The notes under the pieces: generated by a model
Told to the model about the DNA's origin: nothing
Database searches by the model: none
The model's input: only the letters and a program-made list of their open reading frames with translations
Source of the DNA: a virus
Length of the DNA stretch: 64,000 nucleotides
Reading direction: 5' to 3' (one strand)
IMG/VR virus record: IMGVR_UViG_3300037189_012887
Span: 86,649-150,648 of that record
Position numbers and translations under genes: made by a program
Shown here: positions 1 through 64,000 of the stretch, piece after piece
Layout of the letters: each line of letters opens with the position of its first letter
Position numbering within the stretch: the first letter of the stretch is position 1

Positions 1-1
1 T

Positions 2-349
2 ACCTATGGCGAGGTCGTTAAGTTCTATTCGGACCAGAGACTCGGAAACCTAATAGGTTCTTCTGAGGTCACTCACTCGAACACTTCATTTACGGTCCTT
101 AAGAACAACCAAGGGTTCGCTAACTCGACGACGTACGCCGTCGGCACTACTTCAAACTTAGTCGACACCGTGACCACATACACCTACGTAGCTAACTCGA
201 TCCCAAACAACGGTGAGCAGGTCTACTGGTCTCCGGTCTCATGCTACGACTATGAACTCGAGAAGAACTCTAATCTAACGAACATCAAGATCATCAATTC
301 AGGTCTCTACAACCAAGCCGTAAACATGCTGAAGACGGAGCTGGCATAA
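2..349 (+). CDS. gp53: Baseplate wedge subunit gp53-like (3' part only)
   Basis: An open frame enters from the left edge and ends at TAA 347-349, giving the last 115 residues of a protein whose start lies outside the window. The C-terminal pattern (Glu-rich turn, then IKII, then a short amphipathic helix) matches the end of T4 gp53 as I recall it. T4 gp53 is a wedge protein that lets the six wedges assemble around the hub. The position directly before hub and spike genes fits. The identification rests on a short C-terminal match and on context, so it is moderately secure. Confidence 0.55.
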   Translation, partial: TYGEVVKFYSDQRLGNLIGSSEVTHSNTSFTVLKNNQGFANSTTYAVGTTSNLVDTVTTYTYVANSIPNNGEQVYWSPVSCYDYELEKNSNLTNIKIINSGLYNQAVNMLKTELA

Positions 350-350
350 T

Positions 351-1580
351 ATGGCAGCAGTCAATCCGGGCGAAGTAGAGATCAAGACGATAAGCCTTCA
401 TACTCCAAAGGGTACGCTCAACGCGACGGAGTTGACTCTCAGCTTCGACGTCTACGAGAGCGTCTTTATGCCCGGAATCATCGCTGAGCTTATTATCAGG
501 GATGACGGGTCACTGGCAAACTACCTTCCACTGGTCGGAGAAGAGAAAGTAAACATTGAGTTTGCTACTCCTGGAAGGGGCACGGCTAAGTATGAGCTTA
601 TCGTAGTAGAGCTGAAAGACGGTGAGACCGAGAAGAACCTCAGGACAAAGAACTACATCCTCAGGTGCACCTCACCGGAAGTCTACGTTCACAAGACGTC
701 CATCATACAGAAGTCATACAACACCAACATCTCTGACATGATCAAGGACATCTGTACAAAGTATCTCAAGACCAAGAAGAGCGTCGACGTAGAGGACACC
801 AAGGGGATTCAGCCGATCATCGTACCGAGCCTGAAGCCCTACGAGGCGATCGACATGCTTAGACGCAGGAGCGTTTCTGACAGTAATAAGTCGTCGACCT
901 ACTTGTTCTTTGAGAACCAGAAAGGCTTGAACTTCAAGACAATCGAGAAGATGTTCTCGGAAGGCGACGTCGGCGACAGGGTGTTCACCAACGATCACAC
1001 TCCAAAGACCGACTATACTCAGACTGGATACAGAAACGTCTTGTCTTTCAACCAGCCAAAGCAGTATGACAGCGCGTCTAAGCTAGGTGGAGGCGGGCTC
1101 AATGTTCAGACTAAGGTCCTCGACTTTAAAGACCTAAGCTACAAGAAGAACGACAACAAAAACACTGACAACGCTAAGTTCAAGAGCGCAGACGGTAAGT
1201 TTAACCCGACAAACAGCAGTGAGTTCAACGATCAGTTCTCAAAGACTGCGGGACTCCACACCATGATGCCGACCGACGGCTCAAAGCCAAAGACCTTTAT
1301 TCCAGACTCTACAGCTGACCAGAAGTCTTTCGTGTCTCAGCTCGCACAGGGCGCACTTCACCTACAGGTCATGGGCGACTCCGAGATCACTGCTGGAATA
1401 CTGATCCAGAGCAACTTGACCGGACCCTCTTCAGCTAATCAGCCAGGGGAAGACACGCTGTTAGCCGGTAAGTACCTCGTAGCCTCAGTGAGACACATCA
1501 TCGGCGTCGAAGGTAAGAAGCCTAGATATACTTGTGCGATCGAAGCGCTCAAGGGTGGATATAAGGAGAGTCCAGTATGA
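351..1580 (+). CDS. gp27: Baseplate hub protein, gp27-like
   Basis: This 409-residue protein is close in length to T4 gp27 (391). gp27 forms the trimeric hub ring that carries the gp5 spike and joins the tube to the baseplate. The N-terminal part looks like a beta-rich tube-type domain, and the C-terminal segment (LLAGKYLVASVRHII) has the arrangement of the last strand-rich domain of gp27. It begins one base after the upstream stop and shares ATGA with the OB-fold gene downstream, so hub and spike genes are probably translationally coupled. The role rests mainly on size, fold pattern and position; primary similarity to T4 is low. Confidence 0.6.
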   Translation: MAAVNPGEVEIKTISLHTPKGTLNATELTLSFDVYESVFMPGIIAELIIRDDGSLANYLPLVGEEKVNIEFATPGRGTAKYELIVVELKDGETEKNLRTKNYILRCTSPEVYVHKTSIIQKSYNTNISDMIKDICTKYLKTKKSVDVEDTKGIQPIIVPSLKPYEAIDMLRRRSVSDSNKSSTYLFFENQKGLNFKTIEKMFSEGDVGDRVFTNDHTPKTDYTQTGYRNVLSFNQPKQYDSASKLGGGGLNVQTKVLDFKDLSYKKNDNKNTDNAKFKSADGKFNPTNSSEFNDQFSKTAGLHTMMPTDGSKPKTFIPDSTADQKSFVSQLAQGALHLQVMGDSEITAGILIQSNLTGPSSANQPGEDTLLAGKYLVASVRHIIGVEGKKPRYTCAIEALKGGYKESPV

Positions 1581-1927
1581 CCGAAAGAGATATGGGAAGT
1601 AACTTCCAATGGTTCTTTGGTAAAGTCGTGAATAGAAAAGATGATCCCTCTAAGTCTGGAAAAGTTCAAGTCAGGATCTACGGTATCCACGACAACGAGT
1701 CAGACATCCCGGACACGGACCTTCCTTGGGCATACCCTATGATGCCCATCACCAGTGCTAGCTTCGAGCACGTCGGACAGAGCCCGACCGGAGTCACTGA
1801 GGGTGCTACTGTTTTTGGGTTCTTTGTTGATCATGAGAAACAGATCCCAGTAGTGATGGGAACTATTCACAGGTCAGCGCTTCCCGATAAGAACGATGAG
1901 TCTACAGGAACTACAGTAAACCCATAA
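1577..1927 (+). CDS. gp5: gp5-type OB-fold spike protein
   Basis: This 116-residue protein has the features of the gp5/VgrG N-terminal OB domain: a GKV...D..KSGKVQVRIYG opening, a PWAYPMMP segment and a final VVMGTIH strand. In T4 this domain seats the spike in the gp27 hub. T4 gp5 is a single 575-residue chain with OB, lysozyme and beta-helix parts. Here the protein ends right after the OB fold, and the beta-helix is a separate gene at 3482. No lysozyme motif is visible. It shares four bases with the hub gene and is followed 10 bases later by the next start. Confidence 0.75.
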   Translation: MTERDMGSNFQWFFGKVVNRKDDPSKSGKVQVRIYGIHDNESDIPDTDLPWAYPMMPITSASFEHVGQSPTGVTEGATVFGFFVDHEKQIPVVMGTIHRSALPDKNDESTGTTVNP

Positions 1928-1937
1928 GGTAAGTATA

Positions 1938-3482
1938 ATGGATCTAGTCAACGACATCAGTTTTATAGCTCGTGAAACCGATAAGATAAAGAACTTCAAT
2001 AGAAGCATTATCGAGGTAGCGGGCGAAGGCATCAAGTCTGGACACCTTCCGACCGTCGGCAACGTCCCGTTTAACAGTGGCGAGAAGCTGCTGAGCCTTA
2101 TGCAGAGGATCGACCCGTGTAACTCTTCTGGAGCCATCTCTGCTGCTCTCAATGCGATGCACTCGATTCAGAGTCTAATGCAGGCCCTGACTTCCGTAGC
2201 GTCTATGGCATCTATCCAGAACTTCCTATCTTCGGGAATAGCCGACGCACTGAATGGAATAGCTGGAGGACTCTTAGGCGGAGCCGCGTCTGTTCTATCT
2301 TCACTTCAGAACGCAGCATCTTTGTTGTCTGGTATCCAGTCAGTTCTCTCTGACGCTGCAGGGTCGGTAGCCGGCCTAGTAAACGACCTCTCTACTTCTA
2401 TTGGGTCAATATCTGGTCTATTGAACGGGCTAGCGCAGGCTGCAGAGTCAGCACTTTTCGCGGCCATCTGCTCTTCGCCGTGCGGTGACTCTATGGGCAG
2501 AGGAGGTGTACTCTCTCCTCTAGCAGCGCTCGCACAGCTGGCAGGCATGTCTCTCACCGAGCTCTCTGGAATAACTGAGATACCTCTTCTCATAGAGGAG
2601 ATAGCTAACACAGCAGCCTACATTCGTACCAATGGTCAGCACAATGGATTCTCACAAGAGTGTCTGAGAAGACTTCTCGATAGACTCATGGGTAATAACA
2701 ATCCCTGTGGTCTTCTCGGAGCCCTCATCGGCGCAATCACGGCTATACTGGGACAAGAATCTTTCGTTGGCGATCCAAATAAACCAGACGGCATCAAGAT
2801 GCCTTCGGGAACCGGATCGTTCAGCTTCATGATGACTATCATGAATATGATAAAGAAGATCAGATCAGTCCTGAGCAACGTTCTAGGTACTCTCGACGCT
2901 TTGGCCGCTCTCGACGAGGCACTCTCCTGTTCAGGATACACTCCCTATGTCCAGCGTGACTATACTCCTCCAGTCTATCTCAGCAACAACTACGTCCCTA
3001 AAGGTGTCAACGGAGGTCCCGGAGGCTCAGGCGGAGACGTCGGGGGTGGTGGAGGCTTTGATGGCGTCATCTCTAATAACTTTATAGCCAATACTGCTAG
3101 AACAATAGCCAATACTGCTAGAATAAATGGATCAGTATTAAGTCCATATAGTACCAATATTTCTACGAATAACCTAGCAAACAACGTTCCTAGAAACATG
3201 GAAGTCGTAGTCAAATTAAACTCGGCGGCGACTCCTCTAGATACAACACAATTTGGAGTCGGTGGAACAGGTACTGGATCAGGTGGTGGAACAATTGGAA
3301 CTGGTACTGGAACAGGTACTGGATCTGGTGGTGGAACAATTGGAACTGGTACTGGATCAGGTGGTAGAATAACTGGAACAGGGATGCCAGTTCAAGTTAC
3401 TTCCAGTAGAGTTGAAATAGTAGATACTATTCAGTTTGGATCAAACATCCTCTTTACCAACATTCCGAGGAAGAATAGATAA
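1938..3482 (+). CDS. Unknown 514-residue protein between the two halves of the spike
   Basis: I do not recognise the family. Residues ~70-240 are a run of Ala/Ser/Leu/Gly-rich amphipathic or weakly hydrophobic helices. Scattered cysteines follow (SSPCG, QECLRR, NNPCGLL, LSCSGY). The tail from ~350 is Gly-rich, then Asn/Thr-rich, with a GTGTGSGGGTIGTG-type repeat. The DNA from about 3084 to 3470 is more AT-rich than its surroundings and contains direct repeats. Its stop overlaps the start of the beta-helix spike gene by one base, so it is probably a hub, spike or puncturing component rather than an unrelated cargo gene. A substitute for the missing lysozyme function is possible but unsupported by any motif. 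Confidence 0.7.
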   Translation: MDLVNDISFIARETDKIKNFNRSIIEVAGEGIKSGHLPTVGNVPFNSGEKLLSLMQRIDPCNSSGAISAALNAMHSIQSLMQALTSVASMASIQNFLSSGIADALNGIAGGLLGGAASVLSSLQNAASLLSGIQSVLSDAAGSVAGLVNDLSTSIGSISGLLNGLAQAAESALFAAICSSPCGDSMGRGGVLSPLAALAQLAGMSLTELSGITEIPLLIEEIANTAAYIRTNGQHNGFSQECLRRLLDRLMGNNNPCGLLGALIGAITAILGQESFVGDPNKPDGIKMPSGTGSFSFMMTIMNMIKKIRSVLSNVLGTLDALAALDEALSCSGYTPYVQRDYTPPVYLSNNYVPKGVNGGPGGSGGDVGGGGGFDGVISNNFIANTARTIANTARINGSVLSPYSTNISTNNLANNVPRNMEVVVKLNSAATPLDTTQFGVGGTGTGSGGGTIGTGTGTGTGSGGGTIGTGTGSGGRITGTGMPVQVTSSRVEIVDTIQFGSNILFTNIPRKNR

Positions 3483-4243
3483 TGGCCGACACTAGACACC
3501 CTAAGACGACTTATAATGCGCAGTATCCCTACAATAAGACATTCACGACTGAGAGCGGTCACTCGACAGAGTACGACGATACTCCTGGACATGAGAGGAT
3601 AAGACACTCTCACAAGTCAGGCACTTACTGGGAAGTATCTTCCGACGGCAAGAAAGTCGAGCTAATCAGGGGCGACAGCTATGAGTACGTTAAAGGCGGC
3701 TTAACTATCTCGGTCGACAACAACGGCGATATCAAGATCTCTGGACATACCAGAATATCAATCGGAGGAGACGCCCACATCGAAGTAAAGGGTGACGTCT
3801 CAGCTGCAATCGGCGGTAACTTGTTCTCGGACGTCAATGGAAACATGGTCTCCTCGATCGCAAAAGACGTCTACCAGTCAGTCGATGGAAACTCATTCTC
3901 GTTGGTCTCTGGAAACATGAACGCCCTAGTAAACGGCGACATGGCATCGACCATCAAGGGCACTCTCAGATCTTACGTCGGCGGTGACTCTATCACTCAG
4001 GTGAACGGCAAGACGAACATCAGGTCTAAGGGTGAGGTAAACCTACTCGCCGAGAGTAACGTCAGTGCTAGGATCTTAGGAAACCTCTCGGCTAAAGTCA
4101 ACGGCAGCGCAAACGTTCAGGTGTTAGGCACTACCAGCGTCTACAGCAAGGGTAACATGAACATCAGCACCGATGGTGCCATGAACATAACTTCTAAGGG
4201 TGCAATGGTTCTAAAAGGTCAGACCATCAATCTGAACCCATAA
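3482..4243 (+). CDS. Beta-helix spike protein (gp5 C-terminal / gpV-like)
   Basis: This 253-residue protein opens with a YNKTFTTESGH-type segment and continues with short repeats of the kind seen in triple-stranded beta-helix needles: IEVKGDVSAAIGGN, DVNGNMVSSI, SLVSGNMNALVNGD, NITSKGAMVLKG. This is the pattern of the gp5 C-terminal needle and of VgrG/gpV spikes that puncture the outer membrane. The start codon overlaps the preceding stop (TAATG), and the stop codon lies inside a candidate late promoter. The OB domain that normally precedes it is encoded separately at 1577. Confidence 0.8.
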   Translation: MADTRHPKTTYNAQYPYNKTFTTESGHSTEYDDTPGHERIRHSHKSGTYWEVSSDGKKVELIRGDSYEYVKGGLTISVDNNGDIKISGHTRISIGGDAHIEVKGDVSAAIGGNLFSDVNGNMVSSIAKDVYQSVDGNSFSLVSGNMNALVNGDMASTIKGTLRSYVGGDSITQVNGKTNIRSKGEVNLLAESNVSARILGNLSAKVNGSANVQVLGTTSVYSKGNMNISTDGAMNITSKGAMVLKGQTINLNP

Positions 4244-4246
4244 ATA
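4239..4246 (+). promoter_or_regulatory. Candidate late promoter CATAAATA
   Basis: CATAAATA differs at one position from the T4 late-promoter -10 element TATAAATA. It overlaps the stop codon of the beta-helix gene and lies 22 bases before the PAAR gene, whose SD (GGGGGGAGA) follows. Confidence 0.5.
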
Positions 4247-4268
4247 CTTTGATAGTGAGGGGGGAGAT

Positions 4269-4613
4269 ATGGCACAGGCGGTGGCTAGAAAAAACAATAC
4301 GGATACCGTGTTCTCTCCTGACGGAACGGTGAGTGGAGAGTGCTCTCCTGGCGTTCCACAGTGTGATGCCCCAAGTATCCAGAGCACTCTAGAAGGTTCT
4401 AGTAATGTGTTCATAAACGGAATAGGTGCAGTGAGAATCGGTGATGCTATGAAAACACATACTCATGGCTGTGGGTGCGTGAATCACAGCCCTACTTTAT
4501 CTACGAGCTCCTCCACCGTATTCGTTAACGGCAAAGGATTAGGAAGACTTGGTGATGCCTACGACGGAAACCATAGAATCTCTTCAGGCTCGTCAAACGT
4601 ATTAGCAGGTTAG
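4269..4613 (+). CDS. gp5.4: PAAR-like spike tip protein (gp5.4-like)
   Basis: This 114-residue protein carries PAAR-type repeats: GSSNVFINGIGAVRIGDA, then a His/Cys-rich loop (THTHGCGCVNH), then SSTVFVNGKGLGRLGDA and a final GSSNVLAG. PAAR proteins form a sharp zinc-binding cone on gp5/VgrG spikes; the His and Cys residues here are plausible ligands. In T4 the gp5.4 tip has this role. A candidate late promoter and a strong SD precede it, and the gp25 gene starts four bases after its stop. Confidence 0.85.
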   Translation: MAQAVARKNNTDTVFSPDGTVSGECSPGVPQCDAPSIQSTLEGSSNVFINGIGAVRIGDAMKTHTHGCGCVNHSPTLSTSSSTVFVNGKGLGRLGDAYDGNHRISSGSSNVLAG

Positions 4614-4617
4614 TTAG

Positions 4618-5046
4618 ATGTCGATACTTACAAGAGCGGATAGAAATACATCGGTATCAAAGAGAGAAGTCAGGTACTCAGACTTCCTTACTAACTTTGA
4701 TCTCAACCCTATCACGGACGAGCTATCTCGAGCCACCAACGAAGAAGCGGTAAAGCAGTCTATAAGGAACTTAATCCTTACTGCTCCAGGAGAAAGACCT
4801 TATCAGCCCGATATCGGATCTGGAATCAAGAACATCTTATTTGAGCCGATGGATGAGATTACATCTATAGCTCTGACAAATGAGATAAAGAATACTATCA
4901 ATAACCACGAACCGAGAGCAAACCTTGAAGACGTCTCGATCATCGCAAACGAGATCGATCAGTCATACTATGTGAATATCTTGTTCTCCATGATAAATAG
5001 CACGCAAGTCTCACAGATGAGCTTCGTTCTCAACAAAGTAAGATAA
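4618..5046 (+). CDS. gp25: Baseplate wedge protein gp25
   Basis: The protein has 142 residues; T4 gp25 has 132. It shows the gp25/gpW lysozyme-like wedge signature: a central AVKQSIRNLILTAPGERPYQPDIGSG stretch, ending LFEPMD. gp25 is a core wedge component and part of the sheath-initiating platform. It sits immediately before gp6, its structural partner, with one base between the genes. Confidence 0.9.
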   Translation: MSILTRADRNTSVSKREVRYSDFLTNFDLNPITDELSRATNEEAVKQSIRNLILTAPGERPYQPDIGSGIKNILFEPMDEITSIALTNEIKNTINNHEPRANLEDVSIIANEIDQSYYVNILFSMINSTQVSQMSFVLNKVR

Positions 5047-5047
5047 A

Positions 5048-6850
5048 ATGGCAGCAAACTCATCAATAGATCTTACCTCGCTAGATACCGATCTTATCGC
5101 GAGTAGTCTCAAGACTTACTTCAATAATCAGGTCGCGTTTAAGGACTACAACTTCGACGGTTCAAACCTCGGCGTCTTGATCAACCTGCTGTCATATAAC
5201 ACGTTCCTCAACTCTTTCTATCTCAACATGATAGCGTCTGAGTCATTTCTCGACACGGCACAGCTCGACACCAGCACCTACTCACACGCTAAAGCACTAA
5301 ACTATACTCCAAAGAGCGCGACCTCCTCTAAGGCTACCGTTACCCTTAAGTTCTCTACTTCTCCGGTAAGCAACGTCTCGACTATCATCCTGCCAAAGGG
5401 AACCGGCTTTACCGCCAAGGTCGGCACGAACAGCTACAGCTTCTATACAGACGCTACTCAGGTATTCCATTCAAGTAACAATACTTGGACTATCCCGAAC
5501 ATCGACATATATGAAGGCTCATACGTCACTGACACGTTCATTATGAACTACTCTGACACCAATCAGAGATTTATCCTTACAAACGACACAGTCGATATCT
5601 CGACCATAGCAGTCACGCTGATCGAAGACGGATCGACTTATCTCTCATATCTCAAGAAGCAGACCCTTCTCGACGTCACAGATCAGTCCAAAGTATTCTT
5701 CGTACAGGGCTCTGAGAACGGGATGTTTGAAGTAGTCTTTGGCGACGGGATCTCGGGCCGTCGCCCTAAAGACGGCGCCATCATCTCGATCAACTATAGA
5801 ATCTCGAGTGGCACTGGTCCAAACGGAGCTTCTAAGTTTACTCTGAACTCAGACATCACCGGCGGCGCTCTTCTAGGCTCGGCCACGGTCACTACTCAGT
5901 CCTCAGCTATCGGAGGAAGCATTAAAGAGACCGCCAGCTCGGTCAAGTTCAACGCGCCTAGATACTTCCAGACTCAAGAGCGCGCAGTCACGCCGACCGA
6001 CTATGAGACTCTAATAAAGATCCAGTTTCCCGAGATCAAGAACATCGCGATCTACGGCGGTGAGACGGTCAACCCTCCTAGATACGGCAAGGTGTTCGTC
6101 TCAGTAGATATCTCAAACGTGCAAGGCTTTCCGGACTCTAAGAAGACTCTGTACTATAACTTCTTAAAGCCTAAGATGCCGCTCACACACGAGCCTATAT
6201 TCGTATCGCCTACATATATCTATTATAGCATCAACTCTCTAGTGAGATACAACGTTAACTTGACTAACATGACTCCGACAGAGGTCGCCACCATCGTCAA
6301 GAACTCAGTTGTAAACTTTGATTCTACGTATCTTGGAAAGTTTAACTCGATCTTGAGATACAGCCAGCTTACCAAAGCCATCGACGCATCAGATACTTCT
6401 ATTATTGGCAACGAGACCGAAGTATACGCTTACAAGAAGATCTATCCAAAGCTGAACACTTCTCAGAATATCAAGATCAACTTTAACCTACCTATCCTCG
6501 ATACTCTCTTCCCTATTGGAAAAGTTCATCCGATCGCCGACCTTCATGCGATCTACTCTTCCGAGATTTTCTACAATGGCGAGGCCTGCTACCTCGAAGA
6601 CGACGCTAACGGCATCATCAGGATAGTTAAGTCGTCAGGCAATAACCACATTGTAGTCAAAGAAGTTGGAACCATTGACTATGCATCTGGAGTCGTTAAT
6701 CTAGTGAACTTTAGCATCGACTACTACAGTGGCCCAGAGCTCAAGATATACGCGATCACAGCAGAGAAAGACATCTATGCTGGGCAGAACGATATTCTAC
6801 AGCTAGAGCCGAGTGAGATCAACTTAACAATTCAAGCTATAAGGGAGTAA
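5048..6850 (+). CDS. gp6: Baseplate wedge protein gp6 (gpJ-like)
   Basis: A 600-residue protein; T4 gp6 has 660. The N-terminus (FKDYNFDGSNLGVLINLLSYNT) and the central EVVFGDGISGRRP / ISINYRISSGTGPNGA segments are typical of the gp6/gpJ family, which dimerises to form the inner wedge ring and iris of the baseplate. It lies between gp25 and the gp7-like gene, the usual order in this lineage. The start follows the gp25 stop after one base. Confidence 0.9.
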   Translation: MAANSSIDLTSLDTDLIASSLKTYFNNQVAFKDYNFDGSNLGVLINLLSYNTFLNSFYLNMIASESFLDTAQLDTSTYSHAKALNYTPKSATSSKATVTLKFSTSPVSNVSTIILPKGTGFTAKVGTNSYSFYTDATQVFHSSNNTWTIPNIDIYEGSYVTDTFIMNYSDTNQRFILTNDTVDISTIAVTLIEDGSTYLSYLKKQTLLDVTDQSKVFFVQGSENGMFEVVFGDGISGRRPKDGAIISINYRISSGTGPNGASKFTLNSDITGGALLGSATVTTQSSAIGGSIKETASSVKFNAPRYFQTQERAVTPTDYETLIKIQFPEIKNIAIYGGETVNPPRYGKVFVSVDISNVQGFPDSKKTLYYNFLKPKMPLTHEPIFVSPTYIYYSINSLVRYNVNLTNMTPTEVATIVKNSVVNFDSTYLGKFNSILRYSQLTKAIDASDTSIIGNETEVYAYKKIYPKLNTSQNIKINFNLPILDTLFPIGKVHPIADLHAIYSSEIFYNGEACYLEDDANGIIRIVKSSGNNHIVVKEVGTIDYASGVVNLVNFSIDYYSGPELKIYAITAEKDIYAGQNDILQLEPSEINLTIQAIRE

Positions 6851-6853
6851 GAC

Positions 6854-9406
6854 ATGGCTGCTCCCAACAGCTACCCTCTGATCTCGACCCTCATCCCTTC
6901 TCAGTTCCCAGCTGTCTATAGGGAAGACGGACCGCTCTTTGTTGAGTTCGTCAAGCAGTACTATGAGTGGATGGAGTCTCAGGGGCCAGTCTACTATTCT
7001 AGAAAACTTCAGAACTTTCAAGACATCGACACGACCGAAGAATCGTTCTTAGTTCACTTCAAAGAGAAGTACCTCAAGAACATCCAGTTCCAGACCGCTA
7101 CCAACACGCGACTCCTCGTCAAGCACAGTCTAGACCTGTATAGATCAAAGGGTACCGAGAGGGCCATCAACTTATTCTTCAGACTCGTGTTCGGTGAAGA
7201 CGCTCAGGTCTACTATCCTGGACTCGACGTCATGAGGTCTTCTGATGCCAAGTGGTACAGCCCGACTTATCTCGAGGTAACGCAGAACGATGGTAACAGG
7301 TTCTTTGTAAACAAAGAGATCATCGGACTAAACTCAGGAGCTACCGCGTTCGTCGACGGCGTGGTTACCAGAAGGTTTCAGGGAAAGTACATCGACGTAT
7401 TCTACATCTCGGGAATAACCAAGGACTTCATCACCGGTGAGACGATTACCCTTGCAACTGCAGACTCTACAGTCAGCTACGTTAACCCGATCGTTGTCGG
7501 CTCGCTTACTTCGGCTATCATATCCGATGGCGGCGCTGGATTTAGTATAGGTGAGATTGTAAACATCTATAGCAGCAGCGGAAGAGGAAAGCAGGGACTT
7601 GGACGAGTATCTTCTCTAGCCTCGATCTCAGGCGCAGCGCAGATCACACTGCTGGACGGCGGATGGGGATACAGCACCAACTCATCGTATAACCTAGTCT
7701 CCTCTAACGTGCTGAGACTTGGTAACGTCAACATCGTTCCAATCGATCTCAATACTTTTACTTTTACCGTCGGCAAAGTAATTCAGCCACTAGCTAATAT
7801 CCAGATGAGCTATGGCAAGTACGTATCAAACTCAGCTTCTGCTATGTTTGCCGTAGGCGACATAATCAGCACTTATTCAGGCGGAGTCGTCAACTCGACC
7901 GGTCGCGTCATCTCGATCTCGCTTTCTGGTACGCCAAACTCAGCCTACATCCTAGCTTCTATACTTACAGGTAACCTTCAATCTAACAGCGTATACTATA
8001 ATCAGAGTAACTCGATAACCGCTAACTCTGCGTCATACGTCGACGTCTCTGCTACGGGTACTGGCGTCGGCTTATCTTCCAACGGTTACGTTAACTACAG
8101 CGGGATTGGTGGGTCTTTCTCGATTGCCGACCAGATATATCAGGTCAACCCACTTGGCGTAGAGACAGCCAACGCTATAGTAAAGTCGGTAGTCGCTAAC
8201 GGTCTAATTGGAAACCTATACGTCACCAACAGCATCGGACTCTTTATCAGCGGATACTCTATCTATAATAGATCAAACACAGCTATCGCTACAGTAAACT
8301 CAATAGCCATCGACGTCGGCATAATCCAGACCAGTAACAGCGGATTTGTAAGCTTTCCTGGCAACTTCGTCTATGAACCGAAGTACGGATCAAACGGTCA
8401 GGTATATAGCGTGTCTTCGGGTTCAGGAGCTAACTTCAACGTCGCTACTATCTCGTATACCGACGACGTCTATCTAGCTGACTTGATACTTCCGTTCAAG
8501 TCAGTAAGTCTCAACTCAGCGACTTACGTTGGTACCGGCGGAGTAACTTTCAAGCTAGCTTCTGCTAATCATGCCACAAAGCTGAGCGACGCTCTAAACA
8601 ATACTGCAATTACAGTCGGTACTATCTCGACTATAACGGCAGTGAATCCAGGAATAAACTACACGTATGCTCCGTTCATCACAACGATCGAGCCGAGAAT
8701 CTATAACTTCAGAAAGAGAGACTTCATCTTTACTCTCTCGAATACTAACGGAAGCTTTATTCCAGGCGAGATAGTGACGCAGGATACGACGAACGGCAGA
8801 GGTATCGTCCAGACCTCGAACAGCACCACGCTGTATGTAAGAAGGACTACCTTCTATGATAAGTTCGTGCAGGCAAACAGCACGGTAGACTATAAGATCA
8901 GAGGGACGACCTCACTCGCAAACTCAAGTCTCTTTACACTGCAGCCTCAGGCAAGTGCTTTTGCTGGATTCAACGACGTCGTTCAGACCAAGGCTGTCAG
9001 CGCTACCGGCTCAGTAGCTTCCATGGACATCGTCGACTCAGGATTTGGATACATCGATGGCGATACAGTCAACTTCTCTTCACTCGACGGCACGAGAACT
9101 GGAACGATCAAAGTAAGCCTTGGAAAGCAAGGCAGAGGCTCAGGTAAGTACTTGACTCAGAGTGGCTTCTTGAGCGCTGATAAATACTTATTCGATGGCG
9201 ACTACTATCAAGACTTCTCGTACGTGATCAACACCGCGGTCTCTTCAGAGAAGTATTCTGACATGATAGACAAGGTCCTTCACTTGTCCGGTACTAAGCA
9301 CTTCTATGGTATCTCAAAGAAGGCTTTCTCAAATACTCAGATGGTAGTGGCAAACGCTAAGATCGTCGTGAGTAACTCTTCATATTCTAACAGTATTCAA
9401 CTATAA
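6854..9406 (+). CDS. gp7: Baseplate wedge protein, gp7-like
   Basis: This 850-residue protein lies between gp6 and gp8, the place of gp7. The N-terminal ~200 residues (FPAVYREDGPLFVEFVKQYY, LYRSKGTERAINLFFRLVFG, then LNSGATAFVDGV) align by eye with the C-terminal domain of T4 gp7, which contains FYSTKGIEASYKFLFKVLY. That domain contacts the gp6/gp25 core. The rest is a series of beta-rich repeats with SGA-type turns and is not like T4 gp7. The function is inferred from the shared domain and synteny. The domain order differs from T4, where this module is C-terminal. Confidence 0.65.
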   Translation: MAAPNSYPLISTLIPSQFPAVYREDGPLFVEFVKQYYEWMESQGPVYYSRKLQNFQDIDTTEESFLVHFKEKYLKNIQFQTATNTRLLVKHSLDLYRSKGTERAINLFFRLVFGEDAQVYYPGLDVMRSSDAKWYSPTYLEVTQNDGNRFFVNKEIIGLNSGATAFVDGVVTRRFQGKYIDVFYISGITKDFITGETITLATADSTVSYVNPIVVGSLTSAIISDGGAGFSIGEIVNIYSSSGRGKQGLGRVSSLASISGAAQITLLDGGWGYSTNSSYNLVSSNVLRLGNVNIVPIDLNTFTFTVGKVIQPLANIQMSYGKYVSNSASAMFAVGDIISTYSGGVVNSTGRVISISLSGTPNSAYILASILTGNLQSNSVYYNQSNSITANSASYVDVSATGTGVGLSSNGYVNYSGIGGSFSIADQIYQVNPLGVETANAIVKSVVANGLIGNLYVTNSIGLFISGYSIYNRSNTAIATVNSIAIDVGIIQTSNSGFVSFPGNFVYEPKYGSNGQVYSVSSGSGANFNVATISYTDDVYLADLILPFKSVSLNSATYVGTGGVTFKLASANHATKLSDALNNTAITVGTISTITAVNPGINYTYAPFITTIEPRIYNFRKRDFIFTLSNTNGSFIPGEIVTQDTTNGRGIVQTSNSTTLYVRRTTFYDKFVQANSTVDYKIRGTTSLANSSLFTLQPQASAFAGFNDVVQTKAVSATGSVASMDIVDSGFGYIDGDTVNFSSLDGTRTGTIKVSLGKQGRGSGKYLTQSGFLSADKYLFDGDYYQDFSYVINTAVSSEKYSDMIDKVLHLSGTKHFYGISKKAFSNTQMVVANAKIVVSNSSYSNSIQL

Positions 9407-9420
9407 GCTCGGGCATCATA

Positions 9421-11484
9421 ATGGCAAATAGGCTGATAACAACCAACTACAGTATCAACAACGCTAAGTCTTTCTTGGACTCATTTAACTCTTCTGGGGA
9501 GTCATCTGTTTCAGGAGATAACAGATACTACTTCTTCGTTGGATACAGTAATAGGGTCGGCTCTACTCCACCCGTTCCAAACGACGATACGTATGATACT
9601 CTGTCCGATGCATATAGAAACATGTTGTTTGGAAAGAAGATTGCAAATACCGATGTCAGTCTCTGCATTCCTAGATACGACTACACAGCAAACTCGGTGT
9701 ATGCTCAGTATGATGATCGAGACCCACTGCTCTTTACTAAAGCCTTCTTTGTAAACAACGGCGGCAACATCTTCAAGTGTCTCTTCAACAACTCAAACAA
9801 TGCTTCAACAGTCCCTCCCGACGTAGCGCAGATCGACATCAATGATGAGATCTTTATCACCAGTGACGGATATGTATGGAAGTACATGTACTCTATTGAT
9901 TCGGGATCCAACACTAAATTCACGACTTCTCAGTATCTACCGGTAGTCCCAAACAGTTCGGTGATAGCTGTATCAGTTCCAGGCTCTATCGATGTCGTTT
10001 CTGTCGACAGCGGTGGTTCCGGATATAGTAACTACATCGCGAGTGGTACCTTTAAAGTTTTCAGCGACTACGTCGGCGGTACTATTCCGCTCAACTTGAC
10101 AGGAAGCCCGACCTACTACGGCATAACCGGCGGCGTAGCGACTCCTAACTTCTATGTCGGCTGCTATATCCACATCACTGGGAGCACGGCGAGCTCACCA
10201 TCGGTTGGACAGTATAGAAAGATCATAGCCTCTTCTACTACAGGAAGCACGGTATACGTCCAGCTTCAGAGCGCTTTCAATCCAGTTCCGGACAACACCT
10301 GCAGCTTTGAGATCTACCCTTCAGTAGACATCGTCGGAGATTCTACCGAGACGATCACTGCAGTCGCTATCGCCGTCATCAATGCATCGTCGAGCAACAC
10401 GATCAGTCGAGTCAAGATGCTCGAACGCGGCAAGGATTATAAGTATGCTACCGCGACTGTAAACGCTCCTATTATCGTCTCGCAGCAGCCTGGATTCTCA
10501 GCGGCCTCTGTCAGGCCGATTCTCCCTCCAAGAGGGGGTCATGGCGCCAACCCATACGAGGAGCTCGGAGCCAAGTACGTAGGAGTCAGCGTCACTCTAG
10601 CTAACTCTGAAGCTAACTCCATCATAGCCAACAACACGTACTCTCAGTACGGAATACTTAAAGACCCGCTGTTCGCGAACGTCTCGCTCAACGTCAACAA
10701 CAAGATCGGTACCTTTGCTCCTGCAGAGAACATCTATAAGTTCAAGCCTTACGCTCTTTCAGGAACAATCACTACACAGACAGGAAACTCGGTCATAGTG
10801 GGTTTCGGCACCAGCTTTAATAAGTCATATGCTGCGGGCGACTATATCTACATCACAAACAGCTCAAACACAATATATCAGTTCGCAAAAGTCTCAAGCG
10901 TTACGAACTCTGTATATCTCACCCTAAACACTGGAGCTACCTTTACTGACTCTCTAGGCATCTATGGTGAGTCAGACGTAGTCAGCACCGGCGTCGTCGT
11001 AAGTCAGGCCCTCAACAACATTGTCGTGACTAATACATATGGTACCTTTGCTACCAGCGATCAAGTCATCGGACTTACTACGGGAGCTGTAGCTACGGTC
11101 AACTCGGTGTCTAGAAGCAATCAGACTAAGGGTTTCCAGACCTTCGTCCAGATGTTCTCATATGACGGCACCCTTACTTCTGGAACGTTCATCGCTGACG
11201 AGCAAGTAGTACCCTCAGATAATCAGTATGCCAACGCTACGTTCCACTCCCTTGTAGACTATGGTACCTACAAGAGGATATACTTGACAGATCAGACCGG
11301 CGCTATCACTGCTGGTGGTGGATATTTACTTGGTCAGACCAGCGGCGCGAAGTTCACCATGTCTAATAAATACTATCCGGAGCTAGTGTATGGTTCTGGA
11401 CAAGTTCTATACATTGAGAACATAGATCCAATTACTCGAAAGAGTGATCAATCAGAGAATTTTAAGCTCATCCTCGAGTTTTAA
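9421..11484 (+). CDS. gp8: Baseplate wedge protein gp8
   Basis: A 687-residue protein whose ends match T4 gp8 (334 residues): an N-terminal RYYFFVGYSNRV...P.P.DT segment with an IPR-type motif (LCIPRYDY), ISSDGYVWKYMY-like text near residue 150, and a C-terminus SGQVLYIENIDPITR...ENFKLILEF. The T4 protein ends GEMIYMENRPPI...INILFTF. gp8 is a dimeric outer wedge protein. The extra length is an insertion of beta-rich repeats (~190-620). These resemble the repeats in the neighbouring gp7-like protein, which suggests shared decoration modules. Confidence 0.85.
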   Translation: MANRLITTNYSINNAKSFLDSFNSSGESSVSGDNRYYFFVGYSNRVGSTPPVPNDDTYDTLSDAYRNMLFGKKIANTDVSLCIPRYDYTANSVYAQYDDRDPLLFTKAFFVNNGGNIFKCLFNNSNNASTVPPDVAQIDINDEIFITSDGYVWKYMYSIDSGSNTKFTTSQYLPVVPNSSVIAVSVPGSIDVVSVDSGGSGYSNYIASGTFKVFSDYVGGTIPLNLTGSPTYYGITGGVATPNFYVGCYIHITGSTASSPSVGQYRKIIASSTTGSTVYVQLQSAFNPVPDNTCSFEIYPSVDIVGDSTETITAVAIAVINASSSNTISRVKMLERGKDYKYATATVNAPIIVSQQPGFSAASVRPILPPRGGHGANPYEELGAKYVGVSVTLANSEANSIIANNTYSQYGILKDPLFANVSLNVNNKIGTFAPAENIYKFKPYALSGTITTQTGNSVIVGFGTSFNKSYAAGDYIYITNSSNTIYQFAKVSSVTNSVYLTLNTGATFTDSLGIYGESDVVSTGVVVSQALNNIVVTNTYGTFATSDQVIGLTTGAVATVNSVSRSNQTKGFQTFVQMFSYDGTLTSGTFIADEQVVPSDNQYANATFHSLVDYGTYKRIYLTDQTGAITAGGGYLLGQTSGAKFTMSNKYYPELVYGSGQVLYIENIDPITRKSDQSENFKLILEF

Positions 11485-11496
11485 CAGGGATAGAAT

Positions 11497-14400
11497 ATGC
11501 CTATTACCACGAACCTCAGCGTCTCTCCATATTTTGATGACTTCGATCCGGCGAAAGAGTACTACAAGATCTTGTTTAAGCCCTCAGTGGCTGTCCAGAC
11601 TCGAGAGCTCAATCAGCTGCAGACGACTCTTCAGAACCAGATCGAGCGCTTTGGTAACAACATCTACAAGCGCGGCACGATCATCGACGGCTGTAACTTC
11701 GTATTCTACAGCAACTATCCCTATGCTAAGCTCGTCGACCAAGAGCTAGATGGAACTCCTACAAATCCAGCTAACTATCTAAACCACTTCGTTAAGAACA
11801 GCGCCAACCTTATGGCCTATGTTCTCAACTACACCGTAGGCTATGAGTCAACCAATCCAGACCTTAGCACCCTATATGTTCGATACATCAACAGCGGTAC
11901 TTCTGGAAACTCCTCGGCTTTCTCGGTAGGTGACACTCTTACCGTATACGAAAGCAACAACTCGATCGGCAAGACACAGATCGTCAACGGCGGAGGCAAC
12001 TTCAGCAACGCCGACAGTCTCGTCTTTGTCTCGTCTATCTTGGTAACTCCTACGTCGACAGCTGCGTTCACGGTCGGTGAGAAGATCACTCAGTCTACCA
12101 CCGCGAGCAGGGCGACGATCGTCTCGGTAGATACCTCTACGATTCAGGGCAGCGTCATCCTCGGTCTCAAGCCGTTCTCAAACAGCACGCAGAACGACTT
12201 AACAAACTTAGCGACGCCGGTATCTACTTGGCAGTTCTCAAACAACTTTGGCATCACTGGATCGAGCAGCGGCGCTACCGGCACGGTCTCCGACATCATC
12301 GGTTCCGGAGCAGCAGGCTATCTCACGACCGATACGCAGAACGGAACAGTACAGCAGCTGACTATAACCAGTGGCGGATCAAACTACTACTCGGCTCCTT
12401 ACCTGACCATTCGTCAGTCCTCAGCGTCTGCCGCAGGCAACTACTCTGCCCTGAACCTATCTGCGTTCAACTACATCGCACAGGTCAAGGTATCGAGCAA
12501 CATCGACGCCATCGGCAACGGCTACGCCTTCGGCGTCACCAGCGGCATCATCTACAAGAACGGCTACTTCTTAAACGTCGATCCGCAGACCGTAATCGTA
12601 ACCAAGTACAGCAACTCTCCGAATAACATCTCAATCGGCTTCACGGCCGTAGAGTCGATCGTAAACTACAACGTCGACCCTTCTCTGCTAGACAACGCAA
12701 CGGGCACCTTCAACGAGGTAGCTCCTGGCGCCGATCGTCTCAAGATCGTCCCTACCCTTCTAGTAGTAAACACAGACGTGGCTCAGGCAAACGCAGAGTT
12801 TCTAAGCATCGTTTCTTTCTCGGAAGGTTACCCTTACAAGCAGAACCAGCAGACTCAGTTCAACTCGATCTCTGACGAGATGGCTCGCAGGACTGCCGAG
12901 TCAGCTGGCAACTTTGCAACCAATAGGTTCCAGTCTACCTCTAGGTCGCCCCTCAACTCAAGCGTCGAAGCTAATACGTTCTCAGTCATCGTCGATCCAG
13001 GACAGGGATACATCTCAGGCTACAGGGTAGAGACCCTGAGCAACTATTCTGCCGACATTAAAAAAGGTATCGACTACGATTACTCATATGGGGCAGGAAT
13101 CACCGCTACATACGGTAACTACATCGACGTCATACAGCTCGGCGGCGTGTTCCAGTTCAGCACGGGCGATCAGGTAACTCTATACGATACCCCTGCTTAC
13201 TTCGCCAACAGCAGCTACTCTACGGGAACTATATCACCTGTAGGCAACCCGATCGGTACAGCTAACATTCGTCAGCTTATCCACATCTCCGGCGCTCAGG
13301 GAGACCCGCTAGCTAAGTACAGGATGTTCCTTTTCAACGTCAAGATGAATACTGGCATCTCTTTCTCGACAATAAAGAGCGTATACTATAACAACGTATC
13401 AGCCGGTTATAAGGGCATCGCCGACGTAGTGACCGTATCTATCAGCAGCCAAGCTGGTCAGACTCTTGCGAACAGCGCAGTCCTATCTTCTAACAGCAAG
13501 CTTATATTCCAGTCTGGATTCAAGTCACTTCGTGCCGCTAACAACATCACATATCTAGCAAGGTCTCTTTCGAACAGCTCATTAACTATCGGCAACAGCA
13601 GCTCGAGTGTCACGACCATCACTCTGACTAGCCCTGAAAAGTTCCCTTACCAGAACAACTATACCCTGTCGTATGATGATAAGAACGACATCACCATCGT
13701 ACCTCTCAATGCCGGTCTAACAGTCACTCCTTCGCTCGGCGGAACGGTATCGGCTAACAGCTCTAACTTGATCATGGTCGGTACGAGCACTACGTTCACC
13801 GCACAGAATGCAGACGGTCTAGCTACTGGAGACTACGTCTCAATCTCTGCCAACTCAACCGGCGGTGTCTCGATCAGAAAAGTCGTGTCTGTAAACAGCG
13901 ACACGTCTATCACCCTCGACGCTGCCCCTGCCTTCACCAACTCTTCAGCGGTGATCAGCAGGTACTATCCGCGGAACGTTCCTTTCCCTATCGCGAGCGC
14001 TAATGCGCGTGACAACTTCGTAATCAATACGAACTCGACTGCTACTAGCCTCAACATCTATCTAAATATGAACTTTACTGCGACTGGTAGCTCAAACGTC
14101 GTGATTACGTATCCTGTATTCAGGAACGGTGTTCAGCCTACGTCTAAGGTCACTAACCGCGACATCTTCGTTAAGCTGAGCCTCGCAAACAACGTAGCAG
14201 GTGTAGCGGGTCCTTGGTGTCTCGGCATCCCAGATATCTTTAGACTCAAGAAAGTCTACATGAGTGACAACTTCTCAGTGTCAGACTCTGACTCGGACGT
14301 CACTGATCAGTTCTATATCGATCATAACCAGAACACCGACTTCTACGATCATGGATTCTTGTATCTCAAGAGCAAGGCGTCTCTAGCTCTCTCGACCGCT

Positions 14401-16053
14401 AACTGGCTTCTAGTGCAGCTCGACGCGTTCACTGCGTCTGGTGCGTCACTCTACACTGTTTCTTCTTATGTAAATCCTGATCTAGCAACTAGGTTCACCA
14501 ACGACTCACTCCCTCTCTCGAGTCTAGTAAGCGGAAGCGCGCCGAACACACTCGAGATTCCTGAGATGTTCTCGGATACTGGCGGGTACTATGATCTGAT
14601 CGATACTATCGACTTCAGGCCTCGCGTAGTCAACACCGCGGTACTTACTACGATTCAGGCTAACTCGACGATTAACCCAGCCTATACCACTAACTTTGGA
14701 ACGACCAGCGATCCTACTAATGATAAGAAGTTTCCAGTGTCTGGAACTGGCGTCAACTTTGACGCGTCGTTCTTCATGGGAAGAGCCGACCTTGTCTTAG
14801 TAAATACCAATAACCAGATATCGATACTTGCAGGCAAGGCATCATCTGGTGCTACCTATAAAGTCCCATCTACACCGAAGAACAGCATGCCTATCAATGT
14901 CATGGTCGTGCCTCCGTATCCTGGACTTCCATTCCAGAGGTCTCAGCAGATTGCAGACATCTTGTCGACGGGCGTAGCTAGCGAGAAGTTTAGTTTCCAG
15001 AGAAATAACAAGCATACCATCACTACCAAGTACAGCGACTCTGTTATCCAAAGCTATCAGCCGGCTGGATATACGATGGCTAACATCGGAACGCTTGAGA
15101 GGAGGATCTCTGCTCTCGAGTACTACGTCGCGTTGTCTTCTCTTGAAGGAAGCATTAAAGATCTAACGATTCCAAGCTCTGTATCTTTTGGAATCAATAG
15201 GTTCAAGTTCGGCTTCTTTGTCGACGACTTCTCTACTACAAAGTACTCTGATCTAAAGAACCCAGAGTTCTATGCAGCCGTATCCAACAGCTTCGTGACG
15301 CCTCCGGTAGACACTCACATCGTTAAGTGGAAGCCTACCTGGCCAGTCGCTTATACGGAATACAGTCTCGTAAGTCAGTCACTCGCTACCGTGACAAACG
15401 TCGTCTCAAATGTTCAGCCTATCATCTACAACGGGATAGTTACTCTACTTGATCCTGACTATCTTGAAGTAAACACGTACTCTAAGCTACACAAGATGGT
15501 CCAACAGATCTGGCAGGGTAATCGCGTCCACGTCAAGATTAAGGGTCTAAAGCCTTCTACTGTACATTCTATTAAGTTAGATGACAAAGATGTGGCAAAT
15601 AATATAATCGTGGTCAACTCAGGTTTCTACCCTAATACATACAGGTGTGGCGTGCTCGGTGGAACTTTCCTGACAGACACTAAGGGGCAGATTGAGTTCT
15701 ACATGAACATAAAGCTTGATGAGACAGTACTCCTAGCAGACAGCGTTCTAGTGATGCACATGAAGGGAGCTACAGTAGATCCTGGTAACAAGCTGTTCAA
15801 AGTATTCAACACAGACAATACGTCACTCGCATCGTTCTTCTTGAAGCCTAAAAGAGCAGTTGCCCAGCCTGCTGATAGTGACGACAGAGATCGAGGAGGG
15901 GACCGCGACAATCGCGGACCAGAAGTATCTTCTGAACCTAGTTCTGAAAAATCTGAATCTAGCTCTGATAGCTCAAGCGGCTCAAAAAGTACAGGTACGA
16001 AAGAAGCTGGTGGAAACTACGGAGCTACTTCTGATGGTAATGCTTTCGCTTAA
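11497..16053 (+). CDS. Large DUF4815-family baseplate/tail protein
   Basis: A 1518-residue protein. Its N-terminus (SPYFDDFDPAKEYYKILFKP, AVQTRELNQLQTTLQNQIE) is the hallmark of the DUF4815 family found downstream of gp8 in many non-enteric T4-like phages. The middle is a long beta-rich tract. The C-terminal ~60 residues are acidic and Ser-rich (DSDDRDRGGDRD...SSEKSESSSDSS) and probably disordered. It takes the place of T4 gp9-gp12, so a role in linking fibres to the baseplate is likely, but the biochemical function is not known. ATG follows a weak purine-rich SD. Confidence 0.75.
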   Translation: MPITTNLSVSPYFDDFDPAKEYYKILFKPSVAVQTRELNQLQTTLQNQIERFGNNIYKRGTIIDGCNFVFYSNYPYAKLVDQELDGTPTNPANYLNHFVKNSANLMAYVLNYTVGYESTNPDLSTLYVRYINSGTSGNSSAFSVGDTLTVYESNNSIGKTQIVNGGGNFSNADSLVFVSSILVTPTSTAAFTVGEKITQSTTASRATIVSVDTSTIQGSVILGLKPFSNSTQNDLTNLATPVSTWQFSNNFGITGSSSGATGTVSDIIGSGAAGYLTTDTQNGTVQQLTITSGGSNYYSAPYLTIRQSSASAAGNYSALNLSAFNYIAQVKVSSNIDAIGNGYAFGVTSGIIYKNGYFLNVDPQTVIVTKYSNSPNNISIGFTAVESIVNYNVDPSLLDNATGTFNEVAPGADRLKIVPTLLVVNTDVAQANAEFLSIVSFSEGYPYKQNQQTQFNSISDEMARRTAESAGNFATNRFQSTSRSPLNSSVEANTFSVIVDPGQGYISGYRVETLSNYSADIKKGIDYDYSYGAGITATYGNYIDVIQLGGVFQFSTGDQVTLYDTPAYFANSSYSTGTISPVGNPIGTANIRQLIHISGAQGDPLAKYRMFLFNVKMNTGISFSTIKSVYYNNVSAGYKGIADVVTVSISSQAGQTLANSAVLSSNSKLIFQSGFKSLRAANNITYLARSLSNSSLTIGNSSSSVTTITLTSPEKFPYQNNYTLSYDDKNDITIVPLNAGLTVTPSLGGTVSANSSNLIMVGTSTTFTAQNADGLATGDYVSISANSTGGVSIRKVVSVNSDTSITLDAAPAFTNSSAVISRYYPRNVPFPIASANARDNFVINTNSTATSLNIYLNMNFTATGSSNVVITYPVFRNGVQPTSKVTNRDIFVKLSLANNVAGVAGPWCLGIPDIFRLKKVYMSDNFSVSDSDSDVTDQFYIDHNQNTDFYDHGFLYLKSKASLALSTANWLLVQLDAFTASGASLYTVSSYVNPDLATRFTNDSLPLSSLVSGSAPNTLEIPEMFSDTGGYYDLIDTIDFRPRVVNTAVLTTIQANSTINPAYTTNFGTTSDPTNDKKFPVSGTGVNFDASFFMGRADLVLVNTNNQISILAGKASSGATYKVPSTPKNSMPINVMVVPPYPGLPFQRSQQIADILSTGVASEKFSFQRNNKHTITTKYSDSVIQSYQPAGYTMANIGTLERRISALEYYVALSSLEGSIKDLTIPSSVSFGINRFKFGFFVDDFSTTKYSDLKNPEFYAAVSNSFVTPPVDTHIVKWKPTWPVAYTEYSLVSQSLATVTNVVSNVQPIIYNGIVTLLDPDYLEVNTYSKLHKMVQQIWQGNRVHVKIKGLKPSTVHSIKLDDKDVANNIIVVNSGFYPNTYRCGVLGGTFLTDTKGQIEFYMNIKLDETVLLADSVLVMHMKGATVDPGNKLFKVFNTDNTSLASFFLKPKRAVAQPADSDDRDRGGDRDNRGPEVSSEPSSEKSESSSDSSSGSKSTGTKEAGGNYGATSDGNAFA

Positions 16054-16059
16054 TGTGTG

Positions 16060-16067
16060 AATAAATA
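16060..16067 (+). promoter_or_regulatory. Candidate late promoter AATAAATA
   Basis: An ATAAATA core lies in the 45-base gap after the DUF4815 gene, 32 bases before the next ATG, with the SD AAAAGG between. It fits the late -10 pattern seen elsewhere in the window. Confidence 0.5.
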
Positions 16068-16098
16068 TACTAAGAATTAAAATTAAAAGGAATCGTTG

Positions 16099-19000
16099 AT
16101 GCTGTTCAATCTGGCTCAGACTTTCTACGTTGATGGTGACGCTGTCGCAAAGTCCGATAACATTGTTCTGACAAGTATAAATCTCTACTTCAAGAGCGTA
16201 CCTAAGGCTACTAACAACAAGTCAGGAATCAACAACCCTGGCGTTACCGTTACCATCTCCAAGGTGCTGCCTGATGGGTCGCCAAACATTAATGGTCTCG
16301 TAGATAGAGCCGTATCGAGACTCGAGTACAGCGATATAGCTGCGTCGACTGATGCTTCTACGGGTACTAAATTCTATTTCTCAAGCTACCCTATCATCCT
16401 CCAGACTAATCAGACCTATGCCATCCTTGTAAAGTACGACGGTGACGAGGACTTCGTGCTCTGGTCGGCTCGTGAGAACGACATCATCGTCGGAACTAAC
16501 CAGACAGCAGCTGGCGCATTTGCAAAGAACGTCGTAGCTTACTATGAGCTAGCAGAAGCCCTTATAAGCTCTGCTCCTCCAAGTTCTTCTAACAGCGGCT
16601 CAATAGGCTACTCGAGCGGTACTCAATCGTACTGGAAGTCACTTAAGAACATGGACTTAAAGTTCACTGTCTTCTGTGCTAGGTTTAATGTCTCTTCTGT
16701 GGTTTCAAACGCTGCTATCTCTGGATACAGCGCTGTCTACAACAACGTCAAGAATCGTCAAGAGTTTATCACCTTCGATAAGCTTAACTCATATGCCATA
16801 TACGGTGGACGCTACAGCAAGCGCGGCGGCTCTTCATCGATCCTTCATACTATCGGCTGGGACGACTATTCAAACAAGGGTGAGCTCGTATATCAAGTCA
16901 CTCCTATGCTCAACGGAACCCTTACCGTAAACTCGAGCTCCACTACCATCAGATCAAATGATACCAGTAAGATCAACTTTACCAATGTGTATAAGCAGAA
17001 CGGTACAGACGACATGTACATCGTTCTCATCTCTAACAACTACATGGACACCGATACCAGAAACTTCCTAGCTCGTCCAAAGATCAAGTACCCTACCGGC
17101 TCGAACCAGTATGATCCGTTCAGAAGCGATACCGACGTCAGAAAGATCGTGTCTATCGTAAACGCGTCGGCAATCATAGTCGATAACAACCCGACTTTCA
17201 GTGATACTACGGCGAGGATGTCGATCTCTCCTGTCGGTGTCTTGTCTCTAATGGATAATAGAAATCATCTTCTTCCTGACTCTGATGGTGACTACGATGA
17301 TACCGACGTTTTCAGGACAAAGAATCAGAACATAGTTCATCTTGATAACTCAAATGCAAACTCGGTAGTTAGATTCGTCAATAACGCCATCGAGTACATT
17401 GCTCTCAACCTGCCACAGGTAAGCTACAACGGGATATTCTCGATCTCAAACAGCTCGATAACTACTCCGATGTACGGAATCACCGTAGGCACTCAAGCCT
17501 CGGTCAATGCGATCGTCTCCGTTGGTGAGAAGCAGACTATTCAGTCGTCTACCGATGCTATCAACTGGACTACAAAGTTCTCGAACTCTTCATCTAATGC
17601 CGCTCTATACTCCGTCATCAGTGGAAACAACATTTTCGTCGCTGTTGGAAACAACTCGCTGGCGCTGTATTCGAACGCTTCTCTAAGCACTTGGTACAAG
17701 TCGGTGACTCCTCAGATCGACGGACAGTATGCTCTCAGAGGCGTAGCATACGGCGGTGGTACGTTTGTCGCGGTCGGCAGGTATAAGTCTGACAAGACCG
17801 GAGCATACATCCTCGTATCTAACAGCACACTTATCACAAACAGCACTGCTGGGTGGACGCAGAAGACTTTCTCCGGTTCAACTTCGAGCGGCGCTCTCAG
17901 GTCCGTGACTTATGGAGCGGCCGGAACGTTCGTTGCCGTCGGTGATAATACGTTCGCCATCTCTACCGACTACGGAGCTACGTGGAGTGCAGTATCGCAG
18001 AACAGTGTAGGCAAGGGCCAGTACTTCGATGTCACATACGGCAACAGCGTCTATGTCGCAGTCGGAAGCTCTGGCGTCCAGACATCTACTGACGGACTGA
18101 ACTGGGTCTACAGACCAATCGACAGCTCCCATGTCGGTCAGTATATCTTCAGCGTATCCTACGGCAATGGAAACTTTGTAGCTGTCGGAGGCAGGGGATC
18201 TAAGAGAGACCACTACATCGCGGTATCTTCGGACAACGGTACGACCTGGACATACAGAGACGCCCCTAAGACTCTCAAGAGATACCTCGACCGTCAGGGC
18301 TCTTTCCGTCAGATCGGATACGGTGTCATCAACTCAACGTTTGACGTCTTCGCTGCCACGTCGATGCCGCGCGATCGCAGGATCGGCGATAGGTTCAACT
18401 ACGGCTACGGTCAGTTCATATACGCTACTTCCGCCACAGTCGCCAGCATGGCTCCGGGTGCCAACGTCGAGAGCTCTACCGGAACTGGCTACTCATCTTC
18501 TGACTACATCGAGATCTCTACTGCAAATACTCAGTATCCAAGCTATGGAAATACTCGATGCTATGCCTATGCTAACATCGCCGTAAACGGCTCGGGCGGC
18601 ATCACCTCGGTCACTATTTCAAATACGGGTTATGGTTTTCCAGGAGTCAACACCCTTAACAATATCAAGTATAGGATCTTAAACTCGGGTGGTTCCCTCT
18701 CTTCTGGTTCAGGCGCCAACTTGAGCTTCTTTGTCGGCTCGACTGTTAGGACTGAGCACAGCGGTCTCGTATTCAGTAACACTACAGTAATCGACATTCC
18801 GATCAGCAAGGTAGTCCCTGCTATTCGCTTAACTAGGTCTATCCACGATAGAAGCTACGATCTCAAGATGGTCTTGAACTGGACTAGGGATGCTTTGACC
18901 GGAAAGTCAAGACTAGCCAGCTCAATAAATGCCGTCCCGCTTGCGATTTATTCAAATACTCATCTTGAATCAAACAGCGTCTATGTGATGATGTCTCGCT

Positions 19001-19896
19001 CAAACGAGGTCCTTGGTTCAAGTTCTAACAGCGTATTGGTAGTAAACGCCGTCTCGAACAGCGACTTCAGCTATCCATACCCCGTCTTTACGGACGTGTT
19101 CAACGAGACCTATGTCATCAACAACGACTACAGCAACGAGAATACTCGTCACGGAAACGCTCTAGCAAAGCATATCTCTACCAAGATCAACTTTGCTCAG
19201 GGTAAGATGGCCGAGGACATCGTAGTATACATCGACGCGTACAGGCCTGTCGGTACCGACATTCAAGTATTTGCTAAGATCTACAACAGCGCAGACTTTG
19301 ACTCGTTTGACGACAAAGACTGGACGAGACTTACATACACCAACGCCGCTATGTCCTCGGTCTATTCTGGACAGGGTAACTACTCGGATGTCAAGGAATA
19401 TACGTATGGGTTCCAAGCGCAGCCGAACACAGTATTCACTTCGACTGGAACGGTTCAGACGACTCTCAGCAACTCGACGATTACTGGCTCCGGAACTACT
19501 TTCTCACTCGACTATAAGCCAGGCGACCTGATCAAGATCCAGAGTCCACTGTTCTCTAACAACTACCAGATCTCGGTAGTCAACAGCGTCGCGAACGACA
19601 CCTCACTTATCTTGACTGACGTCGTCGCAAACAACAACTTAGTCGGAAGCGGTTTCAACATCGCCCTTCTCGGCCGTGCCCCGATCATTCAGTCTTCGGG
19701 TGCGATCATCTCGAGCGGATATCCATATCAGGCATTCAACAACATCACGAACGGAAACGTCATCAGGTACTACAACTCATCTATGGTACCGTTTGATACC
19801 TACGATACTTTCCAGATCAAGATGGTCCTGCTATCTAACAGCGTCGCAGTAGCTCCTATGGTAAACAACATCAGGGCGATCGGTGTGTCTGCATGA
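16099..19896 (+). CDS. Large tail/fibre structural protein with BNR-like propeller repeats
   Basis: A 1265-residue protein. ATG 16099 is chosen over an in-frame TTG one codon upstream because it is better spaced from AAAAGG. The opening (LFNLAQTFYVDGDAV) and the following beta-rich region are shared with tail proteins next to DUF4815 genes in related phages. Residues ~470-690 contain at least five repeats of the form SVTYGNGxFVAVG followed by STDGxxW. This is a BNR/Asp-box-like beta-propeller pattern of the kind used in carbohydrate-binding or sialidase-like proteins. Catalysis cannot be inferred from repeats alone. It is probably part of the fibre network. Its stop overlaps the next start by four bases. 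Confidence 0.7.
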   Translation: MLFNLAQTFYVDGDAVAKSDNIVLTSINLYFKSVPKATNNKSGINNPGVTVTISKVLPDGSPNINGLVDRAVSRLEYSDIAASTDASTGTKFYFSSYPIILQTNQTYAILVKYDGDEDFVLWSARENDIIVGTNQTAAGAFAKNVVAYYELAEALISSAPPSSSNSGSIGYSSGTQSYWKSLKNMDLKFTVFCARFNVSSVVSNAAISGYSAVYNNVKNRQEFITFDKLNSYAIYGGRYSKRGGSSSILHTIGWDDYSNKGELVYQVTPMLNGTLTVNSSSTTIRSNDTSKINFTNVYKQNGTDDMYIVLISNNYMDTDTRNFLARPKIKYPTGSNQYDPFRSDTDVRKIVSIVNASAIIVDNNPTFSDTTARMSISPVGVLSLMDNRNHLLPDSDGDYDDTDVFRTKNQNIVHLDNSNANSVVRFVNNAIEYIALNLPQVSYNGIFSISNSSITTPMYGITVGTQASVNAIVSVGEKQTIQSSTDAINWTTKFSNSSSNAALYSVISGNNIFVAVGNNSLALYSNASLSTWYKSVTPQIDGQYALRGVAYGGGTFVAVGRYKSDKTGAYILVSNSTLITNSTAGWTQKTFSGSTSSGALRSVTYGAAGTFVAVGDNTFAISTDYGATWSAVSQNSVGKGQYFDVTYGNSVYVAVGSSGVQTSTDGLNWVYRPIDSSHVGQYIFSVSYGNGNFVAVGGRGSKRDHYIAVSSDNGTTWTYRDAPKTLKRYLDRQGSFRQIGYGVINSTFDVFAATSMPRDRRIGDRFNYGYGQFIYATSATVASMAPGANVESSTGTGYSSSDYIEISTANTQYPSYGNTRCYAYANIAVNGSGGITSVTISNTGYGFPGVNTLNNIKYRILNSGGSLSSGSGANLSFFVGSTVRTEHSGLVFSNTTVIDIPISKVVPAIRLTRSIHDRSYDLKMVLNWTRDALTGKSRLASSINAVPLAIYSNTHLESNSVYVMMSRSNEVLGSSSNSVLVVNAVSNSDFSYPYPVFTDVFNETYVINNDYSNENTRHGNALAKHISTKINFAQGKMAEDIVVYIDAYRPVGTDIQVFAKIYNSADFDSFDDKDWTRLTYTNAAMSSVYSGQGNYSDVKEYTYGFQAQPNTVFTSTGTVQTTLSNSTITGSGTTFSLDYKPGDLIKIQSPLFSNNYQISVVNSVANDTSLILTDVVANNNLVGSGFNIALLGRAPIIQSSGAIISSGYPYQAFNNITNGNVIRYYNSSMVPFDTYDTFQIKMVLLSNSVAVAPMVNNIRAIGVSA

Positions 19897-20114
19897 TTGA
19901 TCTAGAAAAGACAAACGCTGCTGGACTGATGCGAGACAAGTCTACAGGCGCAATTATAAATACGAATGAGTCAGAGTATCTCACGTATAGAGAACAGGTC
20001 GCTAGGGCTAAAGAGGTAAACTCTCTTAAGAACCAAGTCGACGATATAAGAGGCGAAGTAAGTGAGATCAAAGACATGCTCAAGTCAATCCTGCAGGCGG
20101 TAAAGAATGGCTAA
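19893..20114 (+). CDS. Small coiled-coil protein (73 aa)
   Basis: A 73-residue acidic protein with an N-terminal GAIINTNESEYLTYREQ segment followed by a heptad-like helix (LKNQVDDIRGEVSEIKDMLKS). Short proteins of this type sit beside baseplate or fibre genes in marine T4-like phages; the function is not known to me. It starts in an ATGA overlap with the upstream stop and itself overlaps the next gene by 8 bases. A perfect TATAAATA lies inside it at 19955. Confidence 0.7.
   Translation: MIDLEKTNAAGLMRDKSTGAIINTNESEYLTYREQVARAKEVNSLKNQVDDIRGEVSEIKDMLKSILQAVKNG
19955..19962 (+). promoter_or_regulatory. Possible internal late promoter TATAAATA
   Basis: A perfect match to the T4 late -10 element inside the small coiled-coil gene, about 145 bases before the next ORF. 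It could add late transcripts for the fibre genes 20107-21273. Because it lies in coding sequence, chance occurrence cannot be excluded. Confidence 0.35.
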
Positions 20115-20736
20115 TACATATCTACCAACGGTCAACGTCTCTTCAGATACTTTCGACTCATGGATAGCCGCGACCAACAGCGCCATCTATGCGCTGCAGA
20201 GCATAGTAGTTACCGCTTCCCCTACCGGCGCCGGTGACTACACTTACGGCAACGGCTACGTTCAGGGCATCCTCGGTGCAAACACCCTAGTCGCTACCAA
20301 CATCAGGTCGGGTAACGTACAGGGAGCAAACTCTACTCTGTACATCCAGTCAAACACCGCTTTCTCTGGTAACTCGGTCAGCGTAAACGGTTACGTCTCA
20401 GTTGGACAGGGACTCTCGGTATATCAGTCAGCTAACTTAGTCGTCAACTCTTCTGCTGGACAAGTCATCGACACGTTCTCGAACTCGTCTTTCAGGACCG
20501 TCAAGTACGTCATAAGCATCAAGGACAACAACGCCAACAACTATCAGGCTACCGAGATAATGCTCCTCCAGAGCGGAGGCAACGTGTACGTGACGGAGTA
20601 CGCCACGCTCATCAGCAACAGCTCACTCGCTCAGTTCTCGGCCAACGTCGCTTCGGGTAACGTAAACCTTCTCTATACTCCTGGCGTCTCTACGAATAGC
20701 ACCATCAACATCGTCAAGACAATGGTATCGGTGTAA
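20107..20736 (+). CDS. Fibre/tail structural protein (209 aa)
   Basis: A 209-residue Asn/Ser/Gly-rich protein. The N-terminus (DTFDSWIAATNSAI) is short and helical. The middle carries NSTLYIQSNT and VSVNGYVSVG repeats like those of the giant fibre at 21328. The C-terminal part (VKYVISIKDNNANNYQATEIMLLQ ... VTEYATL) is a conserved beta-sandwich-like module seen in many phage virion proteins. It overlaps the upstream gene by 8 bases and is one base from the next, so it is probably co-transcribed. I infer a fibre or baseplate-decoration role. Confidence 0.6.
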   Translation: MANTYLPTVNVSSDTFDSWIAATNSAIYALQSIVVTASPTGAGDYTYGNGYVQGILGANTLVATNIRSGNVQGANSTLYIQSNTAFSGNSVSVNGYVSVGQGLSVYQSANLVVNSSAGQVIDTFSNSSFRTVKYVISIKDNNANNYQATEIMLLQSGGNVYVTEYATLISNSSLAQFSANVASGNVNLLYTPGVSTNSTINIVKTMVSV

Positions 20737-20737
20737 C

Positions 20738-21070
20738 ATGGCCGTCAAGTCGAACCTAGTCATAGATCAGGGAAGTACCTTCAGCGCTACCCTCACCGTG
20801 ACCGACGTAAACAACGACCCGATCGACCTCACCAACTACACCGCGTCGGCTAAGCTCAGGAAGTGGTACACGTCTAACAGCTCAGTCTCTTTCTCGACCT
20901 CTTCAGGAAACAGTTCGGGTCTGATCACCCTCTCACTCGACTACGTCACTACTGGATCTCTTGACTCAGGAAGGTACGTCTACGACGTCGAGCTTACCGA
21001 CACTGTAGCCAACTCGGTCTACAGGGTAATCGAGGGCATAGCTACCGTGACTCCACAGGTCACTAGGTAG
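20738..21070 (+). CDS. Small beta-sandwich virion protein (BppU N-domain-like)
   Basis: A 110-residue protein with the pattern KSNLVIDQGSTFSATLTVTD, then IDLTNYTASAKLRKWY, then GRYVYDVELTD and a terminal GIATVTPQVTR. This is the immunoglobulin-like module found alone in many phages and as the N-terminal domain of BppU-type baseplate proteins, where it anchors receptor-binding parts. It sits between fibre genes. Its TAG stop overlaps a possible GTG start of the next ORF. Confidence 0.7.
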   Translation: MAVKSNLVIDQGSTFSATLTVTDVNNDPIDLTNYTASAKLRKWYTSNSSVSFSTSSGNSSGLITLSLDYVTTGSLDSGRYVYDVELTDTVANSVYRVIEGIATVTPQVTR

Positions 21071-21273
21071 TGGTCAACAACAGCATAGTACAGTCGAGCT
21101 TCGACTCAAGTTCTTCTATAAAGACTTCGGTCTCGGCTAGGTCTTCTAACCTCACTTCTCGAGTATTCCCACACTCGGTATCTATCGCTGCGTCTAGCCC
21201 GTTTAGGTCTTCTATAACCGTCTCAAATACTTCTTCTAAGACAACAATTTCTCAGAAATCCATACCCGTCTGA
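21070..21273 (+). CDS. Possible small Ser-rich protein (67 aa)
   Basis: A 67-codon frame starting at GTG 21070 (TAGTG overlap with the upstream stop) and ending before the late promoter at 21285. The product is nearly 40% Ser/Thr with no recognisable domain. Support is the tight stop/start overlap and the lack of any other gene in these 200 bases. Against it are the GTG start without a clear SD and the low complexity. It may instead be a decayed fibre fragment. Confidence 0.4.
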   Translation: MVNNSIVQSSFDSSSSIKTSVSARSSNLTSRVFPHSVSIAASSPFRSSITVSNTSSKTTISQKSIPV

Positions 21274-21284
21274 TCTCTTCTTTT

Positions 21285-21292
21285 TATAAATA
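21285..21292 (+). promoter_or_regulatory. Late promoter TATAAATA before the giant fibre gene
   Basis: A perfect T4-type late -10 element in an intergenic gap, 36 bases before the ATG at 21328. A purine-rich leader with GGAAAGGGAACGGAG follows, which provides the ribosome binding site. Confidence 0.75.
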
Positions 21293-21327
21293 AAAGAAAA
21301 AGAGCCAACCGGGAAAGGGAACGGAGA

Positions 21328-24300
21328 ATGGCGGATAAAGACTTTGTCGTCAAGAACGGCATCGTGGTCAATTCCACACTCATTGTTGCGACTGCTGGAT
21401 CAGTAGGTATCAACAGCGCGTCTGCCGACGCGACCCTCGCCGTAGTAGGCACAGCCAACGTCTCCGGCAACGTCAAGTTCGCTTCCAATCTCACAGTCAT
21501 CGGTACGTCGAACTCTGCTAACTTAAACGTCAGTGGACTCGCTAACGTCGCCAACCTAAACACCAACGTCGCCAACTCGGTGTCGGTAATTACCTCGACG
21601 GTCAACTCGATCTCGGTAAACTCCGCGACGGTAAACGCTACCACCTCGGTAGTAGTCGGCGCTAACTCTACGCTGAACACCTCTGCCATTCAAGTCGGCA
21701 CCGCCGCTCAGCAGTTCACGGCGAACGCCTCGACGATCTCGGTCGGTAACTCTACCGTCAACACATATTCAAACTCGACTCACTTCTTCTCGGGTAACTC
21801 TACCTACTACGGCTTCGGTAACAACACCGCAGAAGTAGTAGTGAACCCGCTCGGCAACACGGCTATATTCGCTACCGGCGTCACCGTCAACTCGACGTCT
21901 GGTCTGGTCATCGTCGGTACCGCAGCCAACGCTACTGCTATAAACACCACTGCGATCTCGGTAGGTAACTCTACCGTCAACTCGGTAGTAGGAAGCGGCG
22001 TAGTCAATACGGTAACGATCAATACGACTACCATGTATGGTAACTCGGTCGGCCTACATACCGGTAACGTCTTAGCTGTAATCGTCAACGCCGTTACGGT
22101 CAATACCTCGACTGTAAATGCTGTCTCGGTCAACTCTACTTCGTTTACCTCTACCGGTCTAGCAAACGTAGCCAACCTCAACACGAACGTGGCCAACTCG
22201 TCTACGCTGAACGTGACTGGTCTAGCGAACGTTGGCAACCTTAATACCAGCGTCGTAAACTCTTCTTCGCTCAACGTCACGGGTCTGGCTACGCTAGGTA
22301 ACTCGACTGCCAACGTATCAAACTCTACTACTCTGAACGTTACCGGACTCGCAAACGTCGGTAACCTCAACACGTCAGTAGCGAACTCTTCTTCGCTCAA
22401 CGTTACCGGACTCGCAAACGTCGGCAACGTCAATACGACTACGGTCAACTCGACGTCGATCAACGTCACTGGGACGGTAAATGCCGTAACCGTCAACACG
22501 TCTACAGTAAACGCAGCGTCGGTCAACTCCGCTACCGTGAACGCTACTACGAGCGCGGTAGTCGGCTCAAACGTCACAGTAAACACCTCGGCGGTGTTCA
22601 TCGGCAACAGCACTCAGCAGCTGATAGCAAACAGCTTCGCTGTATCGGTCGGTAACACTACCGTCAATACTTTCTCGAACTCGACTCACTTCTTCTCTGG
22701 TAACTCTACGGTATACGGCTTTGTCAATAACGTATCAGAGGTAATAGCGAGCCCTTCGGGTAACACGACGGTAAACTCTACTGCGATCTCTGTCAACTCT
22801 ACTTCTGGACAGATCATCGTCGGTACAGCTGCTAACGCTTCCGTTATCAATACAACCGCCATCTCTGTCGGCAACTCTACTGTAAACTCAGTAGTAGGAA
22901 GTGGCGTCGTCAACACCGTCACGATCAACGTCACCACAGTCAACGGCAACACCGTCGGCCTACATACCGGTAACGTCAACTCGACAGTCGTCAACTCGAC
23001 CTCGATCAACACGACCGGTCTAGTCACCGCGGCCAACCTCAACACCAACGTCGCCAACACTACCAACGTAAACGCGACTACGGTTAACGCCCTAGCGAAC
23101 GTCCAGACGAACACGGTCTTTGCGACTAACGTCTACGCGACCTTCGCCAACGCCGCTACAGTAAACTCGGTCACCATCAACACGTCGACGGTCAACGCGG
23201 TATCTGTCAACTCGACTACGGTGAACGCGGCTACCTCTGTCGTGGTCGGCTCGAACGTTACCCTGAATACCTCGACTCTGTCGATCGGCAACAGCACTGT
23301 CAACTCGGCTATCAACAACGGTAACTTGGTAGTTACAGGTCTAGCCAACGTAGGAAGTGCGAACATCGTCGGCAACCTGTTTGTCGGCGGTAACTTCACG
23401 GTCACCGGTACCTTGTCATATAACGGTACGGGCAACTCGTCGATCTTCCCGTCAAGTAACAGCCTGCAGCTAGGTAACTCTACCGCAAGGTGGATCGTGT
23501 ACGGCATGACCGGCGACTTTGCAAACGGCTTGAACGTAACCAGCGCCGGCATGATCTCGACGTTCGGTAACACGATCAACGTGACTTCCGGTAACGTCAA
23601 CATCCTTGCGGGTAACTTCAGCGTCTCTAACTCAGCTTCTGCCAACAGCATATCGGTCGGCAACAGCACGGTCAACGCGTCCATCAACAGCACGTCGTTC
23701 TCCGGCACCGCTGCCAACGCTGCTTTGCTCAACGCAAAGACTGAAGGTAACCTAAACGTCAACTCGGCAGCGTATCTCGGCTCGATCGCTGCTTCTGGAT
23801 ACCAGACGACCGCTGGCTTGTCGGGCAACGTAGCTACCCTTACGTCGAACTCGACTACGTACTTCGGTGGTCAGCTCGCCGCATACTTCGCTGCCAACTC
23901 GGTAGTCTACTCGACGTTCGCCACGAACACTTACGTCAATCAGACGTTCGCGAACATCACTACCCCTATAGTCGCAACCTCAGTGACCGTAGGCAACTCG
24001 ACAGTCAACTCGGTAGTGAACAGTACGGCCTTCACCGGCACCGCGAACAACGCTACCTACGCTTTCGGTAAGACTGAGGGTAACTTAAACGCTAACTCAT
24101 CTAACTATCTCGGCGGCGTGTCAGCTGCGGGATACCAGCTGACGAGTACACTATCTTCTAACGTGGCTACCCTAGCGTCAAACTCTGCATCGTACTTTGG
24201 CGGACAGCTTCCTACTTACTTCGCATCTAACTCCGCTGTATACTCTACGTTTGCGCAGAACTCTGCAGTATACTCGATATTCGCTCAGAACTCTGCAGTG

Positions 24301-25953
24301 TATGCTACTTTTGCTCAGAACACCGCTGTCTACACTACGTTCGCTCAGAACTCTGCTGTCTACGCTGCTTTTGCTCAGAACACCAGCGTCTACTCAACGT
24401 TTGCACAGAATACCGCAATCTATGGATACGCTGCCTCCAATGCCTATGTCAACTCGACATTTGCTCAGAACACCGCTGTCTACACTACGTTCGCTCAGAA
24501 CTCTGCTGTCTACGCTACCTTCGCTCAGAACTCAGCGATATATGCGTATGCCGCTTCAAATACATACGTTAACAGCACATTTGCACAGAACACTAGCGTC
24601 TATGCTACCTTTGCCCAGAACTCAGCGATCTATGCATACGCTGCTTCTAACACTTATGTAAACGGTAACTTCGCAAACATTACTACCCCTATTATCTCGA
24701 CTTCTGTCACAGTCGGCAACAGCACAGTCAACTCGGTCATCAACTCGACCTCGTTCGTAGGCACGCACACGGGTAACGTCGTCGGAGCTACCTCGGTCAA
24801 CACCGTATCTCTCAACACGACCGGTCTGGCTAACGTAGCCAACCTCAACACAAACGTGGCTAACTCGACTACTCTTAACGTTACGGGTCTCGCTACAGTA
24901 GGTAACTTGACCGCCAATGTCGCCAACGCCGTCACAGTAAACGCGTCGACAATCAATGCTGCATCGGTCAACTCCGCTAGCGTCAACGCTACTACTTCAG
25001 TCATAGTCGGCGCCAACGTCTATATCAACACTTCATCGATTGCAGTCGGTAACTCTACCGTCAACTCAGTCATCGGCAGCGGTACGCTTACAGTCAACAG
25101 TCTAGCGATCGTCGGTAACCTCAATACCAACGTAGCTAACTCAATCAACTTAAACGTGACTGGTACGACCAACGTAGCGACATTTAACACTTCTGGACTT
25201 GCAAACGTAGCCAACTTGAACACCAACGTGGCCAACTCGACCACGCTGAACGTCACAGGCCTCGCTACGGTAGGTAACGTCAACGCCAACGTAGCGAACG
25301 CGGTCACCGTTAACGCGTCTACCGTGAACGCTATCTCTGTCAACTCAGCTAGCGTCAACGCTACTACGTCGATAGTAGTCGGTGCCAACGTATTCATCAA
25401 TACCTCAGCGATAGCAGTAGGTAACTCTACAGTCAACTCGGTAATTGGTAGTGGTACGCTTACAGTCAACAGTCTAGCGATCGTCGGTAACCTCAATACC
25501 AACGTCGCCAACTCGACCACTCTTAACGTGACTGGTCTGGCTACCATAGGTAACGTCAACGCCAACGTAGCAAACGTTACATCCCTGAACGCTAATAGCA
25601 CCGGTACCATCGCGGTATTCTCGAACTCGACGGTTAGGTCTGTAACGATCAACTCGTCTGCCGTATTCCTAGCTAACTCGACGGGTATTGTAGCCAACAG
25701 CTCTCTCGGCAACGCTGGTCAGGTACTGACGTCGAACGGTTCTGGTCTATACTGGGCCAACTCGACGGCGGTCGGCAGCAGCGGTACGGGTACGGGTAAC
25801 TCGAGCGGTACCGACACAGCGTTCTTCATCAACGGCCAGACGGTCAACAGCGACTATACCACGGTAGCTACATCTAACTACCTTTCGGCTGGTCCAATTA
25901 CCGTCAACGGCAACGTAGTCATCACGACCGGCTCACGCTGGGCCATCGTCTAA
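21328..25953 (+). CDS. Giant repetitive tail fibre protein (1541 aa)
   Basis: A 1541-residue fibre dominated by Asn, Ser, Thr and Val. Repeats include ANVANLNTNVANSTTLNVTGLA, SVGNSTVNSV and, at residues ~970-1110, tandem ten-residue units of the FAQNSAVYAT type. The N-terminus (MADKDFVVKNGIVVNST) resembles attachment ends of other phage fibres. The C-terminus has a QVLTSNGSGLYWANS segment typical of the end of fibre shafts, and no obvious receptor tip, so one of the following small genes may supply the tip. It is preceded by a perfect late promoter. The repeats are encoded by similar DNA and should be recombination hot spots. Confidence 0.8.
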   Translation: MADKDFVVKNGIVVNSTLIVATAGSVGINSASADATLAVVGTANVSGNVKFASNLTVIGTSNSANLNVSGLANVANLNTNVANSVSVITSTVNSISVNSATVNATTSVVVGANSTLNTSAIQVGTAAQQFTANASTISVGNSTVNTYSNSTHFFSGNSTYYGFGNNTAEVVVNPLGNTAIFATGVTVNSTSGLVIVGTAANATAINTTAISVGNSTVNSVVGSGVVNTVTINTTTMYGNSVGLHTGNVLAVIVNAVTVNTSTVNAVSVNSTSFTSTGLANVANLNTNVANSSTLNVTGLANVGNLNTSVVNSSSLNVTGLATLGNSTANVSNSTTLNVTGLANVGNLNTSVANSSSLNVTGLANVGNVNTTTVNSTSINVTGTVNAVTVNTSTVNAASVNSATVNATTSAVVGSNVTVNTSAVFIGNSTQQLIANSFAVSVGNTTVNTFSNSTHFFSGNSTVYGFVNNVSEVIASPSGNTTVNSTAISVNSTSGQIIVGTAANASVINTTAISVGNSTVNSVVGSGVVNTVTINVTTVNGNTVGLHTGNVNSTVVNSTSINTTGLVTAANLNTNVANTTNVNATTVNALANVQTNTVFATNVYATFANAATVNSVTINTSTVNAVSVNSTTVNAATSVVVGSNVTLNTSTLSIGNSTVNSAINNGNLVVTGLANVGSANIVGNLFVGGNFTVTGTLSYNGTGNSSIFPSSNSLQLGNSTARWIVYGMTGDFANGLNVTSAGMISTFGNTINVTSGNVNILAGNFSVSNSASANSISVGNSTVNASINSTSFSGTAANAALLNAKTEGNLNVNSAAYLGSIAASGYQTTAGLSGNVATLTSNSTTYFGGQLAAYFAANSVVYSTFATNTYVNQTFANITTPIVATSVTVGNSTVNSVVNSTAFTGTANNATYAFGKTEGNLNANSSNYLGGVSAAGYQLTSTLSSNVATLASNSASYFGGQLPTYFASNSAVYSTFAQNSAVYSIFAQNSAVYATFAQNTAVYTTFAQNSAVYAAFAQNTSVYSTFAQNTAIYGYAASNAYVNSTFAQNTAVYTTFAQNSAVYATFAQNSAIYAYAASNTYVNSTFAQNTSVYATFAQNSAIYAYAASNTYVNGNFANITTPIISTSVTVGNSTVNSVINSTSFVGTHTGNVVGATSVNTVSLNTTGLANVANLNTNVANSTTLNVTGLATVGNLTANVANAVTVNASTINAASVNSASVNATTSVIVGANVYINTSSIAVGNSTVNSVIGSGTLTVNSLAIVGNLNTNVANSINLNVTGTTNVATFNTSGLANVANLNTNVANSTTLNVTGLATVGNVNANVANAVTVNASTVNAISVNSASVNATTSIVVGANVFINTSAIAVGNSTVNSVIGSGTLTVNSLAIVGNLNTNVANSTTLNVTGLATIGNVNANVANVTSLNANSTGTIAVFSNSTVRSVTINSSAVFLANSTGIVANSSLGNAGQVLTSNGSGLYWANSTAVGSSGTGTGNSSGTDTAFFINGQTVNSDYTTVATSNYLSAGPITVNGNVVITTGSRWAIV
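24235..24660 (+). repeat. Tandem 30-bp coding repeats in the fibre gene
   Basis: Units of about 30 bases encoding FAQNxxVYxT recur more than ten times, interrupted by a variant encoding YAASNTYVNS. Blocks near 24310 and 24463 are almost identical over about 55 bases. Copy number could change by slippage or recombination without loss of frame, altering fibre length. Confidence 0.8.
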
Positions 25954-25967
25954 GGAGCATCTAGAAT

Positions 25968-26714
25968 ATGTCAGTCTTAAGCGTAACTACAATTCAAACC
26001 GCAAACGGAACTACAGACCTTACGATCACTACCGGCAACAGCTCAGGACCGTCTATTGTAATGTCTTCTACTACCGGTGTAACTACTTTTGGCAATACAA
26101 ATTTTACTAATACTGCTGTTCGAGGATTTTCTAGTACCTCAAATGGTGTCTATGGACTATCTAATTCAGGAATTGGTGTTCTTGGATCTTCAAACTCTTC
26201 TGCTGGTGTACAAGGCAACGCAAACAATGGTTATGCAGTACTTGGATATGGTGGTTTATCTGGCGGAACTGGTATCGGCGGAGCATTTTATTCAAACTCA
26301 AGCACAGGTATCTATGCTCAGTCAAACACGGGTACAATAGCACAGTTCGCTAACTCTACAGCTACGATCGCGACCGTAACGCAGGCTGGCATGAACGTGC
26401 AGACTAACACGTTCAACCTCGGCACCTCGTCAGTCGTGGCAAACGGCTACTCTCGCCTACCGAACGGCCTGCTGATGCAGTGGGGAACACAGACGGCAAC
26501 TGTAAATAACGCGTCTGCAGCTACAGCTACTTTCTCTGTCCCGTTTACTTCTCTCTATTCGGTAACTGTTACTCTGCTGCAAGCAAACGCAACAGCCGCG
26601 ACCGCGCTAGTAGCTGTCGCTAATACTTCAAACAGCACTTCGGTTACTTGGAAGACTACTGCAGCAGCGGCTGCTTCTTCACAGACCATGAACTATCTGG
26701 CAATAGGAGTCTAA
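25968..26714 (+). CDS. Tail fibre protein with receptor-tip-like C-terminus (248 aa)
   Basis: A 248-residue fibre. The N-terminal ~45 residues resemble the other fibre genes. Residues ~45-115 are a repeat region of the GVYGLSNSGIGVLGSSNSS type, likely a beta-helix, encoded by more AT-rich DNA than its flanks. The C-terminus (GYSRLPNGLLMQWG, then SVPFTSLYSVTVT) is the common phage fibre tip module that folds as a small beta-barrel and often contacts the receptor. It probably follows the giant fibre on the same late transcript. Confidence 0.75.
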   Translation: MSVLSVTTIQTANGTTDLTITTGNSSGPSIVMSSTTGVTTFGNTNFTNTAVRGFSSTSNGVYGLSNSGIGVLGSSNSSAGVQGNANNGYAVLGYGGLSGGTGIGGAFYSNSSTGIYAQSNTGTIAQFANSTATIATVTQAGMNVQTNTFNLGTSSVVANGYSRLPNGLLMQWGTQTATVNNASAATATFSVPFTSLYSVTVTLLQANATAATALVAVANTSNSTSVTWKTTAAAAASSQTMNYLAIGV

Positions 26715-26717
26715 TTC

Positions 26718-27467
26718 ATGTCAACACTACAGGTTGCAAACGTCTGGCTCGAGTCTACTGCCAACAACCGTATCCAGATGGGTGCGAGCAACAACTACGT
26801 ATTTTATGCCGGCGGCCAGTCGGTCATGTCGGTCAACAGCTCATCGGTCGTTGCTGGCGCTCTAGTCGCCAACGCTACCGGCGTCGTACTTCCTCCGATC
26901 TACGCCAACGGCTCTATAGGCACGGCAGGTCAGGCACTGCTGTCGAACAGCTCGGGTACTTTCTGGGGATCTCCAAGCTACACCGGCGCGAACGTCTTTA
27001 CTTCCAACAGCACCTTCACGGTCCCAGCGGGCGTCACTAGGGTCAGGGCACAGGTGCTCGGTGGCGCCGGCGGCACCGGCAGCGCCATGTCTAACTATAT
27101 TACTACTTCTTTTGGAGCGTATATAACCGGTACGGTCGGCTCTGTGGGCGCTACGGGCACAGCCTCTGGCGCATCCGGAGGCGCAGGCGGTACCGGTACC
27201 AGTGGAGACGTAAATATCTCCGGAGGAGCTGGCACTCGTACCTTCGGCACTCAGGGCAGCGTAGGACAGGGAGGTCAGCCGGCATACTTCGGTGGAGTCT
27301 ATGCTGGAGAAGTTGGGAGTTGGTCGGCTGCGGGCTGTATGTGTACCGGTAGTTCACAGGGTGGTGGTGGCGCGGGCGGTTATGCCATGAAGGTCATCAC
27401 GGGCCTCACGCCCGGATCTACTATCGCCGTCACGGTCAGGGGCGGCATCTGTGTCGTTGAATGGTAA
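26718..27467 (+). CDS. Gly-rich fibre/adhesin protein, apparently shortened (249 aa)
   Basis: A 249-residue protein with a fibre-like N-terminus (ANVWLESTANNRIQMG), a TAGQALLSNSSGTFWGS linker, then STFTVPAGVTRVRAQVLGG and a Gly-rich domain. In proteins of this type the phrase ITGLTPGSTIAVTV normally leads into a further ~100 Gly-rich residues. Here it ends abruptly with RGGICVVEW and a stop. Reading one base out of phase also ends quickly. The tip domain therefore looks truncated by a deletion, perhaps with the following genes taking its place. Confidence 0.65.
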   Translation: MSTLQVANVWLESTANNRIQMGASNNYVFYAGGQSVMSVNSSSVVAGALVANATGVVLPPIYANGSIGTAGQALLSNSSGTFWGSPSYTGANVFTSNSTFTVPAGVTRVRAQVLGGAGGTGSAMSNYITTSFGAYITGTVGSVGATGTASGASGGAGGTGTSGDVNISGGAGTRTFGTQGSVGQGGQPAYFGGVYAGEVGSWSAAGCMCTGSSQGGGGAGGYAMKVITGLTPGSTIAVTVRGGICVVEW

Positions 27468-27482
27468 CAAGGAGAGTATAAG

Positions 27483-27740
27483 ATGAGATGGGCTTTAATT
27501 TCACCTAATGAAGAGATCTATGACCTTGACGAGACTACAGTTCTCGGTTCTAGGATATGCGACGTCGTCGACGAGAAGTTCGACGTAGCCGAGCCTCTGT
27601 TCTGGGAGCAGGTCGGGACCGATATATTCCGTGATATATACTACTGGGATGGTACCGGCCCTGCCGAGAATCCAGTGTACAAGAAAGTGACTTCTGTCAC
27701 GGTAAACGCTATGCCCGGAGGACCTACAATTGTTAATTGA
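27483..27740 (+). CDS. Small fibre-associated protein of unknown function (85 aa)
   Basis: An 85-residue protein starting MRWALISPNEEIYDLD. Short proteins with a (K/R)WALISPxN opening and an AEPLFWE segment are common beside fibre genes in T4-like phages and may act as chaperones or minor fibre components; no activity is known to me. A good SD (AAGGAGA) precedes ATG. The 3' end contains the GGAGG that serves the next gene, whose start overlaps by 11 bases. Confidence 0.65.
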   Translation: MRWALISPNEEIYDLDETTVLGSRICDVVDEKFDVAEPLFWEQVGTDIFRDIYYWDGTGPAENPVYKKVTSVTVNAMPGGPTIVN

Positions 27741-28032
27741 TAATGAATTTCTATATGGAAAGCTAAAGGGCGTCATCTATGACTTCAAGGAAGTAGGCGA
27801 CGTTCTGAACCGCCACGCACACGACGCGGACACAGTACACATCAGCATCATAGCGAAGGGAAGCTTCAAGGTGTCTGGGGACGGCTGGGAGTACACACTT
27901 AACTCCGGCGCGCTCCTAGACTGGGAGCCTGGAGTATATCATGAGTTCGAGGCTCTCGAGCCTGACTCTAGACTCTATAACATCTTGAAGAACTATACTC
28001 CTCGACAAGTACTAGGTAACACCGTTGAATGA
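27730..28032 (+). CDS. Small cupin-fold protein (100 aa), TTG start
   Basis: A 100-residue single-domain cupin. His29, His31, His37 and His71 lie where cupins place metal ligands (NRHAHDADTVHISII and EPGVYHEFEAL), with a GSFKVSG turn. There is no in-frame ATG. TTG 27730 is supported by a perfect GGAGG at 27717-27721, eight bases upstream. Cupins of this size include dioxygenases, isomerases and sugar-binding proteins, so the substrate cannot be told. It overlaps the methyltransferase gene by 8 bases, which suggests a joint role, possibly in modifying fibres or surface sugars. Confidence 0.65.
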   Translation: MLIDNEFLYGKLKGVIYDFKEVGDVLNRHAHDADTVHISIIAKGSFKVSGDGWEYTLNSGALLDWEPGVYHEFEALEPDSRLYNILKNYTPRQVLGNTVE

Positions 28033-28618
28033 TCTGTTTGATGAGATAAAGAGGCTTACAGTTATAAAGTCTCCGATATTCGTACCGGAGATCAAGCTCT
28101 ACAGCGTGCAGCCGTTCGCTATAAAGTATCCGTACGACGTAGACGACTTTAACGCGATGTTCGGCTACCCTACCTGGAGCGGTATAGCACTCTCTAGGTT
28201 CATACTCGACAACCCGTCGATGCTGAAGGACAGGGTAGTCGCTGACATAGGCTGTGGATCTGGGGTCGTCGGAATCGCGGCAGCGAAGACTGGGGCTAAG
28301 GTGACGTGCATTGATAGGGACGTCTCCTCTCTGTACTTTACCGAGCTCAACTTCAAGCTGAACGGTACCGAGGCCGATATAATGTGGGGTAACTTCAACG
28401 ATGCTCTGAACTACGACGTCGTCCTGATGTCTTCTCTGTTCTATAGGTCTGCAAACTTTACATCTATAAAGACTGTGATGGAGACCAAGAAGTTCATGAT
28501 AGGTTCTATCGACGACAACGTCGAAGAGTATCTTGAGAAAGAATACGTCAGGGGCCTCACTAAGGTCTCGCTGGGAAGAGACGACACAAGAAGGTATTAT
28601 GTATATCATAATATGTAG
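28025..28618 (+). CDS. Class I SAM-dependent methyltransferase, TTG start (197 aa)
   Basis: A 197-residue protein with SAM motif I DIGCGSGVVGIAAA at ~74-87, an acidic residue after the second strand (VTCIDRD) and the YPTWSG segment typical of ETFB-lysine/ribosomal-protein methyltransferase-like proteins. The closest family known to me methylates lysine side chains, so a protein target such as a fibre is conceivable, but this is inference. The start is TTG 28025, overlapping the cupin stop; the nearby ATG 28029 is out of frame. The gene is embedded among fibre genes. Confidence 0.75.
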   Translation: MNDLFDEIKRLTVIKSPIFVPEIKLYSVQPFAIKYPYDVDDFNAMFGYPTWSGIALSRFILDNPSMLKDRVVADIGCGSGVVGIAAAKTGAKVTCIDRDVSSLYFTELNFKLNGTEADIMWGNFNDALNYDVVLMSSLFYRSANFTSIKTVMETKKFMIGSIDDNVEEYLEKEYVRGLTKVSLGRDDTRRYYVYHNM

Positions 28619-28631
28619 GAGAGACTAGAAT

Positions 28632-29603
28632 ATGTCGACTATCAAGGTAACGGGTCTGCAGGTCAACGGTACGCTGACTGCGAATACCATAACGAACAGC
28701 AGGACAGGGACGTCGATCAACTCGACGATGCTGGTGTTCGGTAACAGCTCACTCACAGCCAACTACGCGGTCGTCAACTCCTCGTCTGTATCGGTCGGGA
28801 CTTCCGGCGCCAACACTATCTTGCAGGCAACCATCAGCGAGGGAAACATAACGGTCGGCGGCAACACCGTTACTTCTCTTCCGACAGGCAGCAGTGAGAT
28901 CTGCAACGTTCAGATCTTCACCGCGAACGGTACATGGACTAAGCCTTCATGGGCCACTACCGGCTACGAGCTGGTGTTCGTTCACATGTGGGGCGGCGGT
29001 GGCGGTAGCAATACTGGTGGTACTACTCTGAATGGTGGCGGAGGCGGGGCGTTCGTATACGGCATCTATATGGGAAGTCAGGTCAACTCAACCGCTAACG
29101 TAGTAGTAGGTCTTGGTGGAACTTTAGGCGTAAACGGTGGTAACAGCTCTTTCGCTAATAGCACTGGCGGTTTGCTAACCGCATACGGCGGAGGCGCTGC
29201 TAACACAACATCCAGCGGTGGCGGTGGCGGTTGGCTTGGCGTAGGAGCTCCTATTAATGGCGGTGGCCCGCTCGGTGGAAACTCTACAATCAATGCTTCC
29301 ACTTTTGGAGGAGGCGGAATGGGCGTTAACAGTCAAAATCCAGGATCTTCGATATATGGTGGTGGGGCAGGTGGTTATTTTAACAATACTGCGGGATCTT
29401 CAATATATGGTGGCGGTGGAGGTGGAGGTGCTAATGCATCAGGTAATGCTGGAATATCAATTTATGGTGGATTTGGAGCTAATTCTACAGTAGCTGCTGG
29501 TATTCCAGGTGGAGGAGGAGCTTTGGCAAATAGTACATTTGCAAACAACACAGCGGGTGCTCGCGGTGAAGTAAGAGTCTACACACTAAGGAAGACCGCA
29601 TGA
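28632..29603 (+). CDS. Gly-rich tail fibre adhesin, paralogue 1 (323 aa)
   Basis: A 323-residue protein. An N-terminal VTGLQVNGTLTANTI segment leads to the Gly-rich module FTANGTWTKPS...VFVHMWGGGGGS, with many GGGGG blocks and IYGGGAGG/IYGGGGGG repeats, and it ends GARGEVRVYTLRKTA. Gly-rich modules of this sort form receptor-binding tips, comparable to the polyglycine motifs of gp38 adhesins. Genes 30371 and 31368 share the same layout and ending. Codon use turns AT-rich from about 29310, suggesting that the tip was exchanged. A homing endonuclease gene lies directly downstream. Confidence 0.75.
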   Translation: MSTIKVTGLQVNGTLTANTITNSRTGTSINSTMLVFGNSSLTANYAVVNSSSVSVGTSGANTILQATISEGNITVGGNTVTSLPTGSSEICNVQIFTANGTWTKPSWATTGYELVFVHMWGGGGGSNTGGTTLNGGGGGAFVYGIYMGSQVNSTANVVVGLGGTLGVNGGNSSFANSTGGLLTAYGGGAANTTSSGGGGGWLGVGAPINGGGPLGGNSTINASTFGGGGMGVNSQNPGSSIYGGGAGGYFNNTAGSSIYGGGGGGGANASGNAGISIYGGFGANSTVAAGIPGGGGALANSTFANNTAGARGEVRVYTLRKTA

Positions 29604-29615
29604 AAATATACTTTT

Positions 29616-29623
29616 TATAAATA
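29616..29623 (+). promoter_or_regulatory. Late promoter TATAAATA of homing endonuclease gene 1
   Basis: A perfect late -10 element whose last four bases belong to the 5' arm of the hairpin at 29620-29643. A transcript starting about 6-7 bases downstream would lack that arm. Confidence 0.75.
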
Positions 29624-29643
29624 CTCTCAAATATAGGAGTATT
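29620..29643 (+). promoter_or_regulatory. RBS-sequestering hairpin before homing endonuclease gene 1
   Basis: Arms AATACTC (29620-29626) and GAGTATT (29637-29643) pair perfectly over seven bases. The SD GGAG at 29636-29639 is mostly inside the 3' arm, nine bases before ATG 29648. Read-through transcripts should hide the SD; late transcripts from the overlapping promoter should not. Confidence 0.7.
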
Positions 29644-29647
29644 ATCT

Positions 29648-30370
29648 ATGGAAAGTTACGGTTTCATTTATCTTTGGTATGATAGAAAACATAAAAGATA
29701 TTATGTCGGATGTCATTGGGGAAGAGAAGATGATGGGTATGTATGTAGCTCATACTGGATGATGCAAGCTTATAAACGTAGACCTGAAGACTTCAAACGT
29801 CGTATGCTAAAAACAAACATCTTAGACAGAACATGTCTTTTAGATGAAGAGTATAAGTTTCTGTCTCTTATAAAAAAAGAAGAGTTAGGTAAAAAATACT
29901 ATAACATACAAAATAATCACTTCGGTCATTGGTCAAATGATCCAAATAATAGAGACAACGCTATAGAAAAGATGAGACAAAAGCTCATCGGCAAGAGTCT
30001 ATCAGAAGAACACAAAAAGAAGATCAGTAAAAGTAATAAAGGAAAGAAGAAAGCTCCATTTACTGAAGATCATCGAAAGAATATAAGTATATCAGCTATT
30101 GGAAGAGTTCCAACGGAAGAGACACTTAAGAAAAGATCTATAGCTATGAAAGGTGAAAATAACCCTAATTGGGGTAAGAAGTTTACTGAAGAGCATAGAC
30201 ATAAGTTGTCTATAGCTAGAAGAAAAAGAGTCATCAGCGAAGAGACCAAACAAAAGACCAGAGAATCTATGAAGAAAGTAGTTCCTAGACGTGGTCATAA
30301 ACTGACTGAAGAACACAAGGCCAAGATTAGTCTTGGAATGAAGAAGAACAAAGAAAGTCTGAGTAACTAA
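29648..30370 (+). CDS. GIY-YIG homing endonuclease 1 (240 aa)
   Basis: A 240-residue protein. Residues 4-60 form a GIY-YIG-type nuclease (YGFIYLWYDRKHKRYYVGCHWG with RRPEDFKRR after it). Residues ~110-235 hold four or more NUMOD3-type DNA-binding repeats (LSEEHKKKISKSNKGK, FTEEHRHKLSIARR, LTEEHKAKISLG). It is free-standing, between two Gly-rich fibre paralogues, and is much more AT-rich than its neighbours, as expected for a recently acquired mobile gene. Its stop abuts the next ATG with no gap. Such enzymes cut an allele lacking the insert and promote their own copying. Confidence 0.9.
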   Translation: MESYGFIYLWYDRKHKRYYVGCHWGREDDGYVCSSYWMMQAYKRRPEDFKRRMLKTNILDRTCLLDEEYKFLSLIKKEELGKKYYNIQNNHFGHWSNDPNNRDNAIEKMRQKLIGKSLSEEHKKKISKSNKGKKKAPFTEDHRKNISISAIGRVPTEETLKKRSIAMKGENNPNWGKKFTEEHRHKLSIARRKRVISEETKQKTRESMKKVVPRRGHKLTEEHKAKISLGMKKNKESLSN

Positions 30371-31366
30371 ATGGGAACGATCAACGCAACTACCGTCTTC
30401 GCAGACGACTACCTAGTAGCAAACTCAATAGTAGTCGGTAACTCGACTAGCAACCAGACGATCTCTGCTAACTCGACTCGCTTCTCTGTAGGCTCTAACG
30501 TCGTCATCAACTCGACCGCGATCTCTGTAGGCAACTCGACTGTCAACTCGGTACTCACGTCTACTGGTCTGACCACTAACAGCATCACGATCAATGGTAC
30601 TACCTACACCACCTTAACCAAATATGGTAACGTATACAACTATCAGGTGTTTACTGCTAACGGCACTTGGACTAAACCCGCAGGTGCTGGTCCTAACGAC
30701 CTCGTCACAGTCATAGCTTGGGGCGGCGGTGGCGGTGGAACTAACATTCCGGCGCTTGACGCCGGCGGCGGGGGAGGTGGTGCCTGCGTTATAGTTAACT
30801 TACTGGCCTCACAGTGCAACTCGGTCTGCAACGTAGTGGTCGGACTCGGCGGGACAGGTGGCGCTTCGAGCGCCAACGGAGCGAACGGAACTTCCTCTAT
30901 ATTCTATGCAAACTCAACCGTTCCAATTACGATAACATCATACGGTGGAGGTGGGTCTTTTGCTAACGCTTCTCTAGCAGTTGGTGGTCCAGGTGGAGGC
31001 TGGTTTGGACAAGGAGTCTTAAACGGCAACGGCGGCGGTCCCCTAGGCGGCACGATCGGCAATCCTGGATCTAGTTCTACTTTCGGCGGCGGCGGCGGGG
31101 CTAACTCAGCAGCTGGCGGTGATGCATGGGGCGGTTCTTCGGTATACGGAGGTGGTGGAGGCGGTAAGTTTACCTTTGGAGGCGGTGGAAACAGCGTCTT
31201 CGGGGGCGGTGGCGGTAGCTACCAAGGCTTAGGCGGGGTCTCTATCTTTGGTGGACAGGGAGGAAACGCAACTAATAGCTCAACTGCTCCTGGCGGCGGA
31301 GGCGGCGCTGGTTCGGGAAATGGTGCTCGCGGAGAAGTACGCGTCTGGGTTCAGAAGGTAGGCTAA
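30371..31366 (+). CDS. Gly-rich tail fibre adhesin, paralogue 2 (331 aa)
   Basis: A 331-residue protein. The N-terminal ~75 residues contain SVGNSTVNSV-type repeats like those of the giant fibre at 21328. They are followed by FTANGTWTKPAG, VIAWGGGGGG and a Gly-rich domain with SVYGGGGGGK and SVFGGGGGSY repeats, ending GARGEVRVWVQKVG. The shared phrases LLASQCNSVCNVVVG with the next gene show recent duplication. The start directly follows the stop of homing endonuclease 1, so its original promoter and leader have probably been displaced. A receptor-binding role is inferred. Confidence 0.75.
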   Translation: MGTINATTVFADDYLVANSIVVGNSTSNQTISANSTRFSVGSNVVINSTAISVGNSTVNSVLTSTGLTTNSITINGTTYTTLTKYGNVYNYQVFTANGTWTKPAGAGPNDLVTVIAWGGGGGGTNIPALDAGGGGGGACVIVNLLASQCNSVCNVVVGLGGTGGASSANGANGTSSIFYANSTVPITITSYGGGGSFANASLAVGGPGGGWFGQGVLNGNGGGPLGGTIGNPGSSSTFGGGGGANSAAGGDAWGGSSVYGGGGGGKFTFGGGGNSVFGGGGGSYQGLGGVSIFGGQGGNATNSSTAPGGGGGAGSGNGARGEVRVWVQKVG

Positions 31367-31367
31367 C

Positions 31368-32306
31368 ATGATAAACTTAAATGTAAGCAACTCAAGCGTA
31401 TCAAACGCGATAGTGACTCAGTCAGTCACCGTCAACAGCGTATACATCGACGACTCGCTAACGGTAGGCGCAGTCTCAGTCAACTCTTCACAGATCACCG
31501 TAGGTTCTTCGGTCGCTAACTCTTCTGTGTTCTCTGTACCACAGCTGACTCTAGGTGGAGTCGCTTGGATTGGTAGTTCATATGGTGCGATCGTCAACAC
31601 TCAGATCTTCACGGCCAACGGTACGTGGACAAACCCAATATCAAACTCTTCACTGGGTCTTACTGGCAGTGAGCAGGTCTTAGTCATGATGTGGGGTGGC
31701 GGCGGAGGTGGCTATAACGCAAGTGGTCCTGCAGGTGCTGCGGGCGCCGGCGGTGCGTGTGTTGTTGTAAACTTACTGGCGTCTCAGTGTAATTCCGTGT
31801 GTAACGTCGTAGTTGGAGCTGGAGGTGGCGCCAATACAAATGGAAGTAATAGTATATTTTACGCTAATAGCAGTGTTCCAATAACTATAACCGCTTACGG
31901 TGGTGGTGCTGCTATAAGTGGCGTTGGCGGTGGCGGCGGAGGATGGTTTGGTGTCGGATCTGCTGGAACTGGCGGTGGACCTCTAGGCGGAGCTACTGGA
32001 AGTCCTGGCGGTGTATCTACGTTTGGAGGCGGCGGAGGAGGTGGATCTACTGGAGCTGTTGCAGGGGGGAGTTCAGTGTATGGAGGCGGAGGTGGCGCGA
32101 GAGACTCTGCTGCTGGTGGTTCATCAATATATGGCGGTGCTGGCGGTACAAGAGCATTAGCAGTAGCTAATTCTGTTTTTGGCGGAAATGGTGCTAATAA
32201 CACAACAGCTGCAACTGCACCAGGAGGCGGTGGCGGTGCGGGCGCAGACGTAACCACTTACATTGCAGGAGCGCGCGGTGAGGTCCGCGTCTGGGTGATC
32301 AAGTGA
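31368..32306 (+). CDS. Gly-rich tail fibre adhesin, paralogue 3 (312 aa)
   Basis: A 312-residue protein with the layout of paralogues 1 and 2: Asn/Ser-rich N-terminus, FTANGTWTNP, MMWGGGGGGY, the LLASQCNSVCNVVVG block, Gly-rich repeats SVYGGGGGAR and SIYGGAGGTR, and the ending GARGEVRVWVIK. The stretch 31800-32220 is more AT-rich than the N-terminal part, again pointing to exchange of the tip. It is the last fibre gene. A 90-base gap with a late promoter separates it from the neck genes. Confidence 0.75.
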   Translation: MINLNVSNSSVSNAIVTQSVTVNSVYIDDSLTVGAVSVNSSQITVGSSVANSSVFSVPQLTLGGVAWIGSSYGAIVNTQIFTANGTWTNPISNSSLGLTGSEQVLVMMWGGGGGGYNASGPAGAAGAGGACVVVNLLASQCNSVCNVVVGAGGGANTNGSNSIFYANSSVPITITAYGGGAAISGVGGGGGGWFGVGSAGTGGGPLGGATGSPGGVSTFGGGGGGGSTGAVAGGSSVYGGGGGARDSAAGGSSIYGGAGGTRALAVANSVFGGNGANNTTAATAPGGGGGAGADVTTYIAGARGEVRVWVIK

Positions 32307-32369
32307 AATATATACTTTAAATGAAAATTGCAGGCTCTTTGAAACAGTATTTTGCTAACCAAGTAAGCC

Positions 32370-32377
32370 TATAAATA
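32370..32377 (+). promoter_or_regulatory. Late promoter TATAAATA before gp13
   Basis: A perfect late -10 element in the 90-base gap after the fibre cluster, 20 bases before ATG 32397, with SD AGGAG at 32386-32390. It should drive gp13-gp17. Confidence 0.75.
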
Positions 32378-32396
32378 GCTAAAATAGGAGTTACCC

Positions 32397-33137
32397 ATGG
32401 CGATACCCAACAGCCGCTCGTCTTTCAAGGAGTACTGCCTGCGCAAGCTAGGTAAGCCCGTCATCGAGATCAACGTCGACGACGACCAAGTAGACGACCG
32501 CATCGACGAGGCGCTGCTGTACTTTGCCGACTACCACTTCGATGGTACAGACAAGACGTACTACAAGTACCCGATCACGCAGCAGGACATGGCTAACAAG
32601 TACATCCAGCTGCCGGACAACATCATCGGTGCCGTGAACATCTTCGACGTCGGCGACGCCATGAACACCAACAACCTGTTCAACATCCGCTACCAGATCG
32701 CCCTCAACGACCTCTACACGCTCACGTCGGTCTCGATGGTGCCCTACGTCATGGCCCTCACCCACGTCCAGTTCCTTGAGCAGATCCTCGTCGGCAAGCA
32801 GCCCATCCGCTACAACCGCCACGTCAACAAGCTCTACATCGACATGGACTGGACCAAGCTACAGGTAGGCAACTACCTAATCGTCGAGTGCTATCAGGTA
32901 ATCGACCCCGACGTCTACACAAAGACATGGGGCGACCGCTGGCTCGCTCGCTACGCCACCTGCATCATCAAGCAGCAGTGGGGCGAGAACATCAAGAAGT
33001 ATCAGGGCATGCAGCTTCCAGGCGGAATGACATTCAACGGTCAGAAGATCTACGACGAGGCCATCGAGGAGAGGGCGGCGCTCGAGAAGGAGATGATCGA
33101 GAGCTACAGCATCCCAGTCTCAGACATGATCTACTGA
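32397..33137 (+). CDS. gp13: Neck protein gp13
   Basis: A 246-residue protein. The opening SSFKEYCLRKLGKPVIEINV followed by DDQVDDRIDEALLYFADYH is characteristic of gp13 in T4-like phages. gp13 (309 residues in T4) forms the neck ring below the portal after packaging and prepares the head for the tail. It is the first gene of a compact block (13-14-15-16-17) and has its own perfect late promoter. The first half is unusually rich in GC-ending codons compared with the fibre genes upstream. Confidence 0.9.
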   Translation: MAIPNSRSSFKEYCLRKLGKPVIEINVDDDQVDDRIDEALLYFADYHFDGTDKTYYKYPITQQDMANKYIQLPDNIIGAVNIFDVGDAMNTNNLFNIRYQIALNDLYTLTSVSMVPYVMALTHVQFLEQILVGKQPIRYNRHVNKLYIDMDWTKLQVGNYLIVECYQVIDPDVYTKTWGDRWLARYATCIIKQQWGENIKKYQGMQLPGGMTFNGQKIYDEAIEERAALEKEMIESYSIPVSDMIY

Positions 33138-33138
33138 C

Positions 33139-33864
33139 ATGGCAACTAACTTCTTCTTCAACAACTTTAAGTCGTCTCAGGAACAGCTTCTCATCGAGAA
33201 TTTGATCATCGAGGCTATAAAAATTTACGGAGAAGACATGTACTATCTGCCTAGGACGCTAGGCAACCTAGACAAGATCTACGGCGCCGACGACTCTTCA
33301 AGCTATGACAAGGCAGTCTTGATCGAGATGTACATCAAGTCAGTCGACGGCTTCGGCGGCGACGGAAACTTCATGTCGAAGTTCGGTCTCGAGATCAGGG
33401 ACCAAGTGGTGTTCTCGGTCGCCAGAAGGGTGTTCAATGAGGAGGTCGCATCCCTCACCGCTCAGATCAGGCCTAACGAAGGCGACCTCATATACTTCCC
33501 ACTGAACAGCAAGTGCTTCCAGATCAAGTACGTCAACAAGTTCGAGATGTTCTACCAGCTCGGTGGACTCCAGACTTGGGAGCTTACGTGTGAGCTCTTT
33601 GAGTACTCAGGCGAGGTGTTCAACACCGGCATCTCTGAGATCGACAGCATCCAGGTCAAGTACAGCGAGAACATCTTTGACTACGAGATCCTCGACGAGG
33701 ACGGCGTGGCACTGGCTACTGAGGACCTCGACTACCTCGTCGTCGAGTCGTTCAATCCAGCTACCATCGACCCTCTCGCAGAAAATGACGAGATACAGAC
33801 ACAGTCAGATAAGTTCGTTGACTTCTCCGAACACGACCCATTCTCTGAGACAGGAACCTTCTGA
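33139..33864 (+). CDS. gp14: Neck protein gp14
   Basis: A 241-residue protein; T4 gp14 has 256. The N-terminus (NFFFNNFKSSQEQLLIENLIIEAI, then YGEDMYYLPR) and the motif FSVARRVFNEEV are typical of gp14, which joins gp13 in the neck and connects the head to the gp15-capped tail. The start follows the gp13 stop after one base, and the stop overlaps the gp15 ATG (TGATG). Confidence 0.9.
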   Translation: MATNFFFNNFKSSQEQLLIENLIIEAIKIYGEDMYYLPRTLGNLDKIYGADDSSSYDKAVLIEMYIKSVDGFGGDGNFMSKFGLEIRDQVVFSVARRVFNEEVASLTAQIRPNEGDLIYFPLNSKCFQIKYVNKFEMFYQLGGLQTWELTCELFEYSGEVFNTGISEIDSIQVKYSENIFDYEILDEDGVALATEDLDYLVVESFNPATIDPLAENDEIQTQSDKFVDFSEHDPFSETGTF

Positions 33865-34694
33865 TGTTCGGACAGTCATTCTACTTCAGCAGCATCAAGA
33901 AGTACGTCGTGCTATTCGGCACGCTCTTCAACGACATATACATCATCAGGACCAACAGCAGCACCGGAGACGAGACAGCGATACTCAAGGTCCCTCTGAC
34001 CTACGGACCACGCGACAAGATGCTCGCCCGAGTCGAGGCAGACCCCGACATCAGCCGTCCTACTGCCATCTCTCTTCCTACTATGACTTTCGAGCTCAAG
34101 AGGCTGAGCTACGACGGCAACAGGAAGCTGCCTACCATCAACACACGAGTCACCGCAAACAGCACGACTGCCGACTCAGTAAACTACCAGTACAATCCGG
34201 TAGCCTATAACTTTGACTTCGAGCTGACTATCCTAGTAAAGAACGCTGAGGACGGGTCTAAGATAATCGAGCAGATCCTTCCGTTCTTTACTCCTGACTG
34301 GACAAGTACTGTTAAGCTCATCCCTGAAATGAACGTAGTCGTCGACATCCCAGTGATCCTGAACAACGTCACCCTCAACGACGTATACGACGGCGACTTC
34401 AAGCAGAGGAGGACTCTGACTTGGACCCTCGACTTCACGATGAAGGGCTACATCTATGGGCCTGTCAAGCAGCACAAGACCATCAAGTTCGCCAACACGA
34501 ACTTCTACATCGCGAACACCGCAAATATAGCGGACGCGGTCGGTAAGGTAGTCAGTCAAGTCTTTATCCAGACACAGCCTGGACTCACCGCCGACGGCAA
34601 GCCTACTTCTAACACCGCCAACTCAGTCGACCCTCACACGATCTTAGCGACCGACGACTTTGGATACGTCATCAGCGTGACGGAGGAACAATGA
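33864..34694 (+). CDS. gp15: Tail sheath stabiliser / tail terminator gp15
   Basis: A 276-residue protein; T4 gp15 has 272. The start MFGQSFYFSSIKKYVVLFG parallels T4 MFGYFYNSSFRRYATLMG. IIEQILPFFTPDW parallels T4 IVEQILPYFQPHF, and DGDFKQRRTLTWTLDF parallels DGDNLSRRRIEWSLTF. gp15 forms the hexameric ring capping the contracted-tail sheath and binds the neck. It overlaps gp14 and gp16 by 1 and 4 bases. Confidence 0.95.
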   Translation: MFGQSFYFSSIKKYVVLFGTLFNDIYIIRTNSSTGDETAILKVPLTYGPRDKMLARVEADPDISRPTAISLPTMTFELKRLSYDGNRKLPTINTRVTANSTTADSVNYQYNPVAYNFDFELTILVKNAEDGSKIIEQILPFFTPDWTSTVKLIPEMNVVVDIPVILNNVTLNDVYDGDFKQRRTLTWTLDFTMKGYIYGPVKQHKTIKFANTNFYIANTANIADAVGKVVSQVFIQTQPGLTADGKPTSNTANSVDPHTILATDDFGYVISVTEEQ

Positions 34695-35113
34695 GTGATG
34701 AGAAGAAAGACCCAATAGCAGACGCCTTTGGAATGATTCCAATGTCTACTTCGAGTCAGGTCTCTGAGATAATCGCCAAGGCACACAGCGACAGCGCCAA
34801 GGATGACTTTGAGACGGCGCGAGCAAACATCTACAAGGTGATCGAGGGTGGAGTCGAGGCTCTAGACCAGCTCGGTCAGATCGCCGACCAGTCACAGAAC
34901 CCTAGGGCGTACGAGGTCTACTCTACCCTGATGAAGACCATCGTCGACGCCAACAAGGACCTGCTCGACATACAGAAGAAGATCCGAGACCTCAGCGGCG
35001 CGGACACGCCCATCAACGCCGCGGCCAAGACCATAAACAATAACCTGTTCGTCGGCTCGACTGCCGAGCTTCAAAAAGTGATTGAGAACTTAAAGAATGG
35101 CGGAGCAGAGTAA
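34691..35113 (+). CDS. gp16: Small terminase subunit gp16
   Basis: A 140-residue protein, compared with 164 in T4. The conserved core PRAYEVYSTLMKTIVDANKDLL is the helical hairpin of T4-type small terminases (T4: [22 protein letters not shown]). gp16 forms a ring that regulates DNA recognition and the gp17 ATPase. The N-terminal DPIADAFGMIP segment is usual in the non-enteric T4-like group. The 17-base overlap with gp17 also occurs in T4 and suggests coupled translation. Confidence 0.9.
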   Translation: MSDEKKDPIADAFGMIPMSTSSQVSEIIAKAHSDSAKDDFETARANIYKVIEGGVEALDQLGQIADQSQNPRAYEVYSTLMKTIVDANKDLLDIQKKIRDLSGADTPINAAAKTINNNLFVGSTAELQKVIENLKNGGAE

Positions 35114-36737
35114 CATAACCTCGTTCAAGGGGTACAACGGCAACCCGAACATCAAGCGCTCGGGCATAGCCGTCGACTGGACTCCAGACCTAGTCAGCGA
35201 GTACATGAAGTGCTCACAGGACGTGGTGTACTTCACCGAGAAGTACATGAAGATCATCAACGTCGACAAGGGTCTCATCAGCTTCAAGCTATATCCTTAT
35301 CAAAAAGAAATGCTCAAGTCGATGGCCGACAACCGATACACGGTAATCGGTACGGCTCGTCAGGCCGGCAAGTCGACTACTACCTGCGCGTTCATCCTGT
35401 GGTACATCATCTTCCATGCAGAGAAGACCGTAGCCCTACTGGCCAACAAGGGCGATACCGCCCGAGAGATCCTAGGCAGGATCCAGCTGGCCTACCAGCA
35501 CCTTCCTAAGTGGCTCCAGCAGGGCGTCGTGGAGTGGAACAAGGGATCGTTTGAGCTTGAGAACAACTCGCGAGTCATCGCAGGAGCTACCTCTGCCGAC
35601 TCCATCCGCGGCTACTCCATCAACATGCTGTTCATCGACGAGGCAGCATTCATCGACAACTGGGATGAGTTCTTCACCTCGGTATTCCCGACCGTGTCTT
35701 CTGGTCAGACGACAAAGATCGTGCTCGTGTCTACTCCAAACGGGCTGAATCACTTCTACAAGACTTGGGTCGGAGCTGAGGAGGGCAGGAACGGCTACAA
35801 CCCGATCAAGGTAGTGTGGCAGGACGTTCCGGGGCGCGACGAAGAGTGGATGAAGAACACCCTCGCCGCTATGAACAACGACACCGAGAAGTTCGCACAG
35901 GAATACTGTGTCGAGTTCCTTGGTTCTTCCGGTACTCTAATCGACGGATGGAAGCTCAAGGAGCTGGTGTACCAGCAGCCCGTAGCATACCACGAGGGTC
36001 TGTACCAGTACAAGAGACCCGAACGAGGCAGGAACTACGTACTAGTAGTCGACGTCTCAAGGGGCAAGGGTCTCGACTACTCGGCTTTTCAAGTGATCGA
36101 CATCACAGGGATGCCCTATGAGCAGGTCTGCACCTACAGAAGCAACACCATCACTCCTATGGACTACGCCGACGTCGTCAACAGGATAGGTAAGATCTAC
36201 AACTCAGCTGGCGTGCTCGTCGAGATCAACGACATCGGAGAACAGGTATCCACCTCTCTGCAGTACGACTTTGAGTACGACAACCTCCTCTATACCGAGA
36301 GCTTCGGTAGGTCTGGAAAGAGGATCACTACCGGCTTCGGCGGAGGCAACGCCGACCGAGGAGTCAGGACCACTAAGTCGGTCAAGGCCATCGGCTGCTC
36401 GATGCTCAAGATGCTGGTAGAGCAGAACCAGCTCATCATCAACGACTTCAACACCATCAACGAGCTGTCCACTTTCTCGAGAAAGGCACAGTCCTACGAG
36501 GCCGAGGCAGGCTGTCACGACGACTTAGTCATGCCTCTGGTCTTGTTTGGATGGATGTCTGACCAGAACTACTTTAAAGACTTCACCAACATAAATACAC
36601 TGATGAAGCTTAGAGAAAAGTCTGATGAAGATCTCTTAAGTGAGCTGATGCCTTTTGGATTCATGGACTTTGGCTCTGAAGAGATTGACTCGAGAGAAGT
36701 CATCGACGGTGACGAAGGCAATTGGCTCCTCAGATAA
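35097..36737 (+). CDS. gp17: Large terminase subunit gp17
   Basis: A 546-residue packaging motor. The Walker A-type ATPase motif ARQAGKST is at 87-94 and Walker B MLFIDEAAF at 177-185. A coupling-motif STPNG lies near 210, and the RNase H-like nuclease domain begins at VLVVDVSRGKGLDYS (~316), with a further acidic LVEINDIG and a late CHDDLV motif. T4 gp17 has 610 residues. It translocates DNA into the prohead and cuts concatemers. The ATG lies within gp16. Confidence 0.97.
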   Translation: MAEQSNITSFKGYNGNPNIKRSGIAVDWTPDLVSEYMKCSQDVVYFTEKYMKIINVDKGLISFKLYPYQKEMLKSMADNRYTVIGTARQAGKSTTTCAFILWYIIFHAEKTVALLANKGDTAREILGRIQLAYQHLPKWLQQGVVEWNKGSFELENNSRVIAGATSADSIRGYSINMLFIDEAAFIDNWDEFFTSVFPTVSSGQTTKIVLVSTPNGLNHFYKTWVGAEEGRNGYNPIKVVWQDVPGRDEEWMKNTLAAMNNDTEKFAQEYCVEFLGSSGTLIDGWKLKELVYQQPVAYHEGLYQYKRPERGRNYVLVVDVSRGKGLDYSAFQVIDITGMPYEQVCTYRSNTITPMDYADVVNRIGKIYNSAGVLVEINDIGEQVSTSLQYDFEYDNLLYTESFGRSGKRITTGFGGGNADRGVRTTKSVKAIGCSMLKMLVEQNQLIINDFNTINELSTFSRKAQSYEAEAGCHDDLVMPLVLFGWMSDQNYFKDFTNINTLMKLREKSDEDLLSELMPFGFMDFGSEEIDSREVIDGDEGNWLLR

Positions 36738-36749
36738 GAAGCACAAACC

Positions 36750-36757
36750 CATAAATA
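36750..36757 (+). promoter_or_regulatory. Candidate late promoter CATAAATA before gp18
   Basis: An ATAAATA core in the gap between terminase and sheath genes, 51 bases before ATG 36809. A strong SD (AAAGGAGA) precedes the start. Sheath is needed in large amounts, so a dedicated promoter is expected here. Confidence 0.6.
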
Positions 36758-36808
36758 CATCAAAGCTTCTCGCAATAATATCTTTCGGAGTCATGAAAGG
36801 AGACAAAC

Positions 36809-38899
36809 ATGGGATTCCAAGTCAGTCCAGGAGTAAGTGTTACTGAGATCGATCTAACGACGATCGTCCCTGCAGTAGCGACTACTCAAGGCGCCGTCGC
36901 TGGCGTTTTCCGCTGGGGTCCGGTCGAACAGCGCGTTCTCGTAGACACAGAGGCAACCCTAGCAGCACGCTTCGGTAAGCCTAATTCAAATACCGCCGAG
37001 ACTTGGTTCACAGCAGCCAACTTCCTCGGATACGGTAACATCCTCTACGTGACCCGTGCAGCTAACACGACCGACGCCAATACCGCTAACAACAACGCTT
37101 CTTACAACGCCCTCGCACTAGCGAACACTCTCGCTGTCAACTCGAGCTCGGCTAACCTCCTCCTTTCGGTGGTAAAGAACCAAGACGACTATAACTCAAA
37201 GAGTTCCTTCCCAGCCGACGTAAACTTCGTCGCTAAGTATCCTGGAGCCATCGGTAACTCACTCAGGATCTCGATGTGCTTGAGCCCTAACGCGTTCAGC
37301 AACACGATCTCGCTTACATCGAACTCAACCGGTGCACTCGGTAACTCGTCTGTCTGCGCCATCGCTTTCTCGCTTAACACGAACACCGCTACCGTCACGA
37401 TCCAGTCGGCTGACGGTACACAGGGTGTCACGAACTCAATCTCTGACTTCATTAAGTCAAAGCTCACACTCGGTGACTACATCACCGCAGGTAACAACCT
37501 CATCGGCACACAGAACCTAAAGATCTCGAGTTTCAGCAACACGACATATCCTGGATCTGCTGGTAACCCTGCCACATTCACCATTAACTTCTATGACACT
37601 TATCGTCTCTCTACCGCTTACTCTTCAAACTCTGTAAGCCGTAAGTGGGAGTACTTCAACATCGTCGACTCGGCTCCGACTCAGTCGAGCTACGTCAACC
37701 AGTTCGGCAACTCGGCTGCGATCGACGAAGTACACTTAGTAGTCGTCGACGAGAACGGCGACTTCTCAGGCGTTCCTGGAACGGTACTCGAGCGCTTCGC
37801 TCACCTCTCACGCGCTACAGACGCAAAGTCGCCCGACGGCGCTACACTCTACTACAAGACTGTCCTAAACAACCAGTCCCAGTACGTATGGTACGCGAAC
37901 GACGGTCAGGCGACCTCGGCTAACTCGCAGACAATCGCGAGCGTCTCTTCTACGATCGCACCTTACACGGTGTCTTTCTATCAGGGCGCAGACGGTCAGT
38001 CTGAGTCGAATATAGCTATCGGTGATCTAACCCGCGCATACAACAAGTACGCCTCAGTAGAAGACATCGACGTATCGATGATCCTTGCAGGTAAGTCAAA
38101 CGGCTATACCCTAGTCAACTGGCTCATCGACAACATCGCCGAGCAGAGAAAAGACTGCATGGTGTTCTTCTCGCCTCAGTACACTGACGTCGTCAACAAC
38201 GTCGGTAACGAGCGCGACGCGATCCTTGCTTTCCGCAACAACATGAACAGGTCGTCTTCTTACGCCGTGATGGATTCAGGCTACAAGCAGATGTACGACC
38301 GCTACAACGACTTGTATCGCTTCATACCTCTCAACGGCGACGTTGCAGGCCTCTGTGTCCGCACAGAAGTCCAGCGCGACGCTTGGTTCTCACCAGCCGG
38401 CTTCAACCGTGGTCAGATCAAGAACATCGTCAAGCTCGCCTACAACCCAACCAAGTCAGATCGCGACATTCTCTATCCACAGGGTGTCAACCCAGTCGTA
38501 TCGTTCCCAGGACAGGGCACGGTCCTCTACGGAGACAAGACCCTTCTCTCCAAGCCATCTGCCTTCGACCGCATCAACGTTCGCAGGCTCTTCATCGTCC
38601 TTGAGAAGGCCATCTCGACTGCGTCGAAGTTCACGCTATTCGAACTCAACGATCAGTTCACTCGTGCACAGTTCGTCAGTCTCGTCACTCCTTTCCTGAG
38701 AGACATCAAGGGTCGCCGTGGAATCACTGACTTCCTCGTAGTCTGCGACGACACAAATAATACTCCTGAGAGGATTGACCGTAACGAGTTCTGGGGTGAC
38801 ATCTACATCAAGCCAGCTCGCTCGATCAACTTCATCCAGCTTAACTTCGTGGCTGTCAGGACTGGCGTTCAGTTCTCAACGGTCGTCGGCCAGTTCTAA
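36809..38899 (+). CDS. gp18: Tail sheath protein gp18
   Basis: A 696-residue protein; T4 gp18 has 659. The N-terminus (VSPGVSVTEIDLTTIVPAVATTQGAVAGVFRWGP) and the C-terminus (GDIYIKPARSINFIQLNFVAVRTGV) are signature regions of T4-type sheath proteins, which make the interlocking strand mesh of the contractile sheath. The central Asn/Ser-rich portion (~90-330) is the variable surface domain. It has its own late promoter and is followed by the tube gene after 31 bases. Confidence 0.97.
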   Translation: MGFQVSPGVSVTEIDLTTIVPAVATTQGAVAGVFRWGPVEQRVLVDTEATLAARFGKPNSNTAETWFTAANFLGYGNILYVTRAANTTDANTANNNASYNALALANTLAVNSSSANLLLSVVKNQDDYNSKSSFPADVNFVAKYPGAIGNSLRISMCLSPNAFSNTISLTSNSTGALGNSSVCAIAFSLNTNTATVTIQSADGTQGVTNSISDFIKSKLTLGDYITAGNNLIGTQNLKISSFSNTTYPGSAGNPATFTINFYDTYRLSTAYSSNSVSRKWEYFNIVDSAPTQSSYVNQFGNSAAIDEVHLVVVDENGDFSGVPGTVLERFAHLSRATDAKSPDGATLYYKTVLNNQSQYVWYANDGQATSANSQTIASVSSTIAPYTVSFYQGADGQSESNIAIGDLTRAYNKYASVEDIDVSMILAGKSNGYTLVNWLIDNIAEQRKDCMVFFSPQYTDVVNNVGNERDAILAFRNNMNRSSSYAVMDSGYKQMYDRYNDLYRFIPLNGDVAGLCVRTEVQRDAWFSPAGFNRGQIKNIVKLAYNPTKSDRDILYPQGVNPVVSFPGQGTVLYGDKTLLSKPSAFDRINVRRLFIVLEKAISTASKFTLFELNDQFTRAQFVSLVTPFLRDIKGRRGITDFLVVCDDTNNTPERIDRNEFWGDIYIKPARSINFIQLNFVAVRTGVQFSTVVGQF

Positions 38900-38905
38900 T
38901 AAATA
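38898..38905 (+). promoter_or_regulatory. Candidate late promoter AATAAATA before gp19
   Basis: The element overlaps the sheath stop codon and lies 25 bases before the tube ATG, with SD AGGAG between. A separate promoter would allow tube and sheath to be made in step. Confidence 0.55.
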
Positions 38906-38930
38906 GAAGAAAAGCACAGGAGTAACTTAG

Positions 38931-39533
38931 ATGGCTTTTAATATCGACAACTTCAAGAGCTACGGCCTAACTAAGGGGGGAGCTCGTCCTTCCCTCTTCG
39001 AGATCCAGTTCGCCGCACCTCCTTCTATCTCTCTCAACAACTTGGCAGTGGGTAACAAGTTTACCCTACTCGCCGAGGCTGCTGAGCTACCAGCATCATC
39101 GGTCGCCGCCGTCCAGGTTCCCTACTTCGGTAGGAACATCAAGGTCGCCGGCGATCGTACCTTCGCCGACTGGACCGTAACGATCCTGAACGACGAAGAC
39201 TTCGCGATCCGCGCCATGCTTGAAAAGTGGCACAACGATCTCAACACTATAGTCTCGAACGTTCGTCTCCATAGCCGTCCATTCGCCTACAAGGCTGACA
39301 ACGTCATCGTTACTCAGTTCGCTAAGAGTGGTCAGAGACTTAGGTCTTACGAGTTCGTTGGTCTATTCCCAACTGAGATCTCAGCTATCCAGCTCGCTTG
39401 GGACACTACTAACCAGATCGAGCGCTTTACCTGCACGTTCTCGTACGACTACTGGAAGCCGGTAGGCGCAGACGAGAACTCAAACTTCGATACGTACGCA
39501 CAGGACGTCGAGAAGTTCCCAGGAACGATCTAA
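38931..39533 (+). CDS. gp19: Tail tube protein gp19
   Basis: A 200-residue protein; T4 gp19 has 163. The pattern RPSLFEIQFAAPP, then AAELPASSVAAVQVPYFGR, then FADWTVTILNDEDFAIRAMLEKW and a final FTCTFSYDYW is that of the T4-type tail tube, a stacked hexamer through which DNA passes. It sits after the sheath gene and before a clear terminator. Confidence 0.95.
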   Translation: MAFNIDNFKSYGLTKGGARPSLFEIQFAAPPSISLNNLAVGNKFTLLAEAAELPASSVAAVQVPYFGRNIKVAGDRTFADWTVTILNDEDFAIRAMLEKWHNDLNTIVSNVRLHSRPFAYKADNVIVTQFAKSGQRLRSYEFVGLFPTEISAIQLAWDTTNQIERFTCTFSYDYWKPVGADENSNFDTYAQDVEKFPGTI

Positions 39534-39583
39534 TCAGTCTCAATATATAGTATGATGCCTCAACTATAGTGAATGTAATTATG

Positions 39584-39615
39584 AAGGGGGCTCATGATAG
39601 GGCCCCCTTTTATTT
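39584..39615 (+). terminator. Rho-independent terminator after gp19
   Basis: A ten-pair stem (AAGGGGGCTC with GGGCCCCCTT, one G-U pair) with loop ATGATA is followed by TTTTATTTTA. It separates sheath/tube from portal and lies within a spurious upstream extension of the gp20 reading frame. Confidence 0.85.
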
Positions 39616-39628
39616 TAGAGAGAGACAG

Positions 39629-41353
39629 ATGGCCGAACTATTCGGATTTGAGTTTAAGAGAACAGCTCCAAAAGAAGCTACCACCTCCTTCGTCCCTCGC
39701 CAAGAAGACGATGGGGCCGCGGTCGTCTCGGCTACCGGTTCATATGGAACCTACCTCGACCTCGACGGCACCGTAAGGACAGAGGCAGAGCTGGTCACCA
39801 AGTACCGCGAGATGTCGCTTCAACCAGAGATCGACACCGCGTGCGACGAGATCGTCAACGAGATGATGTCGATCGACGAGGACCAGATCGTAAAGATCGA
39901 CCTCGACAATCTAGATCTATCCGACAACATCAAGAAGACTATCGAGTCAGAGTTCAAGAACTGCTTGAACATCCTCGACTTCAACCGTCACGCCTACGAG
40001 ATCGCTCGCAGGTGGTACGTCGACGGCAGGATGTACTACCACGTCATCATCGACGAGAAGAGTCCTAGAGACGGAATCAAGGAACTCAGGTACATCGACC
40101 CGCGTAAGATCAGAAAGATCCGCGAAGTAAACAAGAAGAGAGTAAAGGGTGGTGAGCAGGGCGACGCCGTCATCCAGAGAGTACAGAACGAGTACTTCAT
40201 CTTCAACGACCGTGGGTTCAACTACGGTAACAAGTCGGTAGGTCCGTCGACCACCGGCCTAAAGATCGCCAAGGACGCCATCGTATACATTACCTCAGGT
40301 CTTACAGACACTCAGGGCACGATGGTCCTGTCATACCTTCACAAGGGAATCAAGGCTCTCAACCAGCTTCGCACCCTCGAAGACTCACTCGTCATCTATC
40401 GACTAGCGCGCGCTCCAGAGCGTCGTATCTGGTACATCGACATCGGCAACCTTCCTAAGATGAAGGCTGAGCAGTACGTCCGCGAGATCATGGTCAAGCA
40501 CAAGAATCGCCTGATCTACGACGGCAGCACCGGTGAGGTCAAGGACGACCGTAAGTTCATGACGATGATGGAAGACTACTGGATCCCACGCCGCGAGGGA
40601 GGCAAGGGTACCGAGGTCACCACACTTCCAGGTGGTCAGAACCTTGGACAGATGGACGACGTCCTCTACTTCCAGAAGAAGCTCTATCAGACCCTGAACG
40701 TGCCGGTAAATAGACTCAACAGCGACGCACTCTTCTCGCTCGGTCGCGCCACAGAAGTCACCCGTGACGAGATCAAGTTCAGCCGCTTCATCTCTCGCCT
40801 CCGCGGCAGGTTCTCTTCTCTGTTCATCGAGGTACTCGGTAAGCAGATGGTGCTCAAGGGTATGCTGTCGATCGAGGACTGGAACAACATCAGCCCAGAC
40901 ATCAAGTTCGACTTCTCTCGTGACAACCACTTCACCGAGCTCAAGGACGCAGAGCTGCTGATGAACAGGATTCAGGTCCTCAACAGCATCCAGCCGATGG
41001 TCGGCACCTACTACTCACACGAGTGGGTGATGAAGAACGTCCTCATGCAGTCTGACGACGACATCGAGGAGATGCGCGAGCAGATCGAGGAAGAGATGAG
41101 CGACCCTATCTTCAACCCTCCGATGCCGGAAGACGGTAGTCAGCCAGCAGACGGTACCGAAGAAGACTCATCACAGGGTGCGCCCCCGCCTACCGATGGC
41201 GGAGACCAACCAGATGACCCAAGGGCAGAGAAGATCAAGAAGATCGCTCAGGCTAGGGCAGAGTATAACTTAATAATGAAGAAGGCAGTCAAGACTAAGT
41301 CCGACGAGGCTAAGCTTAAGTCGGTCTCTCAGATCGTGGCAAAGAACAAGTAA
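39629..41353 (+). CDS. gp20: Portal vertex protein gp20
   Basis: A 574-residue protein; T4 gp20 has 524. The frame extends upstream to 39569, but that part runs through the terminator hairpin. ATG 39629 (MAELFGFEFKR), preceded by AGAGAGAGA, is the sensible start. Typical portal regions are LVTKYREMSLQPEIDTACDEIVNE, YVDGRMYYHVIID, YIDPRKIRKIREV, a LIYDGSTGEVKDDRKFMTMMEDYWIPRREGG block and LNSDALFSLGRATEVTRDEIKF. The dodecameric portal initiates head assembly and houses the packaging motor. The C-terminus is acidic and Pro-rich. Confidence 0.95.
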   Translation: MAELFGFEFKRTAPKEATTSFVPRQEDDGAAVVSATGSYGTYLDLDGTVRTEAELVTKYREMSLQPEIDTACDEIVNEMMSIDEDQIVKIDLDNLDLSDNIKKTIESEFKNCLNILDFNRHAYEIARRWYVDGRMYYHVIIDEKSPRDGIKELRYIDPRKIRKIREVNKKRVKGGEQGDAVIQRVQNEYFIFNDRGFNYGNKSVGPSTTGLKIAKDAIVYITSGLTDTQGTMVLSYLHKGIKALNQLRTLEDSLVIYRLARAPERRIWYIDIGNLPKMKAEQYVREIMVKHKNRLIYDGSTGEVKDDRKFMTMMEDYWIPRREGGKGTEVTTLPGGQNLGQMDDVLYFQKKLYQTLNVPVNRLNSDALFSLGRATEVTRDEIKFSRFISRLRGRFSSLFIEVLGKQMVLKGMLSIEDWNNISPDIKFDFSRDNHFTELKDAELLMNRIQVLNSIQPMVGTYYSHEWVMKNVLMQSDDDIEEMREQIEEEMSDPIFNPPMPEDGSQPADGTEEDSSQGAPPPTDGGDQPDDPRAEKIKKIAQARAEYNLIMKKAVKTKSDEAKLKSVSQIVAKNK

Positions 41354-41365
41354 GGAGAGTTTAAG

Positions 41366-41602
41366 ATGAGTGATGATAATAAATACACTATAGGCGATTT
41401 AATCTATCACACGGCAACTCAGGAACCAGTCGACTTCGCTAACGCATTCAATTCATTGATGCTCGACCGCGTCAACGCGGCGATTGAAGTCAGAAAGAAC
41501 GAGATCGCGCAGGGCATGTTTGACCAGCCAGATGATCCTGAAGAATCTGACGATGAAGATGACGTTGTGTGGGAAGACGACGAGGAAGAAGAAGGGGAGT
41601 AA
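41366..41602 (+). CDS. gp67: Prohead core protein gp67-like
   Basis: A 78-residue protein with a helical N-terminal half (FANAFNSLMLDRVNAAIEVRKNEIAQ) and a strongly acidic tail (Asp/Glu runs after residue 52). T4 gp67 has 80 residues and the same two-part make-up. It is a small internal core component processed by the gp21 protease. Its position directly after the portal gene matches T4. SD AAGGAGAG precedes ATG. Confidence 0.8.
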   Translation: MSDDNKYTIGDLIYHTATQEPVDFANAFNSLMLDRVNAAIEVRKNEIAQGMFDQPDDPEESDDEDDVVWEDDEEEEGE

Positions 41603-41603
41603 C

Positions 41604-42620
41604 ATGGCTAAGAGTCTCAAGGACATCCTGAACGGTGTCAAGTCTAGTAAGGTAGTTCCGGGCTCTACCGGTAAAGACCCATATGTTGACTATGAACAGA
41701 AGGGCGGAGACGCTCAGCGAGCTGTTGCTAAGCACAAGACAGAGAAGCACTCCGACAGGGTTGGAAACGCCGACAACATCGGAACCAAGACCAAGGAAGC
41801 TAAGTTCCCTAAGCAGAAAGAAGCTGCCTACGAGGAAGTCGTCGCCAAGAAGACTAAGAATACCAAGGACAGCTGGGAACTAAACTCTCCAGAAAAGCGC
41901 AGGAAAGATGCTAGAGACCTCGCTAAGTCTCAGCAGACTCCAGGCCACGTCACCGTCGGTGAGTCACATGACGACCGCGACGAAGAGACCAGCATGGTCA
42001 GGGCAGAGCTCAAGGCCCTCGCCGACAAGGCAACCGCCCTAGCAAAGAGCATGCCTTCTTCGATGCACATCGAGCCATGGGTTCAGTCAAAGATCGCCGT
42101 CGCCAAGGATCAGGTATCCGCAGTACACGACTACATGATGTACGGCGACCACGACGATGACAAGAAGACCACCAAGGAAGAAGTCGAGCAGGTCGACGAG
42201 GCTACTAGGGCTGCGATCGCACTCAAAGCTGCACGCGACGCTGCATCAAAGGCTGGCGTCAAGTCTACTCCTCCAAAGAAGCCAAGCAAAGAGAACCCTA
42301 TCAAGCTTAGGGAGACCGAGCAGGTAGACGAGGTCCTCTCAAAGAAGGCTGATGCAGGCGAGTGGATCAAGGACTTCGTAAAGTCTGACAATCCAAAGTT
42401 TGCTGGTAAGTCTAAAGAGAAGCGTAAGCAGATGGCCATTGCAGCATACTACGCTAAGCAGAGAAACGAAGAGCACCTCCATGAAGAGAAGTGCAACAAG
42501 TCCGCCAAGGGCAAGTCATGCAGCGTTCATGGAATGGATGAGTGTCCTGGATATAAGAGCGAGTCCACTGAGCCGGCACCTACTCTGCCAGCCTATAACC
42601 TTGACGCAGCGAGGGTATAA
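41604..42620 (+). CDS. gp68: Prohead core/scaffold protein in gp68 position (338 aa)
   Basis: A 338-residue Lys/Glu-rich protein starting at ATG 41604, one base after the gp67 stop. The upstream extension of the frame overlaps gp67 and is not used. The N-terminus MAKSLKDILNGVKSSKVVPGS and the modules VEQVDEATRAA and TEQVDEVLSKKADAGEWIKDF...KFAGKSKEKRKQMAIAAYYAKQ recur in core proteins of marine T4-like phages. T4 gp68 has 141 residues, so this is a larger relative or analogue. A His/Cys-rich segment (HLHEEKCNKSAKGKSCSVHGMDEC) near the end is unusual. Confidence 0.65.
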   Translation: MAKSLKDILNGVKSSKVVPGSTGKDPYVDYEQKGGDAQRAVAKHKTEKHSDRVGNADNIGTKTKEAKFPKQKEAAYEEVVAKKTKNTKDSWELNSPEKRRKDARDLAKSQQTPGHVTVGESHDDRDEETSMVRAELKALADKATALAKSMPSSMHIEPWVQSKIAVAKDQVSAVHDYMMYGDHDDDKKTTKEEVEQVDEATRAAIALKAARDAASKAGVKSTPPKKPSKENPIKLRETEQVDEVLSKKADAGEWIKDFVKSDNPKFAGKSKEKRKQMAIAAYYAKQRNEEHLHEEKCNKSAKGKSCSVHGMDECPGYKSESTEPAPTLPAYNLDAARV

Positions 42621-42622
42621 AG

Positions 42623-42868
42623 ATGATAATTAAGCCACTTGGTCTTGAGATATCAATCAATTCTCAAAACAGCGTAAGCAACGCCTATGCAGTCAGAGTA
42701 GTCAATCCTACCAGCTCAAACGTGTTGGTTACCATAGCTTCTAACTCAACGACAAACAGCGCGTCCTTTACGGTCCTTGGAAATTCCGCTATAATCGTTG
42801 AAAAGACTCCTTCTTACTTAATTCAGGGTACAGGTATTCTTGCAACGCCAGTAGCGCGTAAGGGATAA
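42623..42868 (+). CDS. Small conserved protein between core and protease genes (81 aa)
   Basis: An 81-residue beta-rich protein (KPLGLEISINS, YAVRVVNPTSSN, SAIIVEKTPSYLI). Proteins of this length and pattern sit in the same place, just before gene 21, in related phages. They may be head decoration or core parts; no function is established to my knowledge. Gaps of two bases upstream and four bases downstream place it in the head-gene operon. Confidence 0.7.
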   Translation: MIIKPLGLEISINSQNSVSNAYAVRVVNPTSSNVLVTIASNSTTNSASFTVLGNSAIIVEKTPSYLIQGTGILATPVARKG

Positions 42869-42872
42869 AGAG

Positions 42873-43541
42873 ATGAAACTCATCACGGAACTCACCGAAC
42901 AGGTAGAATACATAACCGAGACGTCTGAGTCGGGTGTAAAGAGTCACTACATCACTGGTCCTTTCCTCGTCGCTGAAGAGAAGAACAAGAACGGCCGCAT
43001 GTATCCCATGAAAGTCATGGAAGCGGAAGTGAATCGCTACCTTAAAGAAGTAGTGAAGAACAACCGCGGATACGGCGAGCTGGGACATCCAATGGGTCCG
43101 CAGATCAACCTCGATCGCGTATCCCACATCATTACCGAGCTGACCAGAGATGGCAACAGGTTCATCGGCAAGGCAAAGCTTACCGAGACTCCTATGGGCA
43201 ACATCGCCAAGGGACTCCTAAACTCAGGAGCCAACCTAGGCGTCTCGTCTCGCGGAATGGGATCTCTCAATCCGAGCAAGGACGGCGTCATGGTCGTTGG
43301 ACCTGACTTCAGACTGGCGACGGCAGCGGACATCGTAGCAGAGCCATCTGCGCCGGGAGCTTTCGTTCAAGGCATCATGGAAAACGTCGAGTGGATATTT
43401 GATCCGGTCAGGGGAACTTGGCTTGAAGAGAAGCTATCTAATACTAAGAAGTCTATCCGCAAGATGACTATGAGTGAGATCGAGCAGAAGAAGCTCGCTA
43501 TCTTCGAGAGCTACCTCACCGATCTTGCTAAGAACATCTAA
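42873..43541 (+). CDS. gp21: Prohead maturation protease gp21
   Basis: A 222-residue serine protease of the T4 prohead family; T4 gp21 has 212. The likely catalytic His72 lies in GYGELGHPMGP and the nucleophile Ser125 in NLGVSSRGMGS, both standard motifs. After assembly it degrades the core and trims the capsid protein, usually after (L/I)xE. It lies between core and scaffold genes as in T4. Confidence 0.95.
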   Translation: MKLITELTEQVEYITETSESGVKSHYITGPFLVAEEKNKNGRMYPMKVMEAEVNRYLKEVVKNNRGYGELGHPMGPQINLDRVSHIITELTRDGNRFIGKAKLTETPMGNIAKGLLNSGANLGVSSRGMGSLNPSKDGVMVVGPDFRLATAADIVAEPSAPGAFVQGIMENVEWIFDPVRGTWLEEKLSNTKKSIRKMTMSEIEQKKLAIFESYLTDLAKNI

Positions 43542-43553
43542 ATTCCACTTGAT

Positions 43554-43561
43554 TATAAATA
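43554..43561 (+). promoter_or_regulatory. Late promoter TATAAATA before gp22
   Basis: A perfect late -10 element, 26 bases before ATG 43588, with SD CGAGGAGA between. Confidence 0.75.
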
Positions 43562-43587
43562 GTTCAAATTCTAACGAGGAGACCCCT

Positions 43588-44637
43588 ATGTCTGACCTAA
43601 ACAATACAGAAGTTGAGATCGTCGCGGAAGACACCGAAGCCGCTTCTTCTCTTCAGCCAGCTGCTCGCAGCGTAAGTGATCCAAAAGCTATCGACGCTTC
43701 TAAGGTCGTAATGATGCAGAACATGCTCCATGTAATGGGCGGCATGAACAAGCAGGACCTTACCGACTGGTTCGCAAAGACCATGGCCATCTATGGTCCA
43801 AACAAAGACCACGGCGTCGGCGACAACTCTGACCAGAACAAGGCCTCTATCTCGATGAAGCCTTCACACGCTGGCACTGCAGGTCCAGACCGCAAGGATC
43901 CAACTCCTAAGATCGGCGTCCGCGAAGACGTCGAAGAGATGTTTGCCGGCGAGGAGCTCTCAGAAGAGTTCAAAGAAAAGACCGTCACTCTCTTTGAAGC
44001 AGCTATCAATGCTCGCCTCATGATTGAGCAGGCCCGTCTCGAAGAAGAGTACGAGGCAAAGCTCGAAGAAGAGGTCAAGCAGATCGACGAAGAGATCACC
44101 AAGAACGTAGATTCATATCTCGACTACGTAGTCGAGCAGTGGATGGAAGACAATGCAGTCGAGATTGAGTCCTCGCTCCGCAACGAGCTAATGGACGACT
44201 TCATCGACGGCATGAAGAACCTATTCAGCGAGCACTACATCAACCTTCCACGTGAGAAGGTAAACGTTGTAGAGTCTCTAGCTGGCAAGGTTGAAGAGCT
44301 CGAGACTCGCATGAGCGGTCTCATCAACGAGAACGTTGAGCTCAAGAGGAACCTAGCTGAGAGTGCAAAGTCCGAAGTCTTCACAGAGATGAAGAGCGGC
44401 CTTACACTGACTCAGCAGGAAAAGTTTCAGGCTCTCGCAGAGGGCGTGGACCTAGACGTCGATGTTGAGACCTATGCAAAGAAGCTCAAGATCATCAAGG
44501 AGAAGTACTTCAGCACCGAGAAGTCCGAATCCAACATCATCACCGAGAGCTTCGAAGAACAAGCTGAGAGCACGGTCCATGTGGACCCGAGCGTAAACAA
44601 GTACGTTCAGGCTATCTCACGCACAGTTAAGAGATGA
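43588..44637 (+). CDS. gp22: Major scaffold (prohead core) protein gp22
   Basis: A 349-residue, Glu-rich, mostly helical protein; T4 gp22 has 269. ATG 43588 is chosen because it follows a good SD and a late promoter, whereas the in-frame extension overlaps the protease gene. A long coiled coil (~125-300, EEEYEAKLEEEVKQIDEEITK) is followed by LTLTQQEKFQALAEGVDLDV, a segment typical of gp22. It forms the core around which gp23 assembles and is then digested by gp21; motifs such as LAE and ITE are candidate cleavage sites. Confidence 0.9.
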   Translation: MSDLNNTEVEIVAEDTEAASSLQPAARSVSDPKAIDASKVVMMQNMLHVMGGMNKQDLTDWFAKTMAIYGPNKDHGVGDNSDQNKASISMKPSHAGTAGPDRKDPTPKIGVREDVEEMFAGEELSEEFKEKTVTLFEAAINARLMIEQARLEEEYEAKLEEEVKQIDEEITKNVDSYLDYVVEQWMEDNAVEIESSLRNELMDDFIDGMKNLFSEHYINLPREKVNVVESLAGKVEELETRMSGLINENVELKRNLAESAKSEVFTEMKSGLTLTQQEKFQALAEGVDLDVDVETYAKKLKIIKEKYFSTEKSESNIITESFEEQAESTVHVDPSVNKYVQAISRTVKR

Positions 44638-44642
44638 TCTCT

Positions 44643-44650
44643 AATAAATA
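44643..44650 (+). promoter_or_regulatory. Candidate late promoter AATAAATA before gp23
   Basis: An ATAAATA core in the 46-base gap before the capsid gene, 33 bases before ATG 44684. The SD AAGGGAGA precedes the start. Confidence 0.6.
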
Positions 44651-44683
44651 ACTTTAGTTCCTACTCAGATAAGGGAGACGACA

Positions 44684-46087
44684 ATGTATCTAGCTGAGGA
44701 AATTCAGAATAAGTGGGCTCCAATCCTGGAGCACGCTGACCTAAATCCAATCAAGGATGCTCATCGCCGTTCGGTGACTGCAGTCATGCTTGAGAACACC
44801 GAGAAGGCTCTTCGCGAGTCGGCTGCTCACGGTGACTACCAGACTCTTACGGAAACGGCTTCCACTATTCCTGCCAACCTCATGGGCGCTTCAAGCTCAA
44901 CGGCTGGCGCTGGTGGCATCGACACCTTCGACCCAGTCCTTATCTCGCTCGTTCGTCGCGCAATGCCTAACCTCATGGCATACGACGTCTGCGGCGTTCA
45001 GCCAATGACTGGTCCTACCGGACTCATCTTCGCGATGCGTTCACGTTACGCAAACAGCACCAACTCACAGACCGGCGCAGAAACCTTCTACAACGAAGTC
45101 AACACCGCCTTCTCGTCAGTCACTGCTGGTAACAGCACCTTCGGTCAGGCAGCCGGCAACGGTCCTTCTGGCTCGATCCCAGGAAACAGCAACACCACTG
45201 CGATGACCAACGTCGGTAACGCAATCGGTGGTTCTGGCTTCTACAACGACGCGTTCGGCATGTCGACTGCACAGGGTGAAGCCCTCGGCGCCGACTCAAA
45301 CGCAGCGTTCGCTCAGATGGCATTCTCGATCGAGAAGGTCACCGTCACCGCTCAGACTCGCGCCCTCAAGGCAGAGTACACAATGGAACTCGCTCAGGAC
45401 CTCAAGGCAATTCACGGCCTTGACGCTGAGACCGAGCTCTCGAACATCCTCTCGGCTGAAATCCTTGCAGAAATCAACCGCGAAATCATCCGCTCAATCA
45501 ACATCTCGGGTGTTGTTGGTGCACAGGACAATACCACGACTGCTGGCGTGTTCGACCTCGACACCGACTCAAACGGTCGTTGGTCGGTTGAGAAGTTCAA
45601 GGGCCTCATGTTCCAGCTCGAGCGCGAAGCCAACCAGATTGCTAAGACGACACGTCGCGGCAAGGGTAACATCGTCATCTGCTCTTCAGACGTCGCGTCT
45701 GCTCTTCAGATGGCCGGTGTTCTCGACTACGCACCTGCTCTCAACAGCAACAACCTACAGGTTGATGATACCGGCAATACCTTCGCCGGCATTCTAAACG
45801 GCCGCCTCCGCGTCTACATCGACCCATATGCAACCGGTGGTAACTACCTCACCGTCGGCTACAAGGGTTCGAGCGCATTCGACGCAGGTCTCTTCTACTG
45901 CCCATACGTTCCACTCCAGATGGTTCGTGCAGTCGACCAGAGCTCTTTCCAGCCTAAGATTGGCTTCAAGACACGTTACGGCGTCGTCGCGAACCCATTC
46001 GCACAGGGCCTCACAAAGGGTAACGGTACGCTGAACGTCAACAGCAACTACTACTACCGCAAGGTGATTGTAAATAACTTGATGTAG
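44684..46087 (+). CDS. gp23: Major capsid protein gp23
   Basis: A 467-residue protein; T4 gp23 has 521. The region DPVLISLVRRAMPNLMAYDV, then CGVQPMTGPTGLIFAMR, is the hallmark of T4-type capsid proteins. A likely prohead-protease site is LTE at residues 55-57, which would remove the N-terminal delta domain; this is inferred from the (L/I)xE rule. Codon use is strongly biased, as expected for the most abundant protein. A terminator/hairpin that also controls the next gene follows at 46155. Confidence 0.97.
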   Translation: MYLAEEIQNKWAPILEHADLNPIKDAHRRSVTAVMLENTEKALRESAAHGDYQTLTETASTIPANLMGASSSTAGAGGIDTFDPVLISLVRRAMPNLMAYDVCGVQPMTGPTGLIFAMRSRYANSTNSQTGAETFYNEVNTAFSSVTAGNSTFGQAAGNGPSGSIPGNSNTTAMTNVGNAIGGSGFYNDAFGMSTAQGEALGADSNAAFAQMAFSIEKVTVTAQTRALKAEYTMELAQDLKAIHGLDAETELSNILSAEILAEINREIIRSINISGVVGAQDNTTTAGVFDLDTDSNGRWSVEKFKGLMFQLEREANQIAKTTRRGKGNIVICSSDVASALQMAGVLDYAPALNSNNLQVDDTGNTFAGILNGRLRVYIDPYATGGNYLTVGYKGSSAFDAGLFYCPYVPLQMVRAVDQSSFQPKIGFKTRYGVVANPFAQGLTKGNGTLNVNSNYYYRKVIVNNLM

Positions 46088-46149
46088 TGACATCTTTGTC
46101 ACAGTTCGTGACAAAGTTCTACATTAAGTCACAAGGTAAGCTTGTTAGA

Positions 46150-46157
46150 TATAAATA
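46150..46157 (+). promoter_or_regulatory. Late promoter TATAAATA of homing endonuclease gene 2
   Basis: A perfect late -10 element whose last three bases belong to the 5' arm of the 46155 hairpin. Transcripts starting here lack most of that arm. Confidence 0.75.
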
Positions 46158-46188
46158 CTCCCGAGGGCAACTTCGGGAGTATTTTTTT
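46155..46188 (+). terminator. gp23 terminator hairpin that also sequesters the RBS of homing endonuclease gene 2
   Basis: A perfect ten-pair stem (ATACTCCCGA with TCGGGAGTAT) and eight-base loop are followed by a T run up to 46188. This is an intrinsic terminator for the capsid transcript. The SD GGGAG (46175-46179) of the next gene is in the 3' arm, nine bases before ATG 46189, so the same hairpin blocks translation of read-through RNA. Confidence 0.85.
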
Positions 46189-46818
46189 ATGAAGCAAGAA
46201 AAGTATGGTTTCGTCTATATCTGGTATGATAAGAGAAATAAGATGTTCTATATTGGTTCTCACTGGGGAACCGAAGATGATGAGTATATTTGCTCATCTC
46301 CAAAGATGCTGAGAGCTTATGCACGTAGACCACAAGACTTTAAGAGACGAATAATTAAGAGAGGTTTTGACAATCGTCCTGAACTTCTTAAAGAAGAAGA
46401 TAGATGGTTAAAGATGATAGATCCATCTAAAACACTCAACAATAATAAACGTCTTCGCGATAGAGAAGAAAATGTTCGCTACTATAACATTAACTTAAGC
46501 GCATGGGAATCTTGGCATGCAGATAGCGAACTAAAGAAGACAGTAGGTCAGAAGATCTCAGCTTCTAAGAAAGGCAAGTCTACCGGTCCCTGCTCGGAGG
46601 AGACCAAGGCTAAGATAGGGAATGCCAATCGTGGTAGAAAGTTCACCGAGGAGCACCGACAGAAGCTCAGGGAAGCTAAGCTCGGAAGAACACTATCAGA
46701 AGAGCACAAGAGAAAGATTGGACAGTCAGGTATGGGTAGGGTCGGTGCATGGGCAGGTAAGACCTTTACGGAAGAGCACAGGGCTAATATCAGCAGAGGG
46801 ATGACTCTGAATAAATAA
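46189..46818 (+). CDS. GIY-YIG homing endonuclease 2 (209 aa)
   Basis: A 209-residue protein. The GIY-YIG domain (KYGFVYIWYDKRNKMFYIGSHWG, RRPQDFKRR) spans ~4-65, and NUMOD3-type repeats (CSEETKAKIGNANRGRKF, LSEEHKRKIGQSGMGR, FTEEHRANISRG) fill ~140-205. ATG 46189 is used: the upstream in-frame extension to 46087 would run through the terminator. It is close to endonuclease 1 at 29648. The first ~120 codons are AT-rich, while the repeat region is nearer to phage codon use. It is inserted directly downstream of the capsid gene. Confidence 0.9.
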   Translation: MKQEKYGFVYIWYDKRNKMFYIGSHWGTEDDEYICSSPKMLRAYARRPQDFKRRIIKRGFDNRPELLKEEDRWLKMIDPSKTLNNNKRLRDREENVRYYNINLSAWESWHADSELKKTVGQKISASKKGKSTGPCSEETKAKIGNANRGRKFTEEHRQKLREAKLGRTLSEEHKRKIGQSGMGRVGAWAGKTFTEEHRANISRGMTLNK

Positions 46819-46847
46819 CAGTAAGAGCAGGAATAATCTGCCAGACT

Positions 46848-46870
46848 GGGAGCTTCGGCTCCCCTTTTTT
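46848..46870 (+). terminator. Rho-independent terminator with UUCG loop
   Basis: GGGAGC (46848-46853) pairs with GCTCCC (46858-46863) around a TTCG tetraloop, followed by C and a run of six Ts. It ends transcripts of the gp23/homing-endonuclease unit. Confidence 0.9.
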
Positions 46871-46875
46871 ATTTG

Positions 46876-46883
46876 GATAAATA
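46876..46883 (+). promoter_or_regulatory. Candidate late promoter GATAAATA
   Basis: An ATAAATA core immediately after the terminator and 19 bases before ATG 46903, with SD GGAGG between. It is the last late promoter before the early-gene region. Confidence 0.55.
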
Positions 46884-46902
46884 GTGTCAGTGGAGGTATA
46901 AT

Positions 46903-47427
46903 ATGTCAGCTATAAAAGACCTACCGAGCAACCCGAATTTCCTATCGCCTCTTAACTTTACGTTCAAGGTCAGGCGAGCACCTCACCTGAACTTCTTTAT
47001 CCAAGAAGCAAAGATTCCGGGCATCGCTATCCAGCCTACTATGATCGCAAATCCACTTATCCGAGTTCCCTACTCAGGAGATCACATCGACTACGATCCC
47101 CTAGTGATCTCGTACAAGGTCGACGAGGACCTTCAGAACTACCTTGAGATCTACAACTGGCTCGTCGGTCTCGGTACTCCCGAGAGCCTACAGCAGTACG
47201 CTGATCTTGAAGCCCAGCCCTCCATGCTCGGTGGTGGTATCAAGTCAGACCTTGATCTGGTAATTTTGTCATCATCAAAGAATCCAAACTACTCGATAAC
47301 CTACGTGGACGCGTTCCCTATCTCTATCGACGGCTTGAGCTTCGACACCACCAGGACCGACGTGGACTACATATCCACTACCGTTACTTTCAAATATACC
47401 TCATATAAGATCAACAAATTGTATTGA
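46903..47427 (+). CDS. Tube-fold tail protein (gp48/gp54-like; annotated place of gp3)
   Basis: A 174-residue protein with the tail-tube fold pattern. IDYDPLVISYKVDEDLQNYLEIYNWL corresponds to T4 gp54 DPLVISFRMDSEACNYRAMQDWV, and FPISIDGLSFDTT...STTVTFKY corresponds to its IPISVSAPELSYD...TTFDVTFAY. In T4, gp48 and gp54 start the tube on the baseplate. In related phages the gene between gp23 and uvsY is often called gp3 (tube terminator). I see tube-initiator-like sequence, so the exact role is open. It has a late promoter, and its stop overlaps an early promoter. Confidence 0.65.
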   Translation: MSAIKDLPSNPNFLSPLNFTFKVRRAPHLNFFIQEAKIPGIAIQPTMIANPLIRVPYSGDHIDYDPLVISYKVDEDLQNYLEIYNWLVGLGTPESLQQYADLEAQPSMLGGGIKSDLDLVILSSSKNPNYSITYVDAFPISIDGLSFDTTRTDVDYISTTVTFKYTSYKINKLY

Positions 47428-47451
47428 CAAAATCTCCTACTGGTGTATAAT
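47424..47451 (+). promoter_or_regulatory. Early sigma-70-type promoter before uvsY
   Basis: TTGACA (47424) - 16 bases - TATAAT (47446-47451). The -35 box overlaps the stop codon of the tail gene. It marks the switch from late structural to early DNA-metabolism genes. Confidence 0.8.
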
Positions 47452-47487
47452 AAGTCTATACCAAATCAACAGTAGCATGGAGTCAGT

Positions 47488-47922
47488 ATGACGCTTGATG
47501 AGATCATGGAGATGTGGTCCAAGGACTGCGACATCGACAGGACTGAGCTGGCTGAGGAGAGTCTTAGGATCCCTCAGCTTCACAGTAAGTACTACAAGAT
47601 GTACTCGCAGGAGCGACTTAGGCTCAAGAAGCTTGAGTCAGAGTTCAAGGTGCTCAAGCTCGAGAAGCACGAGTTCTATACTCAGGGACCCAGTCAGGAG
47701 ACCAAGGACCGCGGGTGGGAGATGCCTGCTCGAGGTCTCATCCTCAAGGCTGACGTACCCATGTACATGGAGGCAGACCCGCACATCGTCGAGCTCAGCC
47801 TGAAGATCGGCTACCAGCAGGAGAAGGTCGACTACCTGGAGAGCGCCATCAAGTCCCTGCTAAATAGAGGGTACGCTATCAAGAACGCCATCGACTGGCA
47901 TAGGTTTACTAATGGGGCATAG
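47488..47922 (+). CDS. uvsY: UvsY recombination mediator
   Basis: A 144-residue protein; T4 UvsY has 137. The helical pattern with LDEIMEMWSKDCDIDRTEL at the start, HSKYYKMYSQERLRLKKLE and a C-terminal KVDYLESAIKSLLNRGYAIKNAIDW is typical. UvsY loads UvsX recombinase on gp32-coated single strands. It is directly followed by uvsW, as in T4. A sigma-70-type promoter lies 36 bases upstream. Confidence 0.92.
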   Translation: MTLDEIMEMWSKDCDIDRTELAEESLRIPQLHSKYYKMYSQERLRLKKLESEFKVLKLEKHEFYTQGPSQETKDRGWEMPARGLILKADVPMYMEADPHIVELSLKIGYQQEKVDYLESAIKSLLNRGYAIKNAIDWHRFTNGA

Positions 47923-49377
47923 ATGAGTGAAGTAGTCAGGATCGAGTACCACGACGAGACGCACATGAAGGTAGTGTGCGATCCGGGAGTGGCCTATGAG
48001 CTCAACGACTACTTCACCTTCGACGTCCCCGGCGCCAAGTTCATGCCGGCCTACAGGAACAAGATGTGGGACGGCAAGATCCGCCTGTTCAACGTCATGT
48101 CCTGCCTGCTCTACGTGGGACTGATCGGCTACGTAGAGAAGTTCTGCAGCGACAGGGACTACGAGTTCGAGCTCGACGCTCCTCAGTACGAGCCCGAGGA
48201 GTTCTCCCTCAAGGAGGCAAACGACTTCATAGAGAAGCTCGGCCCCAAGATGAAGCCGAGGGACTACCAGATGGACGCGTTCGTCCACGCGGTCAGGAGC
48301 AAGAGAGCGCTGCTGCTCTCACCCACCGCCTCCGGCAAGTCGTTCATCATCTACCTGATCATGAGGTACTACAGCGCAAAGACCCTCATCATCGTGCCGA
48401 CTACCTCTCTCGTCAGCCAGCTCGCCAGCGACTTCGCCGACTACGGCTTCGACTCCGACGCTAACGTCCATCGCATCTTCGGTGGACAGGATAAGCAGAC
48501 AGACAGGCCGGTCACCATCTCGACTTGGCAGAGCATATACAAGCTTCCTAAGAGCTACTTCGACCAGTTCGACGTCGTGATCGGAGACGAGGCCCACCTG
48601 TTCAAGGCCAAGTCGATGCAGTCGATCATGTCGAAGCTCACAGGCTGCGCCTTCAGGTTCGGATTCACGGGCACGCTCGACGGCACCCAGACCCACAAGC
48701 TCGTCCTGGAGGGTCTGTTCGGTCCGGTCAGGAAGGTCACCACCACCGCCGAGCTTATCGAGAAGGGAACCATCGCCGAGCTTACTATCAAGGCGATAGT
48801 CCTGAAGTACCCCGACGACATCAGGAAGCTGATGACCAAGGCCGACTACAAGAACGAGATGGACTACCTAGTCAACTGTCGAGCGAGAAACAAGTTCATC
48901 AGGAATCTGGTCTTATCGCTGGAGGGTAACACTCTCCTCTTATTCCAGCTTGTTGACAAACACGGAAAAGTATTGTATAATGACATCAAGAATGAAGCTG
49001 GTGATAGACCGGTCTTCTTCGTTTCGGGAGCAGTAGATGCTGAGGCGCGTGAGGAAATTCGTAGAATCGTTGAGTCTGAGAAGTCCGCGATTGTGGTTGC
49101 TAGCTACGGTACTTTTAGTACCGGAGTTAATATTCGTAATCTGCATAACGTTGTATTCGCTAGTCCTTCGAAGTCAAGGGTGAGAAACCTCCAGTCCATC
49201 GGCCGCGGGCTTCGTAAGTCTGAGACCAAGTCGTCTGTCACACTGTACGACATCGCCGACGACCTGACGTGGAAGAGTCGCAAGAACTTCACACTGCTCC
49301 ACTTCGTCGAGCGCGTAAAGATCTACAATGAAGAGAAGTTTAACTACAAGGTGTATAGCGTGGGAATTAAAGCATGA
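47923..49377 (+). CDS. uvsW: UvsW-type DNA/RNA helicase
   Basis: A 484-residue SF2 helicase; T4 UvsW has 503. Motif I SPTASGKS is at 133-140, the DEAH box GDEAHLF at ~213, motif III GFTGTL at ~235 and motif VI QSIGRGLRKSE at ~425. The N-terminal ~90 residues are the UvsW substrate-binding domain. It remodels recombination and replication intermediates and ends R-loop-primed replication. The codon use between about 48930 and 49180 shifts to AT-rich codons where an internal early promoter lies. The stop overlaps the gp55 start (ATGA). Confidence 0.95.
   Translation: MSEVVRIEYHDETHMKVVCDPGVAYELNDYFTFDVPGAKFMPAYRNKMWDGKIRLFNVMSCLLYVGLIGYVEKFCSDRDYEFELDAPQYEPEEFSLKEANDFIEKLGPKMKPRDYQMDAFVHAVRSKRALLLSPTASGKSFIIYLIMRYYSAKTLIIVPTTSLVSQLASDFADYGFDSDANVHRIFGGQDKQTDRPVTISTWQSIYKLPKSYFDQFDVVIGDEAHLFKAKSMQSIMSKLTGCAFRFGFTGTLDGTQTHKLVLEGLFGPVRKVTTTAELIEKGTIAELTIKAIVLKYPDDIRKLMTKADYKNEMDYLVNCRARNKFIRNLVLSLEGNTLLLFQLVDKHGKVLYNDIKNEAGDRPVFFVSGAVDAEAREEIRRIVESEKSAIVVASYGTFSTGVNIRNLHNVVFASPSKSRVRNLQSIGRGLRKSETKSSVTLYDIADDLTWKSRKNFTLLHFVERVKIYNEEKFNYKVYSVGIKA
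48953..48981 (+). promoter_or_regulatory. Consensus early promoter inside uvsW, serving gp55
   Basis: A perfect TTGACA-N17-TATAAT (48953-48958, 48976-48981) inside the uvsW coding sequence, about 390 bases before gp55. Confidence 0.8.
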
Positions 49378-49955
49378 TATCGAAGCCTAGGGCCAAGAGG
49401 CACTACGTCAACAATCGAGACTTCTTCGAGGCCATGGTCAAGTACAAGGCCGACTGCAAGGTAGCAGACGAGGCGGGCAAGGGTAAGCCGCAGGTGCCGA
49501 GGTACGTCGGAGAGTGTCTCATGATGATCTGTGAGAAGCTGTCTACGAAGCCGAACTTCATGAGCTACTCGTACCGCGACGAGATGATCGCCGACGGCAT
49601 CGAGAACTGTCTGGCGTCGGTCGACAACTTCAACCCCGACAGGTCCACCAACCCGTTCGCGTACTTTACTCAGATCGCTTGGAACGCCTTCATTCGAAGG
49701 ATCACCAAGGAGAAGAAGCAGTCCTATATCAAGCACAAGAACTTCGAGAACTCCGGCATCATGGACGAGCTGTGGGACTCGGGCGTAGACGGCGGGTCTC
49801 ACTCGATCCAGTCTAAGCACAACCACTACTCGGACGACATCATTCGAAACTTTGAGTCAAAGCTGACTAAGAGTAAGAAGCGTACTAAGACCGGTATTGA
49901 GAAGTTCCTGGAACCAACTGAAGAGCTCGTAAATGAAGATAGCGCTGATATTTGA
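49374..49955 (+). CDS. gp55: Late-transcription sigma factor gp55
   Basis: A 193-residue protein; T4 gp55 has 185. The core YRDEMIADGIENCLASVDNFNPDRSTNPFAYFTQIAWNAFIRRI is a reduced sigma region 2, as in gp55. It directs host RNA polymerase to ATAAATA-type late promoters with the help of the sliding clamp (63386, at the end of this window). Its presence validates the late promoters listed here. ATG overlaps the uvsW stop. Confidence 0.95.
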   Translation: MISKPRAKRHYVNNRDFFEAMVKYKADCKVADEAGKGKPQVPRYVGECLMMICEKLSTKPNFMSYSYRDEMIADGIENCLASVDNFNPDRSTNPFAYFTQIAWNAFIRRITKEKKQSYIKHKNFENSGIMDELWDSGVDGGSHSIQSKHNHYSDDIIRNFESKLTKSKKRTKTGIEKFLEPTEELVNEDSADI

Positions 49956-49973
49956 CAACTGTAAGGATTATTC

Positions 49974-51035
49974 ATGCGTATAGCTTTGATCACAGATACT
50001 CACTGGGGAGTCCGCAACGACAACGCGATCTTCTACGACTACACCAAGCAGTTCCTCGACAAGGTATTCTTTCCACTCATCGATGCAGAGGGGATCGACA
50101 CCGTCATCCACCTAGGCGACCTAGTCGACCGCAGAAAGTACATAAACTTCTTGACGGCTAAGCGTCTCAGGGAAGACTTCATGCAGCCGATCAAGGACCG
50201 CGGCATCGACTTCCACCTGATCCTCGGCAACCACGACGTCTACTACAAGAACACCAACGACGTCAACGCCATCGCCGAGCTGTACGGCGAGGTCAAGCGT
50301 TACGAGCGCGCCGAAGAGGTCACCATCGGCGACTCCAAGATGCTGTTCATCCCATGGATCACAGCGGACAACCGCGAGCACTCAATCGACATGATCAAGA
50401 AGTCAAGCGCCCCGATCGCCCTAGGACATCTCGAGCTCAATGGCTTTGAGATGTTCAGGGGCAGCATCAGCACGCACGGCGAGGACGCGTCGATGTTCGA
50501 CAAGTTCGACATGGTATGCTCCGGTCACTTCCATCACAAGTCTACTACCGGCAACATCAACTACCTAGGAAGCCACAGCGAGTTCACATGGTCAGACTTC
50601 GACGACGATCGCGGGTTTCATATCTTAGATACCAAGACGAGAAGCCTAGGCTTCGTCCGCAACCCGTACACCGTCTTCAAGAAGATCTGGTACAACGACG
50701 AGGACACTAAGTTCTCCATCGACTTCATCACTAACTACGACTACGCGTCGTTTACCAAGAAGATCGTCAAGGTCATAGTCCAGAACAAGTCCAACCCCTA
50801 CCTCTTCGACATGTTCATCGACAACATCGAGAAAGCTGGTCCAAGTCAGCTTCAGATCGTCGAAGACCACCTCAACCTGAACATTGAGGACGAGGGCGAC
50901 ATCGTCAAGGAAGCCGAGGATACCATGACGATCTTCAAGAAGTACATTGAGCAGATCAACACCACCAAGGTCGACAAGCCTAGACTTGAGATGGTGATCC
51001 AGAATCTTTATAATGAGGCTCTAAGCGTAGAATGA
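49974..51035 (+). CDS. gp47: gp47, nuclease subunit of the gp46/47 recombination complex (Mre11/SbcD-like)
   Basis: A 353-residue calcineurin-like phosphoesterase; T4 gp47 has 339. Metal-binding motifs appear in order: DTHWG (8), HLGDLVDRR (~45), LGNHD (~82), GHLEL (~145) and GHFHH (~183). With the gp46 ATPase it resects DNA ends for recombination-dependent replication. An HNH gene now separates it from gp46, although the two genes are normally neighbours. Confidence 0.95.
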   Translation: MRIALITDTHWGVRNDNAIFYDYTKQFLDKVFFPLIDAEGIDTVIHLGDLVDRRKYINFLTAKRLREDFMQPIKDRGIDFHLILGNHDVYYKNTNDVNAIAELYGEVKRYERAEEVTIGDSKMLFIPWITADNREHSIDMIKKSSAPIALGHLELNGFEMFRGSISTHGEDASMFDKFDMVCSGHFHHKSTTGNINYLGSHSEFTWSDFDDDRGFHILDTKTRSLGFVRNPYTVFKKIWYNDEDTKFSIDFITNYDYASFTKKIVKVIVQNKSNPYLFDMFIDNIEKAGPSQLQIVEDHLNLNIEDEGDIVKEAEDTMTIFKKYIEQINTTKVDKPRLEMVIQNLYNEALSVE

Positions 51036-51065
51036 TTACCTTCCATGATATAAAGATTGTATTTT

Positions 51066-51073
51066 AATAAATA
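51066..51073 (+). promoter_or_regulatory. Candidate late promoter AATAAATA before the HNH gene
   Basis: An ATAAATA core 27 bases before ATG 51101. AATAAA (51066-51071) can pair with TTTATT (51083-51088), but unlike the GIY-YIG genes the SD GGAGG (51091-51096 region) is just outside the stem. Confidence 0.45.
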
Positions 51074-51100
51074 TAATCAAATTTTATTGTGGAGGATAAT

Positions 51101-51697
51101 ATGCCAGCAGGAGTCTATGAGAGAACAGAAGAAATAAAGCAGAGACAAAGTAAAAAAATGAAAGAGAAGATCAAAGAATATAACTTCTCTGAAATTAACT
51201 TGAAGAGAAAAAAGACTATTGAAGAAAAAGGAATAAAAATCGGCAGGCCGGAAACCAAAGTGCTTCAGATAAAATTATGTAGTGTATGTGATAAAGAATA
51301 TAGTACAAAAAATGATTCTAAGTTTTGCTGCAAAGAATGTTATTGGAAATCTAGAAAAGGTAAGCCTGTATGTGATTCTGAAATTCTTAAGAATATGGAT
51401 AGATCGTATCAAAAGAATGATGACTGGTCACAATGGCTTAAAAAAGATGATCTTCCTGAGTTTAAGAAATATTCGGGAAAAGTGAGAAGGTTGAGTGAGA
51501 AAAATTACGCAATGAACGCAGATAAAATAAATCCAAATAACTATCCTAGAACTATATGCGGAGTTGAAGGCGGTTATCAATTAGACCATATAAAATCTCT
51601 AAGACATTGCTTTGATGAAAATATATCCATAGAACAAGCTGCAAGTGTTGATAATTTACAGCTTTTACCATGGAAAGAAAACTTGAGAAAGAGATAG
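51101..51697 (+). CDS. HNH homing endonuclease (198 aa)
   Basis: A 198-residue, Lys-rich protein. Four cysteines (CSVCDKEY...FCCKEC) at ~63-86 form a zinc-finger-like motif. The C-terminal HNH core reads YQLDHIKSLRHC then VDNLQLLPWKENLRKR, with the His and Asn expected for the beta-beta-alpha-metal fold. ATG 51101 follows SD GGAGGA; a GTG four codons earlier overlaps the SD and is unlikely. The DNA is far more AT-rich than gp47 and gp46 on either side, marking it as a mobile insertion between two partner genes. Confidence 0.85.
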   Translation: MPAGVYERTEEIKQRQSKKMKEKIKEYNFSEINLKRKKTIEEKGIKIGRPETKVLQIKLCSVCDKEYSTKNDSKFCCKECYWKSRKGKPVCDSEILKNMDRSYQKNDDWSQWLKKDDLPEFKKYSGKVRRLSEKNYAMNADKINPNNYPRTICGVEGGYQLDHIKSLRHCFDENISIEQAASVDNLQLLPWKENLRKR

Positions 51698-51701
51698 ACA
51701 A

Positions 51702-53414
51702 GTGGCTATAGTTTTTCATCATATACGCTATAAGAACTTCCTTTCCACCGGCAACGCGTTTACTGAGCTCGAGCTCGACAAGTCCAGCACCACGCTCATC
51801 ATCGGTGAGAACGGTGCAGGCAAGAGCACGATCCTCGACGCGCTGTCGTTCGTGCTGTTCAACAAGCCGTTCAGGAAAGTGAATAAGGGACAGCTCATCA
51901 ACTCTATCACTCGCAAGGACCTGCAGGTAGAGGTAGAGTTCACCATCGGACAGAACAGGTACCACGTCATCCGCGGCGTGAAGCCTAACCTGTTCGAGGT
52001 CTACATGAACGGTAAGCTGCTCAACCAGTCTTCCGATGTCCGCGACTACCAAGAGATCCTCGAGAAGCAGATCCTCAAGATCAACCACAAGTCGTTCTGT
52101 CAGGTGGTCGTGCTGGGCTCTGCCTCGTTCGTCCCATTCATGCAGCTGCCTACCGGCCAGCGCCGTGAGATCATCGAGGACCTTCTCGACCTGCAGATCT
52201 TCACGACCATGAACATGATCCTCAAGCAGAAGGCAGCCGAGAACGTCAACGACATCTGGAAAGCAGAGAAGGACAAGGACCTCGTCGAGGAGAAGATCAA
52301 GCTCGTCAGGGAGCACATGGCCGAGATCCAGAAGAACAGTGAGAAGCTCATCAAGGAAAAGAAAGAGCGTCTCAAGTCTACCGACTTCGAGATCTCTAAG
52401 TTCATCGAGAAGAAGTTTGAGATCGACCGCGACATCGAGAAGCTGAGTGAGAAGATCCTTGACGAAGACGCCATGAGTAAGAGAGTAAACAAGGTCTCAA
52501 AGCTCAAGCACCAGCTCGAGGCAAAGATCGCCAACTTAAACAACGACATCGAGTTCTTAAACAACCACGAGAACTGCCCTACCTGTCAGCGCAACATCGA
52601 TGAGGGCTTCAAGGCCGAGTCTATCGACAAGAAGAACGAGAACATCGCTGAGGTCAGCGCTGGACTGTCTCAGTTGACTGCCGAGTACGATAAGGTCAAC
52701 TCTCGTATCTCTGAGATCATGGAGATCCATTCAGACATCAACGCCAAGAGGATGGAGCTGCATCGAGTACTCACGAAGATCAGCAGCCTCGAGGAGTATA
52801 AGGCTCAGATCCAAGAAGAGATCGACTCGATCAAGGTGACCGAGAAAGACAAGGACACCAGCAAGCTCGACGAGCTGGTATTGGATCTTGAGAACAGCAA
52901 GCAGCTCATCGTCAGACTATCGGAAGATCAAGTACTCTATCAAGCTGCTGGCGTGCTGTTGAAAGACGGCGGCATCAAGTCGCGCATCATCAAGCAGTAC
53001 ATCCCTATCATCAACAAGCTCATCAGCAAGTACCTGAGCGCCATGGACTTCTTCGTCCAGTTCGAGCTCGACGAGAACTTCAACGAGACGATCAAGTCCC
53101 GCTACAGGGACGAGTTCAGCTATGCTTCGTTCTCGGAGGGTGAGAAGATGAGGATCAACTTGGCAGTACTGTTCACGTGGCGAGCAGTAGCCAAGCTTCG
53201 CAACTCGGTCAACACCAACATCCTTATCATGGACGAGGTCTTCGACAGCTCACTTGATGCCAGCGGTACCGAGGAGTTCATGAAGATATTAAACCAGTTG
53301 ACAAACGACGCAAACGTGTATATAATAAGCCATAAGACGGACCAGATCGTTGACAAGTTCGACAACGTTATTAGGTTCGAGAAGCACAAGAACTTTAGCA
53401 AGATGGTGGCGTGA
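51702..53414 (+). CDS. gp46: gp46, ATPase subunit of the gp46/47 complex (Rad50/SbcC-like)
   Basis: A 570-residue protein; T4 gp46 has 560. Walker A GENGAGKS is at 35-42, and two coiled-coil arms flank the zinc hook CPTCQ (~287). The ABC signature SEGEKMRINLAVLF is at ~475, and Walker B ILIMDEVFDSSLD at ~507. It drives DNA end processing with gp47. The start is GTG 51702, four bases after the HNH stop, so the insertion has replaced the original leader. The stop overlaps the next ATG. Confidence 0.95.
   Translation: MAIVFHHIRYKNFLSTGNAFTELELDKSSTTLIIGENGAGKSTILDALSFVLFNKPFRKVNKGQLINSITRKDLQVEVEFTIGQNRYHVIRGVKPNLFEVYMNGKLLNQSSDVRDYQEILEKQILKINHKSFCQVVVLGSASFVPFMQLPTGQRREIIEDLLDLQIFTTMNMILKQKAAENVNDIWKAEKDKDLVEEKIKLVREHMAEIQKNSEKLIKEKKERLKSTDFEISKFIEKKFEIDRDIEKLSEKILDEDAMSKRVNKVSKLKHQLEAKIANLNNDIEFLNNHENCPTCQRNIDEGFKAESIDKKNENIAEVSAGLSQLTAEYDKVNSRISEIMEIHSDINAKRMELHRVLTKISSLEEYKAQIQEEIDSIKVTEKDKDTSKLDELVLDLENSKQLIVRLSEDQVLYQAAGVLLKDGGIKSRIIKQYIPIINKLISKYLSAMDFFVQFELDENFNETIKSRYRDEFSYASFSEGEKMRINLAVLFTWRAVAKLRNSVNTNILIMDEVFDSSLDASGTEEFMKILNQLTNDANVYIISHKTDQIVDKFDNVIRFEKHKNFSKMVA
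53298..53326 (+). promoter_or_regulatory. Consensus early promoter in the 3' end of gp46
   Basis: A perfect TTGACA-N17-TATAAT (53298-53303, 53321-53326), 88 bases before the peptide deformylase start. Confidence 0.8.
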
Positions 53415-53890
53415 TGGAACTAATCTCGAGTAGCAACCCAATACTGACTAAGCCGTGTATCCCGTTTGACTTCAGCAACCCTCCGTTTGATCCGATTGAG
53501 TTCTCAGTCGAGCTGGTAAAGACCATGATCGACAGCAACGGAGTCGGTCTGGCAGCCAACCAAGTAGGTACCGGCTACCGCGTCTTCGCTATGAGGGCTC
53601 AGCCGCAGAACTTGGTGTGCTTCAACCCTAAGATCGTCCACCACAGCGTGGAGGAGGTACTCCTTGAAGAGAGCTGCCTATCCTATCCTGGACTGATCGT
53701 CAAGGTCAAGCGACCGCAGCACATCCGAGTACGGTTCACTCAGCCGAACGGCGACACCCGTACCGAGACCTACACGGGTATGACCGCTCGCATCTTCCAG
53801 CACGAGCTCGACCACCTCGACGGTGTCTTGTTCTACAACCGCGCCAACCTCTACCACCGCGAGCAAGCTTTTAGAAAGTGGAAACGATGA
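53414..53890 (+). CDS. def: Peptide deformylase
   Basis: A 158-residue enzyme with the three deformylase motifs: GVGLAANQVG (43-52), EESCLSYPG (86-93; usually EGCLS, so the Gly is Ser here) and FQHELDHLDG (129-137). Cys88, His130 and His134 bind the metal, and Glu131 is catalytic. It removes formyl groups from nascent proteins. Phage versions are common in marine myoviruses, where they may support host chloroplast-like or phage protein turnover. ATG 53414 overlaps the gp46 stop (TGATG) and is preceded by an early promoter. Confidence 0.93.
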   Translation: MELISSSNPILTKPCIPFDFSNPPFDPIEFSVELVKTMIDSNGVGLAANQVGTGYRVFAMRAQPQNLVCFNPKIVHHSVEEVLLEESCLSYPGLIVKVKRPQHIRVRFTQPNGDTRTETYTGMTARIFQHELDHLDGVLFYNRANLYHREQAFRKWKR

Positions 53891-54423
53891 ACATCTTCTA
53901 CATCGACGAGGACCCAATCAAGGCTGCTCAGATGATGGTCGACAAGCACGTCGTCAAGATGATCCTTGAGTCGGCTCAGCTACTCTCTACCGCGCATCGC
54001 GTACTCGACGGCAATGTCATCGCTAGCAAGACAAAGACTGGCAGAAATGCTAAGTACTGGGTATTACCAGACGAGCGTCAAGTAAAGATGTATAATGCCA
54101 CACACGTCAATCACCCATCCGCAGTATGGTGTCGAACGTCAGTAGAGAATTATCTCTGGCTAGTTGAGCACTTCTTCGCGCTCTGCGAAGAGTACACGTA
54201 TCGCTACGGCAAGCAGCACAAGTGTCAAGCCATGGGCTACTACTTACAGTCACCGCCCATGAACCTTCGCAAGCTCGGCCTAACTCCTATGCCGTCCGCG
54301 ATGGCCGACGAGTACAAGATCAGCGATGACCCGTTGACAAATTATCGTAACTATTATAAGATGGGTAAGTCTAGAATGCATAGCTGGAAGAAACGTCAAG
54401 CACCGGAGTGGATACATGTCTAA
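53887..54423 (+). CDS. Conserved phage protein of unknown function (178 aa)
   Basis: A 178-residue protein starting at ATG 53887 in an ATGA overlap with def. The pattern NIFYIDEDPIKAAQMMVDKHVVKMILE, HPSAVWCRTSVENYLWLVEH and PLTNYRNYYKMGKSRMHSW recurs in hypothetical proteins of many large phages. Conserved Asp, His, Trp and Arg residues suggest an enzyme or a nucleic-acid-binding protein, but no activity is known to me. An early-type promoter lies near its 3' end. Confidence 0.75.
   Translation: MNIFYIDEDPIKAAQMMVDKHVVKMILESAQLLSTAHRVLDGNVIASKTKTGRNAKYWVLPDERQVKMYNATHVNHPSAVWCRTSVENYLWLVEHFFALCEEYTYRYGKQHKCQAMGYYLQSPPMNLRKLGLTPMPSAMADEYKISDDPLTNYRNYYKMGKSRMHSWKKRQAPEWIHV
54334..54362 (+). 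promoter_or_regulatory. Early-type promoter upstream of homing endonuclease 3
   Basis: TTGACA (54334-54339) - 17 bases - TAAGAT (54357-54362), inside the 178-aa gene. It probably served the MazG-like gene before the endonuclease gene was inserted. Confidence 0.55.
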
Positions 54424-54450
54424 AGATTGGGTACAATAAAGAACACTTTA

Positions 54451-54458
54451 TATAAATA
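54451..54458 (+). promoter_or_regulatory. Late promoter TATAAATA of homing endonuclease gene 3
   Basis: A perfect late -10 element, overlapping the 5' arm of the 54455 hairpin and standing alone in a region otherwise controlled by early promoters. Confidence 0.75.
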
Positions 54459-54476
54459 CTTCTATCAGGAGGTATT
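54455..54476 (+). promoter_or_regulatory. RBS-sequestering hairpin before homing endonuclease gene 3
   Basis: AATACTTC (54455-54462) pairs with GAGGTATT (54469-54476), eight pairs with one G-U, loop of six. The SD AGGAGG (54467-54472) is largely in the 3' arm, seven bases before the GTG start. Confidence 0.7.
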
Positions 54477-54479
54477 CAT

Positions 54480-55052
54480 GTGTTTGGATTTGTTTACATA
54501 TGGTATGATAAAAAACATACAAGATATTATATTGGTTCTCATAAAGGTCATTTAGATGATGGATATATCTCAAGTTCAACTTGGATGAAAAATGCTTATA
54601 AGAGACGACCATTAGACTTTAGAAGAAAGCTCTTATCAATTATTATGACTAATAAAGAAGATCTTTTACAAGAAGAACAAAAATGGCTTAACTTTATAAA
54701 AGATGATGAGCTTGGAAAGAAATACTATAATCTAAAGAAAAAAGCTGCAGGTGGTTTTTCAAAGTGTGCTATTCAAAAAAGTATAGAATCAAGAAAAGGA
54801 AAATCTTTACCATTAGAATGGAAACAAAATCAAAGTAAAGCATTGAAAGATAAGTCTTGGACAGATAAACGAAGAGAATCTCAAGTTGGATCTTACACAA
54901 AAAGATTGACATATGAACACAATGGTGTTATAATTGGAAATATAGATCAAGCTATCGAGTATTCCGGAAAATCTAGAAAAACTATTGATAGATGGTGCAC
55001 TGAAAATTCTAGTTATTCCAAAAAAGAATGGAGAAAATATTATGAGTCGTGA
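54480..55052 (+). CDS. GIY-YIG homing endonuclease 3 (190 aa), GTG start
   Basis: A 190-residue protein. The nuclease domain (FGFVYIWYDKKHTRYYIGSHKGH, RRPLDFRRK) closely resembles endonucleases 1 and 2. The C-terminus differs: after short NUMOD-like text it ends with NIDQAIEYSGKSRKTIDRWC, a NUMOD1/helix-turn-helix-like DNA-binding part. The reading frame starts at GTG 54480. An ATG two bases earlier (54478) is out of frame and would give only about 25 codons. The DNA is AT-rich. Its 3' end overlaps the MazG-like start by 11 bases. Confidence 0.85.
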   Translation: MFGFVYIWYDKKHTRYYIGSHKGHLDDGYISSSTWMKNAYKRRPLDFRRKLLSIIMTNKEDLLQEEQKWLNFIKDDELGKKYYNLKKKAAGGFSKCAIQKSIESRKGKSLPLEWKQNQSKALKDKSWTDKRRESQVGSYTKRLTYEHNGVIIGNIDQAIEYSGKSRKTIDRWCTENSSYSKKEWRKYYES

Positions 55053-55446
55053 CTGGGCAAAAGATATATGGAGGATGCATAAGCACTATGGAGTACATCC
55101 CGTTATCGATAAGATGGATGATGAGACCCTTGCAAAGTTTCTCGAGTTTCGCATCAATTTTCTTCAAGAAGAACTCGACGAGCTCCGTAGAGCTGAAGGG
55201 GCCGAGGACGTAGTAGACGCCCTCATCGACCTCTGCGTCGTGGCCATCGGTACACTCGACGGCTTCGGCGTCGACTCGCACAGGGCTTGGGACGAGGTAC
55301 TCGATGCCAACATGAAGAAAGAGACAGGAGTCAAGGCGTCTCGCCCTAACCCTCTCGGCCTTCCCGACCTCATCAAGCCAGAAGGCTGGACTGCCCCGTC
55401 CCACGAGGGTAACCATGGTCTCTTTGCACGGGTGAAGTATGACTAG
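55042..55446 (+). CDS. MazG-like nucleotide pyrophosphohydrolase
   Basis: A 134-residue all-alpha NTP pyrophosphatase-like protein. The metal-binding pattern EELDE (43-47) followed by EDVVDALIDL (55-64) is the EExxE...ExxD signature of the MazG/dUTPase-like/HisE fold. ATG 55042 is used; the frame upstream is inside the endonuclease gene. Such enzymes hydrolyse (d)NTPs. In a phage making hydroxymethyl-dCMP, a dCTP pyrophosphatase that clears dCTP would be useful, but the substrate cannot be read from sequence. Confidence 0.8.
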   Translation: MSRDWAKDIWRMHKHYGVHPVIDKMDDETLAKFLEFRINFLQEELDELRRAEGAEDVVDALIDLCVVAIGTLDGFGVDSHRAWDEVLDANMKKETGVKASRPNPLGLPDLIKPEGWTAPSHEGNHGLFARVKYD

Positions 55447-55939
55447 GAGCGAGCAGATCGAACAGCTCGGCGCGCTCGGCGAGGAGGTCGTAAGACGTCT
55501 CTTGGTCGAGAAGCACGTCGTCGAGATGAGCGACTATAAGTACGACGCCGTCAAGGACATGAAGGCCGATGACAAGACCGTAGAGGTAAAGACTCTCGTC
55601 CTGATCAAGAAGTTCGAGTCCTTCTGTCTAGGCAAGAAGCAGTGGAAGAAGTGCGACGAGGTTGACCGTCTTTTCTTCGTTCGAGTACCCGAGAGTGAGA
55701 CCGACCCGATCGTGGTCTATGAGTCCGAGAACCCACGAAGCTTCCGCTCGATGCAGTACAACGGCGACTGGTGCAGAATGTATCCGTTGACAAATATGAA
55801 GATCTATGGTACTATAAACAATAACGAATTATCTAAGCAGATGTGTGACCTCTCACCCTCAAAGTACAAGGGATTTAAGTATGACAGAACGCGAATCGAT
55901 CAAGGTACTGCAGGAATGCATCGACCTGCAGCGTCGTAA
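55439..55939 (+). CDS. Putative PD-(D/E)XK nuclease-like protein (166 aa)
   Basis: A 166-residue protein. An N-terminal helix (EQIEQLGALGEEVVRRLLVEK) leads to a core YDAVKDMKADDKTVEVKTL. Asp36 or Asp40 with Glu49-x-Lys51 fits the D...ExK arrangement of restriction-endonuclease-like folds, with the EVVRRLL helix in the usual place. A role in cutting unmodified or host DNA, or in repair, is possible. Without a structural comparison this is a suggestion. It overlaps the MazG-like gene by 8 bases and the DUF1599 gene by 59. Confidence 0.6.
   Translation: MTRSEQIEQLGALGEEVVRRLLVEKHVVEMSDYKYDAVKDMKADDKTVEVKTLVLIKKFESFCLGKKQWKKCDEVDRLFFVRVPESETDPIVVYESENPRSFRSMQYNGDWCRMYPLTNMKIYGTINNNELSKQMCDLSPSKYKGFKYDRTRIDQGTAGMHRPAAS
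55787..55815 (+). promoter_or_regulatory. Early-type promoter before the DUF1599/hydroxymethylase genes
   Basis: TTGACA (55787-55792) - 17 bases - TACTAT (55810-55815), inside the PD-(D/E)XK-like gene, 66 bases before ATG 55881. Confidence 0.55.
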
Positions 55940-56285
55940 GTCCAACGACTACCAGAACCCACACTCGACTATCAAGCAGGCCGACTACTACCCATCCGGC
56001 TGCGCTACCATCCTCGACGTCATGCAGGCCAAGGTGCTTCGCATGCGCTCGGTCATCGAGGCCATGCAGCACGACCCCAACTACAGCCCTAACTTTGAGT
56101 CGCTCGAAGACTCAGCTAAAGACTTGGCAAACTATGCCTCGTTCTTCGTCGCGTACTCTCGCAGCAAGGTCGACGGCCAAGACCCGTCGCGTGACTTCTT
56201 GAACCGCAAGAAACTTGAAGCCGGTGGCCCGACCGGCGCTCCAGGCTTCGGCGTTAACTACATCAAGACTCCGGGAAACCTCTGA
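55881..56285 (+). CDS. DUF1599 / nucleotide-modification-associated domain 1 protein
   Basis: A 134-residue protein with the Nmad1/DUF1599 pattern: CIDLQRRKSNDYQNP, then ILDVMQAKVLRMRSVIE, then ESLEDSAKDLANYASFFVAY. The family is repeatedly found beside thymidylate-synthase-type genes and DNA base-modification genes in phages, which fits its position one base before gp42. Its activity is not established to my knowledge. ATG 55881 follows AAGGGA with good spacing; the frame upstream lies in the previous gene. Confidence 0.75.
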   Translation: MTERESIKVLQECIDLQRRKSNDYQNPHSTIKQADYYPSGCATILDVMQAKVLRMRSVIEAMQHDPNYSPNFESLEDSAKDLANYASFFVAYSRSKVDGQDPSRDFLNRKKLEAGGPTGAPGFGVNYIKTPGNL

Positions 56286-56947
56286 TGGCTCAGAACTACG
56301 CATTCACAGTCAATACGATTCGTCGCGTGTTCAAGGACATGCTCGCTCGCGAGGACTTCGTCACCGATAAGACCGGCGTAAAGATGCTCGAGATGGTCGG
56401 TGCTCAGTTCAATGCAAACGAGCCAGCTATCTTTGGCGAGCCTAACCAAGACTACATCGAGCGCGAGCTTCAGTGGTATCGCTCGATGTCTCTCAACGTC
56501 AACAGCATTCCTGGCGGCCCTCCAGCTATCTGGAAACAGGTGGCGACTCCCGACGGTATGATCAACTCGAACTACGGCTACCTCATCTGGTCGTATGAGA
56601 ACGAGATGCAGTACGAGAGCGTCTTGACTGAGCTGATGAAGAACCCTAACTCTCGTCGAGCCGTCATGATCTACACTCGTCCCACCATGCACAGGGACTA
56701 CAACACCGATGGCATGTCTGACTTCATCTGCACCAACGCCGTGCAGTACATGATCCGCGATGATAAGTTACAGGTGGTAGTCCAGATGCGGTCCAACGAC
56801 GTAGTCTACGGCTACCGCAACGACTGGGCATGGCAGCGCTACGTGCAGAACATGTTGGCGACCGACCTAGACGTCGGACTCGGTGACATCTTCTGGCAGG
56901 TCGGATCACTCCACGTCTACGAGAGGCACTTTGACCTTGTCAAGTAA
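56285..56947 (+). CDS. gp42: dCMP hydroxymethylase gp42
   Basis: A 220-residue enzyme that aligns closely with T4 gp42 (246). It shares DFVTDKTGVKMLEMVGA, ERELQWY.S.SL, INSNYGYLIWS, SRRAVMIYTRP and GMSDFICTNAVQYMIRD. Cys149 is the catalytic nucleophile. RND with Asp180 corresponds to T4 Asp179, which distinguishes dCMP hydroxymethylase from thymidylate synthase (Asn). It converts dCMP to 5-hydroxymethyl-dCMP with methylene-tetrahydrofolate, so the phage DNA probably contains modified cytosine. It ends shortly after GSLHVYERHFDLV, about 25 residues shorter than T4. Confidence 0.95.
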   Translation: MAQNYAFTVNTIRRVFKDMLAREDFVTDKTGVKMLEMVGAQFNANEPAIFGEPNQDYIERELQWYRSMSLNVNSIPGGPPAIWKQVATPDGMINSNYGYLIWSYENEMQYESVLTELMKNPNSRRAVMIYTRPTMHRDYNTDGMSDFICTNAVQYMIRDDKLQVVVQMRSNDVVYGYRNDWAWQRYVQNMLATDLDVGLGDIFWQVGSLHVYERHFDLVK

Positions 56948-57437
56948 GTCATGGCGATGGACGCAGAACTACCTCAAGCTAGCCCAACACATCTCGACTT
57001 GGTCAAAGGACCCGAGCACCAAGATCGGCGCAGTCGCCGTCGGCGGTCAAGGTCAGATCCTAGCACAGGGGTACAACGGGTTCCCTCGTGGAGTCGACGA
57101 CAGCGAGCGTCGACTCAGCGACAGAGAAGTCAAGTATAAGTTTGTAGTCCACGCTGAACAGAACTGTATCTACAATGCCACACTCAATGGAACTAGTCTC
57201 AACGGCGCAGATCTTTACGTTCATGGTCTTCCTGTATGCTCTGAATGCGCTAAGGGGATCATCCAAGTAGGTATCAAGAACGTCTTTATCTGTCATCCAG
57301 CGGACATCGCACCCATCTGGCAGGACGCATATAAGTTCACCAAGCAGATGTTCAAGGAAGCTGGCGTATCAGCGGTCAGACACGACTTTCACACCGGAGA
57401 GATCATCGATGTCGTCAGTAAGCCAGAAGCGTGGTAA
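56937..57437 (+). CDS. dCMP deaminase
   Basis: A ~166-residue zinc deaminase. The motifs are HAEQN (zinc-binding His and catalytic Glu) and PVCSECAKGIIQVGI (two Cys ligands), with STKIGAVAV near the start, as in ComEB/T4 cd enzymes. It converts dCMP to dUMP for dTTP synthesis and competes with gp42 for dCMP. No in-frame ATG exists before the conserved SWRWTQNYLKLAQHIS. TTG 56937, ten bases after GAGAGG, is the best start; TTG 56931 and GTG 56883 are alternatives. It overlaps gp42 by about 11 bases. Confidence 0.88.
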   Translation: MSSKSWRWTQNYLKLAQHISTWSKDPSTKIGAVAVGGQGQILAQGYNGFPRGVDDSERRLSDREVKYKFVVHAEQNCIYNATLNGTSLNGADLYVHGLPVCSECAKGIIQVGIKNVFICHPADIAPIWQDAYKFTKQMFKEAGVSAVRHDFHTGEIIDVVSKPEAW

Positions 57438-57795
57438 GGTACTCATCGTAGGTATCAACCCTTCCAGCTCCACTAAAGTAAAGCCCTGCATCACTCTCAA
57501 GCGACTCTACGGCTGGGCAGACTATCTCGGTCTTAAGCACTTCTCGTTCGTCAACTGCATCGGTCGTCCGGGCAGCTACTCGTTCAAAGACGTCGAGTTC
57601 GACATGCTCAGTGAGTGTGCAGCTGGCTACGATCGGGTACTCGCCCTCGGTGGCTTTCCATCCAAGGCTCTCAAGAAGCTCGGCATCGAGCACTTCACTT
57701 TACCCCATCCTTCAGGTCTAAATAGGAAGCTGAACGATAGAGAGTATGAACTGAGTGTCTTGAAGGAGTGCAGTGACTATGTTTTCCAAGGGTAG
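57409..57795 (+). CDS. Uracil-DNA glycosylase-superfamily-like protein (128 aa)
   Basis: A 128-residue protein with the two end motifs of the UDG fold: VLIVGINPSSS near the N-terminus and LPHPSGLNRKLND near residue 108. Between them is a short GGFPSKALKKLG region. It is shorter than known glycosylases, and the usual catalytic Asp/Asn of motif A is Asn in GINPS. It may act on or bind unusual bases, in keeping with the modification genes around it. It overlaps the deaminase gene by 29 bases and the epimerase gene by 17. Confidence 0.6.
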   Translation: MSSVSQKRGKVLIVGINPSSSTKVKPCITLKRLYGWADYLGLKHFSFVNCIGRPGSYSFKDVEFDMLSECAAGYDRVLALGGFPSKALKKLGIEHFTLPHPSGLNRKLNDREYELSVLKECSDYVFQG

Positions 57796-58663
57796 AGTTC
57801 TCGTAACTGGATGTACAGGCTACATCGGTTCCCATACCGTGAAGGCTCTGAAGCGAGAGGGCTTTGAGGTCCACGGGATCGACTTAGACCGTAGGTCACC
57901 AAACAACGTCCGCAAGTACGTCGACAAGCTCATGTTCGGTGACGTCTACGACTTCACGTGGGCATACAGATACGACGCGGTAGTACACCTGGCAGCCTTC
58001 ATCTCGGTAGAGGAGTCGGTCAACAAGCCACTCGACTACTTCTATAACAACACTATAGGTACTCAGTGGCAGCTGCACTTCAACGGCACGAACGGCTGTG
58101 AGAACTTCGTCTTCGCTTCTACAGCCGCTGCCTTCGACCCAGTGTCTCCCTATGCTCAGTCCAAGCTCATGGCCGAGAGCCTAGTGAAGAACATGGCAAA
58201 GAACTACACTATCTTGCGGTTCTTCAATGTGGCCGGAAACGACGGCGAGTTCAGACAGACCGGCAACGCGACACACCTCATCCGCATAGCAGCCGAGACA
58301 GCGGCCGGCAAGAGACCGTTCATGAACCTGTACGGCACCGACTGGGATACTCCAGACGGAACCTGCGTACGGGACTATATCCATGTGATGGATCTAGTTG
58401 ACGCAATTGTGAAATCGGTATATAATCCTAAGAATACTCCGTATGAGTGCATCGGCAGCGGCTCCGGCTACAGCTGTCGAGAGGTCATAGACACCATGAA
58501 GCGTGTCAGCGGTAGAGACTTTATAGTGAACGACGCGCCTAGACGTGCTGGTGATCCAGCGATCATCTCGATCCCTGTTGGACAGAAGAAGTCAGGCTAT
58601 ATAGATTGCAAGAGGACACTTGAGGACATGTGTCTCAGCGCTTATAATATGGAGCTAAAATGA
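57779..58663 (+). CDS. galE: GalE-type UDP-sugar 4-epimerase
   Basis: A 294-residue NAD-dependent SDR epimerase. It has the NAD-binding VTGCTGYIGSHTVKAL (~10-23), FASTAAAF with the catalytic Thr/Ser, YAQSK with the catalytic Tyr/Lys, FNVAGND, and RDYIHVMDLVDAI. Cellular GalE has ~338 residues; loops are shortened here. It most likely interconverts UDP-glucose and UDP-galactose. ATG 57779 is preferred to GTG 57773. Its place before a glycosyltransferase and UDP-galactopyranose mutase suggests that it supplies UDP-galactose to them. Confidence 0.85.
   Translation: MFSKGRVLVTGCTGYIGSHTVKALKREGFEVHGIDLDRRSPNNVRKYVDKLMFGDVYDFTWAYRYDAVVHLAAFISVEESVNKPLDYFYNNTIGTQWQLHFNGTNGCENFVFASTAAAFDPVSPYAQSKLMAESLVKNMAKNYTILRFFNVAGNDGEFRQTGNATHLIRIAAETAAGKRPFMNLYGTDWDTPDGTCVRDYIHVMDLVDAIVKSVYNPKNTPYECIGSGSGYSCREVIDTMKRVSGRDFIVNDAPRRAGDPAIISIPVGQKKSGYIDCKRTLEDMCLSAYNMELK
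58398..58426 (+). promoter_or_regulatory. Near-consensus early promoter inside galE
   Basis: TTGACG (58398-58403) - 17 bases - TATAAT (58421-58426), within the galE coding sequence, ~235 bases before the glycosyltransferase gene. Confidence 0.7.
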
Positions 58664-59769
58664 AGAAGATTCTAATCACGGGAATGAACGCAGCTCAGTG
58701 CAAGAAAGACTACTTCTTGGTACAAGAACTTCAGGTAGTCCCATCACACTACTCACTCATCCGCTGTCTCGAAGACATGGGATACGAGGTAGAGCAGAGG
58801 GCCGTGGACCTCGGTGAGAACCTCGACCACTACGACGACGTCATCGTCTACATCCACAGTATTCAGTCGTTCTGTCAACGTCTGTACGGTGGTCTCTATG
58901 CCATCTCACAGCGTCCCAACTGCATCATCGCGTTCGACGACTGGCAAGTAGACCAGATCTACTCGAGCTTTGGTCAGTACCTCAAGGACCTCGAGAACGT
59001 CGACAACGGCAAGGCCTTTCGTGAGTACCTGCTTGAGTTGTATCAGGGTGCAGAAGACAAGGAGACCATCTCCTCTTATGCCAGCGAGTACATCGACGCG
59101 GTTCATACTGTCTTGTCAAAAAACAACCGTCTGCTCGTCTCGGCGTTCGACCGAGGCGACCTAGACCGACTCGACCTCGGCTGGGACAAGAGTCGAGTGT
59201 TCCGCTTCAACCCCAACCCATACCACCTCAACCGCACACCCGAAAACAACTACGGTGAGCATGCTTCCATCATGAGCTTCGCCGACAACGACGTGAATCC
59301 CGCGAGCAAGATCCGAGCATGGAACTTCGCCTCGCTGGTACAGAAGAAGACTCGCAAGTGGCTTACTCAGCAGAACGACGGGAGCTGGAGCTGGGAGATC
59401 AACTTCTACGGAGCTCGTCGAGGAGAAGAAGTCAAGCAGACTCGTCTCACTGAGCCCGACATGTGCCGCATCTACAACTCACAGTGGGGTTGCCTGATGC
59501 CTGGATACTTCCACTCCGGTTCTGGCTGGTGGCGCGCTCGCCCGCTTCAGGTAGCAGACGCGGGCTCGATCTTGATCTGCGACGACAAGGAAGGTGCTGT
59601 CTACGGCGAAGCCTATGTCGGACTTAGGACCAAGGACGTCGAGCAGATGTCGCTTGATGAGCTCATCAAGACTGCACGACTCCAGAAAGAGTGTCTGTAT
59701 GATAACCACCCACTCGACAAGGCAGTCGAGCGGGCAGAGCTCAGCGCGATCTTGGAGGCGTCTAAGTGA
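58660..59769 (+). CDS. GT-B-type glycosyltransferase, possible hmC-DNA glycosyltransferase
   Basis: A 369-residue protein; T4 beta-glucosyltransferase has 351. It has a Rossmann-like start (KKILITGMNAAQ...VPSHYSLIRCLEDMGYEVEQ) and DDVIVYIHSIQSF, like BGT's YDRLIVVNSSINFF. AFDDWQ with Asp93/94 lies near the position of BGT Asp100. The C-terminal WWRARPLQVADAGSILICDD (290-309) resembles BGT LRVWETMASDAVMLIDEE, the nucleotide-sugar site. The similarity is by eye and remote. Overlaps of four bases with galE and with the mutase gene argue for one pathway. Transfer to hydroxymethylcytosine is inferred from gp42. Confidence 0.7.
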   Translation: MKKILITGMNAAQCKKDYFLVQELQVVPSHYSLIRCLEDMGYEVEQRAVDLGENLDHYDDVIVYIHSIQSFCQRLYGGLYAISQRPNCIIAFDDWQVDQIYSSFGQYLKDLENVDNGKAFREYLLELYQGAEDKETISSYASEYIDAVHTVLSKNNRLLVSAFDRGDLDRLDLGWDKSRVFRFNPNPYHLNRTPENNYGEHASIMSFADNDVNPASKIRAWNFASLVQKKTRKWLTQQNDGSWSWEINFYGARRGEEVKQTRLTEPDMCRIYNSQWGCLMPGYFHSGSGWWRARPLQVADAGSILICDDKEGAVYGEAYVGLRTKDVEQMSLDELIKTARLQKECLYDNHPLDKAVERAELSAILEASK

Positions 59770-60764
59770 AGTACCTAGTAGTAGGAGCAGGACTCTCGGG
59801 ACTCACCATCGCCCGTGAGCTAGCAGAGGCTGGTCACGACATCACGGTGATCGACAAGCGCCACCACGTAGCCGGCAACGCGTACGACTACACCGGTCAG
59901 CACGGGATTCGCGTCCACGAGTACGGCCCTCACCTCTTCCATACCAACAACGAGACCGTGTTCAACTACCTGAGTCGCTTCACCGAGTGGCTGCCATACG
60001 AGCACAAGGTCAAGGCCCTGCTCAAGAGCGGTGAGTTCGTCGACTTCCCTCCCAATAGACTCACCAAGGAGATCGTCGGACCTGAGAACGTCATCGACAC
60101 CTTCTATCGTCCCTATACGAAGAAGATGTGGGGCAAGACGATCGAGGAGCTGAACCCCGAGATCCTCAATCGAGTTCCAGGACGCGATGACGACGAGGAC
60201 AGGTACTTTCCTAATGATAAGTATCAGTTCTTGCCTAAAGACGGCTATACCCAGATGGCCAATAACATGCTCGATCATCCCAATATACGTCTCCGTCTTC
60301 GTACTCACTTCTTGAAGAGAATGCAGGAAGACTACGACCACGTATTCAACAGTCAGCCGATCGACGAGTACTTTGACTTCATGCTCGGTCACCTCGACTA
60401 CCGTTCTATCAAGTTCCACACCAAAGTAGTCGAGGTACCTCGAGCGTTTCCAGTGACCACTGTTAACTTCACACACGACGGACCATATACTAGGATCACC
60501 GAGTGGAAGAACCTTCCTGGACACGGCGACAACCCATACGCTACAGTCTTGACTGCAGAAGAGCCCTGCGACTACAAACATAATAAGTTCGAGCGCTACT
60601 ATCCAGTAAACGATGACATAAATAAAGAACGATATGAGTCATACAAGAAGATGAGCTCATTGAACCCGAAGATCACCTTCATCGGCCGCTGTGGCATGTA
60701 CGTCTACATAAATATGGATCAAGCGGTCAACTCAGCACTCCGAATTGCAATGGATTATAAGTGA
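59766..60764 (+). CDS. glf: UDP-galactopyranose mutase
   Basis: A 332-residue FAD enzyme; bacterial Glf has ~370. It has the FAD motif GAGLSG (7-12) with VIDKRHHVAGNAYDY, EYGPHLFHTNN, DFPPN, YRPYTKKMWGKTIEEL, RYFPNDKYQFLPKDGYTQM, RITEWK, and the C-terminal FIGRCGMYVYINMDQAVNSAL. All main signature regions are present, so it is probably active in converting UDP-galactopyranose to UDP-galactofuranose. It lies between a glycosyltransferase gene and a cytosine methyltransferase-like gene. In bacteria the product goes to surface glycans; here the DNA-modification context suggests another acceptor. Confidence 0.93.
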   Translation: MKYLVVGAGLSGLTIARELAEAGHDITVIDKRHHVAGNAYDYTGQHGIRVHEYGPHLFHTNNETVFNYLSRFTEWLPYEHKVKALLKSGEFVDFPPNRLTKEIVGPENVIDTFYRPYTKKMWGKTIEELNPEILNRVPGRDDDEDRYFPNDKYQFLPKDGYTQMANNMLDHPNIRLRLRTHFLKRMQEDYDHVFNSQPIDEYFDFMLGHLDYRSIKFHTKVVEVPRAFPVTTVNFTHDGPYTRITEWKNLPGHGDNPYATVLTAEEPCDYKHNKFERYYPVNDDINKERYESYKKMSSLNPKITFIGRCGMYVYINMDQAVNSALRIAMDYK

Positions 60765-61964
60765 ATGGATATTAAGCACGCGACCATTGTGCCGCTCATC
60801 GGCGGCGAGACACTAGGTCAAGAGCAGGCCTTTGGTAGTCGACCAGACTACCTCATGTCCTACGAGGCCTTCTGGGCCAACGACAAGCACATCGTGAACC
60901 ACTACGACAACGAGGTTCCGTATTTAGTGCTTGACAAGAATATGAAACCGAGTTATAATGTAGATGTGGTCGGCTCTGTCTGTCCATGCGCCGGCCTGTC
61001 TCAGCTGTCTCATGGGTACGGCGACCACAATCAGAATAACAAGTGGATGATCGACACTACTCGATACGTCCTCGAAGACCTTCAGCCTAAGGTACTGTGG
61101 GGAGAGAACGCTCCTGGATTTGCTGGTAAGATCGGTGACAACATCCGCAACCAGCTTCGTCAGATCGGTAAGGACAACGGCTACACGATGTCGGTCTATC
61201 GTACCAAGACTCTGCTCCATGGAGGACCTCAGGTACGTAACCGCTCGTTCTACTTCTTCTGGAAGAGTGACAAGACCCCGATGTTCTCGTACTTCAACCG
61301 CCCACACTCAAAGATCGAGGACGTCATCCTCGGCGCCAAGGGCAACACGCAGCGCGACGTCATCAACAAGAAGACGCCTACCGACGACCCATACTATCGC
61401 TACGTACTCGAGAAGATCCACGGGGGCATCAGCCACCGTCAGTTCTTCGACACCATGGACTCTATGAAGGTGCGTGAGAACGACACTCAGGCGTACATCG
61501 AGCGCCACGGCGATACCTACATGCAGGTAGCTGAGTGGATGTTAGCCAACGGCTTTCCTAAAGAGGCTGAGAAGTGCAAGTACAAGCACGACAAGCTCGC
61601 CGCTGGAGGGTCGATCATGCGTCGTGGGACGATCATACCTAAGGACTACATCGGCGCCTTCGTAGGCCACTATCCGACTAACCTGACACATCCCTACGAG
61701 GATCGCTATATAAACTATCGTGAGGCCATGACGATCATGGGCTTGCCAGACAACTTCGAGCTTCTCGACCCCACCAAGAGCGCAAACCATATCTGTCAGA
61801 ACGTTCCAGTACAGACGGCTGCAGACATGGCCGGTGAGATCAAGAAGTGGCTCCATGGGGAGCTCGAGGAGGTAGATACCGACTACCTATATCAGAACAA
61901 CCTGTCAAGGACATATGAGATTGAAGCAAAGAGTGGAGGAGACATTTCGCAATGGGTAATGTGA
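60765..61964 (+). CDS. C5-cytosine DNA methyltransferase-family protein
   Basis: A 399-residue protein with C5-MTase motifs in order: motif IV VGSVCPCAGLS (catalytic Cys75), motif VI ENAPGF (114-119), motif VIII QVRNRSF (156-162), and motifs IX/X REAMTIMGLPDNF then NHICQNVPVQTAADMAGEI. The SAM motif I is degenerate (VPLIGGETLG instead of DLFAGIGG). The target-recognition region includes AYIERHGDTY. It may methylate specific sites in phage or host DNA, or use a changed cofactor or substrate. It starts directly after the mutase stop. Confidence 0.85.
   Translation: MDIKHATIVPLIGGETLGQEQAFGSRPDYLMSYEAFWANDKHIVNHYDNEVPYLVLDKNMKPSYNVDVVGSVCPCAGLSQLSHGYGDHNQNNKWMIDTTRYVLEDLQPKVLWGENAPGFAGKIGDNIRNQLRQIGKDNGYTMSVYRTKTLLHGGPQVRNRSFYFFWKSDKTPMFSYFNRPHSKIEDVILGAKGNTQRDVINKKTPTDDPYYRYVLEKIHGGISHRQFFDTMDSMKVRENDTQAYIERHGDTYMQVAEWMLANGFPKEAEKCKYKHDKLAAGGSIMRRGTIIPKDYIGAFVGHYPTNLTHPYEDRYINYREAMTIMGLPDNFELLDPTKSANHICQNVPVQTAADMAGEIKKWLHGELEEVDTDYLYQNNLSRTYEIEAKSGGDISQWVM
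60931..60959 (+). promoter_or_regulatory. Consensus early promoter inside the C5-methyltransferase gene
   Basis: A perfect TTGACA-N17-TATAAT (60931-60936, 60954-60959) within coding sequence. Confidence 0.75.
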
Positions 61965-62392
61965 ATAATAGATGGGAAATGATACACGACAGAGACAGCT
62001 GGCCTGTAACCGGCGCAGTCGGTCCGGTCACTGACTATTCTGCTTACCTCAAGAGCATCGAAGGCGCAAACGGACCAGCTGGTCCTGCCAACGTCAGCAC
62101 GGGTACTGCTATCAGGTACAAGTACGACGAGGGACGATATATAAAAGAGATCACCGAGTACGTCAACGACACGTACGGTGAGCACTACTCACGAAATAAG
62201 TTTCAGGCCACCGAGTTCATCATGGACTCAGGCCACGGCACGGGATTCTGCATGGGCAACGTAATGAAGTACGCCCAGCGATACGGCCGCAAGGGATCGC
62301 GCGAAGACTGGCGCAAGGACCTCATGAAGGTCATCCACTACGCGATGATGCAGTTATACGTTCACGATGTTATTGACAAGGAGAAGAAATAA
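61952..62392 (+). CDS. DUF3310-domain protein (146 aa)
   Basis: A 146-residue protein whose C-terminal half has the DUF3310 signature: GTGFCMGNVMKYAQRYGRKG then DWRKDLMKVIHYA. DUF3310 proteins are common in phages and have been called nucleotide kinase-like, without firm proof. The N-terminal ~70 residues are not conserved to my eye. ATG 61952 overlaps the methyltransferase gene by 13 bases, with GGAGGA 11 bases upstream. Its place among nucleotide and modification genes fits a role in precursor metabolism. Confidence 0.75.
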   Translation: MGNVNNRWEMIHDRDSWPVTGAVGPVTDYSAYLKSIEGANGPAGPANVSTGTAIRYKYDEGRYIKEITEYVNDTYGEHYSRNKFQATEFIMDSGHGTGFCMGNVMKYAQRYGRKGSREDWRKDLMKVIHYAMMQLYVHDVIDKEKK

Positions 62393-62394
62393 TC

Positions 62395-63366
62395 ATGGAG
62401 ATCAACGTTCCAGTCGAGGAGCTTCGCAAGTACAAGCTCTTCATCGCTACGCCGATGTATGGCGGCCAGTGCGCGGGTATGTTTTCCCGCTCAATCGCCG
62501 ACCTATCGGCACTCTGCACACACTACGGCATCCCGCTTCAGTTCTACTTTCTGTTCAACGAGTCGCTGATTACCCGCGCACGCAACTACTGCTGTGACGA
62601 GTTCATGCGCTCGGACGCTACTCACTTGATGTTCATCGACTCGGACATCGGGTTCAACCCACACGACGTCATCGCCCTCTTGGCAATGTCTGTCATGGAA
62701 GGTAATGAGTATGACGTCATCGGCGGTCCCTACCCTAAGAAGTGCATCAGCTGGGAGAAGATCAAGCTCGCAGTCGACAAGGGCATCGCGGACCAAGACC
62801 CGAACGTCCTCGAGAACTTCGTCGGCGACTACGTCTTCAACCCGAAGGGTAACCAGCAGTCCATCTCTATCTCGGAACCGGTCGAGGTCCTTGAGATCGG
62901 TACGGGCTTCATGATGGTCAAGAAAGAGACCATGCAGCGCTTTGCCGACGCCTTCCCACAGTACAACTATCGTCCTGACCACGTCCGCACCGCTCAGTTC
63001 GACGGCTCGCGCGAGATCATGATGTACTTCCAGGCCGAGGTTGACAAATTAGACTTTGGGGTATATTATGAGAACCAGATGAAGCGCATCAGCGAGCTTC
63101 GTCTGAACGATCCAGATAAGGTCAAGGCTGAGGTCGATAAGGTAATCGCCGCAGCCAACGAGATCAACAGCAAGAAGTCTAAGCGCTACCTCTCGGAAGA
63201 CTACTGGTTCTGCCAGAAGATCCAAGAGCTCGGCATGAAGACTTGGTTCTGCCCATGGATGAAGATGCAGCACGTCGGCACCTACATCTTCGGTGGATCT
63301 CTTGCAGATCTCGCAATGATCGGCGCGGCAGCTACTGCCGACCCAGCTGCCCTAAGCAAGAAATAA
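62395..63366 (+). CDS. GT-A-type glycosyltransferase (323 aa)
   Basis: A 323-residue protein with a GT-A fold pattern: KLFIATPMYGGQ, NESLITRARNYCCDEF, and the metal-binding DxD in MFIDSDIGF (Asp82, Asp84). A GGPYPKK loop follows, then EIGTGFMMVKKET and EDYWFCQKIQELGMKTWFCPW. This is the layout of family-2-like transferases using nucleotide sugars. It is the second transferase of the cluster and could extend a first sugar on DNA or act on a protein. It is separated by two bases from DUF3310 and 19 from the clamp gene. Confidence 0.8.
   Translation: MEINVPVEELRKYKLFIATPMYGGQCAGMFSRSIADLSALCTHYGIPLQFYFLFNESLITRARNYCCDEFMRSDATHLMFIDSDIGFNPHDVIALLAMSVMEGNEYDVIGGPYPKKCISWEKIKLAVDKGIADQDPNVLENFVGDYVFNPKGNQQSISISEPVEVLEIGTGFMMVKKETMQRFADAFPQYNYRPDHVRTAQFDGSREIMMYFQAEVDKLDFGVYYENQMKRISELRLNDPDKVKAEVDKVIAAANEINSKKSKRYLSEDYWFCQKIQELGMKTWFCPWMKMQHVGTYIFGGSLADLAMIGAAATADPAALSKK
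63041..63069 (+). promoter_or_regulatory. Early promoter inside the GT-A gene, serving the clamp
   Basis: TTGACA (63041-63046) - 17 bases - TATTAT (63064-63069), about 320 bases before the sliding clamp gene. Confidence 0.7.
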
Positions 63367-63385
63367 TTGAAAGGAAGACTATATT

Positions 63386-64000
63386 ATGCAAAAGATCAAG
63401 CTTGAACCAAAGACCATCAACGTTCTCAAGAACTTCTCGACGATCAACGGATCGCTGCTCTTCAAGCCAGGAAACGTCCTCGCGACGTTCTCGACGACGA
63501 AGACCGTGATGGCCAAGGCAACCATCGAGCAGACCTTTGAGAAGCAGTTTGCGATCTATGACCTGTCTCGCTTTCTCAGCACCCTGTCACTCTTCACCGA
63601 CCCTACACTTGAGATCGGCGAGAAGTACTTGACGATCGCGGGTACTGGTAAGTCGATGCGCTATGGGTACGCAGACGAGAAGTTGATCATCGTACCTCCT
63701 GAGAAGGGCATTAAGCTTCCGGAAGTCGACGTGTCTTTCAGGCTGACCAACGATGCATTGGTTGACGTAATGAAGGGTCTCGGGGTGCTTCGCCTCCCCG
63801 AGATCGCGGTAGTCGGTGACGGTACGGACATCAACCTCCAAGCCATCGACTCTAAGAACCCATTCTCTGACGTGTACTCCGTCAACGTGGGTAAGACTGA
63901 CAAGACCTTCCGCATGGTGTTCAAGTCTGAGAACATCAAGGTGCTTCCCGGAGACTACGACGTCGAGATCTCGAGCAAGGGTATCTCACACTTCACTGGA
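63386..64000 (+). CDS. gp45: Sliding clamp gp45 (5' part, runs off the window)
   Basis: The first 205 codons of the processivity clamp, starting at ATG 63386 after SD AAAGGAAG. Segments such as TINVLKNFSTINGSLLFKPG, FAIYDLSRFLSTLSLF and KGLGVLRLPEIAVVGDG match gp45, which has 228 residues in T4. The trimer tethers DNA polymerase and also activates late transcription by contacting gp55, so it links replication to the ATAAATA promoters of this window. About 20-25 residues are missing at the right edge. Confidence 0.95.
   Translation, partial: MQKIKLEPKTINVLKNFSTINGSLLFKPGNVLATFSTTKTVMAKATIEQTFEKQFAIYDLSRFLSTLSLFTDPTLEIGEKYLTIAGTGKSMRYGYADEKLIIVPPEKGIKLPEVDVSFRLTNDALVDVMKGLGVLRLPEIAVVGDGTDINLQAIDSKNPFSDVYSVNVGKTDKTFRMVFKSENIKVLPGDYDVEISSKGISHFTG

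Follow-up and report, generated by a model that had tools for sequence, protein, structure and literature searches.

Hairpins that sequester a ribosome-binding site and carry a late promoter in their 5' arm are established for the homing endonuclease gene I-TevI and have been described for I-TevII, I-TevIII, segB and Aeh1 mobE (PMC2988022). In this I-TevI/segB/mobE class the Shine-Dalgarno sequence (SD) is buried in read-through RNA, late RNA without the 5' arm can be translated, and the gene that follows encodes a homing endonuclease. Leader hairpins also bury the SD or the AUG of the T4 genes e, soc and 49, and in gene e the 5' part of the structure houses the late promoters and is missing from late RNA (PMC3014915); these are phage genes whose hairpins control early read-through, and no terminator role is described for them in the part of that source drawn on here. 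Around the capsid gene itself, T4 and five relatives have a predicted terminator after gene 23, and T4 late promoters have their motif at -13 to -6 (PMC1524935). The T4 gene segD, which lies between genes 23 and 24, encodes a GIY-YIG-type endonuclease and adjoins gene 23 in the antisense orientation, with no identified promoter (PMC2988022).

The window analysed here, the final 64 kb of a virus record of 150,648 bases, combines several of these features on one short segment. The gene of the major capsid protein gp23 (44684..46087, + strand, 467 aa, stop TAG at 46085-46087; Pfam Gp23, E 4e-150; phrog_138) is followed on the same strand by a homing endonuclease gene (46189..46818, 209 aa from the ATG at 46189) and by a tail-tube-like gene (46903..47427; phrog_45, E 9e-36), and a gene for a gp55-like late sigma factor lies at 49374-49955 (phrog_234, E 1e-56). 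The endonuclease matches the profiles phrog_314, homing endonuclease (E 3e-23), and NUMOD3 (E 5e-12), and its start agrees with that of its relatives. It contains the motif GFVYIW...FYIG; the Pfam GIY-YIG profile is not reached by this protein and is matched weakly (E 0.04) by a paralogue at 54480, and the phiM12 homologue carries the annotation GIY-YIG_SegABCDEFG. A search of solved structures with the endonuclease gave no useful relative. A 243-aa form, which would start at an in-frame GTG at 46087 overlapping the gp23 stop and would be read through the hairpin described below, is unlikely because relatives begin near the GF[VI]Y motif, usually without that long open frame, and the frame is probably due to chance. 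Two further sequences in the window match the sigma-70 promoter perfectly (TTGACA, 16 or 17 nt, TATAAT), one at 47424-47451 upstream of uvsY and the other at 48953-48981 within uvsW.

The element between the capsid and the endonuclease genes, 46150-46191, reads TATAAATACTCCCGAGGGCAACTTCGGGAGTATTTTTTTATG. Its core is a 14-bp hairpin (46153..46184, + strand), a predicted terminator stem and lock on the ribosome-binding site, made of the 5' arm AAATACTCCCGAGG (46153-46166), the loop GCAA (46167-46170) and the 3' arm CTTCGGGAGTATTT (46171-46184), with one G-U and six G-C among the 14 pairs. The hairpin alone is predicted to fold with -21.4 kcal/mol (z = -7.6, none of 200 shuffles being as stable), its 91-nt context has a folding z of -5.5, and no other stem in the window reaches 12 contiguous Watson-Crick pairs. 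The element is beyond chance. A sequence-only reading of this DNA had proposed that hairpin and T run form an intrinsic terminator of the capsid gene whose 3' arm contains the SD, whose T run abuts the endonuclease ATG and whose 5' arm is overlapped by a promoter motif, and each of these features is present. The stem is slightly longer than the 46155-46182 given there, and, with its GC-containing pairs, 4-nt loop and seven T directly after it (46182..46188, three of them within the stem, adjoining the ATG at 46189-46191), it has the sequence features of an intrinsic terminator. The whole SD, GGGAG (46175..46179), is part of the 3' arm, and 9 nt separate it from the ATG. The motif TATAAATA (46150..46157, + strand), which shares five bases with the 5' arm, is plausibly a T4-type late promoter, since the window encodes a gp55-like sigma factor and [N]ATAAATA is found ahead of other virion genes in it; TATAAATA itself occurs seven times in the window against 0.9 expected. 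The proposal that three functions share the same bases thus holds as architecture, which recurs in relatives, and as prediction where function is concerned. Directly 3' of the gp23 stop there is also a 9-bp hairpin without a T run, CTTTGTCAC-AGTTC-GTGACAAAG (46094..46116, + strand), and a similar one stands behind gp23 in locus L001; many relatives have a small hairpin in this position, between the gp23 stop and the terminator.

That reading did not go on to the most important implication of the overlap. With TATAAATA at -13 to -6, late RNA should begin at 46163, within the 5' arm, according to the T4 rule (PMC1524935), which would leave 4 of the 14 bases of this arm in the transcript; with so short a remnant, neither lock nor terminator should affect this RNA. 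Folding predictions agree with this. In RNA initiated upstream GGGAG is predicted to be paired, as in the I-TevI/segB/mobE class, and opening it would cost about 18 kcal/mol, compared with 1.4 kcal/mol if the RNA starts at 46163, 5.6 if it starts at 46161 and 8.6 if at 46160. RNA from 46163 would lack the ten outermost bases of the 5' arm and retain a small GAGG-GCAA-CUUC stem (-3.7 kcal/mol), so that the late RNA without the 5' arm that is known from the same class is also predicted here.

The element is best explained, with a probability of roughly 0.7 in our estimate, as the 5' control cassette of a mobile homing endonuclease gene which was inserted behind gp23 and which sorts RNA by its start point. 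RNA from the gp23 promoters would hold the whole hairpin and mostly end at the T run, and the remainder that reads through would carry a buried SD; being ended or blocked in this way, capsid RNA would leave the endonuclease shielded from heavy capsid transcription. RNA from the late promoter of the cassette, starting at 46163, would have neither terminator nor lock, and from it the endonuclease would be translated. The start and end points of these RNAs and the degree of termination and repression are what we infer; what the sequences show is the anatomy, its repeated association with the endonuclease family at different sites, the covariation, the enrichment of terminator forms behind gp23 and the second terminator downstream of the endonuclease.

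The predicted lock itself is of the kind already known from T4. The hairpin of the window differs from the I-TevI/segB/mobE class in being also a predicted intrinsic terminator (GC-rich stem, tetraloop, T run), in standing behind the major capsid gene and in belonging to a mobile family whose form depends on the site; as gp23 is itself a late gene, the classical early-versus-late purpose of such locks does not directly apply. It shares with T4 gene 23 a predicted intrinsic terminator directly behind the capsid gene, but in relatives of the window that lack the endonuclease the terminator is followed by the late promoter, whereas here the promoter lies inside the hairpin. Unlike segD, the endonuclease gene of the window is in the sense orientation, has its own putative late promoter and is followed by the tail-tube-like gene. 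The gene seg43 of Aeromonas phage 25 also has a strong hairpin just upstream of its ribosome-binding site (PMC2988022); we do not place it in the same class, since it has no TAAATA and no T run and its SD is not in the hairpin. A limited literature search found no account of one hairpin behind a capsid gene that acts as terminator and lock with a promoter inside.

Relatives of the endonuclease carry similar elements at other places. Two sister cassettes lie in the window on the + strand, each consisting of TATAAATA, a lock hairpin without a T run and an endonuclease paralogue (29616..30370 with the gene at 29648-30370, and 54451..55052 with the gene at 54480-55052, which has a GTG start). Among cultured phages, Sinorhizobium phage phiM12, phiN3, phiM19 and Rhizobium phage RHph_I1_18 have a promoter-overlapping hairpin before endonuclease relatives at unrelated sites. 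Loci were gathered by similarity and by pattern, with start codons and SDs picked by rule, and all counts refer to the matches listed. The family sample consists of 94 distinct upstream regions of endonuclease relatives among the listed matches in viral contigs and phage records, and 77 of these 94 have TAAATA at most 70 nt from the start. Promoter-region bases pair with a downstream segment at six or more of seven positions in 37 of 57 cases (mean 8.5 and maximum 17 in 300 shuffles). In a trimmed alignment of 11 elements both sides have changed in 8 of 14 pairs, and covariation is 0.448 versus 0.198 when shuffled (none of 500 as high) and at most 0.117 in slid versions; such compensatory changes support pairing at the RNA level. 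Some loci (L133, L122, L139, L172, L175 and L161) have tandem hairpins upstream of the endonuclease, the first containing the promoter and the second the SD, and in L133 the 3' arm of the first could pair with the 5' arm of the second in an alternative structure.

The form of the element depends on where it stands. Among the matches listed, 39 of the 94 family copies lie directly behind gp23, and terminator-like hairpins are found in 32 of these 39 versus 4 of the 55 copies elsewhere (Fisher p 4e-14, a value that ignores relatedness), which we interpret as probable selection behind gp23 for the terminator form. TAAATA is in the 5' arm in 25 of the 32, and hairpins that, like that of the window, unite SD, T run and promoter are found in L113, L129, L135, L146, L167, L196 and others. 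The SD is outside the hairpin in over half of the terminator forms at gp23 (L162, L102 and L110 are examples), so lock and terminator are separable. The 39 copies form 28 clusters at 80% identity, many of the sequences being related, and the endonuclease tree, with only five supported branches and one usable independent pair, does not demonstrate a repeated origin of the link between gp23 and the terminator.

The frequent position of the SD outside the hairpin is what would be expected if the element were a terminator only, placed so close to a start codon that an SD within its 3' arm and an overlap with the promoter follow as side effects. We consider this unlikely, because copies elsewhere hold promoter and SD in one hairpin with no T run, and because a drop in the predicted cost of SD opening of at least 3 kcal/mol is far commoner in endonuclease genes than in other late-promoter genes (46 of 68 versus 16 of 165 among the matches listed, counting genes that have TAAATA no more than 60 nt away and a value for both energies; the other late-promoter genes are from the gp23 loci and the window, and shared ancestry remains in the comparison). 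A palindrome on a promoter could also be a DNA operator for autorepression of the late promoter by the endonuclease, the RNA hairpin being incidental, and there is a precedent in I-TevI, which binds at an operator that overlaps the late promoter of its own gene (PMC2988022). As the sole explanation this appears improbable: the stem differs in sequence between copies without losing its pairing, and at inner stem positions G-T exceeds A-C mismatches (15 versus 5 overall, 11 versus 0 behind gp23), an excess that fits RNA pairing and not DNA symmetry. The two roles are not mutually exclusive, and an operator may coexist with the RNA hairpin.

The sequence-only reading had the endonuclease gene exploit a capsid terminator that was already in place, adopting it as a lock. 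Relatives do always carry a terminator behind gp23: among the loci listed, all 67 without a GIY-YIG gene have their own within 150 nt of gp23, and in 56 of the 67 TAAATA comes after it. The window, however, keeps a pair of this older type downstream of the endonuclease, namely a second terminator (GGGAGC TTCG GCTCCC and a T run, 46848..46870, + strand), the positional counterpart of the gp23 terminator in endonuclease-free relatives, followed by the late promoter GATAAATA of the tail-tube-like gene (46876..46883, + strand). Moreover, the hairpin with promoter and lock goes with the endonuclease family at other loci; adoption is therefore very unlikely in our view. Given the similar hairpins at unrelated sites and the counterpart at 46848, the element most likely arrived with the endonuclease, whose gene would have been inserted between gp23 and the older gp23 terminator; a possible variant is that an existing terminator recombined with an incoming lock. 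A terminator is present downstream of the endonuclease in 25 of the 37 endonuclease-bearing gp23 loci among those listed. None was found there in some others (for instance L196, L197 and L162), in which the cassette may consequently be the sole capsid terminator. TAAATA overlaps the terminator in just one of the 67 loci without a GIY-YIG gene, L037 (4353-5868), where CATAAATA abuts the 5' arm and the long gene behind gp23 is a different one that probably encodes a mobile endonuclease of another type; a promoter within a terminator may thus be used by unrelated mobile genes as well.

A scan for the pattern TAAATACTCC-N(4-20)-GGAGTATTT gave at least 67 distinct sites, at least 17 of them behind gp23, and most of the listed matches at gp23 precede a member of the endonuclease family. 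Behind gp23 the pattern is also found with truncated genes (L326, L327) and with just short frames between it and the tail-tube gene (L318, L340). In L295, just after gp23, no endonuclease is present and the element directly adjoins the start codon of the tail-tube-like gene, possibly a case of a cassette captured by a structural gene. Outside gp23 the palindrome also occurs ahead of other GIY-YIG genes and of several other late genes, and is thus not exclusive to the endonuclease family; lock-like TAAATACTCC...GGAGTATTT palindromes precede genes that do not look like endonucleases in L274, L277, L280, L282, L285, L304, L309, L339 and L347.

Relative to the T4 hairpins, three things are new here: a predicted terminator built into the same structure, the association with the capsid site, and an apparent persistence once the endonuclease has been lost (L295). 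More tentatively, and at somewhat less than even odds, the mobile gene may carry a convertible insulator, which is a lock at most sites and a terminator, often together with a lock, behind the capsid gene, where it would replace the capsid terminator, persist after the endonuclease has decayed (L318, L326, L327, L340) and become a tail-tube leader (L295), the fate of each RNA being set by its start site alone without a regulatory protein.

Mobile endonucleases need to be expressed without disturbing the genes around their insertion site, and the cassette suggests a compact solution, in which one hairpin ends or silences the RNA of the neighbour and is broken by the promoter of the element itself. 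If true, this would explain how endonuclease genes come to stand directly behind the most heavily expressed gene of T4-type phages, and the loci collected here would serve both as a dataset of natural variants, some uniting lock and terminator and others keeping the two apart, and as a source of a small protein-free insulator part. The arrangement in L295 would, in addition, represent a route by which the control DNA of a mobile element may become the phage's own.
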